A stretch of DNA of 50,577 nt from Candidatus Blautia faecavium (GTDB taxonomy: Bacteria > Bacillota > Clostridia > Lachnospirales > Lachnospiraceae). A program made the position numbers and the translations under genes. A model generated the notes under the pieces. It searched no databases. It was not told the origin of the DNA and worked only from the letters and a program-made list of their open reading frames with translations. The stretch covers positions 1-50,577 of the forward strand of contig DWYZ01000087.1 in assembly GCA_019118425.1 (NCBI GenBank), written 5' to 3'. Positions 1 through 50,577 of this stretch are shown here, piece by piece (the first letter of the stretch is position 1; every line of letters starts with the position of its first letter).

Positions 1-1704
1 CTTTTAAACCTCGCCTTGGATTCTACCATGGAAGAACGTGAGAAATCATTAAATTTAAACATAGGATATAACGAGGAATTGCGTTTATGGGATGTGATCG
101 TAAAGTACAGCGGAGGGATTTCGGGTCTGGAGGGTGAGGGGATTACAGTGACACCGCTTTTAGGCGGTTATGCTGTGGTAACTTTACCGGAGAGTCAACT
201 GGTAGCCTATTCAGCAAGACCGCAGGTAGAGTTTGTAGAAAAACCGAAAAGGCTCTTTTTTGAAGTGTATCAGGCAAAGGTCGCATCCTGTATCCGTTCT
301 GTGCAGATAGGGCAGGAAGGGCTTAGAGGAAAAGGCGTACTTGTAGGGATTGTAGACTCCGGTGTGGATTACCGCCATCCGGATTTTTGTAATGAGGACG
401 GAACTACCCGGATTTTGAAATATTGGGATCAAAGTGTAAAAGGAAATCCTCCGAAGGGATATTATATAGGAACGGAATATACAAAGGAGCAGATCGATGA
501 GGCGCTTTTTCTGACAGAAGAAGAGGGAAGGCGCCTTGTTCCGGGAAGAGATGCCAGCGGTCATGGGACTGCGGTTCTTGGAATTGCTGCCGGAAATGGA
601 AGGGGATCTAAGGAAATTAACCAGGGGGTAGCCTATGAAAGTGAACTTCTTGTAGTTAAAATGGGACTTCCCCGGGAAAATTCTTTTCCCAGGACAATAG
701 AGCTGATCCAGGGAATTGATTATCTGATCCGCCAGGCCCAGGAACTTGGCAGACCTATAGCGATCAACATTAGTTTTGGAAATAACTATGGTTCCCATAA
801 AGGAGATTCTCTTTTAGAGACCTATATAGACAATGCCTCGAATGTGGGGCGCACGGTGATTTGTGTGGGAACGGGGAATAATGGAAACGATAAGCTCCAT
901 ATGGGAGGAAGGGTGACACAGGGAGAGAGTAAGGAGATTGAGTTTGGAATCAGTGAATATGAAACCGGGCTGAATATTCAGTTGTGGAAGTCTTATGCGG
1001 ATCAAATGGAGGTTTATATTGAAAATCCTTCCGGCGAGAGAGTAGGACCATTGTATGAAGTACTGGGGGCTCAGAGGAATCGGATGGGAGATACAGAGCT
1101 TTTGGCTTACTATGGAAAACCTGCTCCTTTCCAGGTGACCCAGGAGATTTATATAGACTTTTTGCCTATAGGTACATATTTAGACAGCGGTGTATGGAAA
1201 ATTATTCTTCGAGGGAGAGAAATTAAAGAAGGGGACTTTTATATGTGGCTTCCTGGAGGAAACGTATTAAATGTAAATACTGGATTTTTTCTGCCGAGAG
1301 CTTTGGGAACTTTAACAATCCCCTCTACTGCAGGACGGGTAATCTCTGTGGGGGCTTATGATTCCAGGTTGAATGCATATGCAGATTTTTCGGGAAGGGG
1401 AGGCAGCTTTCTGCCTTTTCGAAAACCAGACCTTGCCGCGCCGGGGGTGGATATTACAGCGCCAAGAGCGGGAGGCGGGTACATACAGGTGACGGGAACA
1501 TCCTTTGCAACGCCATTTGTGACCGGAGGGGCGGCTCTTTTAATGGAGTGGGGGATTATTGAAGGGAATGATGCGTTTCTTTTTGGAGAAAAGGTGAAGG
1601 CTTACTTAAGGAGGGGAGCGAAAACCCTTCCCGGATATGGCAGATATCCAAATCCAGAAATCGGGTATGGGGTACTGTGCGTGAGAAACAGTATTCCAGA
1701 GTAG
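1..1704 (+). CDS. S8 subtilisin-like serine protease, Csp-like, 5' end cut by the window
   Basis: Subtilase of the kind that includes the clostridial Csp proteases. The catalytic triad is readable: Asp in GIVDSGVDYRHPDF, His in SGHGTAVLGIAAG and Ser in GTSFATPF (codons at 355, 562 and 1501). Between His and Ser lies a long beta-rich insert (about bases 900-1300), as in the jelly-roll insert of CspB-type enzymes. The frame is open to base 1 and the residues before the ATG at 28 (LNLALDSTMEERE) fit the family's usual N-terminal region, so the true start is probably left of the window. No signal peptide is visible in the part seen. Csp proteases process the spore cortex hydrolase SleC during germination; whether this copy does so is unknown. 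No second csp gene is adjacent. Confidence 0.88.
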   Translation, partial: LLNLALDSTMEEREKSLNLNIGYNEELRLWDVIVKYSGGISGLEGEGITVTPLLGGYAVVTLPESQLVAYSARPQVEFVEKPKRLFFEVYQAKVASCIRSVQIGQEGLRGKGVLVGIVDSGVDYRHPDFCNEDGTTRILKYWDQSVKGNPPKGYYIGTEYTKEQIDEALFLTEEEGRRLVPGRDASGHGTAVLGIAAGNGRGSKEINQGVAYESELLVVKMGLPRENSFPRTIELIQGIDYLIRQAQELGRPIAINISFGNNYGSHKGDSLLETYIDNASNVGRTVICVGTGNNGNDKLHMGGRVTQGESKEIEFGISEYETGLNIQLWKSYADQMEVYIENPSGERVGPLYEVLGAQRNRMGDTELLAYYGKPAPFQVTQEIYIDFLPIGTYLDSGVWKIILRGREIKEGDFYMWLPGGNVLNVNTGFFLPRALGTLTIPSTAGRVISVGAYDSRLNAYADFSGRGGSFLPFRKPDLAAPGVDITAPRAGGGYIQVTGTSFATPFVTGGAALLMEWGIIEGNDAFLFGEKVKAYLRRGAKTLPGYGRYPNPEIGYGVLCVRNSIPE

Positions 1705-1890
1705 GGGAAGCCTTTTCGAGAGGGTATTTTTATATGAAATACGAGGAATATACTTGTTGTATTCGAAAAAATATGTTAGGCTGAGTATAATCAGAAAAAA
1801 AGGAATTATATATAAAAAAATGCCTTTTTATACTGATATAAAAAGATAATACAAAATATTATAAAAATATCGCCAAAGGAGGACTGTGTT

Positions 1891-2835
1891 ATGATGTATC
1901 ACAAAATATGTTTGAGTTTATTGACAGCATCATTTTTGCTGGCTGGAGCGCCTGTGTCCGTTTTTGCAGAGAGTGAGGAGAACCTGCCGGAAAGTCTGGA
2001 GGAAATTGAGGATAGTATTTCCCTGAATGTAAAAAGCCTTTTAGACAGCTTCGATGCAGTAGGAAATAACGTATCTATGCATTATGAGGACGGCAGTGTG
2101 TATTCCTACTATTGTTATTATACGGACGATACCTATGTTTTGGAAGATTCTGACAGCTATATAGAGGCAGTTTCTGACGATACAAATTATTTCTATGATC
2201 CAGGCACAGATACTCCCGGACGTTTTTTGTTTTTGACGGAAGAAGCCTATGAGGACTATATTCAGAGCGGGTATGATGTGGGGTCCTACACCTTTGAAAA
2301 TGAGACGATGATCTCTATAACAGAAGAAGATGGAAAGATTGCTTTGGTGACCCAGTGCAGTGAAGAAAAGGCGGCGGAATTTATCACAGAGCTGGGGTAT
2401 GAGCCACAGGAAGGAGATGTTGTACAGTGGAGGTATCAGATTGATCCGGAAAATTCCTTTATTACCTCTTCATCTTCTGTTCTGATCCGGAATGATGGAA
2501 CAGAAACAACATTGTCTGAGGAGTCGTTAAATACTGAACCGGAGGAATATGTTTTTTCTTCTGAGATTACAGAAAGACTGGACAGTGAAGATTCCAGGAC
2601 TGTAACAATCATTACGAATCCAGGGACTGACCAGGAAGCAGTTTTTCAGGAAACAGTGGGAAAAGGCTGTTCGGTAGTTCCTATAGGCTATAATAACGTG
2701 CTGTATACAGACGAAGCATGCACGGAGGAATTTTCTTCTAATAGTGATACAGAAAGTGATGTGACTTTGTATGCTATTACGAACGAGACAGACGAGGAAA
2801 CGGAAGAAACAGTACAGGAGGAATCGGAACAATAG
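1891..2835 (+). CDS. Secreted acidic protein of unknown function
   Basis: A 314-residue protein that I cannot assign to a named family. The N-terminus has a typical signal peptide (hydrophobic LLTASFLLAG, cleavage near SVFA-ES) without a lipobox cysteine. The mature part is very acidic and rich in Ser, Thr and Tyr. Residues about 230-300 (from TVTIITNPG through VLYTDEACTEEF to VTLYAIT) resemble one beta-grasp repeat of the InlB B-repeat/Flg_new type, which is common in cell-surface proteins. The C-terminus is a Glu/Thr tail with no LPXTG motif or membrane anchor. A strong AAAGGAGG site ends 8 bases before the ATG at 1891; a second ATG follows at once. It is probably released or loosely wall-associated. 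Confidence 0.7.
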   Translation: MMYHKICLSLLTASFLLAGAPVSVFAESEENLPESLEEIEDSISLNVKSLLDSFDAVGNNVSMHYEDGSVYSYYCYYTDDTYVLEDSDSYIEAVSDDTNYFYDPGTDTPGRFLFLTEEAYEDYIQSGYDVGSYTFENETMISITEEDGKIALVTQCSEEKAAEFITELGYEPQEGDVVQWRYQIDPENSFITSSSSVLIRNDGTETTLSEESLNTEPEEYVFSSEITERLDSEDSRTVTIITNPGTDQEAVFQETVGKGCSVVPIGYNNVLYTDEACTEEFSSNSDTESDVTLYAITNETDEETEETVQEESEQ

Positions 2836-2867
2836 GGAAACTCAGGAGGAACAGGCGTGAAAAATAT

Positions 2868-3394
2868 TGTTCTATAGAGCCGTAGAACATAACGATTTGA
2901 TTGCTTTGATACAGAACAATATCCCCGGCTTGTGTGGTGGTTTGCTGATTGCTGGCAGGAAGACTCGTTCCCAGAGAACCGACTTTTTCAAAGCCGGAAT
3001 AGTCGCTCATCTGAATGGTAACAGGCCCCTGTTCCATCATTTCCACCAGTGTATCTACTGCTTCGTTTTCTTCTAAGACGGCGGTAAAGGTGCTGCCGCC
3101 AACTTGTACATTCATCTGCATTTCGCTGTTTTCCTCCTCAATTTGTTGGATTTACGTTTCTCCCGATTCCGGCGCTGTGCTGGAATCGGATTCTTTAAGT
3201 TCTTCCGGCGAGATATCCGGTTCTGATGTTTCTGACTCTGAAGATAATTCTGCTTCAGAAGAAGATGCATCTTCTATCAGGGCTGCAGAACTGCTTCCTG
3301 AATTGGTTCCTGCCTGCTCGCTGCTACCACAGCCCGTAAGCAGCGCCGCCAAGGACATAATAACAGCAAATACCAAGGACAATCCTTTTTTCAT
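2868..3394 (-). pseudogene. Decayed lipoprotein with cyclophilin-like domain
   Basis: The gene starts at 3394 with a lipoprotein signal (lipobox LLTGC) and a Ser/Glu-rich linker, then meets a TAA at 3152-3154. Reading the same frame past this stop gives a typical cyclophilin-like fold domain: QVGGSTFTAVLEENEA, a TIQMSDYSGFEKVG segment and AGDIVLYQSNQIVMFYGS. Both halves are in one frame, so this was a single lipoprotein gene now broken by a nonsense codon. It is broken again at its 3' end: after FYGS (near base 2874) the conserved last strands are missing and unrelated sequence follows. A MITE lies 23 bases upstream of the start codon and may have separated it from its promoter. A short lipoprotein of 80 residues (3152-3394) could still be made. 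Confidence 0.75.
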
Positions 3395-3417
3395 ATTTCA
3401 ATCACCACTTTCTTAAT

Positions 3418-3661
3418 GGTAGTGTCAACTTTATATGTCTAAAAGCGGCTCAACCTCAGTAAAATCAAGGCTTTCAGGGTATATGAGTCTTTACCTCCCC
3501 TTTCTTTGGCTTGGGCGACCAAAATTTTACGTCGGGAAGTCAGTCAAGACCGGGCTGAAAGCCCGTTAAATTCAGTCTTGACGGGGTTTCCGTAAGTAAA
3601 ATAAAATCGGTCAGCACCAAGGAAAGGGGTTCGATTTTTTCATAATCCGCTTTACACTACC
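3418..3661. mobile_element. MITE, 244 bp, with 8-bp target site duplication
   Basis: The ends are inverted (GGTAGTGT at 3418-3425, ACACTACC at 3654-3661) and are flanked by identical 8-bp direct repeats TTCTTAAT at 3410-3417 and 3662-3669. The interior holds further inverted segments: CCCCTTTCTTTGG against CCAAGGAAAGGGG, and GTCAAGAC (3543) against GTCTTGAC (3575) around a CGGGCT/AGCCCG hairpin. No open frame could encode a transposase, so it is non-autonomous. An 8-bp duplication fits families such as IS256 or ISL3, but the parent element is not in the window. Confidence 0.8.
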
Positions 3662-3677
3662 TTCTTAATATAATACT

Positions 3678-4286
3678 TTATAGAAGTAGCCTGAGATAAA
3701 CCAGGATTCCAAAAGAACAAAGGATTCCGCCAAAAATACGGTTCATAGTACGAAGCTGAAATTTGACTGCCCTTCTTTTGATAAACTGCGTTAAGGCAGA
3801 AAGGGTTCCCCACCAAAAGTAGGTTCCCAGAAACACCCCGGTCACCAGTAAAATACCATCTTTCCATCCACGTATCTCCGAGATACCGAAGTAAGAGAAT
3901 GCAAAGAGAAAGGTTAAAATGGCCGTTGGATTGGTAATTCCAATAGCAAAGGTCGTGAGAAAGAGTTTCGCACCGCCGGGCGCTTCCTTATCGGGCGGAA
4001 GTTCCTCTTGAGGACGAATCAGCGACTTTAGCCCCATGGCCAGGACCAATGCGCCGCCCAACGCAGTGATGATTTCCTGAAAGCGAAGTAGAAAATCCGA
4101 GATAAGAGTCAGCCCAAAGGCTCCCGCACAGGCATAGAAGCAATCTGCTGCGGAGGAACCGAGTCCCGTCAAAAGACCAGCTTTAGCGCCTAAGTTCCAA
4201 GTTCTTTGTATAGTCAGCGTACCAATCGCTCCAACCGGAAGTCCAAACAAAAGACCAATCAAAATTCCCCGCAGCCAATATTCCAT
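3678..4286 (-). CDS. LysE/RhtB-family amino acid exporter
   Basis: A 202-residue integral membrane protein with about six hydrophobic segments and the LysE-family N-terminal pattern (GILIGLLFGLPVGAIGTLTIQ). A second family hallmark is TTFAIGITNPTAILTF near the middle, with the conserved NP of the fourth segment. Members export amino acids or related small molecules using the proton motive force; the substrate here cannot be told. The ATG at 4286 follows a GGAGG site. Its stop lies only 9 bases beyond the target duplication of the neighbouring MITE. Upstream is a stretch of decayed coding sequence rather than a functional partner gene. Confidence 0.85.
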   Translation of the reverse strand: MEYWLRGILIGLLFGLPVGAIGTLTIQRTWNLGAKAGLLTGLGSSAADCFYACAGAFGLTLISDFLLRFQEIITALGGALVLAMGLKSLIRPQEELPPDKEAPGGAKLFLTTFAIGITNPTAILTFLFAFSYFGISEIRGWKDGILLVTGVFLGTYFWWGTLSALTQFIKRRAVKFQLRTMNRIFGGILCSFGILVYLRLLL

Positions 4287-4340
4287 GCCATACCTCCACG
4301 TATAATTAAATTTACTTCTTGTTCTATATTTCTGGCCATT

Positions 4341-4545
4341 TCATCTGAACATCCGGCATCCTTTAGATTCTGTAAAAACGCCTTTTTGACGGATGCCTTT
4401 CACAGCGGCATCCAGCTTATCTTGATGCCTGGCTGTGACAGCCACCGCTGTGCCTTTTTCGACAAACAGTTCCGTCATCGTCTTTCCCCATGCGGCAGCT
4501 GTTTCCGTTGGTGATAGAGGCTTTATCTTTCAGTATTTGTTGTTC
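4341..4545 (-). pseudogene. Fragment of a short-chain dehydrogenase/reductase gene
   Basis: On the minus strand from about 4514 the frame reads KTMTELFVEKGTAVAVTARH followed by QDKLDAAVKGI, the beta2-alpha region of a classical SDR Rossmann fold. The preceding beta1 piece (LKDKASIT) lies in a different frame and the glycine-rich GxxxGxG loop is lost, so there is at least one frameshift. The fragment stops at 4341. A second short relic in another frame, FLQNLKDAGCSDEMARN (about 4384-4330), overlaps it. I see only remains of genes between 4287 and 4545. Confidence 0.5.
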
Positions 4546-4751
4546 TATAGTAAAGACCTCGTTTCTTTTGCTGTATTTTTTCTTTCCATCTATAGTTTAG
4601 TACCCGCAAGATTAAATATCCAATACTTATGTTTTATTGCTTCCATAATTAAATCAAATAGAATTATTTTCTTAACCCCCTAACCCCTTAACATTCATTT
4701 GGCATAGGTCAGTATTTTGTGGTACTTCTTTATAATCCGCTGACTGTATCG
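4546..4751. other. Intergenic stretch with no recognisable feature
   Basis: AT-rich DNA between the SDR relic and the 3' end of the membrane protein gene. I see no gene, convincing terminator or repeat unit here. Confidence 0.5.
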
Positions 4752-5480
4752 TTACTCCATTCCAGCCAATACCCGCATTTTCTCATACGCAAAATGGTTA
4801 AAGAAAGAAATAACCCTTCCCACGCCGATCACTGCCAGCACTGTGCCGATTCCTACGCCTTCGGGATGTCCTGCAAAGAGAAAGCTTATGGTCACGGCTA
4901 AGGCAATGTTGAACAGGTCAAAACAGTTTTTAGTAAATCCTACGCTCTTATGTATGGTGTCTGATATAGCCTGTACGATTCCGTCACCGGGATTGGGAAT
5001 CAGGCGCATGTTAAGCGACATAGCAGCTCCGGCTCCGGTAAAAGTGATGGCAAAAAGCAGCAGGATTACTCGGAAAACAATGGCAGGCAGAGAGGTATCA
5101 TCTTCCGGGATAGAAGGCAGCACTGCTGAAAAGATATTGAGAAATCTTGTAAAAACAATGCTCAGCGGAAATTGAAGAAGGTCTGATAAAAGGATGTATT
5201 TTCCTTTGGCGGAGGCAGGAGCAGCGGTCAGATCTGACGAAGAATCCCTCCTGCGCGTCATCTGATACAGATGGAGAAAAAGTTGGATGACAACGAAACA
5301 GCCATATAAAGCTAACGTAGTATTTCCAAAATTATAACTGAAAATAAGGGAGATACTATAGGAAACGGAAATAATGGCCGAGACGCCAAGACCGGCTTTG
5401 GTATTAAGTGTAAGACCTAATGCAAGGAGCAATAGGCCGGCTGCATAAAATAGAATACGGTAATAAATTGTTTTTTTCAT
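4752..5480 (-). CDS. YitT/YczE-type (DUF6198-like) integral membrane protein
   Basis: A 242-residue membrane protein with about five hydrophobic segments. It opens with YRILFYAAGLLLLALGLTLN and has the conserved TKAGLGVSAIISVSYS region and a PNPGDGIVQAISD motif seen in the YczE/YitT-like family. Its molecular function is not known; homologues are annotated as putative membrane transporters. The start at 5480 (MKKTIYY) is preferred over an upstream in-frame start at 5528 because AGGAGG lies at ideal distance before it. A promoter is visible upstream on the same strand, divergent to cutC. Confidence 0.75.
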   Translation of the reverse strand: MKKTIYYRILFYAAGLLLLALGLTLNTKAGLGVSAIISVSYSISLIFSYNFGNTTLALYGCFVVIQLFLHLYQMTRRRDSSSDLTAAPASAKGKYILLSDLLQFPLSIVFTRFLNIFSAVLPSIPEDDTSLPAIVFRVILLLFAITFTGAGAAMSLNMRLIPNPGDGIVQAISDTIHKSVGFTKNCFDLFNIALAVTISFLFAGHPEGVGIGTVLAVIGVGRVISFFNHFAYEKMRVLAGME

Positions 5481-5544
5481 AATGTCCCTCCTAGCTGAAA
5501 AGTAAGTGGGGACCGTGGAATTCCTCACACGGTATCCGCCTTTT

Positions 5545-5574
5545 ATTTTAGTGGATTCATTTTCCGTTTGTCAA
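5545..5574 (-). promoter_or_regulatory. Sigma-A promoter of the YitT/YczE-type gene
   Basis: On the minus strand TTGACA (5574-5569) and TAAAAT (5550-5545) are separated by 18 bp. The leader to the start codon at 5480 is about 60 bases. Confidence 0.65.
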
Positions 5575-5608
5575 ATAAATAGGAAAAATCAATTCGCCTT
5601 AACAGGGA

Positions 5609-5637
5609 TTGTTTAGATCATAGAAGGGGTGTAGAAT
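5609..5637 (+). promoter_or_regulatory. Sigma-A promoter of cutC
   Basis: TTGTTT (5609-5614) and TAGAAT (5632-5637) are 17 bp apart, about 45 bases before the cutC start. It is back to back with the minus-strand promoter just upstream. Confidence 0.6.
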
Positions 5638-5683
5638 AAATGTATTGATGAATTTCAGGTGAAAATATAAGGAGGACACATGC

Positions 5684-6448
5684 ATGAATGAGTATATCTT
5701 GGAATGTTGTATAGATAGTGTAAATTCAGCTGTTAACGCAGAAAAAGGAGGAGCGGACCGTCTGGAGCTGTGCGGAAATCTGGTTATTGGAGGGACGACT
5801 CCCAGTCCCTGCCTTTTTAAAGAAGTGCGAAAACATACAGATATTCCCGTCCATGTGCTGATCCGTCCCCGGTTCGGAGACTTTTGCTATAATGCTTATG
5901 AAATGGAGATTATGTGCAGTGAGATCCGTATGTTCCGGGAACTGGGGGCGGACGCGGCGGTAATCGGTGTTCTCTGTCCGGACGGAACCTTAAATAAAGA
6001 GGCCATGAAGCGTCTTGTGGAAGCGGCCGGTGAAATGAAGATCACCCTTCACAGAGCCTTTGACGTATGCAAAGATCCTTACGCTGCCATGGAGGAGGCT
6101 ATTTCCCTAGGAATCCATACGATTCTTACTTCCGGGCAGGGGAATACCTGTCTGGCTGGCCGGGAGCTTATAAAGGACCTGGCGCAGAGAGGAAACGGCA
6201 GGATCGAAATTATGGCAGGAGCAGGGGTGGACGCCTCCGTGATCCGCTGCCTGGCAGCGGAAATCCCCATAAAATGTTTTCATATGTCAGGAAAGATCAC
6301 AAGGGACAGTTCCATGAAGTACAGAAAACAAGGAGTAAACATGGGACTGCCTTCCTTAAGCGAATTTGAAATATGGGAAACCAGCCAGGAAAAAGTAAGG
6401 GAAGCAAAGAATGCGCTGGAAGAAATCCAGATGCAGTCAGGCACATGA
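5684..6448 (+). CDS. cutC: CutC family protein
   Basis: A 254-residue TIM-barrel protein of the CutC family. Hallmarks are the N-terminal ECCIDSVNSAVNAEKGGADR followed by LELCGNL, the GGTTPS loop, the VHVLIRPRFGDFCY strand, the THRAFD-type motif (here TLHRAFDVCKD) and the ILTSGQ motif. CutC was named for copper homeostasis in E. coli, but a direct role in copper handling is disputed and the reaction is unknown. A GGAGG site precedes the ATG. It is followed by the MBL-fold gene 87 bases later; a weak hairpin with a T-run (ATCCG...CGGAT near 6458-6509) lies between the two, so co-transcription is uncertain. Confidence 0.9.
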   Translation: MNEYILECCIDSVNSAVNAEKGGADRLELCGNLVIGGTTPSPCLFKEVRKHTDIPVHVLIRPRFGDFCYNAYEMEIMCSEIRMFRELGADAAVIGVLCPDGTLNKEAMKRLVEAAGEMKITLHRAFDVCKDPYAAMEEAISLGIHTILTSGQGNTCLAGRELIKDLAQRGNGRIEIMAGAGVDASVIRCLAAEIPIKCFHMSGKITRDSSMKYRKQGVNMGLPSLSEFEIWETSQEKVREAKNALEEIQMQSGT

Positions 6449-6535
6449 CTGTAATAACATTTTATCCGTTTTAAAACAGGGCTGGAACAGGCTTGTGCGG
6501 ATTTTTTTTAGCTCAGAGAAAAGGAGGAGACACTC

Positions 6536-7420
6536 ATGTATGAACTTATACGGGTTTCAGAAAATGACTATTATATTCAAAGTCCGGCAAAGATCGGACT
6601 GGTAAAGCTAAATGACAAGGAAGTCTGCCTTATAGACAGCGGGAACGATAAGGATGCCGGGCGAAAGGTGCGCAAGATCCTGGATGAGAATGGATGGGAA
6701 CTGAAAGTGATTTATAATACCCACTCCAACGCGGATCATATAGGCGGGAACAAATATCTTCAGGGCCAGACCGGATGCCGGATTTATGCGCCGGAGATTG
6801 AAGGGGATTTTACCAGGCACCCTGTTTTAGAGCCGGCTTTCTTATATGGAGGGTATCCTTGCAAGGAGCTGAGACATAAATTTTTATTAGCTCAGGAAAG
6901 CAATGCGGAATACCTGACAAAAGAAGCTTTGCCGGATGGATGGGAAAGTATTCCTCTGCCGGGACATTTTTTTGATATGGTAGGATTTCGTACCAGGGAT
7001 GATGTGGTGTACCTTGCCGACTGTCTGTCCAGCAGAGAAACTTTGGATAAATACCGGATCAGCTTTGTCTATGATGTGGGCGCTTATATAGAAACTCTGG
7101 AAATGGTAAAGAAGATGAAGGCGAAGCTTTTTATTCCTGCCCATGCCGAGCCCGGGGAAGATATGTGCCAGCTGGCACAGTATAATATAGACAAGGTTAT
7201 GGAAATCGGAGAAAAAATCCTGAATATTTGTGCAGTTCCCCGTTCTTTCGAAGAAATTCTGCAAAGACTGTTTACAGAGTATGCTCTTGTTATGAATTTT
7301 GAACAGTATGTCCTGGTAGGGAGTACCGTGCGGTCGTATCTTTCCTGGCTGAAGGATACCGGGAGGCTGAAGGCGGGGTTTGAACAGAACAGGCTGCTTT
7401 TGGAAAAAGCTGCAGATTAA
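6536..7420 (+). CDS. MBL-fold metallo-hydrolase with altered metal motif
   Basis: A 294-residue metallo-beta-lactamase-fold protein. The metal-binding motif reads T-H63-S-N65-A-D67-H68-IGG, so the second histidine of the usual HxHxDH is asparagine. The other ligands appear intact: His in PLPGHFFDMVGF, Asp in VYLADCLSS and His in FIPAHAEPG. The last 70 residues form a helical domain with a winged-helix look (YVLVGSTVRSYLSWLKDTGR). The Asn variant may shift the protein towards a single metal or a different metal set. The substrate is unknown. The gene has a clear AGGAGG site and ends just before a convergent terminator. Confidence 0.8.
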   Translation: MYELIRVSENDYYIQSPAKIGLVKLNDKEVCLIDSGNDKDAGRKVRKILDENGWELKVIYNTHSNADHIGGNKYLQGQTGCRIYAPEIEGDFTRHPVLEPAFLYGGYPCKELRHKFLLAQESNAEYLTKEALPDGWESIPLPGHFFDMVGFRTRDDVVYLADCLSSRETLDKYRISFVYDVGAYIETLEMVKKMKAKLFIPAHAEPGEDMCQLAQYNIDKVMEIGEKILNICAVPRSFEEILQRLFTEYALVMNFEQYVLVGSTVRSYLSWLKDTGRLKAGFEQNRLLLEKAAD

Positions 7421-7456
7421 GTTTTAAGTAAAAAATAAAAAGCAGAAATACAGCTG

Positions 7457-7495
7457 CCGGAAAATGTCCCAGTATCATTCAGGGACATTTTCCGG
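7457..7495. terminator. Hairpin terminator shared with the lacI 3' end
   Basis: CCGGAAAATGTCCC (7457-7470) pairs perfectly with GGGACATTTTCCGG (7482-7495). The minus strand continues into a T-rich tract, so it most clearly terminates the LacI-type gene, whose last codons form one arm. It may also stop the convergent MBL gene. Confidence 0.75.
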
Positions 7496-8471
7496 TAGAA
7501 TTTCTTATGATTAATTGGGCATGAAGATATATGGTCCCGATATAAACCTTATTCAGAATACTGTCCAGGGCATAATACCCGCATTTACCAAGTTCCAGCC
7601 GTTCCTGACGGATTGTGGTCAGGGAAGGAGAGGTATAAGCGGAAATAGGCAGATCATCAAAGCCTACAATGCTGATATCCCCAGGAACATTGCGGCCAAG
7701 CTGCTGGCACTGTACAATGGCAGCACTGGCGATCAGGTCATGGCTGCAGATCAATGCAGTCATTCCCATGTCTAAAAGACGGGGCAGATGTTTTTCAATG
7801 CAGTGTGTAACATAATAAGAAGTTCCTGCGCAGGAAGGATCAGCCCGAAGGCCGTTTTGCTTCATGGCATGGAAGAAGGCTTTATGCCGCACCTGCATGA
7901 TATGGGAACCGAAGGAGCTTCCGAGGTAGCCGATTTTTTTATGTCCCAGTTCTTTTAAGTGGGCTACGGCCAGAGCCATTCCTTCATTATTATCAATACC
8001 AATGGATGAAACAAAGGGGTTTGTGGGAACATAATTGTCATAGAGAACAGTGGGAGTATGGCTGGTTTCGAAATCCTTCATCCAGGGATCATCCAGGGAA
8101 AACCCCAGCACAAGGGCTCCGGTATAGTCTTTCTGGAGCATGAAGACGTCATAGGGGATTTCTTTTTGAAATTTATGGGTAACGGGAACCACGTCCACAA
8201 GATAGCCTGACGGCTCAGCCATTTGTCGGAAGCCAATGATGAAATCATAACCGAACTGGTGAGGTTCTTGATATTCGATGTTTTCCGTTAGGATACAAAA
8301 TTTCCTGGCCTCATTTTTCGGGCGGCGGAGACGAGAATATCCCATTTCTACAGCAGTATCCAGGATGGTTTTTCGTAATGTTTCGCTGATGTCGGGGGCG
8401 CCGTTTAAGGCTTTGGATACGGTTCCCTTTGAGACGCCAAGCCTGTCGGCGATGTTCTGTATAGTAGCCAT
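7479..8471 (-). CDS. LacI-family transcriptional regulator
   Basis: A 330-residue repressor-type protein. The N-terminal helix-turn-helix reads TIQNIADRLGVSKGTVSKAL with the hinge motif typical of LacI/GalR. The rest is a periplasmic-binding-protein-like effector domain (IGIDNNEGMALAVAHL, HKKIGYLGS, DISIVGFDDLPISAYTSPSL, TTIRQ). It is transcribed away from glgP-malQ, separated by 327 bp. This suggests it controls that alpha-glucan operon in response to a sugar, as MalR-type regulators do, but no palindromic operator can be proven. The last six codons overlap the terminator hairpin. Confidence 0.9.
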   Translation of the reverse strand: MATIQNIADRLGVSKGTVSKALNGAPDISETLRKTILDTAVEMGYSRLRRPKNEARKFCILTENIEYQEPHQFGYDFIIGFRQMAEPSGYLVDVVPVTHKFQKEIPYDVFMLQKDYTGALVLGFSLDDPWMKDFETSHTPTVLYDNYVPTNPFVSSIGIDNNEGMALAVAHLKELGHKKIGYLGSSFGSHIMQVRHKAFFHAMKQNGLRADPSCAGTSYYVTHCIEKHLPRLLDMGMTALICSHDLIASAAIVQCQQLGRNVPGDISIVGFDDLPISAYTSPSLTTIRQERLELGKCGYYALDSILNKVYIGTIYLHAQLIIRNSTGKCP

Positions 8472-8798
8472 AAAACTGCCTTTCTGAGTTAATCCACAAG
8501 AATTTCCGCCAGGCGTATATCTGGCGGGATATAGGTATTATAGCGGAATATCCGGCAGAAATCAATACAGAAACTGCAGTTTATATAAAGAAGAAAAAGA
8601 AGAAAACAGAATAGTGATAATGCATAAAAAATGAATTTAAAATTGTGCAAAATGGAGAAAAAAACGGAAAGCGCCTGGATGGATTGACGTTTAAGAAAAA
8701 GTGAGGTATATTCAACGTAACGAAACAAAGCGAAACAAAGCTGCATGCCAAAAAACGAAAACATGGAAAAGAGTAATAAATAGTAGGAGGAAATATAC
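8472..8798. other. Divergent regulatory region between lacI-type gene and glgP
   Basis: This 327-bp gap holds the glgP promoter, a GGAAAGCG...GGA stretch (about 8666-8679) weakly resembling a cre/LacI-type operator just upstream of the -35 box, and a tandem repeat CGAAACAAAG CGAAACAAAG at 8721-8740 just after the -10 box. No gene is seen. The repeat is well placed for repression but its role is inference. Confidence 0.4.
8684..8712 (+). promoter_or_regulatory. Sigma-A promoter of glgP-malQ
   Basis: TTGACG (8684-8689) and TATATT (8707-8712) with a 17-bp spacer, about 80 bases before the glgP start. Confidence 0.75.
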
Positions 8799-11060
8799 AT
8801 GGAACAGTTATTGGAGCAGAAGCTGCAGGAAAAATTCGGAAAAACCATTGCCCAGGCCAGCAATGAAGAAATTTATACCGCCCTTCTTTGCATTACTAAG
8901 GAAAAAATGCAGGGAACCAGGAGAAATGAAGGAAAGAAAAAATTATACTACATTTCTGCAGAATTTCTCATTGGAAAGTTGTTATCTAACAATCTGATCA
9001 ATCTTGGCCTTTTTGAAGAAACGAAGGAAATTCTGAGCAAACATGGACACTCTATTACAGAGATTGAAGAAATAGAAATCGAGCCCTCTCTTGGGAACGG
9101 CGGTCTGGGACGTCTGGCAGCCTGCTTTTTGGATTCTATCGCTACCCTTGGGCTGAATGGGGACGGTGTAGGCTTAAACTACCACGATGGCCTCTTCCGT
9201 CAGACTTTTGCAGATAATAAGCAGAAAGAAGTGCCGAATCCATGGATTACAGATACAAGCTGGCTGACTAGGACAGACCGGAGTTTTGAGGTTCCTTTTA
9301 AAGATTTTACCTTGACTTCCGTTATGTATGACATTGATGTACCTGGCTACGAAAATGGCTGCAACCGTCTGCATTTGTTCGATGTGGATTCTGTTGACGA
9401 GGGAATCATTAAGGACGGCATTGATTTCGATAAAACGGATATTAAAAGAAATCTGACCTTATTTCTTTATCCGGACGACAGCGATGAACAAGGACAGCTC
9501 CTGCGTATTTACCAGCAGTATTTTATGGTGAGCAATGCCGCGCAGCTTATTTTAAAAGAAGCGGAAGAAAAAGGCTATGACCTGTATCACCTCCATGAAT
9601 ACGTGGCCGTCCAGATCAATGACACGCATCCTACCATGGTGATACCGGAATTGATTCGCCTCCTTATGGCGAAAGGCTTTAATATGGATACTGCCATTGA
9701 TGTGGTGAGAAAGACCTGCGCCTATACCAACCATACCATTCTGGCAGAAGCCCTGGAAAAATGGCCTATTCATTATCTGGAAAAAGTGGTTCCCCACCTG
9801 CTCCCCATCATCCGTGAGCTGGATGCCCGTGTAAGAAGAGATTATCATGATCCCCGCGTATATATTATAGATGAGCAGGAACGGGTGCATATGGCTCATA
9901 TTGATATTCATTACGGCTATGCCGTAAACGGAGTGGCGGCCCTTCACACCCAGATCCTTAAGGAGTCCGAACTGAAACCGTTTTACGATATTTATCCGGA
10001 AAAATTCAATAATAAGACGAATGGCATCACCTTCCGCAGATGGCTGGTACACTGCAACCAGGAGCTTGCCCAGTACCTTAAAGAACTGATCGGAACGGAA
10101 TATATAAAAGATGCGGATCAGCTGGAGAAGCTTCTGCAGTACAAGGACGATGCGGACGTTCTTAAGAAATTAAGAGAGATCAAAAAGCATTCCAAGGAAG
10201 AACTGAGGGATTATCTGAAGCTCACCCAGAATGTAGAGATTGATCCGGATTCCATTTTTGATATCCAGATTAAGCGCCTTCATGAATATAAAAGACAGCA
10301 GATGAACGCACTCTATGCTATTTACAAATATAAAGAAATTAAAAAAGGCAATCTGCCGAAGCGTCCGATTACTATGATTTTCGGCGCGAAGGCTGCCCCA
10401 GCTTATGTGATTGCTAAGGATATCATCCATCTGCTTCTTTGCCTTCAGCAGCTGATTGATAACGATCCTGTCGTCAGCAAATATTTAAAGCTGGTTATGG
10501 TGGAGAATTACAATGTGACCAAGGCGGAAAAGCTGATCCCGGCCTGCGATATTTCCGAGCAGATATCTCTCGCATCCAAGGAAGCCTCCGGAACGGGAAA
10601 TATGAAATTTATGCTGAACGGAGCAGTCACACTTGGCACAGAGGACGGAGCGAATGTGGAAATCCATGAGCTGGTGGGCGATGAAAATATTTATATTTTC
10701 GGTAAGAAGTCACAGGAAGTAATTCATCTGTACGACACGGCTTCCTATTGCTCCAGAGATATTTATGAAAGCGATCCTCAGATAGAGGAACTGGTGGACT
10801 TTATCATAAGTAAGGAGCTGATCCGCATTGGTGATCCGGTAAATCTCGGCCGTCTGTATAAAGAGATCGTGTCCAAGGACTGGTTTATGACCCTTCTGGA
10901 TCTGAAGGACTATATTGAGACCAAGGAAAAGATGCTTGCCGATTATGAGGATGAGGAGGCATGGACTCAAAAAGCTTTGGTAAATATCGCAAAGGCAGGG
11001 TATTTCTCAGCGGACCGCACGATTGCTCAGTATAATAAAGATATCTGGCATTTGTCATAA
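8799..11060 (+). CDS. glgP: Glycogen/starch/alpha-glucan phosphorylase
   Basis: A 753-residue GT35 phosphorylase that releases glucose-1-phosphate from alpha-1,4-glucans. Family motifs are clear: [54 protein letters not shown] and the PLP motif [15 protein letters not shown] with Lys603 as cofactor lysine. It is some 60 residues shorter than E. coli GlgP, lacking part of the N-terminal region, as in many Firmicutes copies. AGGAGG precedes the ATG by 8 bases. It forms an operon with malQ, 43 bp downstream, which is the usual pairing for using maltodextrins or internal glycogen. Confidence 0.96.
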
Positions 11061-11103
11061 AGGAACGGAATAACCGCAGCAAGCGAGTCAGAAAGAGGAA
11101 AAG

Positions 11104-12579
11104 ATGAAAGAATCAGGAATTTTAATGCCTGTTTCCTCGCTTCCATCGAACACCGGAGTGGGGGAGCTGGGGGCATACACATATGAATTTATAGATTGTC
11201 TGGCGGAAAACGGCGTAAAAATATGGCAGATCCTTCCATTAAATCCGGCAGGCTACGGCAATTCTCCCTACCAGCCTTATTCTTCCCTTGCGGGAGATGA
11301 GTTGTATATCAGTCTGGATGAACTGTACAGGGAGGGATTTTTAAAGGAGCTGCCGCAGCCTTTCCTGGCAAATGAAAAAAGAGTACAGTATGAGGCTGTG
11401 AGAAGGTTTAAAGAAACTTATCTGCGAAAGGCATATGAAGTTTTTTCCCGAAAGCCTGAAGCGGAAAAAAAGAAATGTGAGGAATTCATGGCCCAGCCAT
11501 GGGTTTATGAATACGGCGTATACCAGTCTCTGAAAAAGAAAAACGGCGGAATATGCTGGAATGAATGGAGCCAGAAAGAACGAAACTGGTGTCAGGAACC
11601 CTATCCTTTATCTGCGGATGAGGAAGAGGAAGTAAAATATCATATGTTCCTTCAGTATATTTTCTTTACCCAATGGATGAAAGTGAAGGCAAGGGCAAAT
11701 CAAAAAGGAATCCGGATCATGGGAGATGTTCCTTTTTATGTAGGGCTTGATTCTGCAGATGTGTGGGGAGGAAAGGACAATTTTCTTCTGGATACGGACG
11801 GAAGACCTGTATTTATCGCCGGAGTGCCGCCCGATTATTTCAGTGCCACAGGACAAAGATGGGGAAATCCTATTTATGACTGGGACTATATGAAAAAAAC
11901 GAAGTATCAGTTTTGGGTAAATCGTATCGGATACAGCCAGAAACTGTTTGACATTGTGCGTATTGATCATTTCCGCGCATTTGATACTTTTTGGAAGATA
12001 CCGGCATCCTGCCCCACGGCTGTGGAAGGGGAATGGGTGGAGGCCCCTGGATATGAGGTGCTGGACACTTTGCTTGAAGAAATTCCCGGAGCAGAACTGG
12101 TGGCGGAGGATTTGGGCCTTTTGCGTCCGGAGGTGCTTACCCTAAAGGATCATTATCATTTTAAAGGGATGAAGGTTCTGCAGTTTGTAATAGACACCAG
12201 CGGGAAATATGCCCGGGATATTTTTCGGGATAAGGAAAATATGATCATATATTCCGGCACGCATGACAATGATACCCTTATGGAATGGTACGGAAAGCAA
12301 AGCACAGCATCAAAGAGGAAGTTACGCCGGTTTCTGAAAAGGCAGGGGGTAACCGGAGGAACAGTGAAAGACAGGCTGCTGAAATATGTCTGGAAGAGTC
12401 CGGCAGAGTATGCCATTGTGCCTATGGCAGATCTTATGGGGCTTGGAAAAGAGGGGCATATTAATACGCCTGGGACAGTTGGCTCCCCTAATTGGGAGTG
12501 GAGAATGCCGGATATGAACAGGATGAAAGAGATGCTTAAAAAATATCGAAGATATTTAGGGCATAGAGAATACCTTTAA
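11104..12579 (+). CDS. malQ: 4-alpha-glucanotransferase (amylomaltase)
   Basis: A 491-residue GH77 enzyme that disproportionates maltodextrins, making longer chains for the phosphorylase. Motifs: SSLPSNTGVGELG at the N-terminus, GNSPYQPYSSLAG, DVPFYVGLDSADVWG, the nucleophile Asp288 in VRIDHFRAF, the acid/base Glu335 in VAEDLG and the stabilising Asp in SGTHDNDT. The length is that of bacterial amylomaltases. It follows glgP closely and ends with a strong terminator. The spacer before it holds GCAGCAAGCGAGTCAGAAAG, which resembles the segment before the cysK-like gene. Confidence 0.96.
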   Translation: MKESGILMPVSSLPSNTGVGELGAYTYEFIDCLAENGVKIWQILPLNPAGYGNSPYQPYSSLAGDELYISLDELYREGFLKELPQPFLANEKRVQYEAVRRFKETYLRKAYEVFSRKPEAEKKKCEEFMAQPWVYEYGVYQSLKKKNGGICWNEWSQKERNWCQEPYPLSADEEEEVKYHMFLQYIFFTQWMKVKARANQKGIRIMGDVPFYVGLDSADVWGGKDNFLLDTDGRPVFIAGVPPDYFSATGQRWGNPIYDWDYMKKTKYQFWVNRIGYSQKLFDIVRIDHFRAFDTFWKIPASCPTAVEGEWVEAPGYEVLDTLLEEIPGAELVAEDLGLLRPEVLTLKDHYHFKGMKVLQFVIDTSGKYARDIFRDKENMIIYSGTHDNDTLMEWYGKQSTASKRKLRRFLKRQGVTGGTVKDRLLKYVWKSPAEYAIVPMADLMGLGKEGHINTPGTVGSPNWEWRMPDMNRMKEMLKKYRRYLGHREYL

Positions 12580-12585
12580 GGGTAT

Positions 12586-12629
12586 GCCGGGAAAGATGAC
12601 TGGGATGGTTGTCTTTCCTGGCTTTTTTT
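12586..12629 (+). terminator. Rho-independent terminator of glgP-malQ
   Basis: GCCGGGAAAGATGAC pairs with GTTGTCTTTCCTGGC and is followed by seven T residues. Confidence 0.8.
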
Positions 12630-12844
12630 GTGGTCTGAAATGTTAAATGTTTGTAAAGGGGGTTGTTTGTGACGTAAGGGGATGAGGTATAATAGGAAAT
12701 GGGAATGTAAGGTCCGCCGCCGCACTCCCCACTCCCTCACGGCTGGCGTTACAGGGCGGAAGAGCGGAGGGATGAGGGCGGGAGGTTGTGGGCGGAGTGG
12801 ACAAGGGATGGAAAGTTTTAAGTAGGAAAGGGAAGGGGAATGGA
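12630..12844. other. G/C-skewed leader of the ABC exporter operon
   Basis: A TATAAT box at 12688-12693 has TTGTTT or TTGTGA upstream at non-ideal spacing (19 or 15 bp). Downstream (about 12718-12800) the DNA is unusually G/C-rich and forms an imperfect palindrome: GCACTCCCCACTCCCTC on one side and GTGGGCGGAGTGG on the other, with CCCTC...GAGGG inside. It would fold strongly as RNA. I do not recognise a known riboswitch. Confidence 0.4.
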
Positions 12845-13759
12845 ATGAGGAATATAATTGAGATCAGGCATTTGGCGAAGAGTTTTGGGCAGGTGGAGGC
12901 GGTCGGGGATTTGAGCTTTCGGGTGAAGGAGGGAGAATTGTTCGCGTTTCTGGGGATTAATGGAGCTGGAAAATCTACGACGATAAATATTATGTGCGGG
13001 CAGCTTAAGAAAGATGGAGGAAATATCCTTATCAATGGGATGGATCTGGACAGGGAAGTGCAGAAGATAAAAAGGAAGCTGGGCGTGGTGTTTCAGAATT
13101 CCGTACTGGACGGCGCTTTAAATGTCTATGATAATCTGGAGAGCCGGGCGGCCTTGTACGGAATCACAGGAGCGGAATTTAAGAGAAGACTGGAGGCGCT
13201 TTCCCGATTGCTGGAATTTAAGGAACTGTTGAAAAGACCGGTAGAGAAGCTTTCAGGAGGACAGAGGAGAAGGATTGATATTGCCAGAGCGCTGCTGCAT
13301 GAGCCGAAAATTTTGATCCTGGACGAACCTACCACAGGACTGGATCCGCAGACCAGGAAGATACTCTGGAATGTGATCACAAATCTGCGGAAAAATGAAA
13401 ATATGACGGTGTTTCTGACAACACATTATATGGAAGAGGCAGCGGAGGCGGATTATGTGGTGATCATTGACCGCGGCCGGATATCTGCGGAGGGAACACC
13501 GCTTGCATTGAAAAATACATATACAGGAGATTTTATTACTCTTTACGGTGTTGACGAGGAACAAGTAAAAAGTCTGGGCATGGAGTATGAGACCATTCGG
13601 GATGCATACCGCGTGTCTGTCCCGCATACTGCGGCGGCAACCAGGATGATCCTGGAGAATCCGGAACTGTTTCAGGATTATGAGATCACAAAGGGAAAGA
13701 TGGACGATGTGTTCCTGGCAGTGACAGGAAAAAAATTAGCAGGAGATGAAGAAGGGTAA
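12845..13759 (+). CDS. ABC-2 type exporter ATP-binding protein
   Basis: A 304-residue ATPase of the DrrA/NatA-like exporter class. It has Walker A GINGAGKSTT, the Q-loop in VVFQNSVLDG, signature LSGGQRRRIDIARAL, Walker B ILILDEPTTGLDP and H-loop TTHYMEEA. The C-terminal 90 residues carry the extra domain of drug/lipid exporters of this class. The ATG at 12845 is chosen because of the GAAGGGGA site before it; an in-frame GTG exists at 12788. The permease gene follows 108 bp later. The substrate is unknown; drug, peptide or polysaccharide export are all possible. Confidence 0.9.
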   Translation: MRNIIEIRHLAKSFGQVEAVGDLSFRVKEGELFAFLGINGAGKSTTINIMCGQLKKDGGNILINGMDLDREVQKIKRKLGVVFQNSVLDGALNVYDNLESRAALYGITGAEFKRRLEALSRLLEFKELLKRPVEKLSGGQRRRIDIARALLHEPKILILDEPTTGLDPQTRKILWNVITNLRKNENMTVFLTTHYMEEAAEADYVVIIDRGRISAEGTPLALKNTYTGDFITLYGVDEEQVKSLGMEYETIRDAYRVSVPHTAAATRMILENPELFQDYEITKGKMDDVFLAVTGKKLAGDEEG

Positions 13760-13867
13760 AAGTTACTTGAAAATTGTCCTGTTACTGGTGAACTTGCGGA
13801 CAGCAATGAGATAAAATTTCTGGAGCTGTCTGGATGATGCGGGAAATGTGTCGGTAAGGAGGAGAAA

Positions 13868-14761
13868 ATGAAAATAGTATTCATTTTGATTAAACGAAAT
13901 GTAAAGTTGTTTTTTAAGGATAAAGGAATGTTTTTTACTTCTTTGATAACGCCTGCTATCCTGCTGGTTTTGTATGCTGCTTTCCTGGGGAATATTTACC
14001 GGGATAATTTTACTGCGGCATTGCCGGAGAGTTTCTCTGTTTCCAGCGGGATCGTAGAGGGACTGGTGGGTTCCCAGCTGATCTCATCTATCCTTTCTGT
14101 GTCTTGTGTGACAGTGGCATTCTGTTCTAATTTTTTAATGGTGCAGGATAAAGCCAATGGTACAATCAGGGATTTTAGGATTTCGCCGGTAAAGTCCGGG
14201 GTATTGTCCATAGGGTATTATGCGGCTACCTTGTTTTCCACTCTTATCATCTGTTTTGCCGCTACGGGGATCTGCCTTGGGTATGTGGCTTTCGCCGGGT
14301 GGTATTTATCCGGACAAGATGTATTCCTTTTATTTTTGGACGTGATGCTTTTAGCGTTTTTTGGAGTGGCGTTATCCTCCCTGATCAATTTCTTTTTATC
14401 TACACAGGGGCAGATTTCAGCGGCAGGGACGATCATCAGTGCTGGCTATGGCTTTATCTGCGGAGCGTATATGCCGATCTCTTCATTTGGGGAGGGACTT
14501 AAAAACACGCTTTCTTTTCTTCCGGGAACTTATGGAACCTCTTTGATCCGGAATCATACTATGCGGGGAGTGTTCACAGAAATTCAGGAGCAGGGAGCTC
14601 CAAAGAGGGTGATTGAAGAGCTTGGAAATGCCCTGGACTGCAACATTTATTTCTTTGATCATAAGGTAAAGATTCCGGAAATGTACGGAATCCTTGTGGC
14701 GGCTGTCGCAATCTTGCTGGTGGTGTATATTTTACTCAACGCCTTGAAAAAAGAAAAATAA
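13868..14761 (+). CDS. ABC-2 type exporter permease
   Basis: A 297-residue membrane protein with six hydrophobic segments and the ABC2_membrane layout: an N-terminal segment at about 20-40 (FFTSLITPAILLVLYAAFLG), an external loop, then a cluster of five helices. The conserved region around DKANGTIRDFRISPVK, just after the second helix, is typical of exporters of this class. It has a TAAGGAGG site and pairs with the preceding ATPase gene. No recognisable terminator directly follows. Confidence 0.88.
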   Translation: MKIVFILIKRNVKLFFKDKGMFFTSLITPAILLVLYAAFLGNIYRDNFTAALPESFSVSSGIVEGLVGSQLISSILSVSCVTVAFCSNFLMVQDKANGTIRDFRISPVKSGVLSIGYYAATLFSTLIICFAATGICLGYVAFAGWYLSGQDVFLLFLDVMLLAFFGVALSSLINFFLSTQGQISAAGTIISAGYGFICGAYMPISSFGEGLKNTLSFLPGTYGTSLIRNHTMRGVFTEIQEQGAPKRVIEELGNALDCNIYFFDHKVKIPEMYGILVAAVAILLVVYILLNALKKEK

Positions 14762-14806
14762 AAAAGTTTGAATAACTTAAGAATATGCAGCCGAAAAACA
14801 TAAAAC

Positions 14807-14835
14807 TTGACAGAACCGCCTTTTTTAGATAGAAT
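14807..14835 (+). promoter_or_regulatory. Sigma-A promoter of the cysK-like/hisC region
   Basis: Near-consensus TTGACA (14807-14812) and TAGAAT (14830-14835) with a 17-bp spacer. It starts a leader of about 245 nt before the coding region. Confidence 0.8.
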
Positions 14836-14841
14836 CAATTT

Positions 14842-15085
14842 TAACGCCGGATGCAGGCGGAATGCGTAAGAGAAAACGCGAAAGAGAATGATGCTGCCGG
14901 GATATCCGCTCCCTTGCTATAAGGGATTTTGGGATATTCCGGTATTTTTTTAAAGATTGATGCAGGCGGAGGGGACAGGACCTGCATCATATACTGTAAA
15001 GATAAGATTGGAAGTAAACTTCCCAATCTACCATTATTAACGCAGCCAGTGCGTCAGAAAGAGAAAAAAATGATTTAAGAAAGGT
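14842..15085 (+). promoter_or_regulatory. Leader with early terminator upstream of the cysK-like gene, possible attenuator
   Basis: The leader contains a strong terminator (14897-14951), then two more hairpins: GATGCAGG/CCTGCATC near 14959-14988 and GATTGGAAGT/ACTTCCCAATC near 15006-15029. The 12-mer GATGCAGGCGGA occurs twice, before (about 14850) and after (about 14959) the terminator, so CCTGCATC could pair with either copy. I do not find T-box or SAM riboswitch consensus elements. Regulation by conditional termination is inferred. Confidence 0.45.
14897..14951 (+). terminator. Intrinsic terminator inside the cysK-like leader
   Basis: CCGGGATATCC pairs over 11 bp (one G-U) with GGGATATTCCGG, with an inner TCCCTT/AAGGGA stem, followed by a T-tract. 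It lies about 55 bases after the likely transcription start and upstream of the gene. Confidence 0.75.
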
Positions 15086-16027
15086 ATGGGGAAGACAGTG
15101 ATCTATAATAATATTCTTGAAGCAATGGGGAATACACCGCTGATACGTCTGGGGCGTATGGCGGAGGAAGACAGCGCACAGATTCTTGTGAAATTTGAAG
15201 GCCTCAATGTGGGCGGATCTATTAAGACCAGGACCGCTTACAACATGATCCGTGACGCAGAAGAAAAAGGCCTGATCAAAAAGGATACCATCATCGTAGA
15301 GCCTACAAGCGGAAACCAGGGGATCGGCCTGGCGCTTGTAGGCGCAGTCCGCGGATATAAGACAAAGATCGTCATGCCGGATTCCGTCAGTGAGGAGCGC
15401 AGAAAGCTGATGAAGCATTATGGGGCAGAGGTGATTTTGATCCATGATGCGGGGAATATCGGTGCCTGCATTGAAGAGTGTCTAAATACAGCTCTTAGGA
15501 TGGCCAAGGAAGACCCCAGGGTATTTGTTCCCCAGCAGTTCGAAAACCCGGCCAATCCTGCTGTACACCGCTGTGAGACAGCAAAAGAGATCTTAAGGCA
15601 GGCGGGGTGCCGGATCGATGGTTTTTGCTCCGGCATTGGAACCGGTGGGACGATAACCGGTATCGGCGAGGTGCTGAAAGAAAACAATCCTGATATGGAG
15701 ATCTGGGCAGTAGAACCAGAGCATGCGGCAATCCTTTCCGGAGGCTCCATCGGCACACATCTGCAGATGGGGATCGGTGACGGACTGATCCCGGCTATTT
15801 TGAATACAGAAATCTATGATGATATTTGTATTGTGACGGATGAGGAGGCAATACGGACTTCCCGTGAGCTGGCGTCCAGGGAGGGGATCATGTGCGGCAT
15901 TTCTTCAGGAACGAACGTAGCGGCAGCATTAAAGCTGGCGAAAAAACTGGGAAAAGGAAAAACGGTGGTAACCATTCTTCCGGACACTGCGGAGCGGTAT
16001 TTTTCCACTCCTTTATTTGACGAGTAA
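15086..16027 (+). CDS. cysK: Cysteine synthase family PLP enzyme
   Basis: A 313-residue fold-type II PLP enzyme, most like O-acetylserine sulfhydrylase, the last step of cysteine synthesis. The cofactor lysine is Lys47 in GGSIKTRTA, and the phosphate-binding loop reads GIGTGGTITGIGE. The substrate loop is TSGNQG (74-79) where classical enzymes have TSGNTG, and PGGSVKDR is replaced by VGGSIKTR. This variant may have a different acceptor or donor, so the name is by family. The start at 15086 has only a weak AAGAAAGG site; an in-frame GTG at 15098 is also possible. hisC follows 89 bp later. Confidence 0.85.
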   Translation: MGKTVIYNNILEAMGNTPLIRLGRMAEEDSAQILVKFEGLNVGGSIKTRTAYNMIRDAEEKGLIKKDTIIVEPTSGNQGIGLALVGAVRGYKTKIVMPDSVSEERRKLMKHYGAEVILIHDAGNIGACIEECLNTALRMAKEDPRVFVPQQFENPANPAVHRCETAKEILRQAGCRIDGFCSGIGTGGTITGIGEVLKENNPDMEIWAVEPEHAAILSGGSIGTHLQMGIGDGLIPAILNTEIYDDICIVTDEEAIRTSRELASREGIMCGISSGTNVAAALKLAKKLGKGKTVVTILPDTAERYFSTPLFDE

Positions 16028-16116
16028 GAATATGAGGCCCTGCAGTGCACAGACTACTATTGGCCTCCGGAAGGATGCTATAAGCAGCAGAAAAAGTAAA
16101 AACAAGGAGAGATCAT

Positions 16117-17181
16117 ATGAAAAAATCCTGGGAAGAGAATATTCGGAAGGTGGTGCCCTATACGCCGGGAGAGCAGCCAGACCAGCCGGATATGATAAAA
16201 CTGAACACTAATGAAAACCCTTATCCGCCGTCTCCCAAGGTGGAGGAGGCCTTAAAAAATTTAGATACGGACACAATGCGGCTTTATCCGGATCCCACAT
16301 CCAAAGAACTGGTAAGGGCGATTGCCGGTGTTTATGGACTGAATGAGGAGCAGGTTTTTGTGGGAGTAGGTTCTGACGATGTATTAGCCATGAGTTTTTT
16401 GACCTTTTTTAATTCGCAGAAGCCGATTCTTTTTCCTGATGTTACCTATTCCTTTTATGACGTATGGGCAGAGCTTTTTAGGATACCTTATACGCGCCCT
16501 GCTCTGGACGAAAATTTTTGTATTAAAAAAGAAGACTATTTTCAGGAAAACGGAGGCATAGTCTTTCCGAATCCTAATGCGCCTACTGGGATTGCGCTTC
16601 CTGTGGCGGATATTGAAGAAATCGTAAAAAGAAATAAGGATGTTGTGGTGATCGTAGACGAGGCATACGTGGATTTTGGAGCGGAGTCGGCCCTTCCCTT
16701 GATAGAAAAATACGAGAATCTTCTGGTTGTCCAGACTTTTTCCAAGTCTAGATCCATGGCAGGCATGAGGATTGGCTTTGCCTGCGGAAATCCTGTGCTG
16801 ATCAAATACTTAAATGATGTGAAATATTCCTTTAATTCCTATACTATGGACCGGACAGCCATTAAGGCCGGAGCTGCCTCTGTAAAGGATGAAGAATATT
16901 TTAAGGCTGCCTGCCGCAGGATCATAGATACTAGAGAATGGGCGAAAAGCGAGCTTGAGGAGCTGGGCTTTTCCTTTACGGATTCTAAAGCCAATTTTAT
17001 CTTTGCGTCCCATAAAACATGCCCGGCAGAAGAATTGTACCGCGTCCTTAGAGAGGCGCATATTTATGTCCGATATTTTCCGGGAGAAAGAACGGGAAAT
17101 TATTTAAGGATCACAGTCGGGACCAGAGAAGAAATGGAAAAATTCTTTGCCTTTTTAAAAGAATATCTTCAGAATCGCTGA
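16117..17181 (+). CDS. hisC: Histidinol-phosphate aminotransferase
   Basis: A 354-residue fold-type I aminotransferase for the seventh step of histidine synthesis. HisC features include KLNTNENPYPPSPKV at the N-terminus, NPNAPTG, VDEAYVDFG, the PLP lysine Lys210 in TFSKSRSMAGMRIGFA and the C-terminal VRYFPGERTGNYLRITVG. The length fits. A strong AAGGAG site precedes the ATG. It stands apart from any his operon and probably shares the transcript of the cysK-like gene, so some activity on other amino acids is possible. Confidence 0.93.
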   Translation: MKKSWEENIRKVVPYTPGEQPDQPDMIKLNTNENPYPPSPKVEEALKNLDTDTMRLYPDPTSKELVRAIAGVYGLNEEQVFVGVGSDDVLAMSFLTFFNSQKPILFPDVTYSFYDVWAELFRIPYTRPALDENFCIKKEDYFQENGGIVFPNPNAPTGIALPVADIEEIVKRNKDVVVIVDEAYVDFGAESALPLIEKYENLLVVQTFSKSRSMAGMRIGFACGNPVLIKYLNDVKYSFNSYTMDRTAIKAGAASVKDEEYFKAACRRIIDTREWAKSELEELGFSFTDSKANFIFASHKTCPAEELYRVLREAHIYVRYFPGERTGNYLRITVGTREEMEKFFAFLKEYLQNR

Positions 17182-17200
17182 ACAAGATCCACCAGACAAA

Positions 17201-17233
17201 AAAAGAACGGCAGCCGGCAGGCCGTTCTTTTTA
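17201..17233 (+). terminator. Rho-independent terminator after hisC
   Basis: AAAAGAACGGC pairs with GCCGTTCTTTT around a short loop, with flanking A and T runs that may allow bidirectional use. Confidence 0.85.
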
Positions 17234-17266
17234 AGTGGATTTACCTTTAAATATTGTAAATATATC

Positions 17267-17296
17267 TTGCAAAAACTGGAAAAGAATGTATATAAT
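17267..17296 (+). promoter_or_regulatory. Sigma-A promoter of rho
   Basis: TTGCAA (17267-17272) and TATAAT (17291-17296) with an 18-bp spacer. The rho leader is unusually long (about 300 nt) because of the palindromic repeat element it contains. Confidence 0.65.
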
Positions 17297-17400
17297 AAAC
17301 CTATAGCTTGCATCTGTTTTTACAGGCAAGACAAGTGATCGCATCAGCTTTCTTACCAGGCTGGTGTCCGTGTCGATTCCGACAGAGTATCCCGTTAATA

Positions 17401-17584
17401 GTCAAAAACCCCGCAGCAGAATACGGGGCATCAAATTTGTAGCGCAGCAGAGCTGCGGGGTATTTGATCTCCGCTTTGCTCCGGTCGGTGCTAAACATGT
17501 GCCGCTGGCACATAGCGCCCCTCGCGGCAGTCGCAAAATGGACATGTAAGCATGTCCGCTTGGCGCGTTGCTCGCGGGAATAAA
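17401..17584. repeat. Modular palindromic repeat, copy A (before rho)
   Basis: The 5' module starts GTCAAAAACCCCGCAGCA and ends CGGGGCAT; the 3' module starts CCCTCGCGGCAGTCGC and ends GTTGCTCGCGGGAATAAAA. Both modules recur before hflX (26032-26133). Copy A has about 85 extra bases between them, with a second hairpin (ATCAAAT/ATTTGAT around a GCAGC/GCTGC stem). The 3' module holds a perfect GGACATG-TAAG-CATGTCC hairpin. The element ends about ten bases before the rho ribosome-binding site. Confidence 0.8.
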
Positions 17585-17605
17585 ATTGAAGACAGAGGAA
17601 ATATT

Positions 17606-19087
17606 ATGAGAGAAAAGTATGAATCCTTGTCCTTGGCAACGTTAAAAGATCTGGCAAAGGCAAGAGGACTAAAAGGCATTTCCACACTCAGGAAGCCGGA
17701 TTTGATCGAGCGCATGCTCCAGGAAGACGAAAAAGAAAATTCTCAGAAAGAAGAAGCTGAAATAAAAGAAGAAACCCACGAAATAAAAGAAAAAAACCAC
17801 GAAATAAAAGAAGATGCCAAGGAAATAAAAGAGACAAAGGATCTTAAGGAATCCAAGCCGGTTCATTCATCCAATAACGGCAATAATGGATACAATAATA
17901 AAACGGAAGATCCTAAGAAAAACAATTCTTACCGTATTCCGGCGGAAACGGTTCAGCTTGACAGTGGGGAAAAGGCTAATGGCATTCTAGAAGTCCTTCC
18001 GGACGGATATGGATTTATCCGCTGTGAAAATTACCTTCCGGGAGAAAATGACATCTACGTGTCCCCATCTCAGATAAGGAGATTTAACCTGAAGACAGGG
18101 GACATCATTCAAGGAAACATTCGTATTAAAACCCAGGGAGAAAAATTCAGCGCCCTGCTTTATGTAACTTCCATCAATGGTTTTCACCCAAGCGAAGGAC
18201 AGAGAAGATATAATTTCGAAGATATGACGCCCATCTTTCCTAACCAGCGTCTGGTAATGGAACGGCCGGGAGGGACTATGGCTATGCGGATCGTGGATCT
18301 GATCAGTCCCATCGGCAAGGGCCAGAGAGGCATGATCGTATCCCCGCCCAAGGCAGGAAAGACTACGCTGTTAAAAGACATAGCCAAATCTATTCTCTAT
18401 AACAACCCTGATATGCATTTGATCATCCTGCTGATCGATGAACGTCCGGAAGAGGTGACAGATATCCGTGAGGCTATCCAGGGGCCTAATGTAGAAGTGA
18501 TCTATTCTACCTTTGATGAACTGCCCGAGCATCATAAGCGTGTGTCGGAGATGGTGGTGGAGCGGGCTCGCCGTCTGGTCGAGCACAGGAAAGACGTGAC
18601 CATCCTTCTGGATTCCATTACAAGACTTGCCAGAGCCTATAATCTGGTTATCCCCCCAAGCGGAAGGACTCTCTCCGGCGGTCTTGATCCGGCAGCCCTC
18701 CATATGCCCAAGCGATTCTTCGGAGCAGCCCGTAACATGCGGGAGGGCGGCAGTCTGACCATTCTTGCCACAGCCCTGGTAGATACCGGCAGCAAGATGG
18801 ACGATGTGATCTACGAGGAATTTAAAGGAACCGGAAATATGGAACTTATCCTTGACCGGAAGCTTCAGGAGAAGAGGGTATTCCCGGCTATTGACATTCA
18901 GAAGTCAGGAACCCGCCGCGAAGATCTCCTTTTGACCCCGGACGAGCAGGAAGTGATCTATAATATGCGTAAGGCTTTAAACAGTCTGAAAGCAGACGAA
19001 GCCGTAGAGCAGATCCTGAACATGTTCTCCAGAACGAAATCCAATGCGGAATTCGTTCATATGGCGAAAAAACAGAAATTTTTATAA
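17606..19087 (+). CDS. rho: Transcription termination factor Rho
   Basis: A 493-residue hexameric RNA helicase. The N-terminal Rho_N domain ([20 protein letters not shown]) is followed by a low-complexity, Lys/Glu-rich insert at about residues 40-100. Then come the cold-shock-like RNA-binding domain ([34 protein letters not shown]) and the ATPase core with Walker [24 protein letters not shown], Walker [15 protein letters not shown] and the R-loop region [10 protein letters not shown]. The start at 17606 is preferred over an upstream in-frame start inside the repeat (17552) because of the AGAGGA site and the family N-terminus. The insert contains four 21-nt direct repeats. Confidence 0.97.
17759..17842 (+). 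repeat. Four 21-nt tandem repeats inside rho
   Basis: GAAATAAAAGA recurs at 17759, 17780, 17801 and 17822, exactly 21 nt apart, encoding repeated EIKE heptads in the linker between the Rho_N and RNA-binding domains. Copy number may vary by slippage without changing frame. Confidence 0.85.
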
Positions 19088-19092
19088 ACAGC

Positions 19093-19121
19093 TTGCATTT
19101 GCGTAAGGGGTGTGCTATAAT
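19093..19121 (+). promoter_or_regulatory. Sigma-A promoter of rpmE
   Basis: TTGCAT (19093-19098) and TATAAT (19116-19121) with a 17-bp spacer. Inverted 9-mers AAACAGCTT (19086) and AAGCTGTTT (19126) flank it. Confidence 0.7.
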
Positions 19122-19196
19122 CAGTAAGCTGTTTAATAATGAATTCGTCAAAGAAATGCGAATAGAAAATAGAAGAAATACAGAGAGGTGAATAAC

Positions 19197-19400
19197 ATGA
19201 GAGAAGGAATCCATCCGAACTACTACCAGGCTACTGTAACCTGCAACTGCGGAAACACATTCGTTACAGGCTCTACCAAGCAGGACATCCATGTAGAAAT
19301 CTGCTCTAAGTGCCATCCATTCTATACTGGCCAGCAGAAGGCTGCACAGGCTCGCGGACGTATTGATAAGTTCAACAGAAAATACGGCTTAAACAAATAA
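19197..19400 (+). CDS. rpmE: Ribosomal protein bL31, zinc-binding form
   Basis: A 67-residue bL31. The start [10 protein letters not shown] and the zinc-ribbon cysteines Cys16, Cys18, Cys36 and Cys39 (CNC, CSKC) show the zinc-containing form, with the usual HPFYTG and the basic C-terminus. The ATG at 19197 is chosen because GAGAGGTG lies six bases before it; the in-frame GTG at 19188 is part of that site. rho-rpmE order is conserved in many Firmicutes. Confidence 0.96.
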
Positions 19401-19426
19401 TCATACAAATATTGCGCGATGAGAAC

Positions 19427-19457
19427 AGGTTGAGGTTGGTAAATCTCAACCTTTCTT
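19427..19457 (+). terminator. Terminator after rpmE
   Basis: AGGTTGAG pairs with CTCAACCT, followed by TTCTTT. It may reduce but not abolish read-through, because the next start is only 19 bases away. Confidence 0.6.
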
Positions 19458-19475
19458 TGGATTTAGGAGAAAGAT

Positions 19476-20456
19476 ATGAAGTCATCAAACATTGGCGGCC
19501 AGGCGGTTATGGAAGGAATCATGATGCGTCATAAGGATAAATATGCCACTGCCGTGCGCCGGCCGGATAAAGAGATAGAAGTAAAAGTAGAGGATTATAA
19601 ATGCATTTTTGGGAAATCCCAATTCTGGAAAAAACCTATTATCAGAGGAGTGGTAAGCTTTGTAGATTCTCTGGTGGTGGGAACCAAATGTCTTATGTAT
19701 TCTGCTGAGATCGCAGGAGATGAGGAAGACGAAGAGGAAGAGCAGAAAAAAGCCCATTTAACAGAGGAAGAGCGGGCTGCTCAGAAGGAAAAGGAAGATA
19801 AGCAGTTTAAATGGCTTTTGTATATCACAGTGGCCATATCCATTGTGGTATCGGTAGCTGCATTTATGCTCCTTCCTTACGCCCTTGCAAGTCTGCTTCA
19901 AAAGGCAGGGGCGTCAGAGTTTCTTATTACCATAGCGGAAGCCTTTGTAAAACTGTTTTTATTTATGGGATATATGATTTTGATCTCCAGGATGAAAGAC
20001 ATCCAGCGTACCTTTATGTACCATGGGGCAGAGCATAAATGCATTAACTGCGTGGAACACGGCATGCCTCTTACCGTAGAAAATGTGATGGCAAGTTCCC
20101 GCCAGCATAAACGCTGCGGGACCAGCTTTTTATTTCTCGTTATGATTGTGAGTATATTTTTGCATTTTATTTTTGTTCTGGTGCCGGTATTCTGGGTGAG
20201 ACTTTTAGGAAGACTTTTGATGGTGCCTGTGGTAGCAGGAATTTCTTTTGAGATAATCCAGTGGGCAGGCCGGACGGACAGCAAAGTAGCCAGTGTGCTG
20301 AGCAAGCCAGGTCTTGCCATGCAAAAGCTTACCACGAAAGAACCCACTCCCGATATGGTGGAGGTCGCCATTAAAGCGGTGGAAGCAGTATTTGACTGGA
20401 AAACCTATCTTCGGGAAGAATTCCAGGTTGAGGTAGATACAGATGAAAACCCTTGA
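19476..20456 (+). CDS. DUF1385 membrane protein
   Basis: A 326-residue protein of the DUF1385 (YqhQ-like) family. It starts with the typical NIGGQAVMEGIMMRHKDK, then has an acidic/coiled stretch (EEDEEEEQKKAHLTEEERA), several hydrophobic helices and the conserved MYHGAEHKCINCVEHG motif, which looks like a metal site (His, Cys, Cys). Function is unknown. It is found next to prmC and prfA in many Clostridia. Its 3' end overlaps the prmC start by 14 bases, which implies translational coupling. Confidence 0.9.
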   Translation: MKSSNIGGQAVMEGIMMRHKDKYATAVRRPDKEIEVKVEDYKCIFGKSQFWKKPIIRGVVSFVDSLVVGTKCLMYSAEIAGDEEDEEEEQKKAHLTEEERAAQKEKEDKQFKWLLYITVAISIVVSVAAFMLLPYALASLLQKAGASEFLITIAEAFVKLFLFMGYMILISRMKDIQRTFMYHGAEHKCINCVEHGMPLTVENVMASSRQHKRCGTSFLFLVMIVSIFLHFIFVLVPVFWVRLLGRLLMVPVVAGISFEIIQWAGRTDSKVASVLSKPGLAMQKLTTKEPTPDMVEVAIKAVEAVFDWKTYLREEFQVEVDTDENP

Positions 20457-21315
20457 GGCTCTGTTAAAAGAAGGAACAAAGGTCCTGGAGAATGCCGGGA
20501 TCAAGGAGGCCGGGCTGGATGCCTGGCTCCTTCTGGAATACTTGACAGGAAAAAACAGGGCTTATTATTATGCCCATTCAGATGAACAGACAGATATAGA
20601 AACGGAAGAAAACTATAAAAAGCTCTGTCGGGAGCGGGCAAAGCATATACCCTTGCAGCATTTGACCGGACAGGCTTTTTTTATGGGGTATGAATTTTAT
20701 GTAAATGACAAGGTACTGATCCCCAGGCAGGATACGGAGATCCTGGCAGAGGAAGGGCTGCGTGTGATAAAGGATGTCCCAAAGCCTTCCATCCTGGACA
20801 TGTGCACTGGATCCGGCTGTATCCTTTTAAGTCTTTTGGCAAAGAGAGAGGACGCTATAGGAGTAGGGGCAGATATTTCCGGAGAAGCTCTGGCTGTGGC
20901 GGAAGAGAACGCGAAAAGGCTTTCTTTGGAAGACCGGGCAATATTTGTAGAAAGTGATACATTTTCGGGGGAGTATTTTCAGGAAAAATATGGAAATCCC
21001 ATACGAAAATATGATATCCTTATCTCGAATCCGCCGTACATCCCAAGGATGGAGATCCAGGGGCTGATGGAGGAAGTCCGCCTTTACGATCCCCAAATGG
21101 CCCTTGACGGAGGAATGGATGGATTGTATTTTTACCGCAGGATTACAAAACAGGCCGGACGCTACCTGAAGCCGGGAGGATGGCTCTTATATGAAATTGG
21201 CTGCAGCCAGGGAGCACAGGTGTCTGAACTGGTGAAACAAGCAGGCTTTTTAAATGTAGAAGTGAAAAAGGATCTGTCTGGTCTTGACCGGGTGGTCCTT
21301 GGTCAAAAAACATAG
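20443..21315 (+). CDS. prmC: Release factor glutamine N5-methyltransferase
   Basis: A 290-residue SAM-dependent methyltransferase that modifies the GGQ glutamine of release factors. It has the helical N-terminal domain, the linker motif [16 protein letters not shown], the VLIPRQDTE motif, the SAM-binding loop DMCTGSGCI and catalytic NPPY (Asn196). It overlaps the DUF1385 gene and sits 28 bases before prfA, its substrate gene, so it is clearly in the same operon. Confidence 0.95.
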
Positions 21316-21343
21316 AGAATATAAGAACAGCAGGAGGATACCC

Positions 21344-22420
21344 ATGTTTGATAAATTGGAAGATTTACTGGTCCGCTTTGATGAGATTTTAAATGAGCTG
21401 GGGGAGCCGGGCGTTACGGATAATCAGGAACGTTTTCAAAAATTGATGAAGGAACAAAGCGAACTTTTGCCCATTGTGGAAACATATAAGGAATATAAGA
21501 AAAATAAAGAAACCATAGAGGACAGCCTTTCCATGCTGGAAGAAGAAAAGGATGAAGAAATGCGGGAAATGCTGAAAGAAGAGCTGTCTGAATCGAGGAA
21601 ACGGGTGGAAGAGCTGGAACATGAACTGAAGATCCTTTTATTGCCCAAGGATCCTAATGACAGCAAAAACGTAATCGTGGAAATCCGCGCAGGAGCAGGC
21701 GGAGATGAGGCAGCCCTTTTCGCAGCCGAGATTTACCGCATGTATGTAAAATATGCAGAGTCCCTTCACTGGAAAACGGAAATGCTCAGCTTAAATGAAA
21801 ACGGGATCGGAGGATTTAAGGAAGTGACCTTCATGATCCAGGGAAACGGAGCTTATTCCCGATTGAAATACGAAAGCGGTGTCCATCGTGTACAGAGGGT
21901 TCCGGAGACGGAGTCCGGAGGAAGAATCCATACTTCCACATGCACGGTGGCGATTATGCCAGAAGCGGAGGAGATCGATTTCCATCTGGATTTAAATGAC
22001 TGTAAATTTGATGTGTTCCGGGCCTCCGGAAACGGAGGGCAGTGTGTAAACACCACGGACTCCGCCGTCCGCCTGACCCACATTCCTACAGGGATCGTGA
22101 TCTCCTGTCAGGACGAAAAATCCCAGCTGAAAAATAAGGAAAAAGCATTAAAGGTACTTCGCTCCCGTCTGTATGAGATGGAACTGGCCAAGCAGCACGA
22201 TGCAGAGGCGCAGGCAAGGAGAAGTCAGATCGGTACTGGTGACCGGTCAGAGAAGATAAGAACCTATAATTTTCCTCAGGGCCGTGTGACAGACCACAGG
22301 ATCAAGCTTACGCTCCATCGGCTGGACAGCGTATTAAACGGGGATCTTTCAGAGATCATTGACAGCCTGATCGCTGCGGACCAGGCTGCCAAACTTGGAA
22401 AACTGCAGGAGGAAGGATAA
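21344..22420 (+). CDS. prfA: Peptide chain release factor 1
   Basis: A 358-residue RF1. The GGQ motif is at Gly231-Gly232-Gln233, and the stop-codon-reading PxT motif is present as PET in [19 protein letters not shown], which identifies RF1 rather than RF2. The start at 21344 (MFDKLEDLL) follows an AGGAGG site. An in-frame start at 21284 lies inside prmC and is less likely. Confidence 0.96.
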
Positions 22421-22463
22421 AAAGGCGGATTTGGGCATATAAGTAAGATTGGAGGAGAAACAG

Positions 22464-23387
22464 ATGAAAAAGACGGCGCTGGTAATCATGGCGGCCGGGA
22501 TAGGGAGCCGCTTTGGCAAAGGGATCAAGCAGCTTGCCCCGGTTGGGCCGAACGGGGAGATCATCATGGAATATTCCATTTATGATGCGCTGGAAGCCGG
22601 ATTTAATAAGGTGGTATTTATCATCCGAAAGGATATCGAAGAAGAATTTCATCGGATCATCGGGAAGAAAATCGCGGCGGTTAGTGAGGTAGAATATGTG
22701 TTCCAGGATCTTGACGACCTGCCAAAAGGGTATGAAAAACCTGCCGGACGTACTAAGCCGTGGGGAACCGGGCATGCGGTCCTTTCTGCCAAGAGGGTGC
22801 TTTCAGAGCCCTTTGCCGTAATCAACGCAGACGATTATTATGGCAAAGAGGCTTATGTAAAAGTACATGATTATCTGATACAGGAGCAGGAAGAGGATGG
22901 AAGGCTGCACATCTGCATGGCAGGCTTCCGCCTGGGAAATACTTTAAGCGACAATGGAGCAGTGACGCGGGGAATCTGCCGTATAGAGGACGGAAGACTC
23001 TCCGGCGTTACAGAGACGCATAATATTTATAAATCCCCTTCCGGCGCCCAGGCGCAGCTGGAGGACGGGTCATTTAAAGAGCTGGATATAAAGAGCCTTG
23101 TTTCCATGAATATGTGGGGACTTACGCCGGCTTTTATGGAAATCCTGGAAAAAGGATTCGAAGAATTTCTCCTGAATATGGAAAAAGATGAGCTTAAGAA
23201 GGAGTATTTGCTCCCGGAGCTTATAGACAGCCTTTTAAGATCTGGCAGAGCCTGTGTGGAGGTACTGGAAACGAAGGATACCTGGTTTGGGGTGACGTAT
23301 CAGGAGGACAAGGCAGCCGTTGCCGCAGCTTTTGGGGACCTGATCCAAAGAGGGGTTTACCCCAAAAACCTTTATGAACAAGCATGA
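22464..23387 (+). CDS. Sugar-phosphate nucleotidyltransferase family protein
   Basis: A 307-residue NTP_transferase-fold protein. The N-terminal nucleotide-binding signature reads VIMAAGIGSRFG, followed by KQLAPVGPNGEIIMEYSI with a conserved lysine, then WGTGHAV and the metal-binding INADDYYG. It resembles glucose-1-phosphate uridylyl/thymidylyltransferases but is divergent in its C-terminal half, so the exact sugar is unknown. The ATG at 22464 has GGAGGA just before it. It lies between prfA and glmM. Confidence 0.8.
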   Translation: MKKTALVIMAAGIGSRFGKGIKQLAPVGPNGEIIMEYSIYDALEAGFNKVVFIIRKDIEEEFHRIIGKKIAAVSEVEYVFQDLDDLPKGYEKPAGRTKPWGTGHAVLSAKRVLSEPFAVINADDYYGKEAYVKVHDYLIQEQEEDGRLHICMAGFRLGNTLSDNGAVTRGICRIEDGRLSGVTETHNIYKSPSGAQAQLEDGSFKELDIKSLVSMNMWGLTPAFMEILEKGFEEFLLNMEKDELKKEYLLPELIDSLLRSGRACVEVLETKDTWFGVTYQEDKAAVAAAFGDLIQRGVYPKNLYEQA

Positions 23388-23435
23388 TTCAGCTTATTGC
23401 GGGCATTATGGGTTAGGAACAGGAGCAAGAATAAT

Positions 23436-23464
23436 GTGACAAACCTCCGCTGGTATGGTATGAT
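23436..23464 (+). promoter_or_regulatory. Promoter of glmM
   Basis: GTGACA (23436-23441) and TATGAT (23459-23464) with a 17-bp spacer. A small hairpin CACTG-TGTGT-CAGTG follows in the leader. Confidence 0.55.
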
Positions 23465-23539
23465 GAACCTATCACTGTGTGTCAGTGCACTAGTAGCTAA
23501 AGATTTCTATGATTTTCATGAAACAGTGAGGAGAGTATT

Positions 23540-24886
23540 ATGGGAAAGTATTTTGGAACAGACGGCTTCCGGGGAGAAGCAAATGTAAAATTAACTGTTG
23601 ACCATGCGTTTAAGGTAGGCCGCTATGTAGGATGGTATTATGGAAGGGATCATAAGGCGAAGATCGTGATCGGAAAAGATACCAGAAGAAGCAGCTATAT
23701 GTTTGAATATGCCCTTGTGGCAGGACTTACCGCATCCGGAGCAGATGCCTATCTTCTTCATGTTACTACTACGCCAAGCGTATCCTATGCAGTACGTACG
23801 GAGGATTTTGACTGCGGCATTATGATTTCCGCAAGCCATAATCCATTCTATGACAATGGAATCAAGCTGTTAAATGGAAACGGACAGAAGATAGAGGCGG
23901 CTATTGAAGAAAGAATCGAAGCTTATCTGGACGGGGAGATTGAAGAACTTCCTCTTGCTACGAAAGAGGATATCGGACGCACCGTGGACTTTGCATCCGG
24001 ACGAAACCGCTATATTGGTTATCTGATCTCTATTCCCTGCCGCGATTTTAAAAATATTAAAGTCGGATTGGACTGCGCCAACGGAAGCTCTTCTGCAATT
24101 GCCAAGAGTGTGTTTGACGCGCTCCGTGCCAAGACCTATGTAATCAATAACAACCCGGACGGCACGAATATCAATACGAACTGCGGATCTACTCATATTG
24201 AGATCCTCCAGAGATATGTGGTGGAAAACGGACTGGATGTTGGCTTTGCCTACGATGGGGATGCAGACCGCTGTATCGCAGTAGATCATATGGGAAATAT
24301 CATTGACGGCGATAAGATCATGTATGTCTGCGGAAAATATTTAAAAGAACAGGGCAGATTAAATGGAAATACCGTTGTCACCACAGTAATGTCTAATCTG
24401 GGACTGTATAAGGCCCTTGAGAGAGAAGGGATGCGTTATGAGCAGACGGCTGTGGGAGATAAATACGTGGCGGAAAATATGCTGGAAAACAATTACAGCA
24501 TTGGCGGCGAGCAGTCAGGTCATATCATCTTCAGCCGTTACGCAGCTACAGGAGACGGCATCCTTACTTCGCTTTTGGTGATGGAGGCCTGTGTGGAGAA
24601 AAAAGCCACACTCTGTGACCTGGCAAAGGAAATGAGGGTATATCCCCAGCTCTTGAGAAATGTGCGCGTGGCGGATAAAAAGGCTGCCCAGGAGAACCCC
24701 AGAGTGAGGGAGGCTGTACAGAAGGTGGCAGACGCCCTGGGAGAGGACGGACGCATCCTTGTACGGGAAAGCGGAACAGAGCCTGTGATCCGTGTAATGG
24801 TAGAGGCAGGCACGGATGAGCTTTGCCATAAACATGTAGACAGTGTAGTAAAAGTAATCGAGTCCGAAGGACTGGCAGTGGAATAA
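23540..24886 (+). CDS. glmM: Phosphoglucosamine mutase
   Basis: A 448-residue alpha-D-phosphohexomutase converting glucosamine-6-phosphate to glucosamine-1-phosphate for UDP-GlcNAc and peptidoglycan synthesis. Motifs: YFGTDGFRGEAN at the N-terminus, the phosphoserine loop ISASHNPFYDNGIK (Ser99), metal-binding DGDADRC, the sugar-binding GGEQSGH and phosphate-binding RESGTEPVIRVM. AGTGAGGAG precedes the ATG. The TPR lipoprotein starts ten bases after its stop. Confidence 0.95.
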   Translation: MGKYFGTDGFRGEANVKLTVDHAFKVGRYVGWYYGRDHKAKIVIGKDTRRSSYMFEYALVAGLTASGADAYLLHVTTTPSVSYAVRTEDFDCGIMISASHNPFYDNGIKLLNGNGQKIEAAIEERIEAYLDGEIEELPLATKEDIGRTVDFASGRNRYIGYLISIPCRDFKNIKVGLDCANGSSSAIAKSVFDALRAKTYVINNNPDGTNINTNCGSTHIEILQRYVVENGLDVGFAYDGDADRCIAVDHMGNIIDGDKIMYVCGKYLKEQGRLNGNTVVTTVMSNLGLYKALEREGMRYEQTAVGDKYVAENMLENNYSIGGEQSGHIIFSRYAATGDGILTSLLVMEACVEKKATLCDLAKEMRVYPQLLRNVRVADKKAAQENPRVREAVQKVADALGEDGRILVRESGTEPVIRVMVEAGTDELCHKHVDSVVKVIESEGLAVE

Positions 24887-24895
24887 AGGAATTAC

Positions 24896-26023
24896 ATGAA
24901 GAAAAAAAAAGCAGCATGGATACTGGCGGTCAGCATGGGGCTTACCCTGCTTATCGGCTGCCAGGGAGAAGAACAGAATATATATGAGCAGGCAGGAACA
25001 GATTTGGAGGCGGGCAGCTATGAAGCTGCCCTGTCCGGCTATGAAGCCTCTATAGCAAACGAAGTGAAACTTCCCCAGTCTTACCGGGGAGCAGGGATTG
25101 CTAATCTTCGTATGGGTAATTATGAGGCTGCCATTGAAAATTTTACCAATGCTCTGAACTGCGATAGGGTAAGCAAGTCACTTGGAAAGGATATCCTGTC
25201 TTACCGCATTACCGCGGAAATAAAAGCGGAGTTATATGAAGAGGCTATGGCAGACTGCCAGACCATGGCTTCGGACTATTCCATGGATGCGGACAGCTAT
25301 TTTCTTGCAGGTACCGTTGCCCTTGCCATGGACTCCTACGATGAGGCAATGGCCGATTTTGACGCGGCTTATGTGGATGAACCTACCTATGACATGGCCA
25401 TCCAGATTTATCAGGCCTATGTGGAAAGAGATATGGAGGCGGACGGCACCCGCTATCTAGAAGCTGCCTTGGAGACGGAACCGGAGAACGCAGAGGATTA
25501 CTGCAGCCGGGGCCGGGTTTACTATTATATGCAGGATTATTCCAATGCTCAAAAGGAACTGATAGAGGCAGTAAACAGTGAGAGTACAGAAGCCCTGCTT
25601 CTTTTGGGCAAGGTGTATCTTGCCTCAGAGGATATCTCGAATGCAAGGGCTATGTATCAGGAATATGCAGCGGCAGAAGGAGAGTCAGCCGGAGGTTATA
25701 ATGGGCTGGCGCTTTGTGACATTGCAGAGGGAAATTACTCTTCTGCGCTTACCAATATTTCCACAGGTCTGCCCTTGGCGGATCAGGAGGAAATGCAGGA
25801 GCTTTTATTCAATGAGATCGTAGCTTATGAGAGTCTGCTGGATTTTTCCACGGCGCGGCAGAAAGTGATAGAGTATCTGGCGCTTTATCCTGACGATGAG
25901 GCAGCGCAGAAGGAACTTGTCTTTTTGAATTCAAGGACAGGAAATACCTCAGATTCTGAAAACTCATCGGAGGAAAATACACAGGAATCTGTTCCTCAGG
26001 AAACAGAAGAGACCTCTCAGTAA
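24896..26023 (+). CDS. TPR-repeat lipoprotein
   Basis: A 375-residue lipoprotein: signal peptide with lipobox LLIGC, then about eight to nine tetratricopeptide repeats (for example DLEAGSYEAALSGYEASI, GNYEAAIENFTNAL, DSYDEAMADFDAAY, QDYSNAQKELIEAV). The last 35 residues are an acidic Ser/Glu/Thr tail. TPR lipoproteins act as scaffolds at the outer face of the membrane; no enzyme domain is present. It is tightly coupled to glmM, which hints at a role in the cell envelope, but this is inference. Confidence 0.88.
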   Translation: MKKKKAAWILAVSMGLTLLIGCQGEEQNIYEQAGTDLEAGSYEAALSGYEASIANEVKLPQSYRGAGIANLRMGNYEAAIENFTNALNCDRVSKSLGKDILSYRITAEIKAELYEEAMADCQTMASDYSMDADSYFLAGTVALAMDSYDEAMADFDAAYVDEPTYDMAIQIYQAYVERDMEADGTRYLEAALETEPENAEDYCSRGRVYYYMQDYSNAQKELIEAVNSESTEALLLLGKVYLASEDISNARAMYQEYAAAEGESAGGYNGLALCDIAEGNYSSALTNISTGLPLADQEEMQELLFNEIVAYESLLDFSTARQKVIEYLALYPDDEAAQKELVFLNSRTGNTSDSENSSEENTQESVPQETEETSQ

Positions 26024-26031
26024 ACGGCGCA

Positions 26032-26133
26032 GTCAAAAACCCCGCAGCAAGCTACGGGGCATTTGACCCTCGCGGCAGTCGCCAAATGGGCACATAAGCA
26101 TGTCCGCTTGGCTCGTTGCTCGCGGGAATAAAA
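26032..26133. repeat. Modular palindromic repeat, copy B (before hflX)
   Basis: It contains GTCAAAAACCCCGCAGC-AA-GCTACGGGGCAT, a near-perfect hairpin, joined directly to CCCTCGCGGCAGTCGC...GTTGCTCGCGGGAATAAAA. Both parts match copy A before rho with a few changes. The element runs into the AAAGGAG ribosome-binding site of hflX and may also end the transcript of the TPR gene. Confidence 0.8.
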
Positions 26134-26142
26134 GGAGCATAT

Positions 26143-27375
26143 ATGGAATATTTCGAGAAAGTAGAAGAGCGGGTAGTCTTAGTGGGAGTTCAGACAGGAG
26201 ATGAGAATATCCACGAGTCCCTGGATGAGCTGGAGGAACTGGCGCAGACTGCCGGAGCGCAGACTGTGGGAAAGATCATCCAGAACCGGGAGGCTATACA
26301 TCCCGGAACCTATATTGGAAAAGGAAAAATTGAAGAAGTAAGAAGCCTTGTGCTTGCCGCAGATGCCACAGGAATAATCTGTGATGACGAACTGTCCCCG
26401 GCACAGCTGAATAACTTGGAGCGGGAGCTGGACTGCAAGGTTATGGACCGTACACTTTTGATCTTGGATATTTTTGCAGGACGGGCAGTGACCAGCGAGG
26501 GAAAGATACAGGTAGAACTGGCTCAGCTGCGGTACCGGGCGGCCCGGCTGGTAGGGCTTAGGGAATCGCTTTCCCGTCTGGGCGGAGGGATTGGCACCAG
26601 AGGCCCTGGTGAAAAGAAGCTTGAGACGGACCGCAGGCTGATCCGTACAAGGATTTCCGCCTTAAAAGCGGATCTGTCACAGGTGGAAAAACACAGGGAG
26701 CTTCTTCGCTTGGGAAGGGACAGAGGAAAAGTAAAGACCGCGGCTATTGTAGGCTATACGAACGCCGGAAAATCCACTCTTTTAAATACCCTTACGGGAG
26801 CGTCTGTCTTATCTGAGGACAAGCTTTTTGCTACTCTTGATCCTACCACAAGGGCACTTACCTTAAAGGACGGGCAGCAGATCCTTCTCACAGATACGGT
26901 TGGCTTTATTCGAAAATTGCCTCATCATTTGGTGGAAGCTTTTAAGAGTACCCTAGAGGAAGCAAAATACGCAGATTATATTCTCCATGTGGTGGATGTG
27001 TCTAATCCGCAGGCGGAAATGCAGATGCACATTGTATATGAGACATTAAGGGAGCTTAAAGTAGAAGGAAAAAAGATCATCACCTTGCTGAATAAACAGG
27101 ATATTGCTCAAGGAGAAACCCTCCGGGATTTCCGGGCGGACTATACGCTTAAAATTTCAGCGAAAACAGGAGAAGGCCTGGATGAGCTTTTAGACCTTTT
27201 GGAGAAGATCCTGGCTGAGGAGCAGATTTATATTGAAAGGTTGTTTCCCTATGAAGAAGCAGGAAAAATCCAGTTGATCCGGAAATACGGACAGCTTTTG
27301 TCTGAGGAATATACAGAGAACGGGATTGCGGTGAAGGGCCGTGTTCCGATGGAAATTTATGGAAATGTATGTTGA
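26143..27375 (+). CDS. hflX: GTPase HflX
   Basis: A 410-residue ribosome-associated GTPase that rescues or splits stalled ribosomes. It has the HflX N-terminal nucleotide-binding domain (HPGTYIGKGKIEE), the glycine-rich linker GGGIGTRGPGEKKLE, the coiled segment and the G domain with G1 GYTNAGKSTLLN, G3 DTVGF and G4 NKQD. The start at 26143 is chosen for the AAAGGAG site; an upstream in-frame start at 26116 lies inside the repeat. Confidence 0.95.
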   Translation: MEYFEKVEERVVLVGVQTGDENIHESLDELEELAQTAGAQTVGKIIQNREAIHPGTYIGKGKIEEVRSLVLAADATGIICDDELSPAQLNNLERELDCKVMDRTLLILDIFAGRAVTSEGKIQVELAQLRYRAARLVGLRESLSRLGGGIGTRGPGEKKLETDRRLIRTRISALKADLSQVEKHRELLRLGRDRGKVKTAAIVGYTNAGKSTLLNTLTGASVLSEDKLFATLDPTTRALTLKDGQQILLTDTVGFIRKLPHHLVEAFKSTLEEAKYADYILHVVDVSNPQAEMQMHIVYETLRELKVEGKKIITLLNKQDIAQGETLRDFRADYTLKISAKTGEGLDELLDLLEKILAEEQIYIERLFPYEEAGKIQLIRKYGQLLSEEYTENGIAVKGRVPMEIYGNVC

Positions 27376-27390
27376 ATAAAATAAGAGAAA

Positions 27391-27436
27391 ACACTATATT
27401 TTGTGCCTTTTTACTTATGAGCACTAGATATAGTGT
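27391..27436 (+). promoter_or_regulatory. Tandem NrdR boxes upstream of nrdD
   Basis: ACACTATATTTTGTGC (27391-27406) and GCACTAGATATAGTGT (27421-27436) both match the NrdR-box pattern ACACwATATwTwGTGT. They start 30 bp apart, close to three helical turns, just upstream of the nrdD -35 box. Known NrdR sites are paired in this way. The two boxes can also pair with each other and end in a T-run, so they may double as the hflX terminator. Confidence 0.75.
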
Positions 27437-27444
27437 TTTTTGTA

Positions 27445-27473
27445 TTGACGTACCTGGAAGAGTTTGCTACAAT
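27445..27473 (+). promoter_or_regulatory. Sigma-A promoter of nrdD
   Basis: TTGACG (27445-27450) and TACAAT (27468-27473) with a 17-bp spacer, immediately downstream of the NrdR boxes. Confidence 0.75.
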
Positions 27474-27541
27474 ATTCTTGCATGCGATTTTCGTGTGAAA
27501 GGAAATATATTTTTGACAAGTAGGAGGAGGCAGTAAGCAGA

Positions 27542-29911
27542 ATGTTTCAGGTAGTAAAACGTGACGGGGAAATTGATGAATTTAAAATGGGAAAAATTAC
27601 ATCTGCGATCAATAAAGCTTTTGTTGCCAAGGATAAAGTATACAGTCAGGACATGATCGATCTTTTGGGGCTTCGTGTTACTTCCGATTTTCAAAATAAG
27701 ATTTCGGACAATAAGATTACTGTGGAGGATATTCAGGACAGCGTGGAAAACGTCCTGATCCAGGCGGGCTATGCAGATGTAGCCAAGGCATATATTCTCT
27801 ACCGTAAGCAGAGAGAAAAAGTCCGTAATATGAAATCCACCATCCTGGATTACAAGGAGATCGTAAACAGCTACGTGAAGGTGGAAGACTGGAGGGTAAA
27901 AGAAAATTCTACAGTAACCTACTCCGTAGGAGGTCTGATCTTAAGTAATTCCGGAGCAGTAACGGCTAACTATTGGCTTTCTGAGATTTATGATAATGAG
28001 ATTGCGGAGGCCCACAGGAATGCGGATATCCACATCCACGATCTTTCCATGCTCACAGGCTATTGTGCGGGATGGTCGTTAAAACAGCTGATCCAGGAGG
28101 GACTTGGAGGGATAGAAGGAAAGATCACCTCTTCCCCGGCCAGACACTTAAGTGTGCTGTGCAACCAGATGGTGAACTTCCTGGGCATCATGCAGAATGA
28201 GTGGGCAGGGGCGCAAGCTTTTTCTTCCTTTGACACTTATCTGGCGCCTTTTGTGAAGGCGGACAACCTCTCTTATCCAGAGGTAAAAAAATGCATAGAA
28301 TCTTTTATTTACGGAGTAAACACTCCCAGTCGCTGGGGAACGCAGGCGCCTTTTTCAAACATCACGCTTGACTGGACCGTTCCTGAGGATCTCGCGGAGC
28401 TTCCGGCTATTGTGGGCGGCAGGGAAATGGATTTTAAATATAAAGATTGTAAAAAAGAGATGGATATGGTGAACAAGGCGTTTATCGAGACTATGATCGA
28501 GGGTGACGCCCACGGAAGAGGATTTCAGTATCCAATCCCCACTTATTCTATTACAAAAGACTTCGACTGGTCAGACACAGAGAATAACCGCCTCCTTTTC
28601 GAAATGACTGCGAAATACGGAACCCCGTATTTTTCCAATTACATTAACAGTGATATGAAACCCAGCGACATCCGCAGCATGTGCTGCCGCCTCCGCCTGG
28701 ACCTGCGGGAACTGCGGAAAAAGAGCGGCGGTTTCTTCGGCTCCGGGGAAAGCACAGGCTCTGTAGGGGTTGTCACCATCAATATGCCAAGGATCGCCTA
28801 CCTTTCCAAGACACCAGAGGAATTTTACCATCGTCTGGATCATATGATGGATATAGCGGCCCGTTCCCTTCACATTAAGAGGGAGATCATTACCAAGCTT
28901 TTGGATGAGGGATTGTATCCCTACACCAAGAGATATCTCGGCAGCTTTGACAATCATTTTTCTACAATAGGGCTTGTGGGAATGAATGAAGCGGGCTTAA
29001 ACGCCAAATGGATTGGCCATGACATGACGGATGTGCGCACCCAGAAGTTTACCAAAGAAGTGCTGGAGCATATGCGCAGCCGCCTTTCTGATTACCAGGA
29101 AGAGTATGTAGGGGAGCTGTTTAACTTAGAGGCAACTCCCGCGGAATCTACAGCCTATCGTCTTGCCAAGCATGACAGAAAACGCTGGCCGGATATCCGC
29201 ACGGCAGGAAGCAAGGGAGACGTTCCCTATTATACAAACAGTTCCCATCTGCCTGTGGAATTTACTTCAGATATTTTTGATGCCTTGGATATTCAGGACG
29301 AGCTGCAGACTCTTTATACATCAGGAACCGTATTCCACGGCTTTCTGGGAGAGAAGCTTCCGGACTGGAAGGCAGCAGCTTCCCTTGTGCGCAAGATCGC
29401 GGAGAACTACCGCCTGCCTTATTATACCATTTCCCCCACTTATTCCGTGTGCCAGGAGCATGGCTATTTAAGCGGCGAACACTTTACCTGTCCCAAATGC
29501 GGAAAGAAGGCGGAAGTATACAGCCGCATTACCGGCTATTACCGTCCGGTGCAAAACTGGAATGACGGAAAGGCGCAGGAGTACAAAAACCGTACCCTTT
29601 ATGATATCACTCATTCGACCTTGAAAAAAGTCCACGCAAGCGTGGTGACCATGAAGGAGGATGAAGTGGAGGTAAAGCCTGTGGAAACTCACAGATATCT
29701 TTTTACTACCAGCACCTGTCCTAACTGCCGTATTGCGAAAAAGATGCTGGAAGGAGAAGAACTTGAAGTGATCGATGCGGAAAAAAATCCGGAGATGGCG
29801 CGCCGCTTCGGCATCATGCAGGCCCCCACTTTAGTGATCACGGATGGGGAACATCTGAAAAAATATGTGAACGCTTCCAATATCCAGAGATATGTAGACG
29901 AGGAATTATGA
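27542..29911 (+). CDS. nrdD: Anaerobic ribonucleoside-triphosphate reductase with C-terminal glutaredoxin-like domain
   Basis: A 789-residue class III ribonucleotide reductase, which makes deoxynucleotides under anoxia. An N-terminal ATP-cone (VVKRDGEIDEFKMGKI) is followed by the ten-stranded barrel, a zinc site of Cys, His and CPKC near residue 650, and the glycyl-radical motif RITGY with Gly665. After a linker, residues about 715-789 form a glutaredoxin/thioredoxin-like domain with CPNC (Cys726, Cys729) and the cis-proline region QAPTLV. Such fusions are known in Firmicutes and probably supply reducing power in cis. The activating enzyme gene nrdG does not follow and is not in the window. 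Confidence 0.95.
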   Translation: MFQVVKRDGEIDEFKMGKITSAINKAFVAKDKVYSQDMIDLLGLRVTSDFQNKISDNKITVEDIQDSVENVLIQAGYADVAKAYILYRKQREKVRNMKSTILDYKEIVNSYVKVEDWRVKENSTVTYSVGGLILSNSGAVTANYWLSEIYDNEIAEAHRNADIHIHDLSMLTGYCAGWSLKQLIQEGLGGIEGKITSSPARHLSVLCNQMVNFLGIMQNEWAGAQAFSSFDTYLAPFVKADNLSYPEVKKCIESFIYGVNTPSRWGTQAPFSNITLDWTVPEDLAELPAIVGGREMDFKYKDCKKEMDMVNKAFIETMIEGDAHGRGFQYPIPTYSITKDFDWSDTENNRLLFEMTAKYGTPYFSNYINSDMKPSDIRSMCCRLRLDLRELRKKSGGFFGSGESTGSVGVVTINMPRIAYLSKTPEEFYHRLDHMMDIAARSLHIKREIITKLLDEGLYPYTKRYLGSFDNHFSTIGLVGMNEAGLNAKWIGHDMTDVRTQKFTKEVLEHMRSRLSDYQEEYVGELFNLEATPAESTAYRLAKHDRKRWPDIRTAGSKGDVPYYTNSSHLPVEFTSDIFDALDIQDELQTLYTSGTVFHGFLGEKLPDWKAAASLVRKIAENYRLPYYTISPTYSVCQEHGYLSGEHFTCPKCGKKAEVYSRITGYYRPVQNWNDGKAQEYKNRTLYDITHSTLKKVHASVVTMKEDEVEVKPVETHRYLFTTSTCPNCRIAKKMLEGEELEVIDAEKNPEMARRFGIMQAPTLVITDGEHLKKYVNASNIQRYVDEEL

Positions 29912-30082
29912 TCTGTGACGGGCGATCTGGCCTTTAAATATCCGCTTGACAGTGTGCTTTGCGGGGCTGGATCGCCTGCTGCTTCTATTAGCCAGCCGAC
30001 TGGCAGCAATTGCCAGAGATAGGCTTGTCGGACGAAAGAATTTTCTAAGGAAAAAGAAATATTTCGAAAATTAACAATTATC
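29912..30082. other. Non-coding spacer after nrdD
   Basis: It contains a hairpin CCGAC-TGGCA-GCAAT-TGCCA...GTCGG (about 29997-30031), which may act as a weak terminator, then AT-rich DNA. No start of nrdG and no other gene is visible. Confidence 0.4.
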
Positions 30083-30112
30083 TTGACAAACGTGCATAAA
30101 TTATGATATAAA
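30083..30112 (+). promoter_or_regulatory. Sigma-A promoter of the T-box/trpB transcript
   Basis: TTGACA (30083-30088) and TATAAA (30107-30112) with an 18-bp spacer, directly before the T-box leader. Confidence 0.7.
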
Positions 30113-30118
30113 TAATTC

Positions 30119-30402
30119 ATTCTAGTAAACCGTTGAAGAAGAGTAAGTACCTTTTAGGAATCTGGTTCCAGAGAGCTGCGGATGGTGGAAGGCAGTATCA
30201 GTGATAAGAGGGAATGGGCTTCTAAGGGCGAGCTGAATTGATCCTAGTAGGCAAGCCGGAGAACAGACTCCGTTATCAAAGAGCGCATATGTCAGTATGC
30301 AATGAGTGGGTATGCAGATACCAAGCCGGGTGGCACCGCAGGAGTTTTACTCTTGTCCCTGCAGAGTTTGTAGTTGTGGGAGACGAGGGTATTTTTTTAT
30401 GC
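30119..30402 (+). ncRNA. T-box riboswitch, tryptophan specifier
   Basis: The leader shows the T-box order: Stem I with the AGAGAGCTGCGGATGGTGGA region, a specifier loop GGAATGGGC with TGG (30215-30217) as the tryptophan codon, and the T-box core GCCGGGTGGCACCGCAGG (30325-30342). A terminator follows: TACTCTTGTCCC pairs with GGGAGACGAGGGTA, then seven T. Uncharged tRNA-Trp would stabilise the antiterminator and allow expression of the TrpB-type gene 80 bases downstream. Confidence 0.88.
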
Positions 30403-30482
30403 CTTACTATCCTTGGGAGTTTTCATGAAAAAGGTTCCCTTTGTCTTCCACCCAGAATTGAATGAAAGAGAGGAGAAAAAAC

Positions 30483-31871
30483 ATGGCAGAAACAAAGAAA
30501 ATCCCTTATAAAATTTATCTGGAAGAGCAGGAAATGCCTACAGCATGGTATAATGTCCGTGCAGATATGAAAGAAAAGCCAGCGCCCCTTTTAAACCCCG
30601 CAACCTTAAAGCCCATGACGGCAGAAGAACTGGGCGGAGTTTTCTGTGAGGAACTGGTGAAGCAGGAACTGGATGATGATACCGCCTACATTGAAATCCC
30701 GGAGGAAATCAGAAACTTTTATAAAATGTACCGCCCTTCTCCATTGGTGCGTGCATACTGTCTGGAAGAAAAGCTTCAGACTCCGGCGAAGATTTACTAT
30801 AAATTTGAGGGTAACAATACCAGCGGAAGCCATAAATTAAATTCCGCCATTGCCCAGGCTTATTACGCAAAGAAGCAGGGACTGAAGGGAGTGACCACAG
30901 AGACAGGGGCAGGACAGTGGGGGACCGCTCTTTCCATGGCTTGCGCTTACTTGAATCTGGACTGCCAGGTATACATGGTAAAGTGCTCCTATGAACAAAA
31001 ACCTTTCCGGAGAGAGGTAATGCGTACCTATGGCGCGAAAGTAACACCCTCTCCTTCTGATACCACAGAAGTAGGAAGAAAGATCCTAGCAGAGCATCCG
31101 GGAACCACAGGAAGCCTTGGCTGCGCGATTTCTGAGGCAGTGGAATGTGCAACCAAGCAGGAGGGTTACCGTTACGTTCTGGGAAGCGTGCTGAATCAGG
31201 TGCTTCTCCACCAGTCTATTATTGGCCTGGAGACAAAGGCTGCATTAGACAAATATGGGATCAAGGCAGACATGATCATTGGCTGTGCAGGAGGAGGATC
31301 TAATCTTGGAGGACTGATCTCTCCGTTTATGGGCGAAAAGCTCCGGGGAGAACGGGATTACCAGTTCATTGCCGTAGAACCGGCATCCTGCCCAAGCCTT
31401 ACCAGAGGAAAATACGTTTATGATTTTTGTGATACGGGTATGGTTACGCCTCTGGCAAAAATGTACACCCTGGGAAGTAATTTTATTCCTTCCGCAAATC
31501 ATGCAGGAGGGCTCAGATATCACGGAATGAGCGCAATTCTTTCCAAGCTGTACGACGATGGTCTTATGGAAGCACGCTCTGTGGAGCAGACGGCAGTGTT
31601 TGAAGCGGCAGAAAAGTTTGCCAGGGTGGAAGGAATCCTTCCGGCGCCGGAAAGCTCCCATGCCATCAAGGTTGCCATTGACGAGGCAATGAAATGTAAA
31701 GAGACCGGGGAAGAGAAGACGATTGTATTCGGTCTGACAGGAACAGGCTATTTCGATATGGTGGCTTATGAAAAATATAACAATGGAGAAATGTCGGATT
31801 ATATTCCTACAGACGAAGATCTTGCCGCAGGCTTTGCGGGGATTCCTAAATTCCCAGGAAATGAGATATAA
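30483..31871 (+). CDS. trpB: TrpB2-type tryptophan synthase beta chain
   Basis: A 462-residue PLP enzyme of the TrpB-like/TrpB2 group, longer than the classical TrpB1. The cofactor lysine is Lys118 in NNTSGSHKLNSA; other motifs are ETGAGQWG, GCAGGGSNLGG and a late GLTGTGYFDMVAY. TrpB2 enzymes join indole and serine and usually act without TrpA; no trpA is nearby, so indole salvage is likely. The start at 30483 follows AGAGGAG; an earlier in-frame ATG at 30462 lacks a good site. The Trp T-box upstream supports the assignment. Confidence 0.92.
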   Translation: MAETKKIPYKIYLEEQEMPTAWYNVRADMKEKPAPLLNPATLKPMTAEELGGVFCEELVKQELDDDTAYIEIPEEIRNFYKMYRPSPLVRAYCLEEKLQTPAKIYYKFEGNNTSGSHKLNSAIAQAYYAKKQGLKGVTTETGAGQWGTALSMACAYLNLDCQVYMVKCSYEQKPFRREVMRTYGAKVTPSPSDTTEVGRKILAEHPGTTGSLGCAISEAVECATKQEGYRYVLGSVLNQVLLHQSIIGLETKAALDKYGIKADMIIGCAGGGSNLGGLISPFMGEKLRGERDYQFIAVEPASCPSLTRGKYVYDFCDTGMVTPLAKMYTLGSNFIPSANHAGGLRYHGMSAILSKLYDDGLMEARSVEQTAVFEAAEKFARVEGILPAPESSHAIKVAIDEAMKCKETGEEKTIVFGLTGTGYFDMVAYEKYNNGEMSDYIPTDEDLAAGFAGIPKFPGNEI

Positions 31872-31900
31872 ATAAACCGATTGCCTTCATAAAAAAGAAT

Positions 31901-31932
31901 AGCAGGACCGGACAGAAATGTCCGGTCCTGCT
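31901..31932. terminator. Strong hairpin between trpB and the ligase gene
   Basis: AGCAGGACCGGAC pairs perfectly with GTCCGGTCCTGCT. The T-run lies on the minus strand (A-run before the hairpin), but it can block both transcripts. Confidence 0.7.
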
Positions 31933-31952
31933 TGCGTATCAATCGTATAAAA

Positions 31953-31994
31953 AAGACATCTCCTGTTTTTCGGCTGGGAAGACAGAAGATGTCT
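31953..31994 (-). terminator. Terminator of the acyl-CoA ligase gene
   Basis: On the minus strand AGACATCTTCTGT pairs with ACAGGAGATGTCT (with a bulge) and is followed by six T. Confidence 0.7.
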
Positions 31995-32012
31995 GTAAAA
32001 GTCTTAGATATA

Positions 32013-33647
32013 TTATCCGCGGTTCTGTGCCGCTACAAGATGAGTAGCCCCGTACATGTCCCGAAGCTTAGGCTTTTCGATCTTTCCGGTGGCGTTTCGG
32101 GGAACATCGGCGAAGAAGATCTTTTTAGGACGTTTATACCGGGGAAGCTGCTTGCAGAAAAGGTTAATATCTTCTTCTGTGCAGGTATAACCGGGTTTTA
32201 AGGAGATGATAGCCGCCGAGATCTCTCCCAGACGGGGATCCGGAAGGCCGATGACAGCCACATCATGTACCGCCTCGTTGGTATGAAGAAAATCTTCAAT
32301 CTGCACAGGATAAATATTTTCGCCTCCGCTGATGATCACGTCTTTCTTTCGGTCAACTAAAAAGATAAACCCGTCCTCATCCTCCACTGCCATATCTCCT
32401 GTGTACAGCCAGCCGTCATGGAGCACCTCGCTGGTGGCCTTAGGATCGTTATAATAGCAGACCATGACGCCGGGGCCTTTAACTGCAAGTTCGCCGGTTT
32501 CTCCCTGCTTTACGGGATTTCCTTTTTCATCAATGATCTTGGTTTCCCAGCCGTACCCCGCTTTTCCGATGGCGCCGACTTTGTTGATATTTTCTACGCC
32601 AAGATGTACGCAGCCAGGGCCGATGGATTCGCTGAGACCGTAGTTGGTGTCGTATTGGTGATGAGGAAAGTATTTTTTCCAGTGTTTGATCAAACTTTGG
32701 GGAACTGGCTGCGCGCCGATGTGCATGAGCCTCCACTGGTCAAGCTGATACATTTCCAGCTTGATCTTCCCGCTGTCCAAGGCCAGGAGAAGATCCTGGG
32801 CCCAGGGAACAAGAAGCCATACAATAGTACATTTTTCTTCGGATACAGCACGGAGGATGTATTCCGGATTCGTTCCTTTTAAAAGGACTGCCTTGCCGCC
32901 TGTGAGAAGAGAGCCGAACCAGTGCATCTTAGCTCCCGTATGATAAAGGGGAGGAATGCACAGGAACACATCGTCCTTGGTCTGGCCGTGATGGTTCTGC
33001 TCTGTCTTGGCAGCGTGCATAAGGGCCTGATGACGGTGAAGGATCGCCTTAGGAAACCCTGTGGTGCCGGAAGAAAAATAAATAGCGGCATAATCTTCAT
33101 CGGTGATGTCAATCTTAGGAGACTGGCTGGAACAGTTGGCTGTGAGCATGGTGTAGTCTTCTGCAAATCCAGGACAGCCGTCTCCCACATAAAAGAGAAG
33201 GCGGTGCTTTCCGATCTCATCTGCCACCTCTTCCACACGCCCGATAAATTCCGGACCGAATACAAGGATATCTACTTCCGCCAGATCCAGACAATACTGG
33301 ATTTCTTCCGCGGAATAGCGGAAATTCATAGGAACCGCAAGGGCTCCTGTCTTTAAGATCCCAAAATAGATGGGAAGCCATTCCAGGCAGTTCATAAGCA
33401 GAATGGCGACTTTATCCCCTTTTCGGACGCCTCGCTCCAGCAGCATATTGGCGAAGCGGTTTGCTTTTTCATTAAAAACATTCCATGTGATCTCGCGGCG
33501 GTAGTAAGCTGCCCGTACCGGTTCGATCAGCTCATATTCCTTCCATGTAACTCGTCTGGTCTCCGGCATTCCCGGATTGATCTCCACCAGACAGACATCG
33601 TCGCCGTACAGGCGGCAGTTTTTTTCCAAAATTTCCGTAATAGGCAT
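32013..33647 (-). CDS. AMP-dependent acyl-CoA synthetase/ligase
   Basis: A 544-residue adenylate-forming enzyme that activates a carboxylic acid to its CoA thioester. Core motifs: A3 IYFSSGTTGFPKA, A5 NYGLSES, A7 GWLYTGDMA, A8 RKKDVIISGGENIYPVQIED and A10 PRNATGKIEKPKLRD with the catalytic lysine. The acid is not predictable; it is not the bile-acid ligase BaiB that I know. It shares a mirrored promoter region with the symporter gene, so import and activation of one substrate is a reasonable reading. AGGAGG precedes the ATG. Confidence 0.9.
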   Translation of the reverse strand: MPITEILEKNCRLYGDDVCLVEINPGMPETRRVTWKEYELIEPVRAAYYRREITWNVFNEKANRFANMLLERGVRKGDKVAILLMNCLEWLPIYFGILKTGALAVPMNFRYSAEEIQYCLDLAEVDILVFGPEFIGRVEEVADEIGKHRLLFYVGDGCPGFAEDYTMLTANCSSQSPKIDITDEDYAAIYFSSGTTGFPKAILHRHQALMHAAKTEQNHHGQTKDDVFLCIPPLYHTGAKMHWFGSLLTGGKAVLLKGTNPEYILRAVSEEKCTIVWLLVPWAQDLLLALDSGKIKLEMYQLDQWRLMHIGAQPVPQSLIKHWKKYFPHHQYDTNYGLSESIGPGCVHLGVENINKVGAIGKAGYGWETKIIDEKGNPVKQGETGELAVKGPGVMVCYYNDPKATSEVLHDGWLYTGDMAVEDEDGFIFLVDRKKDVIISGGENIYPVQIEDFLHTNEAVHDVAVIGLPDPRLGEISAAIISLKPGYTCTEEDINLFCKQLPRYKRPKKIFFADVPRNATGKIEKPKLRDMYGATHLVAAQNRG

Positions 33648-33768
33648 GGTTTCCTCCTTTGCCCCGGGGCATAATAAAATAAAAATGAAAATTTCCTTTT
33701 AGGACAAGAAAAGATCCTGCATCCTAAAAGGTGCAGAATCAATGCCCCCATTGGCAGAATAAATTCGC

Positions 33769-33921
33769 GCTTTAACGCGCCTACTCACTAAAGTAAATAT
33801 ACCTAATTTATGAAAAAAAGTCAACCTTTTTATTTCGAAAAAAGGTATTGACTTTTATAAAATAACCAGGTATACTTTGAAGAAATTGATTTAGCGAGTA
33901 AAAGCGTAACGCTTTAACGCG
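33769..33921 (+). repeat. 12-bp direct repeat CGCTTTAACGCG flanking the divergent promoters
   Basis: Exact copies at 33769-33780 and 33910-33921 lie in the two leaders, each within small GCG...CGC hairpins. The second leader also has AAAAGC-AAAAGCTTTT just before the ribosome-binding site. Confidence 0.6.
33796..33876. promoter_or_regulatory. Mirrored divergent promoters with central palindrome
   Basis: Minus strand: TTGACT (33824-33819) and TATATT (33801-33796), 17-bp spacer. Plus strand: TTGACT (33848-33853) and TATACT (33871-33876), 17-bp spacer. Both spacers end in AGG before the -10 box. The 23 bp between the -35 boxes is the palindrome CCTTTTT-ATTTCG-AAAAAAGG, a likely operator for a shared regulator. 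No regulator gene adjoins. Confidence 0.75.
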
Positions 33922-33954
33922 TAAAAGCAAAAGCTTTTGAGGAGGAAATTAGAA

Positions 33955-35493
33955 ATGGCAGTTAAGTTGATCATGCTGATCATATTTTTTGGAATTATGA
34001 TCGGCGTAGGAGTGATGACGCGAAAGCATGCGTCCAGTGTGAATGGTTTTGTGTTAGGCGGGAGAAATGTGGGCCCATGGCTGACAGCCTTCGCGTATGG
34101 AACTTCTTACTTTTCTGCAGTTGTATTTGTAGGCTATGCGGGGCAGTTCGGGTGGAAATACGGACTTGCGTCCACCTGGATCGGTCTGGGAAATGCGATC
34201 CTGGGAAGTCTTTTGGCCTGGGTGGTCTTAGGCCGCAGGACCAGGATTATGACGAAGCATCTTCAGGCAGCTACCATGCCGGATTTTTTTGGAAAAAGAT
34301 TTTCCAGCAATGCTCTGCGGATCGCGGCGTCCGCTATCGTGTTTGTTTTTTTAATCCCCTATACAGCTTCATTGTATAATGGTCTTTCCAGACTGTTTGG
34401 GATGTCTTTTAATATTCCCTATGAGGTGTGTGTGATCCTTATGGCGACCCTTACCGGCGTATATGTGATTCTGGGCGGATACATGGCGACTGCCATAAAT
34501 GATTTTATCCAAGGTATCATTATGATCGGCGGAATTATCGCGGTGATCGCCGCTGTGCTGAATGGACAAGGCGGATTCATAGAAGCGGTTAAAAATCTTT
34601 CTGTATTGGAAAGTGACGTTCCTATTACTCTGGGACAGCAAGGAGCATTTGCTTCTTTTTTTGGTCCGGATCCCTTAAATCTTTTGGGAGTCATTGTCCT
34701 GACTTCCCTTGGAACCTGGGGGCTTCCTCAGATGGTGCATAAATTCTATACGATAAAGGATGAAAAAGCAGTTAAGACGGGAACGATCATTTCCACTTTG
34801 TTTGCGGTGATTATTTCCGGAGGATGTTATTTCCTGGGAGGATTCGGCCGTCTGTTTGATTCTCCGGAGCTGTATGCAGCAGATGGGACGATCATATACG
34901 ATGCGATCATCCCACAGATGCTCTCTTCCCTGTCGGATGTGCTGATAGGGATCGTGGTCATTTTGGTGCTCTCCGCATCTATGTCCACCTTGTCTTCCCT
35001 GGTGCTTACTTCAAGCTCCACCCTTACTTTAGATTTCATCAAAGGAAATCTGGCAAAGAACCTAAGCGAAAAGAAACAGCTTCTTATCATGCGTATACTG
35101 ATCGTGTTCTTTATCGCGATTTCCGTAGTACTGGCTTTAGATCCGCCTACCTTTATTGCCCAGCTGATGGGAATTTCCTGGGGCGCGCTGGCCGGAGCCT
35201 TTCTGGCGCCGTTCTTGTATGGACTTTTCTGGAAAGGAACCACAAGAGCCGGGGTATGGGCCAGCTTCATTGTGGGCGTCGGGATCACTGTGGCCAATAT
35301 GTTCCTTCACTTTATAGAGTCATCCATTAACGCGGGCGCCGTAGCCATGGTAGCAGGTCTGATCGTAGTTCCTGTGGTAAGCCTATTAACGCCTAAGATG
35401 GAGAAAAAGCAGGTAGAAGAGATCTTTACCTGCTATGATGAAGAAGTACATGTAAAACGTAAAGTAGCCCTTCCGGAAAAAGAAGGAAATTAG
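33955..35493 (+). CDS. Sodium:solute symporter family protein
   Basis: A 512-residue membrane protein with about 13 hydrophobic segments and SSS-family features: GGRNVGPWLTAFAYGTSYFS near the N-terminus, YVILGGYMATAINDFIQG in the middle and a conserved TLSSLVLTSSSTLTLD segment. Members couple Na+ entry to uptake of sugars, amino acids, short-chain or aromatic acids. The divergent ligase makes an organic acid the best guess. The start at 33955 is chosen because GAGGAGG lies nine bases before it. Confidence 0.9.
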   Translation: MAVKLIMLIIFFGIMIGVGVMTRKHASSVNGFVLGGRNVGPWLTAFAYGTSYFSAVVFVGYAGQFGWKYGLASTWIGLGNAILGSLLAWVVLGRRTRIMTKHLQAATMPDFFGKRFSSNALRIAASAIVFVFLIPYTASLYNGLSRLFGMSFNIPYEVCVILMATLTGVYVILGGYMATAINDFIQGIIMIGGIIAVIAAVLNGQGGFIEAVKNLSVLESDVPITLGQQGAFASFFGPDPLNLLGVIVLTSLGTWGLPQMVHKFYTIKDEKAVKTGTIISTLFAVIISGGCYFLGGFGRLFDSPELYAADGTIIYDAIIPQMLSSLSDVLIGIVVILVLSASMSTLSSLVLTSSSTLTLDFIKGNLAKNLSEKKQLLIMRILIVFFIAISVVLALDPPTFIAQLMGISWGALAGAFLAPFLYGLFWKGTTRAGVWASFIVGVGITVANMFLHFIESSINAGAVAMVAGLIVVPVVSLLTPKMEKKQVEEIFTCYDEEVHVKRKVALPEKEGN

Positions 35494-35528
35494 CTGCATG
35501 TCACACAGTGACCAGTAACGGAAATTAA

Positions 35529-36341
35529 TCAAAGCTGAAAGAGAAAAGCGGCATTTTCGTAAAGGATCTGCTGTTTTTCTTTTTCTGAAAGACCAGATAA
35601 GGAGAGGAGCTTATCCACACAGTCTTTCTGCTCGGTCCATGGAGAATCTGTTCCGAAAAGGACTTTATCTGCCCCGTGCTTGTGCACCATGCGGACAAAC
35701 TGGGCGTCTTCCATATGCATCAGGGAGTAGGCTGTGTCAAAATAAACATTTTTGCCGCAGAGCTTTTCTTCTGCCTCAAAGTAGTTTTCATTGCTTCCCA
35801 TATGGGCCAGGATCAGCTTAGGAGGCGCGGTTTCCTCAAGTACATGAAGGATCATGTCCGGGGAGCAGAAGACTTCGTCAGGCGTATAGGGATCGGCTCC
35901 TGTATGGGTGACAATGGAAAGTCCAAGGGCGGAAGCCTCATAGATCAGACGCATATAGCGGATATCATCAAATTTCATTCCCTGGTAATTCGGATGCAGC
36001 TTGATCCCTGCAAATCCTTCCTGCTTGATCTGATGGAGCTGTTCCTTATAAGTATCAGATTCGGGATGGATGCCTGCAAGGGATACCAGGCGGGGGCCGC
36101 TTTCTGACCCGCAGGTTTCGTTCACATGGACGGCAAAACGAAGGATGGATTCGTATTGATGAGGGGTGGTGACGATGGGAAGGACCATGCTGACGTCTAC
36201 CCCGCCTCTTTCCATGGAATCCTTAAGTCCCTGAGTGGTCCCGTCCATAGAAGGTTTAAGGTGGATCACAGAAGAAAGCTTTGGGATGGCTTTGGCGGCC
36301 ACTTTATCTGGAAAAATATGGGTATGAGAATCTATTATCAT
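35529..36341 (-). CDS. Amidohydrolase 2 family protein
   Basis: A 270-residue TIM-barrel metal hydrolase. The N-terminal metal motif is DSHTHIFP; further ligands are His in GIKLHPNYQG, His in SIVTHTGADPY, and Asp in LFGTDSPW. This set fits the amidohydrolase_2 group, which includes ACMSD-like decarboxylases and uncharacterised hydrolases. It converges on the symporter gene with only 35 bases between the stops. A role in processing the same substrate as the ligase/symporter pair is possible but unproven. GGAGG precedes the ATG at 36341. Confidence 0.85.
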   Translation of the reverse strand: MIIDSHTHIFPDKVAAKAIPKLSSVIHLKPSMDGTTQGLKDSMERGGVDVSMVLPIVTTPHQYESILRFAVHVNETCGSESGPRLVSLAGIHPESDTYKEQLHQIKQEGFAGIKLHPNYQGMKFDDIRYMRLIYEASALGLSIVTHTGADPYTPDEVFCSPDMILHVLEETAPPKLILAHMGSNENYFEAEEKLCGKNVYFDTAYSLMHMEDAQFVRMVHKHGADKVLFGTDSPWTEQKDCVDKLLSLSGLSEKEKQQILYENAAFLFQL

Positions 36342-36441
36342 GGGAAAACCTCCTGTGTATGAAATATTATATCTGCTGCCGCCAGTATTTCCCGGCGGAA
36401 AACAAAAAACCAGATATTATTATACTTTAAATGATTGGGAG

Positions 36442-36470
36442 TTTCAATCCTGGATGAGAGGTGCTATAAT
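36442..36470 (+). promoter_or_regulatory. Promoter of the ACT-domain gene
   Basis: TTTCAA (36442-36447) and TATAAT (36465-36470) with a 17-bp spacer. About 100 nt of leader follow, with no recognised riboswitch. Confidence 0.5.
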
Positions 36471-36577
36471 AAATTTGGTGTCTGCGGTTATATGCTTTCT
36501 TGCTGCCGGACGCAGTACGAACAGTAAGTGTATGCGGGGAAGCATCGACCGTGACCTGAGATGAGAGGAGAATGATT

Positions 36578-37006
36578 ATGATCAAACAGAATATCGTATT
36601 TGTAGAAAATAAGGCGGGAAGCCTGAAAAAAGTAACCAATATATTAGCAGAAAATAAGGTAAACATTTTTGGCTTTGCCTGCTTTGATACACCGGAGTTT
36701 GCTATTTTCCGCATGGTATCCGATGCTCCGGAAAAAGCAGAAAAAATTTTGACAGAAAACGGATATATGAACCGGATTACAGATGTTATCGTGGTGGATT
36801 TGAAGGACGAAGTGGGCAGTCTGGACGGGCTTTTAAGCGTGCTCGCGGACAGCAATGTAAGTCTGAATTACATTTATACTTCTTTCCGCAGAGAAGATCA
36901 GATCCCGGTCATCATCCTGCATTCAGAAGAGCTTTTTGCTACAGAAAGTGTACTGAAAGGCAATGGCTTCCGTGTTCTGGCCAGTGTAAAGGAACTGGAA
37001 AAATAA
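36578..37006 (+). CDS. Tandem ACT-domain protein
   Basis: A 142-residue protein made of two ACT domains and nothing else: the first begins QNIVFVENKAGSLKKVTNIL, the second DLKDEVGSLDGLLSVL. ACT domains bind amino acids or related ligands; stand-alone pairs of this type are often found near amino-acid or CoA-ligase genes. The start at 36578 rather than 36572 gives a seven-base spacing from GAGGAG. It is followed 16 bp later by the response regulator gene, perhaps by chance. Confidence 0.82.
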   Translation: MIKQNIVFVENKAGSLKKVTNILAENKVNIFGFACFDTPEFAIFRMVSDAPEKAEKILTENGYMNRITDVIVVDLKDEVGSLDGLLSVLADSNVSLNYIYTSFRREDQIPVIILHSEELFATESVLKGNGFRVLASVKELEK

Positions 37007-37022
37007 GCAGAAAGGGGCAGTT

Positions 37023-37691
37023 ATGTATAGGATATTGCTCGTAGAAGATGATAAGACGATTGCTGCTCTTGTAAAAAAGCATTTAGAATCCTGGGGGTAT
37101 GAAGTAGAATACGTCCGGGATTTTTCGCATGTATTGACAGAGTTTGTAAAGATGGATCCCCAGCTTGTCCTTTTGGATTTAAAGCTGCCTTTTTACAATG
37201 GCTTTTACTGGTGTGATGAGATACGCAGGATCTCTCAGGTCCCTATTGTGTTTTTGTCCTCAGCTTCGGATAAGATGAATATGGTAATGGCTATGAGCAG
37301 AGGGGCGGATGATTTTATTTCCAAGCCCTTTGATTTGGAAGTCCTTGCGGCTAAGGTGCAGGCACTCCTGCGAAGAAGCTATTCCTTTGGAAAAGCGGCG
37401 GATATCCTGGAATACCATAATGCTGTGTTAAGCCTGGGAAACGCTGCTCTTACCTGGGATGGAAAAATAGTGGAACTGACGAAAAATGAACTGCGTATCC
37501 TTTGGACTTTATTCGAACACGGAGGCAGGGTGGTGTCCAGAGATACCATTATGACAAAGCTTTGGGAAAACGACAGCTTCGTGGATGACAATACCCTTAC
37601 GGTAAATATAAACCGTCTCCGTAAAAAATTGGAGGGGATCGGACTGAAAGACTTTATCATTACGAAAAAAGGTTTAGGATATATGGTGTGA
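37023..37691 (+). CDS. OmpR-family response regulator, BceR-like
   Basis: A 222-residue regulator with a receiver domain (acidic pair EDD, phosphoacceptor Asp52 in LLDLKLPFYNGF, Lys101 in ISKPFD) and a winged-helix output domain (ELTKNELRILWTLFEHGG, TVNINRLRKKLE). It is followed after four bases by the sensor kinase, then by an ABC transporter pair, the gene order of Bce-type bacitracin/lantibiotic resistance modules. Confidence 0.92.
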   Translation: MYRILLVEDDKTIAALVKKHLESWGYEVEYVRDFSHVLTEFVKMDPQLVLLDLKLPFYNGFYWCDEIRRISQVPIVFLSSASDKMNMVMAMSRGADDFISKPFDLEVLAAKVQALLRRSYSFGKAADILEYHNAVLSLGNAALTWDGKIVELTKNELRILWTLFEHGGRVVSRDTIMTKLWENDSFVDDNTLTVNINRLRKKLEGIGLKDFIITKKGLGYMV

Positions 37692-37695
37692 AGCT

Positions 37696-38685
37696 ATGAA
37701 ATCTTTTGGGGAATATTTAAAGAAAATATGGAAAGTGCCGGTACTCTTTGGCCTTATGGCTGTTATAACGGCGGGGGTGCTGGCATTGTACGACATTCCT
37801 TGTGAGCCGGTTTTTTACTGCGCCTTATTATGCGGCGCGGCAGGACTGGCGTTTTTGTTTTGGGATTATTCTAAATACAGGGCTAAGGTGAAAGGCCTGG
37901 AGGAGATAGCAAAGAATCTGCCGGAGGGACTGGAATTTTTAGCGGAGCCGTCAGATAAAGCAGATGAATTATATATTAAGATATTGGAAGAGTTGGACAG
38001 CCAGAGACGAAAGGCAGAAACCAGGCGGCGGAAATTTTACGAGGAGCTTTCGGATTACTATTCCATGTGGGTACATCAGATAAAGACGCCCATAGCCGCC
38101 CTCAGACTTCTTTTAGCAGAGCCTGAAGGAAAAAACCAGGCTGCTCTTGACGAGCTTTTTAAGGTGGAGCAGTATGTAGAGATGGTTCTCGGCTACCTTC
38201 GCACAGAGGAGATTTCTTCAGATATGACCTTTTCCAAATGCAGCCTGGATGAAATCGTGAGGGAACAGATCCATAAATATGCCAGGATCTTTGTGGGAAA
38301 AAGGCTTGCCGTTTCCTATGACGGGACGGAATTTGAGGCGTTGACAGACCCTAAATGGCTGGGGTTTGTAATCGGCCAGATTTTGTCAAACGCCTTAAAA
38401 TATACAGAAAAAGGAAAAATATCCATTTATTTATCTCAGGAAAAAGAGGAGCTGGTGATAGAAGATACCGGCATCGGCATACGGGAAGAAGATCTTCCGC
38501 GGGTGTTTGAAAAAGGCTATACGGGACATAACGGGCGCAGGGAGAACACTTCCACCGGAATCGGACTTTATCTTTGTGCAAAAATCATGAAAAAACTGGG
38601 TCATACCATCCGGATTGAGTCTGCTCCCGGAAAAGGAACCAGGGTATTTTTAGGACTCGGGCGAAAAGAGGCGGAGATTTACTGA
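37696..38685 (+). CDS. Intramembrane-sensing histidine kinase, BceS-like
   Basis: A 329-residue kinase with two N-terminal membrane helices (about 14-31 and 38-56) joined by a very short loop, so it has no extracellular sensor domain. The phosphoacceptor is His127 in WVHQIKTPIAALRLLL, and the ATPase part has an N-box (ILSNALKY), G1 EDTGIGI and G2 GIGLYL. Kinases of this type sense through the partner ABC transporter. The start codon is four bases after the regulator stop. Confidence 0.92.
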   Translation: MKSFGEYLKKIWKVPVLFGLMAVITAGVLALYDIPCEPVFYCALLCGAAGLAFLFWDYSKYRAKVKGLEEIAKNLPEGLEFLAEPSDKADELYIKILEELDSQRRKAETRRRKFYEELSDYYSMWVHQIKTPIAALRLLLAEPEGKNQAALDELFKVEQYVEMVLGYLRTEEISSDMTFSKCSLDEIVREQIHKYARIFVGKRLAVSYDGTEFEALTDPKWLGFVIGQILSNALKYTEKGKISIYLSQEKEELVIEDTGIGIREEDLPRVFEKGYTGHNGRRENTSTGIGLYLCAKIMKKLGHTIRIESAPGKGTRVFLGLGRKEAEIY

Positions 38686-38688
38686 AAC

Positions 38689-38702
38689 TTACAAAAATGT
38701 CA
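38689..38702 (+). promoter_or_regulatory. BceR-type operator before the ABC genes
   Basis: TTACA-AAAA-TGTCA matches the TNACA-N4-TGTNA pattern bound by BceR-like regulators. A TATACT box at 38757-38762 lies downstream, so the site is placed for activation of the transporter genes. Confidence 0.65.
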
Positions 38703-38861
38703 CAATTACCTAGGAAAATGTAAGCAAGAACTATGGCAGCCGTATCTCCTGTCTTTTATACTTAATGCATAAGATATCACTTCTTGGCTGCAGCAATGAA
38801 GTGAAGGTCTTAACATGACAGGCATATCCGCAGACAGATCATAGCGAGAGGAGAGAAAATT

Positions 38862-39629
38862 ATGTCATTGCTTGAAGTGATCAATGTAAAGAAGATTTAC
38901 AGCACAAGGTTTGGAGGAAATAAGGTCCAGGCCCTTACCAATGTAAGCTTTTCTGTAGAAGAAGGAGAATTTGTGGCCATTATGGGAGAGTCCGGGTCCG
39001 GAAAGACTACGCTTTTAAACATTTTGGCATCCTTAGACCGCCCTACGGAGGGGGAGGTGCTCCTGGAGGGAAAGAGTATCGTGCAGCTTTCGGAAAAGGA
39101 AATTTCCGCTTTTAGGAGAAAGAATCTGGGTTTTGTCTTTCAGGATTTTAATCTTTTAGATACCTTTAGTATACGGGATAACATTTATCTGCCCTTGGTT
39201 CTGGCAGGAGAGGATTACAGGGAAATGGAACAAAAAATCCGTCCCATTGCCAAAGCTCTTGGGATTACGGATATCCTGGAAAAATATCCTTATGAAGTTT
39301 CCGGAGGACAAAAGCAGAGAACTGCCGTGGCGAGAGCCCTGATCACCGAGCCCCGCCTGGTCCTGGCGGACGAGCCCACGGGAGCGCTGGATTCTAAAGC
39401 GGCAGCAGGCCTTTTAAACATATTTGGGGAGATTAATCAGTCGGGCCAGACGATCCTCATGGTCACTCACAGCGTGCAGGCTGCCAGCCATGCATCCAGA
39501 GTCTTATTTATCAAGGATGGAGAAGTGTTCCATCAGATCTATCGGGGAGAAAAATCCAGACAGGAAATGTATCAGATGATATCGGATACTCTGACTATAT
39601 TGACGGCAGGCGGTGAGGCATATGCATAA
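38862..39629 (+). CDS. BceA-like ABC transporter ATP-binding protein
   Basis: A 255-residue ATPase of the MacB/LolD-like group: Walker A GESGSGKTTLLN, Q-loop FVFQDFNLLDTF, signature VSGGQKQRTAVARAL, Walker B LVLADEPTGALDS and H-loop MVTHSVQAA. It pairs with the FtsX-type permease that overlaps its 3' end by eight bases. Such pairs remove bacitracin-like or lantibiotic peptides from lipid II-cycle targets and activate the kinase. Confidence 0.93.
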   Translation: MSLLEVINVKKIYSTRFGGNKVQALTNVSFSVEEGEFVAIMGESGSGKTTLLNILASLDRPTEGEVLLEGKSIVQLSEKEISAFRRKNLGFVFQDFNLLDTFSIRDNIYLPLVLAGEDYREMEQKIRPIAKALGITDILEKYPYEVSGGQKQRTAVARALITEPRLVLADEPTGALDSKAAAGLLNIFGEINQSGQTILMVTHSVQAASHASRVLFIKDGEVFHQIYRGEKSRQEMYQMISDTLTILTAGGEAYA

Positions 39630-41625
39630 GAAAGTCTTCGGCCGGCTGGCGCTAACGAATATAAAAAAGAATAAAGGCACGTATATTCCCTATATGATCA
39701 TGTGTATTGTGTGTATTGCCATGCTTTATATGATGTTTTTTATTTTGAAGAATCCGGGAATAGAAGCCATACCTAAGGCTGGGGATGTACAGTCCATACT
39801 TTCTGTGGGGATCATTGTGGTGGTGCTTTTTTCGTGCATCTTCCTTTTATACAGCAATAGTTTTGTTATGAAGCGAAGGCAGAAGGAATTTGGACTTTAT
39901 AATATTCTGGGGATGGAGAAAGGGCATATTGGGAGGATGCTTTCCATAGAGACTGTACTTACCTCTGTCGTCTGCCTGATCCTGGGGATTCTGGTTGGGA
40001 TTCTTGGCAGCAAGCTGGCGCTTTTGCTCCTTTTAAAACTGATCCGCATTCCTGCACAGTTTGGGTTTCAGGTATCCTTTTTTGGAATGGCAATGTGCGC
40101 GGTGATATTTGGCGTGATTTTTCTTTTGGCCCTTTTAAACAATCTGCGGCGTGTACATTTAAGCCGGCCGGTGGAGCTTCTTTGGGGAAGCAGCGTGGGA
40201 GAGAGGGAACCCAAGGCGAAATGGCTTTTGGCCCTCTTAGGGTTTATCTGCCTTGGAAGCGGGTATTATATTGCAGTAACCACGGAATCTCCTCTGGATG
40301 CCATTACCTTGTTTTTCGTGGCCGTTCTTTTGGTCATGGCAGGTACGTATTTGTTGTTTGTGGCGGGAAGCATTGCCATTCTTAAAATGATGCGGTGGAA
40401 AAAAAGTTTCTATTATAAAACGAAAAATTTCACAAGTGTATCCGGTATGATCTACAGGATGAAGCAGAATGCGGTGGGGTTGGCCAGTATCTGTATTTTA
40501 AGTACAGCGGTGTTGCTGATGCTTTCCACTACTGTCAGTCTGAATTTTGGAATGCAGGATATTTTAAATTACCGGTATCCTTACGATATATCTGTGGGGA
40601 TACGAAACGCTGACAGGGAGCAGGCCAAGGCGGCAAGGGAAGATATCCTTGCTTTTATAGAGGAGGAAAGCATACCCTGTGAAGAGATTACGTCAGAGAT
40701 GAGCCTGAATCAGGTATGCATCCTTGATGGAAACCAGATTCGCTTTCAGGACGATGTGAACGTTTTTGGCTCTATTGTGTTTTTACAGGTATTGAGCAGC
40801 GAAGAGTATCAGAGACTCAGCCAGGAAGAAACAGACCTTAAGGAAGGGGAAGTCCTGGTGTACAGCAATGGAGATATTCAAGTGGATTCCTTTGTCCTTG
40901 AGGATCTGCCTCTGTCAGTAAAAGGACGGGTGGCTGACTGGCCTGTTAATAACCAGGATAATTTATATGGTCTTGACACTCTGTGCCTGGTTGTTTCGGG
41001 AGAAGATTATGACCGGATCGATTCTGCTCAAAGAGAAATTTATGGGGAAAGTTCAGGAGTTCCTATGCTGGAGATAAACGTCAATATAGACGGATCAGCC
41101 GAGGATGAGATTTTTTACGGCGGACTTTTGCGCAGTCATGCGCAGGAGTATATAGAGGATCAGAAGCTTTCGGACACCATATGGCTGTCTACAGAGATCA
41201 GGGAGGAGAACCATGACCAGTTTTATACCTTGGACGGCGGCCTGCTCTTTTTAGGCATCTTCCTTGGGGGACTGTTTTTAGTGGGAACCGCTATGATCAT
41301 CTATTATAAACAGATTTCAGAAGGATATGAAGACAAAGAGCGGTACGAGATCATGAGGAAGGTAGGAATGAGTAAAAAGGAAGTAAAATCATCTATCCGC
41401 CGGCAGATTTTAATGGTGTTCTTTCTTCCTCTGCTTATGGCCTGTCTCCATATCGCTATGGCATTTCCTCTTATGAAACGTTTGCTGATGCTGATGCAGC
41501 TGGATAACACAAGACTTTTCATTTTGTGTACAGCGGCGACGGCGGCTGTTTTTGCTTTGGTTTATCTTTTGATCTATAGTTTTACGGCAAAGTCATACTA
41601 CAAGATATTAGACAGAGCAAAGTAG
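39622..41625 (+). CDS. BceB-like FtsX-family ABC permease
   Basis: A 667-residue permease with ten predicted helices: an N-terminal one (YIPYMIMCIVCIAMLYMMFF), pairs around 60-260, and a large extracellular region of about 200 residues (roughly 320-530) before the last three helices. This is the BceB layout; the large domain is thought to recognise the peptide antibiotic complex. The ATG at 39622 overlaps the ATPase gene and has GGTGAGG before it. The operon ends at a terminator near 41.73 kb. Confidence 0.92.
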   Translation: MHKKVFGRLALTNIKKNKGTYIPYMIMCIVCIAMLYMMFFILKNPGIEAIPKAGDVQSILSVGIIVVVLFSCIFLLYSNSFVMKRRQKEFGLYNILGMEKGHIGRMLSIETVLTSVVCLILGILVGILGSKLALLLLLKLIRIPAQFGFQVSFFGMAMCAVIFGVIFLLALLNNLRRVHLSRPVELLWGSSVGEREPKAKWLLALLGFICLGSGYYIAVTTESPLDAITLFFVAVLLVMAGTYLLFVAGSIAILKMMRWKKSFYYKTKNFTSVSGMIYRMKQNAVGLASICILSTAVLLMLSTTVSLNFGMQDILNYRYPYDISVGIRNADREQAKAAREDILAFIEEESIPCEEITSEMSLNQVCILDGNQIRFQDDVNVFGSIVFLQVLSSEEYQRLSQEETDLKEGEVLVYSNGDIQVDSFVLEDLPLSVKGRVADWPVNNQDNLYGLDTLCLVVSGEDYDRIDSAQREIYGESSGVPMLEINVNIDGSAEDEIFYGGLLRSHAQEYIEDQKLSDTIWLSTEIREENHDQFYTLDGGLLFLGIFLGGLFLVGTAMIIYYKQISEGYEDKERYEIMRKVGMSKKEVKSSIRRQILMVFFLPLLMACLHIAMAFPLMKRLLMLMQLDNTRLFILCTAATAAVFALVYLLIYSFTAKSYYKILDRAK

Positions 41626-41726
41626 GGAAGCCTGACAAAAAGGAAGCGCCTTATCTGGCGCTGGGAGGGAGGCTTAAGGAGAAAGAAAAATATTGTTGAA
41701 GGAAAGAGGATCGGGTGATAAAATAT

Positions 41727-41756
41727 AAGCGTTGCCTTTGTTGGGCAGCGCTTTTT
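41727..41756 (+). terminator. Terminator of the Bce-like operon
   Basis: AAGCGTTGCC pairs with GGGCAGCGCTT, followed by five T. A smaller AGCGCC-TTATCT-GGCGCT hairpin precedes it at 41645-41662. Confidence 0.75.
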
Positions 41757-41788
41757 ATGTAAAAAACGAGAGAAAAGAGAAGATACCG

Positions 41789-41839
41789 GTACATTCATAT
41801 CAAAACAAACCGCGCGGTCAGTTTGAATATGAACGTGCC
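41789..41839. repeat. Imperfect palindrome, about 51 bp
   Basis: GGTACATTCATATCAAAAC and GTTTGAATATGAACGTGCC are near-complementary arms around the self-complementary ACCGCGCGGT. It adjoins the larger palindromic element and may be part of it. Confidence 0.65.
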
Positions 41840-41841
41840 AG

Positions 41842-42014
41842 TACACTAGTACAGTGAATAATAAATAACCAGCCATATCACTTGCCTGATTTTTCATATG
41901 CCGCGTTGTCGTCAATCGATGATGCCACCGCATCGCCTCATTCCTCCGCCTTGCATATGAAGAAATCATTCTGCGTGATATAGCCAGTCATTTATTTTTC
42001 ACTGTACTAGGACA
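41842..42014. mobile_element. MITE-like palindromic element upstream of azlC
   Basis: The 36-bp outer arms (41846-41881 and 41975-42010) are inverted copies with 31 of 36 positions matching. Inner arms continue the symmetry (TGATTTTTCATATGC against GCATATGAAGAAATCA), and GATGC-GGTG-GCATC forms the tip on the minus strand. Four of the five outer mismatches are G-U pairs if the minus strand is the RNA. No transposase and no clear target duplication are seen. It ends about 27 bases before the azlC ribosome-binding site. Confidence 0.7.
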
Positions 42015-42053
42015 GTGCGGAAAAAACAGAAAACACTGGACGGAGGAAACGGT

Positions 42054-42767
42054 ATGGATAGAGAATGGTTTAAAAAAGGAATAAAGGATGGGATTCCCAT
42101 TGCCCTTGGCTATTTTGCCGTATCTTTTACATTTGGCATGATGGCGGTTTCCGGAGGGCTTGAGATCTGGCAGGCGGTTCTGATCTCCTTGACGAATCTT
42201 ACCTCAGCGGGACAGTTCGCGGGGCTTGATATCATCATTGCAGGAGGCTCTTATTGGGAAATGGCCCTTACCCAGCTTGTCATTAATCTGCGGTACTGTC
42301 TTATGTCCTTTTCCCTTGCCCAGAAACTGGAAAAAGGAATTTCCAGCGCCCACAGATATCTTGTGGCCTTCGGTGTGACAGATGAAATTTTCGGAGTCAG
42401 CGCCAGTCAGGAAGGTCGGTTAAGCCCCTGGTATAATTACGGAGCTATGTGCGTGGCCATTCCCGGATGGACTTTGGGAACTCTTGTGGGGGCGGTTTCC
42501 GGGAATCTTCTTCCGTCCTTTATCGTAAGCGCCCTTGGCATCGCCATATACGGAATGTTTCTGGCAGTGATCATCCCGCCGGCGAAGACGAACCGTGCGG
42601 TTCTTGGAGTGGTCATTGGGGCGATGGCGGTAAGTACCTTATTTGCCCTGGTACCCTTGCTGAAAAAAGTATCATCCGGCTTTGTCATTATCATTACTAC
42701 TGTGCTGGTGGCGGGAATCGCCGCCTATTTCTGTCCGGTAAAGGAGGAAAGTACCGATGAGTCATAA
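42054..42767 (+). CDS. azlC: Branched-chain amino acid exporter large subunit AzlC
   Basis: A 237-residue membrane protein of the AzlC family: the N-terminal GIKDGIPIALGYFAVSFTFG, the LTSAGQFAGLDIIIAGGSYW region and INLRYCLMSFSLAQKL are typical. With AzlD it exports branched-chain amino acids. The start at 42054 is preferred over 42015 because CGGAGGA lies before it and the upstream part runs into the palindromic repeat. It overlaps azlD by 11 bases. Confidence 0.93.
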   Translation: MDREWFKKGIKDGIPIALGYFAVSFTFGMMAVSGGLEIWQAVLISLTNLTSAGQFAGLDIIIAGGSYWEMALTQLVINLRYCLMSFSLAQKLEKGISSAHRYLVAFGVTDEIFGVSASQEGRLSPWYNYGAMCVAIPGWTLGTLVGAVSGNLLPSFIVSALGIAIYGMFLAVIIPPAKTNRAVLGVVIGAMAVSTLFALVPLLKKVSSGFVIIITTVLVAGIAAYFCPVKEESTDES

Positions 42768-43062
42768 TGTTTATCTGTATATACTTGTAATGGCTGGGGT
42801 AACCTATCTGATCCGTATGCTTCCCCTTGCCCTTTCCAGACGGGAGATCACCAGTCCGTTTATAAAATCTTTCTTATATTATGTGCCCTATGCCTGTCTG
42901 GCAGCGATGACTTTTCCAGCTATTCTGTCGTCTACATCAGGGACGGTTTCGGCTGCTGTTGGATTCGGGGTGGCTCTGATCGCGGCGTATAAAGAGAAAA
43001 GTCTTCTGACAGTGGCGCTATTGGCGTGCGCGGCAGTATTTATCGTGGAGCGGTTTATCTGA
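42757..43062 (+). CDS. azlD: Branched-chain amino acid exporter small subunit AzlD
   Basis: A 101-residue protein with three or four hydrophobic segments, containing TYLIRMLPLALSRREI and YVPYACLAAMTFPAIL, both AzlD hallmarks. The start overlaps the azlC stop, with the site AAGGAGG inside azlC, so the two subunits are translationally coupled. It converges on the small anchored protein gene, three bases away. Confidence 0.92.
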   Translation: MSHNVYLYILVMAGVTYLIRMLPLALSRREITSPFIKSFLYYVPYACLAAMTFPAILSSTSGTVSAAVGFGVALIAAYKEKSLLTVALLACAAVFIVERFI

Positions 43063-43065
43063 AAG

Positions 43066-43470
43066 CTAAAGGTCGTTTAAGAGAATATAGCCAAGCTGGT
43101 TTTCAAATTGGCTTGGATAGATTTCCTGGACAGATCCTGTAAAAAATACCAGCAGTCTGTCCCCTTTGTTTAGTGTGTCAAAGGGATTAAGTTCTACGGA
43201 ATAGGCCGCTTTATCCGGCGTTTCCAGTGTGGCGGAGCCATTGTAAACTTCTGTAATGGTTCCGGTTACTGAGCCAATGTTTGGTACTTTCTTCAGCCGG
43301 CCATGATTTTCTATGGAAAATACAGACGGCTGGTCAGAGGACAGGGTTACCAGATAAGAAGTCTCCCCTGACGAAGAGTGACCTCTGAAAAGGATCAGTG
43401 CCAATGCAGCCAGAGAAAGGAAGAGCAAGGCGGATAAAAGGAAAATTATTCGGTTTTTTGTGTTTTTCAT
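43066..43470 (-). CDS. Small membrane-anchored protein of unknown function
   Basis: A 134-residue protein with a single N-terminal hydrophobic helix (FLLSALLFLSLAALALILF) that could be a signal anchor. The external part contains a short beta-rich region (GSVTGTITEVYNGSATLETP, then DRLLVFFTGSVQEI) resembling an OB-fold or DUF3221/YobA-like domain. No function can be assigned. The start at 43470 (MKNTKNR) follows AGGAGG; a longer reading to 43524 has no good site. Confidence 0.65.
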   Translation of the reverse strand: MKNTKNRIIFLLSALLFLSLAALALILFRGHSSSGETSYLVTLSSDQPSVFSIENHGRLKKVPNIGSVTGTITEVYNGSATLETPDKAAYSVELNPFDTLNKGDRLLVFFTGSVQEIYPSQFENQLGYILLNDL

Positions 43471-43524
43471 ACGGCAGCCTCCTTTTTTGATTATTATAGC
43501 ATAAATAAGATAAAATCTGTACAA

Positions 43525-43588
43525 AAAAAGACTATCCTCTAAAGATTCAGAGGTTTATAAAACCTTGATCTTACAGGATAGTCTTTTT
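43525..43588 (-). terminator. Terminator of the isomerase-family gene
   Basis: AAAAAGACTATCCT and AGGATAGTCTTTTT form a 14-bp stem with smaller hairpins inside, and T-runs on both strands. Confidence 0.8.
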
Positions 43589-43650
43589 CCGTTTATCAGG
43601 GGGCAAAATCGACATTATCCGACAGCGCCCTCATAAATTTTATCTATTTT

Positions 43651-45069
43651 TTATCTGGTTACGATATCCACCGGAATATCGAAGATCTTAGCTACTTTCA
43701 GGATGGTGTCAATGTGTCTTCCTGTAGCTGCTGCGAAATGATGGGTCGGGCCGCATTCGCTCCAACGGTTCACGAATTCTCTTGCTCCGCAGGTGAAACG
43801 TGTTCTCATGTTTGTATCGCCAAAGGAAAGGATCTTTCCGTCCTCATTTACACCTTCTGCAACGATAAACTTAAAGTGTCCGTCTCCATCCTGTGTGATG
43901 GCAAGATATGTAACAGGTCCCAGATGCGGATAGAACTGTGTTAAATAACCGCCGCCGGTCTTTCCATGGAATACTTTCACGATCTTCATAGTCGGTTTTT
44001 TCGCGGAAATATCGGCATCACCTGAACCGCTGTGTCCGATGATGGCAATATCATCATTAAAATCGATAGAATACATTTCAGCAAGCTGACCGGTTCCGGA
44101 GATGGTCTTTAAGATGCTCATAGCCATAGCAACCTTGATGTCACCCTCAACTGCGCAGGCAGTTCCCTGTTTGATCAGCATGGAGAATGCAGGGATAAGC
44201 ATACTGTCAAGAATACCAGCCTTGCCCTGTGCAAATCCATCGTAGTGAGAAGCGATCAGACCAAGCTTCTCCTCTTTTACCCATTTTTCAAAAGCTACTA
44301 CATATTTAGCCATTTCCCAAACTTCTTCGATGCTTCCGCCGCCTTCGATATCAAAGGTGTCCAGGATGTCCTGTGCTTTTGCACGGATAGCGTCTTCGTC
44401 TGTAATGTCGTCAGCGATAGCCCACATTTTTTCCCAGTCAAACTGTTTGGTATACAGATGCATTCTTCTGTACAGGTTTGATTCGTCGATGTAAAGGTCC
44501 ATCATTCCAGGATAAGGTCTTCCGATCTGTGCGATGTTTGTATCACGGAATCTTCTTCTTACCTGAGCTGCACGGCACCAGTCTTCGATTTCAGCCTGAA
44601 CAACAGGATCTCCGCCTTCAACCACGCCTGTGATCACAGCATGTCTCTTTCCGTATCTTTCAAGGTCTGCAACCATTTCTCCTACTGCACCGCAGGCATA
44701 GCCTTCACCCAGCCAGGAAGCGATATCTGTGTGATCGTAATCCAATGCTTTCAGCTTCTGGACATTTACCAGAACGATGGGAACATCCAGATCCTTTACA
44801 GCAGGAAGCATATTATAAGATGTAGCGTAAGTAAGAAGCTGAAGGAACACCAGATCCACATCTGCTGCGCGGAATAAATCTCCTGCAGCCTGAGACTGTT
44901 CCTTAGTAGTTACCATTCCGCCGTCGATGATCTCTACTGTGTCAGGAAGCGTCTTTTTAAATGCTTCATACTGACTTTCAAATTCAGGCACCAGAGACGG
45001 GAACTGCGGCAGATATGCGCCTAAAGCGATGGAAAATACGCCTACTTTTGCTTTTGTATCAATTAACAT
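43651..45069 (-). CDS. L-fucose/L-arabinose isomerase family protein
   Basis: A 472-residue protein with the fold of L-arabinose/L-fucose isomerases: an N-terminal Rossmann-like domain (VGVFSIALGAYLPQFPSL, VDLVFLQLLTYATSYNMLP), a central domain and a C-terminal part with Glu and His residues that could bind the metal (GEGYACGAVGE, CGPTHHFAAATGRH). It interconverts an aldose and a ketose by family; the sugar is uncertain and no arabinose or fucose pathway gene is nearby. AGGGCT-type site precedes the ATG. It has its own promoter and terminator. Confidence 0.82.
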   Translation of the reverse strand: MLIDTKAKVGVFSIALGAYLPQFPSLVPEFESQYEAFKKTLPDTVEIIDGGMVTTKEQSQAAGDLFRAADVDLVFLQLLTYATSYNMLPAVKDLDVPIVLVNVQKLKALDYDHTDIASWLGEGYACGAVGEMVADLERYGKRHAVITGVVEGGDPVVQAEIEDWCRAAQVRRRFRDTNIAQIGRPYPGMMDLYIDESNLYRRMHLYTKQFDWEKMWAIADDITDEDAIRAKAQDILDTFDIEGGGSIEEVWEMAKYVVAFEKWVKEEKLGLIASHYDGFAQGKAGILDSMLIPAFSMLIKQGTACAVEGDIKVAMAMSILKTISGTGQLAEMYSIDFNDDIAIIGHSGSGDADISAKKPTMKIVKVFHGKTGGGYLTQFYPHLGPVTYLAITQDGDGHFKFIVAEGVNEDGKILSFGDTNMRTRFTCGAREFVNRWSECGPTHHFAAATGRHIDTILKVAKIFDIPVDIVTR

Positions 45070-45196
45070 AAAAAGCCCTCCGATATGATAAATATTAAGG
45101 CAACACCACCCAATACCCTTTCCGTATAGAACCCAAATGCCTGCCAGTATCCAAGGCAGTTAGGATGCCAGTATTATAGGGCATTACCTCAGAGAT

Positions 45197-45226
45197 ATTA
45201 TACAACGCGCGAACCTTTATCTGCAA
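45197..45226 (-). promoter_or_regulatory. Promoter of the isomerase-family gene
   Basis: On the minus strand TTGCAG (45226-45221) and TATAAT (45202-45197) with an 18-bp spacer. The leader (about 120 nt) contains a TGCC...GGCA hairpin. Confidence 0.55.
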
Positions 45227-45312
45227 TACAAAATATTGAAAAAATCTGGACATCTATAAGGTTGAAGATGTTTTTTCTGTGAATTTTGCTGCAGATAGGA
45301 AAAGAATCTTAT

Positions 45313-46158
45313 TTAAAAGGGGAGTGTGATCTCTCCATCGAATACGGTAACTGCCTCTCCGGTCATATAAACAATGTTTTCCTGTCTGTCCCAGAGGATC
45401 TGCAGATCCCCGCCAAGAAGCTTTACTGTGACCGGTACGTCTTCATCTACAAGTCCGTTTAAGACAGAAGCCACAGCCACAGCGCAGGCACCGGTTCCGC
45501 AGGCTAAGGTTTCGCCGGAACCCCGTTCCCATACCCGCATAGATAAAGTGCGGCGGTCGATCACTTTTACAAATTCAGTATTTACTCTGTCTGGAAAAAT
45601 AATATGGTTTTCAAAAAGCGGCCCTATTTTTTCAATCTCCAGGTTATCAAGATCCTCCACATAAACTACAGCATGGGGATTTCCCATAGAGACGGCAGTA
45701 AAGCGGTAAGTGTTTCCTTCTATTTCGATAGGAGCATCAATCACTTCCTCTGATTCAGAAACAACCGGGATCAGACGAGCTGTAAGAACCGGGGAACCCA
45801 TATTTACCCTTACCATGGAAACCTTTCCGTCTCGGACAGCCAGATCCACATATTTGATGCCGCTTTTTGTGGCGATGCTAAGGGAAGTTTTGTCTACGAT
45901 GCCATGGTCATAAACGTATTTAGCTACGCAGCGGATGCCGTTCCCGCACATAGCTCCCTGGGAACCGTCCAGGTTATACATATCCATTTCACAATCTGCT
46001 TCCTCTGAAGGTTTGATGAGGATCAGGCCGTCAGAACCGATTCCGAAATGCCTGTCGCTGACAAACCGGGCTACGGCAGCGGGATCGATCACAGTCTCCT
46101 CAAAACAGTTTACATATACATAATCATTGCCTATTCCGTGCATTTTGGTAAATTTCAT
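45313..46158 (-). CDS. dapF: Diaminopimelate epimerase
   Basis: A 281-residue cofactor-free epimerase converting LL- to meso-diaminopimelate for lysine and peptidoglycan. The two catalytic cysteines are in AMCGNGIRCVAKY (Cys71) and ACGTGACAVAVAS (near 225). N-terminal MKFTKMHGIGNDYVYV is typical. AGGAGGG precedes the ATG. It follows hydF on the same strand with an 83-bp gap. Confidence 0.95.
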   Translation of the reverse strand: MKFTKMHGIGNDYVYVNCFEETVIDPAAVARFVSDRHFGIGSDGLILIKPSEEADCEMDMYNLDGSQGAMCGNGIRCVAKYVYDHGIVDKTSLSIATKSGIKYVDLAVRDGKVSMVRVNMGSPVLTARLIPVVSESEEVIDAPIEIEGNTYRFTAVSMGNPHAVVYVEDLDNLEIEKIGPLFENHIIFPDRVNTEFVKVIDRRTLSMRVWERGSGETLACGTGACAVAVASVLNGLVDEDVPVTVKLLGGDLQILWDRQENIVYMTGEAVTVFDGEITLPF

Positions 46159-46241
46159 AAGGTTAAGTCCCTCCTGTATTTATCTAAATATACTCCCAAC
46201 AGTTTCCTATCATATAACAAAAATGTTATCAATGGGTGAAA

Positions 46242-47474
46242 TCATGGTAAAAATTTCAAGATTTCAGGAAATGGTTCCAGACTGCGGCGCAGAATTCCTG
46301 TCACCTGAGCGATCAAAATGCCATAATTAGTCACAGGCACCCCCTGATCCTGGCAGCAGGCGATCCGGTATTTCATTTCTCTTTCATTGAGCATGCAGCC
46401 TCCGCAGTGGACCACCAGTTTGTAAGAAGAAAGGTCGTCGGGAAATTCTGTGCCAGAGGTAAAGACAAATTCTGGTTCCTTTTTTGTATATTCCCGTATC
46501 CATTTAGGAATTTTATAGGTTCCGATATCGTCACACTGGCGATGATGGGTGCAGCCCTCTGCGACCAGGATCTTATCTCCGTTTTCAATGGAAGAAAGAG
46601 CGGCAGCGCCCTGTACTGCTGTCCCCAAATCTCCTTTATATCTGGCAAAGAGAATGGAAAAAGAGGTAAGGGGGATCGTTTCCGGAGTATCCTGGGATAC
46701 CCGCTTAAAGGCCTGACTGTCTGTGACTACCAGCTTGGGACAGACGCCTTTTGAAAGAAAATGGTTAAGGGTATCCTTAAGCTCTGTGTCCCGCACCACC
46801 AGGGAAAGAGCACCCCGTTCCAGAATATCACGGATGGTCTGCTGCTGGGGAAGAATCAGCCTTCCTTTAGGAGCCGCCTTGTCAATAGGCACCACTAGGA
46901 TCACAAGATCCAGAGGGGAGATTAGGTCTGCGATAATGGGATACTTGTGTGTATCCTCCGGTTTCAGAGACGCAAGCTTTTCCTTTAAGAGTTCGATGTT
47001 GATTCTTTTTTCTGCGCTGACCCAGAGTTCATTGGAATTCTCTGCGTCCTTTTCCAAAAGATCCTTCTTCTCTTCTGGAAGAAGATCCGACTTATTGTAA
47101 ACAATAAGATAAGGAATATTTTTTGCCTGGAAACGCTGGATCAGGGCTTCTTCCTCTTTCGTGATCCCTATTGTTCCATCTACGATCAAAACTGCAATAT
47201 CCGTTTTATTTAAAACCTGGTAACTTTTCTGAACCCGGAGCTTTCCAAGAGCTCCCTCGTCATCAATGCCAGGGGTGTCGATCACCATAACCGGGCCAAG
47301 GGGTAAAAGCTCCATGGTCTTAAATACCGGGTCAGTGGTAGTCCCTTTGACCTCGGAAACAATAGCCAGGTTCTGGTTGGTGACTGCGTTGATGATGCTG
47401 GACTTTCCGGCATTGCGTTTTCCAAAAAAGCTGATATGTACCCGCTCAGAAGCAGGTGTTTGATTCATTCCCAT
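46242..47474 (-). CDS. hydF: [FeFe]-hydrogenase maturation GTPase HydF
   Basis: A 410-residue scaffold protein for assembling the H-cluster. The N-terminal GTPase domain has G1 GKRNAGKSSIIN, G3 DTPGIDD and G4 NKSD. The C-terminal cluster domain has EGCTHHRQCDDIG and VVHCGGCM, the HydF Cys/His ligands. The start at 47474 is preferred to a long upstream extension because AGGAGG lies before it and HydF proteins begin here. HydE and HydG are not in the window. Presence of HydF implies a hydrogenase elsewhere in the genome. Confidence 0.94.
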   Translation of the reverse strand: MGMNQTPASERVHISFFGKRNAGKSSIINAVTNQNLAIVSEVKGTTTDPVFKTMELLPLGPVMVIDTPGIDDEGALGKLRVQKSYQVLNKTDIAVLIVDGTIGITKEEEALIQRFQAKNIPYLIVYNKSDLLPEEKKDLLEKDAENSNELWVSAEKRINIELLKEKLASLKPEDTHKYPIIADLISPLDLVILVVPIDKAAPKGRLILPQQQTIRDILERGALSLVVRDTELKDTLNHFLSKGVCPKLVVTDSQAFKRVSQDTPETIPLTSFSILFARYKGDLGTAVQGAAALSSIENGDKILVAEGCTHHRQCDDIGTYKIPKWIREYTKKEPEFVFTSGTEFPDDLSSYKLVVHCGGCMLNEREMKYRIACCQDQGVPVTNYGILIAQVTGILRRSLEPFPEILKFLP

Positions 47475-47559
47475 AGTGCCCTCCTTAATAAATGAAAATT
47501 GATAACATCTTATTATATTAGCACATTTTGATTTCGTTTTGTAAAAATGTTTTCCGGTA

Positions 47560-47632
47560 TTGCATTTTAGAAAAAACATGGTAAAATAAAAGTCACGATG
47601 TAGAAATATACATAACATGTGCATAAATATGC
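47560..47632 (+). promoter_or_regulatory. Promoter and palindrome before the amino acid ABC transporter
   Basis: TTGCAT (47560-47565) and TAAAAT (47582-47587) with a 16-bp spacer. A perfect palindrome GCATAAATATGC (47621-47632) lies between the transcription start and the ribosome-binding site; it resembles half of an ArgR box, a weak similarity. Confidence 0.5.
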
Positions 47633-47650
47633 CAATAAGGAGGAAGAAAA

Positions 47651-48436
47651 ATGAAAAACATGAAAAAGTTTGCGGCACTGACACTGAGTGCGGCTATGGC
47701 AGCTGCTATGGCGGTACCGGTATCTGCAGCGGAGATCACATCCAGCGAGGATCTTCCAGGTAAGAGGATTGGTGTTCAGTTGGGAACCACAGGCGATTTG
47801 GAGGCTTCTGAATATGAAGCAGAAGGAGCTACTGTTGAGAGATACAGCAAAGGAAGTGAAGCGATTCTTGCGTTAAAGGCAGATCAGCTTGACTGTGTGA
47901 TCATTGATTCCCAGCCGGCAGCGAAATTTGTGGAGCTGAACGATGACCTTAAGATCCTGGATGAGCCGCTTACAGAAGAGGAGTACGCCATTTGCTTAAA
48001 GAAAGGAAATGACGAACTTTTGGAAAAAATCAACGGTGCATTAAAAGAATTGAAAGAGGATGGTACCGTTGACAGTATCATGGACAATTATATCGGCGAT
48101 AATATCGGCGAGACTCCCTATGAATCTCCGGAAGATGTAGATCGCTCCAACGGGACTTTAGTCATGGCTACGAACGCTGAGTTTGAGCCATACGAATATC
48201 ATGACGGAGATGACATCGTAGGCATTGATGTAGATATCGCACAGGCTATCTGTGATAAGCTTGGTTACGAGCTGGAAGTAGAAGATATGGAATTTGATGC
48301 GATCCTTCCGGCTGTTCAGTCTGGAAAAGCTGATTTTGGCGCAGCAGGTATGACAGTTACAGAAGACCGTTTGTCAAGCGTTGACTTTACAGATACTTAT
48401 GCAGATGCCAGCCAGGTTATCATTGTAAAGAAATAA
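47651..48436 (+). CDS. Substrate-binding protein of amino acid ABC transporter, circularly permuted
   Basis: A 261-residue secreted protein: signal peptide (residues 1-27, cleavage after VSAA) and type II binding-protein sequence in unusual order. Residues 28-150 match the second half of GlnH/HisJ-type proteins (DLPGKRIGVQLGTTGDLEA, CVIIDSQPAAKF, DELLEKINGALKELKEDGTV). A linker (151-168) leads to residues 169-261, which match the first half (LVMATNAEFEPYEY, GIDVDIAQAI, DFGAAGMTVTEDRLSSVDFT). Normally the order is the reverse, so the gene is a circular permutation. No lipobox Cys is seen, which is unusual for a Gram-positive binding protein. The permease and ATPase genes follow in order. Confidence 0.88.
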   Translation: MKNMKKFAALTLSAAMAAAMAVPVSAAEITSSEDLPGKRIGVQLGTTGDLEASEYEAEGATVERYSKGSEAILALKADQLDCVIIDSQPAAKFVELNDDLKILDEPLTEEEYAICLKKGNDELLEKINGALKELKEDGTVDSIMDNYIGDNIGETPYESPEDVDRSNGTLVMATNAEFEPYEYHDGDDIVGIDVDIAQAICDKLGYELEVEDMEFDAILPAVQSGKADFGAAGMTVTEDRLSSVDFTDTYADASQVIIVKK

Positions 48437-48540
48437 TTCCAAGTAACCAGGTGACAGAGCTGTTGACCTTTGGTTGCTTTATATCCATTCATCCGGTTTA
48501 TTTCTGATTGATGCAGAGGATACAAATTACGGCTTGGATA

Positions 48541-48583
48541 CAGCCCGCCTGTCGCCTTAGGGCGAATAAAAAGGCGGGCTGCG
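48541..48583 (+). terminator. Intercistronic hairpin between binding protein and permease genes
   Basis: CAGCCCGCCT and AGGCGGGCTG form a strong stem with an inner TCGCC/GGCGA stem; only a short A-run and no T-tract follows. It more likely limits downstream expression or stabilises upstream mRNA than fully terminates. Confidence 0.6.
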
Positions 48584-48661
48584 TTGATGTTTGCCAGTGA
48601 GTCGGCGAAAGCAGAAACATTTGTCAGCAGTTTTTATTTAAGAGAATAAGAGGAAAGGAAA

Positions 48662-49360
48662 ATGATATTAGCTAGTATACAAGACGATTTATATATCAAT
48701 TTTATAAAAGACGGTCGTTATATGTGGCTGGTAGACGGATTAAAGACTACGCTTATCATAACGCTTTTTGCCGTTATTGTAGGAATCATTATTGGCTTTA
48801 TTGTGGCAATCATCCGTTCTACCCATGATAAATCAGGGAAATTTAAGATTCTGAATGCAGTCTGCCGTGTGTATCTTACAGTAATCCGCGGCACGCCTAC
48901 CATGATCCAGCTTCTGATCATGAATTTTGTAATTTTTGCCTCTGTAAATATGAATAAGATTATCGTGGGCGGTCTGGCCTTCGGCATCAATTCCGGCGCT
49001 TATGTAGCGGAGATCGTCCGCTCCGGGATCATGTCCATTGATGAAGGGCAGACAGAAGCGGGAAGAAGCCTGGGACTTAACTTTTCCCAGACCATGCGGC
49101 TGATCGTTATGCCGCAGGCATTTAAAAATGTTCTGCCTGCACTGGTGAACGAATTTATTGTTTTGATTAAGGAAACATCCATTATCGGATACATTGGAAT
49201 GATGGACCTGACCAGAGGCGCTATGCTTATCCAAAGCCGTACTTACAATGCTTTCTGGCCCTTAATGGCAGCGGCTGCCATCTATTTGATCATTGTTATG
49301 ATCCTGACCTTTGCTATGAATAAGCTGGAAAGGAGGCTGAGGACAAGTGAGCGTCGATAA
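48662..49360 (+). CDS. Polar amino acid ABC transporter permease
   Basis: A 232-residue permease of the HisM/GlnP group with five helices. It has the conserved cytoplasmic EAA-type loop [21 protein letters not shown] and an N-terminal helix ([20 protein letters not shown]). It follows the permuted binding protein and overlaps the ATPase gene by 14 bases. GAGGAAAGG precedes the ATG. Together the three genes form one importer for polar amino acids. Confidence 0.94.
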
Positions 49361-50093
49361 AAGTAAGGTATTGATCGAAGTGCAGGGCCTGGAAAAGGCT
49401 TTTGGAAGCCATCAGGTATTAGATGGAATTTCCACGGATATCTGCCAGGGAGAAGTAGTCGTGGTAATCGGGCCGTCTGGTTCGGGAAAATCTACATTTC
49501 TGCGCTCCTTAAATCTTTTAGAAAAGCCTACCGGCGGCAGGGTCCTGTTTGAAGGAACGGATATCACAGATCCGAAAGTAGATATTAACCGCCATCGTCA
49601 GAAAATTGGCATGGTTTTTCAGCAGTTTAATCTGTTTCCCCATAAAACAGTGAAAGAAAACATTATGCTTGCCCCCGTTACGTTAAAACTGATGACGCCC
49701 CAGGAGGCAGACAAACGTGCCCAGGAGCTGCTAGAGAGAGTAGGCCTTCCAGAGAAGGCGGATTCTTATCCGGATATGCTTTCAGGCGGGCAGAAACAGC
49801 GTATCGCCATAGCTAGGGCTTTAGCGATGAATCCGGATGTGATGCTGTTTGATGAGCCTACCTCGGCTTTGGATCCGGAAATGGTGGGCGAGGTACTGGA
49901 GCTTATGAAGGAATTGGCCGAATCTGGAATGACTATGGTGGTGGTAACCCATGAGATGGGATTCGCCGGAGAGGTAGCTACCAGGGTGGTATTTATTGAC
50001 GACGGAAAAATCCAGGAGGAGAATACTCCGGAAGAATTTTTCGCCCATCCGAAAAATAAGCGTCTGCAGGACTTTTTGTCTAAGGTGCTTTAA
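49347..50093 (+). CDS. Polar amino acid ABC transporter ATP-binding protein
   Basis: A 248-residue GlnQ/HisP-type ATPase: Walker [14 protein letters not shown]-loop [12 protein letters not shown], signature [15 protein letters not shown], Walker [14 protein letters not shown] and H-loop VVTHEMGFA. It starts with GTG at 49347, inside the permease gene, with AGGAGG about ten bases upstream. A terminator follows 37 bases after its stop. Confidence 0.95.
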
Positions 50094-50129
50094 GTGTAAT
50101 TTTGCTATAAAACAATATGAAAAAGTAAT

Positions 50130-50189
50130 ATTTCCCCTCTTGGACAGATTGGAAAAAGAATGCTGATCTGTTTGGGAGGGGATTTTTTT
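50130..50189 (+). terminator. Terminator of the amino acid ABC operon
   Basis: TCCCCTC and TTGGACAGAT on one side pair with ATCTGTTTGG and GAGGGGA on the other, followed by seven T. Confidence 0.8.
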
Positions 50190-50230
50190 GAAAAAGGGAT
50201 ATAAAGACAGAGATCTGTATATAATAAAAT

Positions 50231-50375
50231 CATGATTATGTGTAATTTAAAACGATTAAAAAACTTGAAAACGTGTAATATATAGGAAATAAAAATCTTC
50301 AAAACGTGTATTATGCAGAGATTAAAAATCTTGAAAATGTGTGATTTGACAGTTTTAAAAATCTTGAAAACGTGG
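50231..50375 (+). repeat. 33-bp-period direct repeat array
   Basis: CTTGAAAACGTGT-type cores occur at 50264, 50297, 50330 and 50363, exactly 33 bp apart; a weaker copy (CATGATTATGTGT) is at 50231, again 33 bp before. Cores are preceded by TAAAAA(A/T) and separated by about 12 variable bases. Each core has a TTGAAA resembling a -35 box. The array ends 50 bases before the start of the AAA ATPase gene. It is too short and irregular for CRISPR. Confidence 0.8.
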
Positions 50376-50425
50376 TAAAATGGTAAATATAGAAATATAA
50401 AACATTTATTCCGCAGGAGGGGTAT

Positions 50426-50577
50426 ATGGACAGAAAAATTTATAAAGAGCTTATTGGATGGAAGCAAGACGGAGCCGGAAAAACTGCTTTGCTAATAGAT
50501 GGTGCCCGCCGTGTAGGAAAAAGTTATATTGCAGAAAAATTTGCAAAAGAAGAATATAAAAGTTATATTTTAATTGA
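50426..50577 (+). CDS. AAA-family ATPase, N-terminal fragment cut by the window
   Basis: Fifty codons are visible, starting with ATG at 50426 after a perfect AGGAGGGG site. The Walker A motif IDGARRVGKSYIAEKF is near residues 24-40, and the opening YKELIGWKQ fits the large family of AAA ATPases with a C-terminal DUF4143 domain. The rest lies beyond the right edge. Family function is unknown. The repeat array upstream may control it. Confidence 0.75.
   Translation, partial: MDRKIYKELIGWKQDGAGKTALLIDGARRVGKSYIAEKFAKEEYKSYILI

Follow-up and report, generated by a model that had tools for sequence, protein, structure and literature searches.

The protein encoded at 47651-48436 of the window (the whole 50,577-nt stretch of Candidatus Blautia faecavium DNA analysed here) is very probably a circularly permuted, working substrate-binding protein of a polar amino acid importer with one permease and one ATPase, and sequence comparison indicates that segment order has changed repeatedly in its family. 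In the normal fold, lobe 2 is inserted into lobe 1, and the chain crosses the hinge twice. We cut the family into three segments, N (the first part of lobe 1), L (lobe 2) and T (the last part of lobe 1), and classed its members by the order of their profile matches, the normal order being NLT. The window protein, by its sequence and its model, instead begins with lobe 2 and then builds lobe 1 from the old C-terminal part, a new linker and the old N-terminal part (Table 1). With one crossing cut at the edge of lobe 2, each lobe is continuous, and a single covalent crossing is left between the lobes.

The open reading frame begins with an ATG preceded by an AGGAGG motif. In the Pfam search, the SBP_bac_3 profile (PF00497) matched its product with 126.7 bits against a cut-off of 26.4, split into two stretches, the better of which aligned window residues 170-261 with profile positions 1-92 of 132, that is, with the start of the profile. 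Among sequences of solved structures, the top match by phmmer was AncQR (4zv1), whose residues 9-104 pair with residues 167-261 of the window protein (E 1.2e-23) and whose residues 109-233 pair with residues 29-150 (E 9.1e-23). These boundaries agree closely with an earlier sequence-only reading, which had proposed reversed halves at 169-261 and 28-150 in one copy each. A profile of 65 permuted relatives matched 213 PDB sequences, and in 59 of the best 60 the best stretch covered one half only (52 matched in two stretches and 7 in one). The remaining one of those 60, 6h30, was alone in spanning both halves in one stretch; it is a tandem of two normal domains, and its junction reads C-half then N-half. 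The canonical SBP_bac_3 order, N-terminal half followed by C-terminal half, is thus reversed in the window protein, making it a permuted homologue rather than a canonical member, with a single copy of each segment, a cyclic order and joined old termini. Pfam, phmmer and permuted-profile matches were all reversed, which excludes the normal-order alignment that the same reading had named as evidence against itself. Its further claim of a swap and not a duplication also stands, as profile and structure-sequence matches were single-copy and no remnant of a second copy was detected in the flanks 46901-47650 and 48437-48661 (best E 1.7). At the level of sequence the observation is confirmed as real and not an artefact, because 46 of 60 genus genomes match the window protein colinearly in the same LTN order (a hand count that includes its own genome and two contig-end fragments, G012 and G026); the other 14 hold other relatives only.

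Table 1. Features of the permuted binding protein locus in the window.
Feature	Position	Strand	Basis
Permuted SBP_bac_3 amino acid binding protein, order L-T-N, 261 aa	47651..48436	+	Profile and structure-sequence matches
Putative signal peptide, residues 1-26, ending VSA-AE, no lipobox cysteine	47651..47728	+	Cleavage site by eye
Segment L, residues 28-98 (lobe 2); the chain now starts right behind what is the first hinge crossing in the normal protein	47732..47944	+	
Segment T (C-terminal part of lobe 1), residues 99-150; starts close to the one covalent hinge strand still present (model E82-91)	47945..48100	+	
Linker, residues 151-166 (NIGETPYESPEDVDRS), bridging the old C- and N-termini	48101..48148	+	
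Segment N (N-terminal part of lobe 1), residues 167-261; its last stretch is the cut hinge strand ASQVIIVKK (model E225-234)	48149..48433	+	
GC-rich inverted repeat CAGCCCGCC/GGCGGGCTG between binding protein and permease genes	48541..48581	+	By eye
Permease, polar amino acid type (BPD_transp_1), 232 aa	48662..49360	+	Profile matches
ABC ATPase, 248 aa; GlnQ is the top NCBIfam match, under its cut-off	49347..50093	+	Profile matches

The assignment of segment L to lobe 2 is one that we take from the known fold, and the linker resembles that of all six near relatives compared. The permease and ATPase genes that had been reported behind the binding protein were both found there (Table 1), and with their adjoining genes the locus reads as a polar amino acid ABC importer. 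The inverted repeat between the binding protein and permease genes scored as no terminator in a consensus terminator scan, and it perhaps sets the ratio of the two products; an Rfam scan of the region at the gathering threshold gave no match. Four overlapping 50-nt copies of an AT-rich repeat, spaced 33 nt start to start and with a core of about AAAAATCTTGAAAACGTG, lie at 50226-50374, directly upstream of a truncated ORF at the window end, whose product we presume to be ATP-binding. The GTPase ORF at 46242-47684 on the minus strand, with C-terminal His/Cys motifs, is one that we take to resemble the hydrogenase maturation factor HydF.

As had been noted from the sequence, the signal region ends without a cysteine, which is also the case in many near relatives, and the window protein therefore does not carry the lipobox cysteine of Gram-positive lipoprotein binding proteins. 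With a simple pattern, which misses some real-looking lipoboxes (e.g. L084, L106, L112 and L115), a lipobox-like cysteine ahead of the first segment was found in 72 of 112 LTN, 92 of 99 NLT and 65 of 67 TNL distinct proteins. Since most of the unmatched LTN proteins are close relatives of the window protein, lipobox loss looks like a feature of its close group rather than of permutation.

An AlphaFold2 model of the mature window protein, for which the mature chain and 64 permuted relatives served as input, was one confident fold (pLDDT 96.2, pTM 0.90) with linker confidence above 90, and this single-chain prediction backs the earlier view that the halves close into one two-lobed protein. Two ten-residue strands lie at the assigned hinge crossings of the model; strand 82-91 (mature-chain numbering) still joins lobe 2 to lobe 1, and strand 225-234 terminates the chain. 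Order-keeping comparison by Foldseek gave partial matches to the window model, with TMq up to 0.53 among the 50 rows listed, low values that are expected of a permutant and do not amount to a positive superposition. The model of a TNL protein, L125 (pLDDT 94.9, pTM 0.86), matched Gln-bound GlnBP structures at 2.0-2.7 Å over 176-188 columns, a length that would fit its N+L part, and several other Foldseek rows, the top match among them, had an rmsd of 6 Å or more.

All three cyclic orders, the normal NLT, the LTN of the window and TNL, were found among relatives, in numbers (102 NLT, 114 LTN and 68 TNL distinct proteins, plus 3 with a cut inside lobe 2) that mirror the search strategy and not abundance. 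The remaining classified proteins were tandem arrays, contig-end pieces and L246, in which L and N scored above the threshold and T below it. The nearest named relatives of the window protein belong to Blautia (85% identity), and the permuted gene is present on the complete Blautia parvula chromosome (L029). The same module order, for which the sequence-only reading had proposed a search, occurs in further genomes of the family: a colinear match spanning 225 residues or more was counted by hand in at least 62 of 299, its own genome included, with part of the 62 read and with G254 (a triple tandem), G226 (truncated) and G139 (unread, 34% identity) excluded. Among class genomes, at least 52 of 341 had a contiguous T-linker-N match, and all 52 proved permuted when read (19 LTN and 33 TNL). 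Three other class matches with a later start or stops (L236, L243 and L244) turned out to be in normal order. In a draw of 348 genomes of the phylum, eight from outside the class matched from position 8 or earlier to position 160 or later: L190 is LTN, L238-L240 are divergent LTN, three more have lobe 2 cut, and L201 is a tandem; the four weaker matches that we read (L237, L241, L242 and L245) were in normal order or cut by a contig end. Of plasmid records, 566 matched the permuted query, and the 25 listed all matched in two pieces.

Several of these loci have unusual architectures. The cut inside lobe 2 was seen in L196, L199 and L214, from genomes outside the class, and L196 as a protein starts near EIQRYEF and ends near GTTGDIAITKLIEGK. 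L201 is a 779-aa frame with a tandem LTNLTN and a fused permease, and a similar-looking frame, L245, is cut by a contig end. L118, a 973-aa frame, consists of three very similar normal-order binding domains and a fused permease, and positions 502-2262 of L088 hold two adjoining LTN binding protein genes in one locus.

The number of order changes was estimated on unrooted trees, so that counts do not separate gains from losses. A joint tree of 211 rotated units under a quick model required 13 changes, and a more careful tree of 86 proteins, picked after the first tree was seen and with a bootstrap that had not settled, required 10. In the 86-protein tree, well-supported branches alone demand 5 changes for TNL and 3 for LTN. 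AU tests rejected a single origin of either order: joining the 21 TNL rows cost 203 log units (p-AU 5.9e-5), and joining 20 of the 22 LTN rows, the long rows L190 and L238 having been left out after the tree was seen, cost 57 log units (p-AU 0.002). Permutation has thus most likely happened repeatedly in Clostridia, with the two hinge crossings as the usual cut sites. The comparisons indicate that rotations had several origins and at least two cut points, one of the rotations having taken place between closely related proteins of one genus.

That genus is g464 (family f66), in which 85 genomes were searched: 22 held a full TNL match, 57 matched only in N and L in order (normal order or, as in G1362, a fragment) and 6 had no match at 1e-50. 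Each matching genome had one match, as for a single-copy operon gene. We read 18 TNL and 18 NLT proteins, and a permease-like frame followed in all 36 loci; relative to the end of the binding protein frame, it opened anywhere between 46 nt upstream and 130 nt downstream. By eye, the lipoprotein signal peptides of the two orders are similar. In the two TNL proteins compared segment by segment (L224 and L298), every segment was 84-92% identical to its nearest NLT relative. In all three trees (joint, N-only and LT-only) the TNL proteins branch within NLT, with joint-tree support of 98/96 for the TNL group and 100/99 once its NLT neighbours are added.

The rotations may have arisen when a gene was duplicated in tandem, the copies fused and the product was trimmed at lobe borders, and they would be tolerated because the old termini lie close together and a hinge cut breaks up neither lobe. 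This is in essence the route of the sequence-only reading, which is plausible: tandem arrays and adjacent duplicates do exist (L118, L237, L201, L088 and L242), and a half-trimmed intermediate was not found. Neither trimmed intermediates nor remnants of lost copies were detected among the loci and flanks examined, where the only remnant-like matches were the neighbouring duplicate gene in L088 and signal peptides. Two candidates for such intermediates were set aside on reading, the 432-residue G1386 frame, which is a gene in normal order preceded by an open stretch, and frames of about 510 residues matching about residues 16-260, which are permuted binding proteins fused to a permease. By eye, TNL proteins carry at the end of their T-N junction residues (e.g. 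FTTIESGK) that in normal-order proteins stand ahead of N, as would be expected if the second tandem copy had kept its own spacer. Together with the tandem arrays (L118 and L237) and the adjacent duplicates (L088 and L242), these junction residues favour permutation by duplication, a model outlined in the available text of PMC3320104, with the individual steps being inferred.

The same orders might also have come about by fission and fusion, with half-genes of two different parents being joined and no rotation taking place. The segment identities of the window protein lend this some appeal, its N being far closer to that of the nearest normal-order relative (85% identical) than its L (58%) or T (67%), and in the N-only tree the LTN clade is unresolved, its rows scattering among NLT rows. 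However, the 16 main LTN rows form a clade in the LT-only tree (100/95), the N-only tree does not reject that clade (p-AU 0.345), and the closeness of N could come from either slower evolution or conversion of this segment. For N, L and T alike, the nearest relatives of the recent g464 permutants are NLT proteins from their own genus, and a free-standing half was not seen among the classified proteins (frames of at least 100 aa; two LT pieces lie at contig ends), so that we regard a joining of two parents as improbable. Still less credible is a domain-swapped dimer, in which halves would pair between chains and the reordered chain would work only as a dimer; the cut hinge would permit such pairing and nothing favours it directly, and the single chain, linker included, is predicted as a confident fold (pTM 0.90). 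There is scarcely any chance that the gene is in decay or a remnant without function, a reading to which the missing lipobox, with which the protein may leave the cell surface, would lend itself: the frame is open and under apparent purifying selection, its ligand-binding residues and operon are conserved, and the order is identical in those 46 genus genomes.

Rotation of a working gene, as favoured here, is consistent with the marks of selection, which lend indirect support to the functional status that had been suggested for the protein. Omega was 0.045-0.076 in the three of six comparisons with computable dS (1.7-2.1), dS being saturated in the other three and all six lying near or beyond saturation. 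In GlnH-type proteins, an arginine of lobe 1 and an aspartate of lobe 2 hold the amino acid ligand. The corresponding R240 and D86 of the window protein are invariant in all 65 LTN rows, and the same Arg and Asp are invariant in all 41 TNL rows. A permease is fused or lies downstream in 106 of 112 LTN and 64 of 67 TNL distinct proteins; for LTN it is a separate gene in 94 of the 112 and fused in 12. Fused binding protein-permease frames of about 500-600 aa were seen in L110-L117, L119, L151, L159, L181 and L332, and in L110, L111, L117 and L332 the cut hinge end runs via a short link into the permease. In all 14 NCBIfam equivalog families listed (GlnH/ArtJ/ArgT), the window protein scored below the cut-off, for example 129.4 against 303 for GlnH and 144.9 against 256.35 for the LAO subfamily. 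We infer from the conserved features that it acts as GlnH does, but with a single covalent crossing of the hinge in place of two; it would close on an amino acid in the same way and then deliver it to the adjacent permease.

Compared with known systems, the window protein shares homologous segments, the same Arg and Asp and the same transporter type with GlnH, ArtJ, AncQR (4zv1) and T. maritima ArgBP, but its halves are rotated and one hinge crossing is cut. Its order was absent from the best 60 of 213 PDB chains, the tandem 6h30 apart. That structure, SBD1-SBD2 of GlnPQ, shows the same fold duplicated and fused in nature, with C-half then N-half across the junction, but it consists of two complete normal domains and is not a permutant. 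Permuted sugar and betaine binding proteins are already known. TpMglB-2 (Tp0684), of 'Type Ic / Cluster Bc', is likewise a natural permuted ABC importer binding protein, but according to the available text of PMC4990184 it has a Type I sugar-binding fold in which three N lobe strands have moved, it represents one permuted class, and its permuted parts are barely alike in sequence (13%). By comparison with that description, the window protein falls outside the class, its profile and PDB matches being to SBP_bac_3. Homologues of TpMglB-2 occur in gut Gram-positives, and in the same available text its authors ask whether anchoring drives permutation. Glycine betaine (OpuAC/ProX type) and molybdate binding proteins and CysB are also permuted two-lobed folds (CPSARST, PMC2395249), but in the accessible part of that source the relations were found by structure at below 24% identity, whereas here the order differs among close relatives whose segments share as much as 92% identity. 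A literature search, which missed most subscription papers, found no report of permuted SBP_bac_3 proteins among the papers listed.

Whether such changes confer an advantage invites a bolder and rather doubtful reading, namely that Clostridia binding proteins permute repeatedly, with the three rotations and the lobe 2 cut being independent, and that rotation is selected and not neutral. Going from a two-crossing to a one-crossing hinge and moving the tether to the hinge might retune opening, release or docking.

The natural permutations of binding proteins that we found in print are single classes or relations between distant proteins. For annotators, the present family means that normal-order profiles split permuted SBP_bac_3 proteins, and protein engineers gain natural permutation sites in a biosensor fold. 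With rotated pairs from the same operon and the same genus, whose segments are 84-92% identical in the pairs compared, the effect of rotation on folding, hinge motion, affinity and transport becomes measurable.
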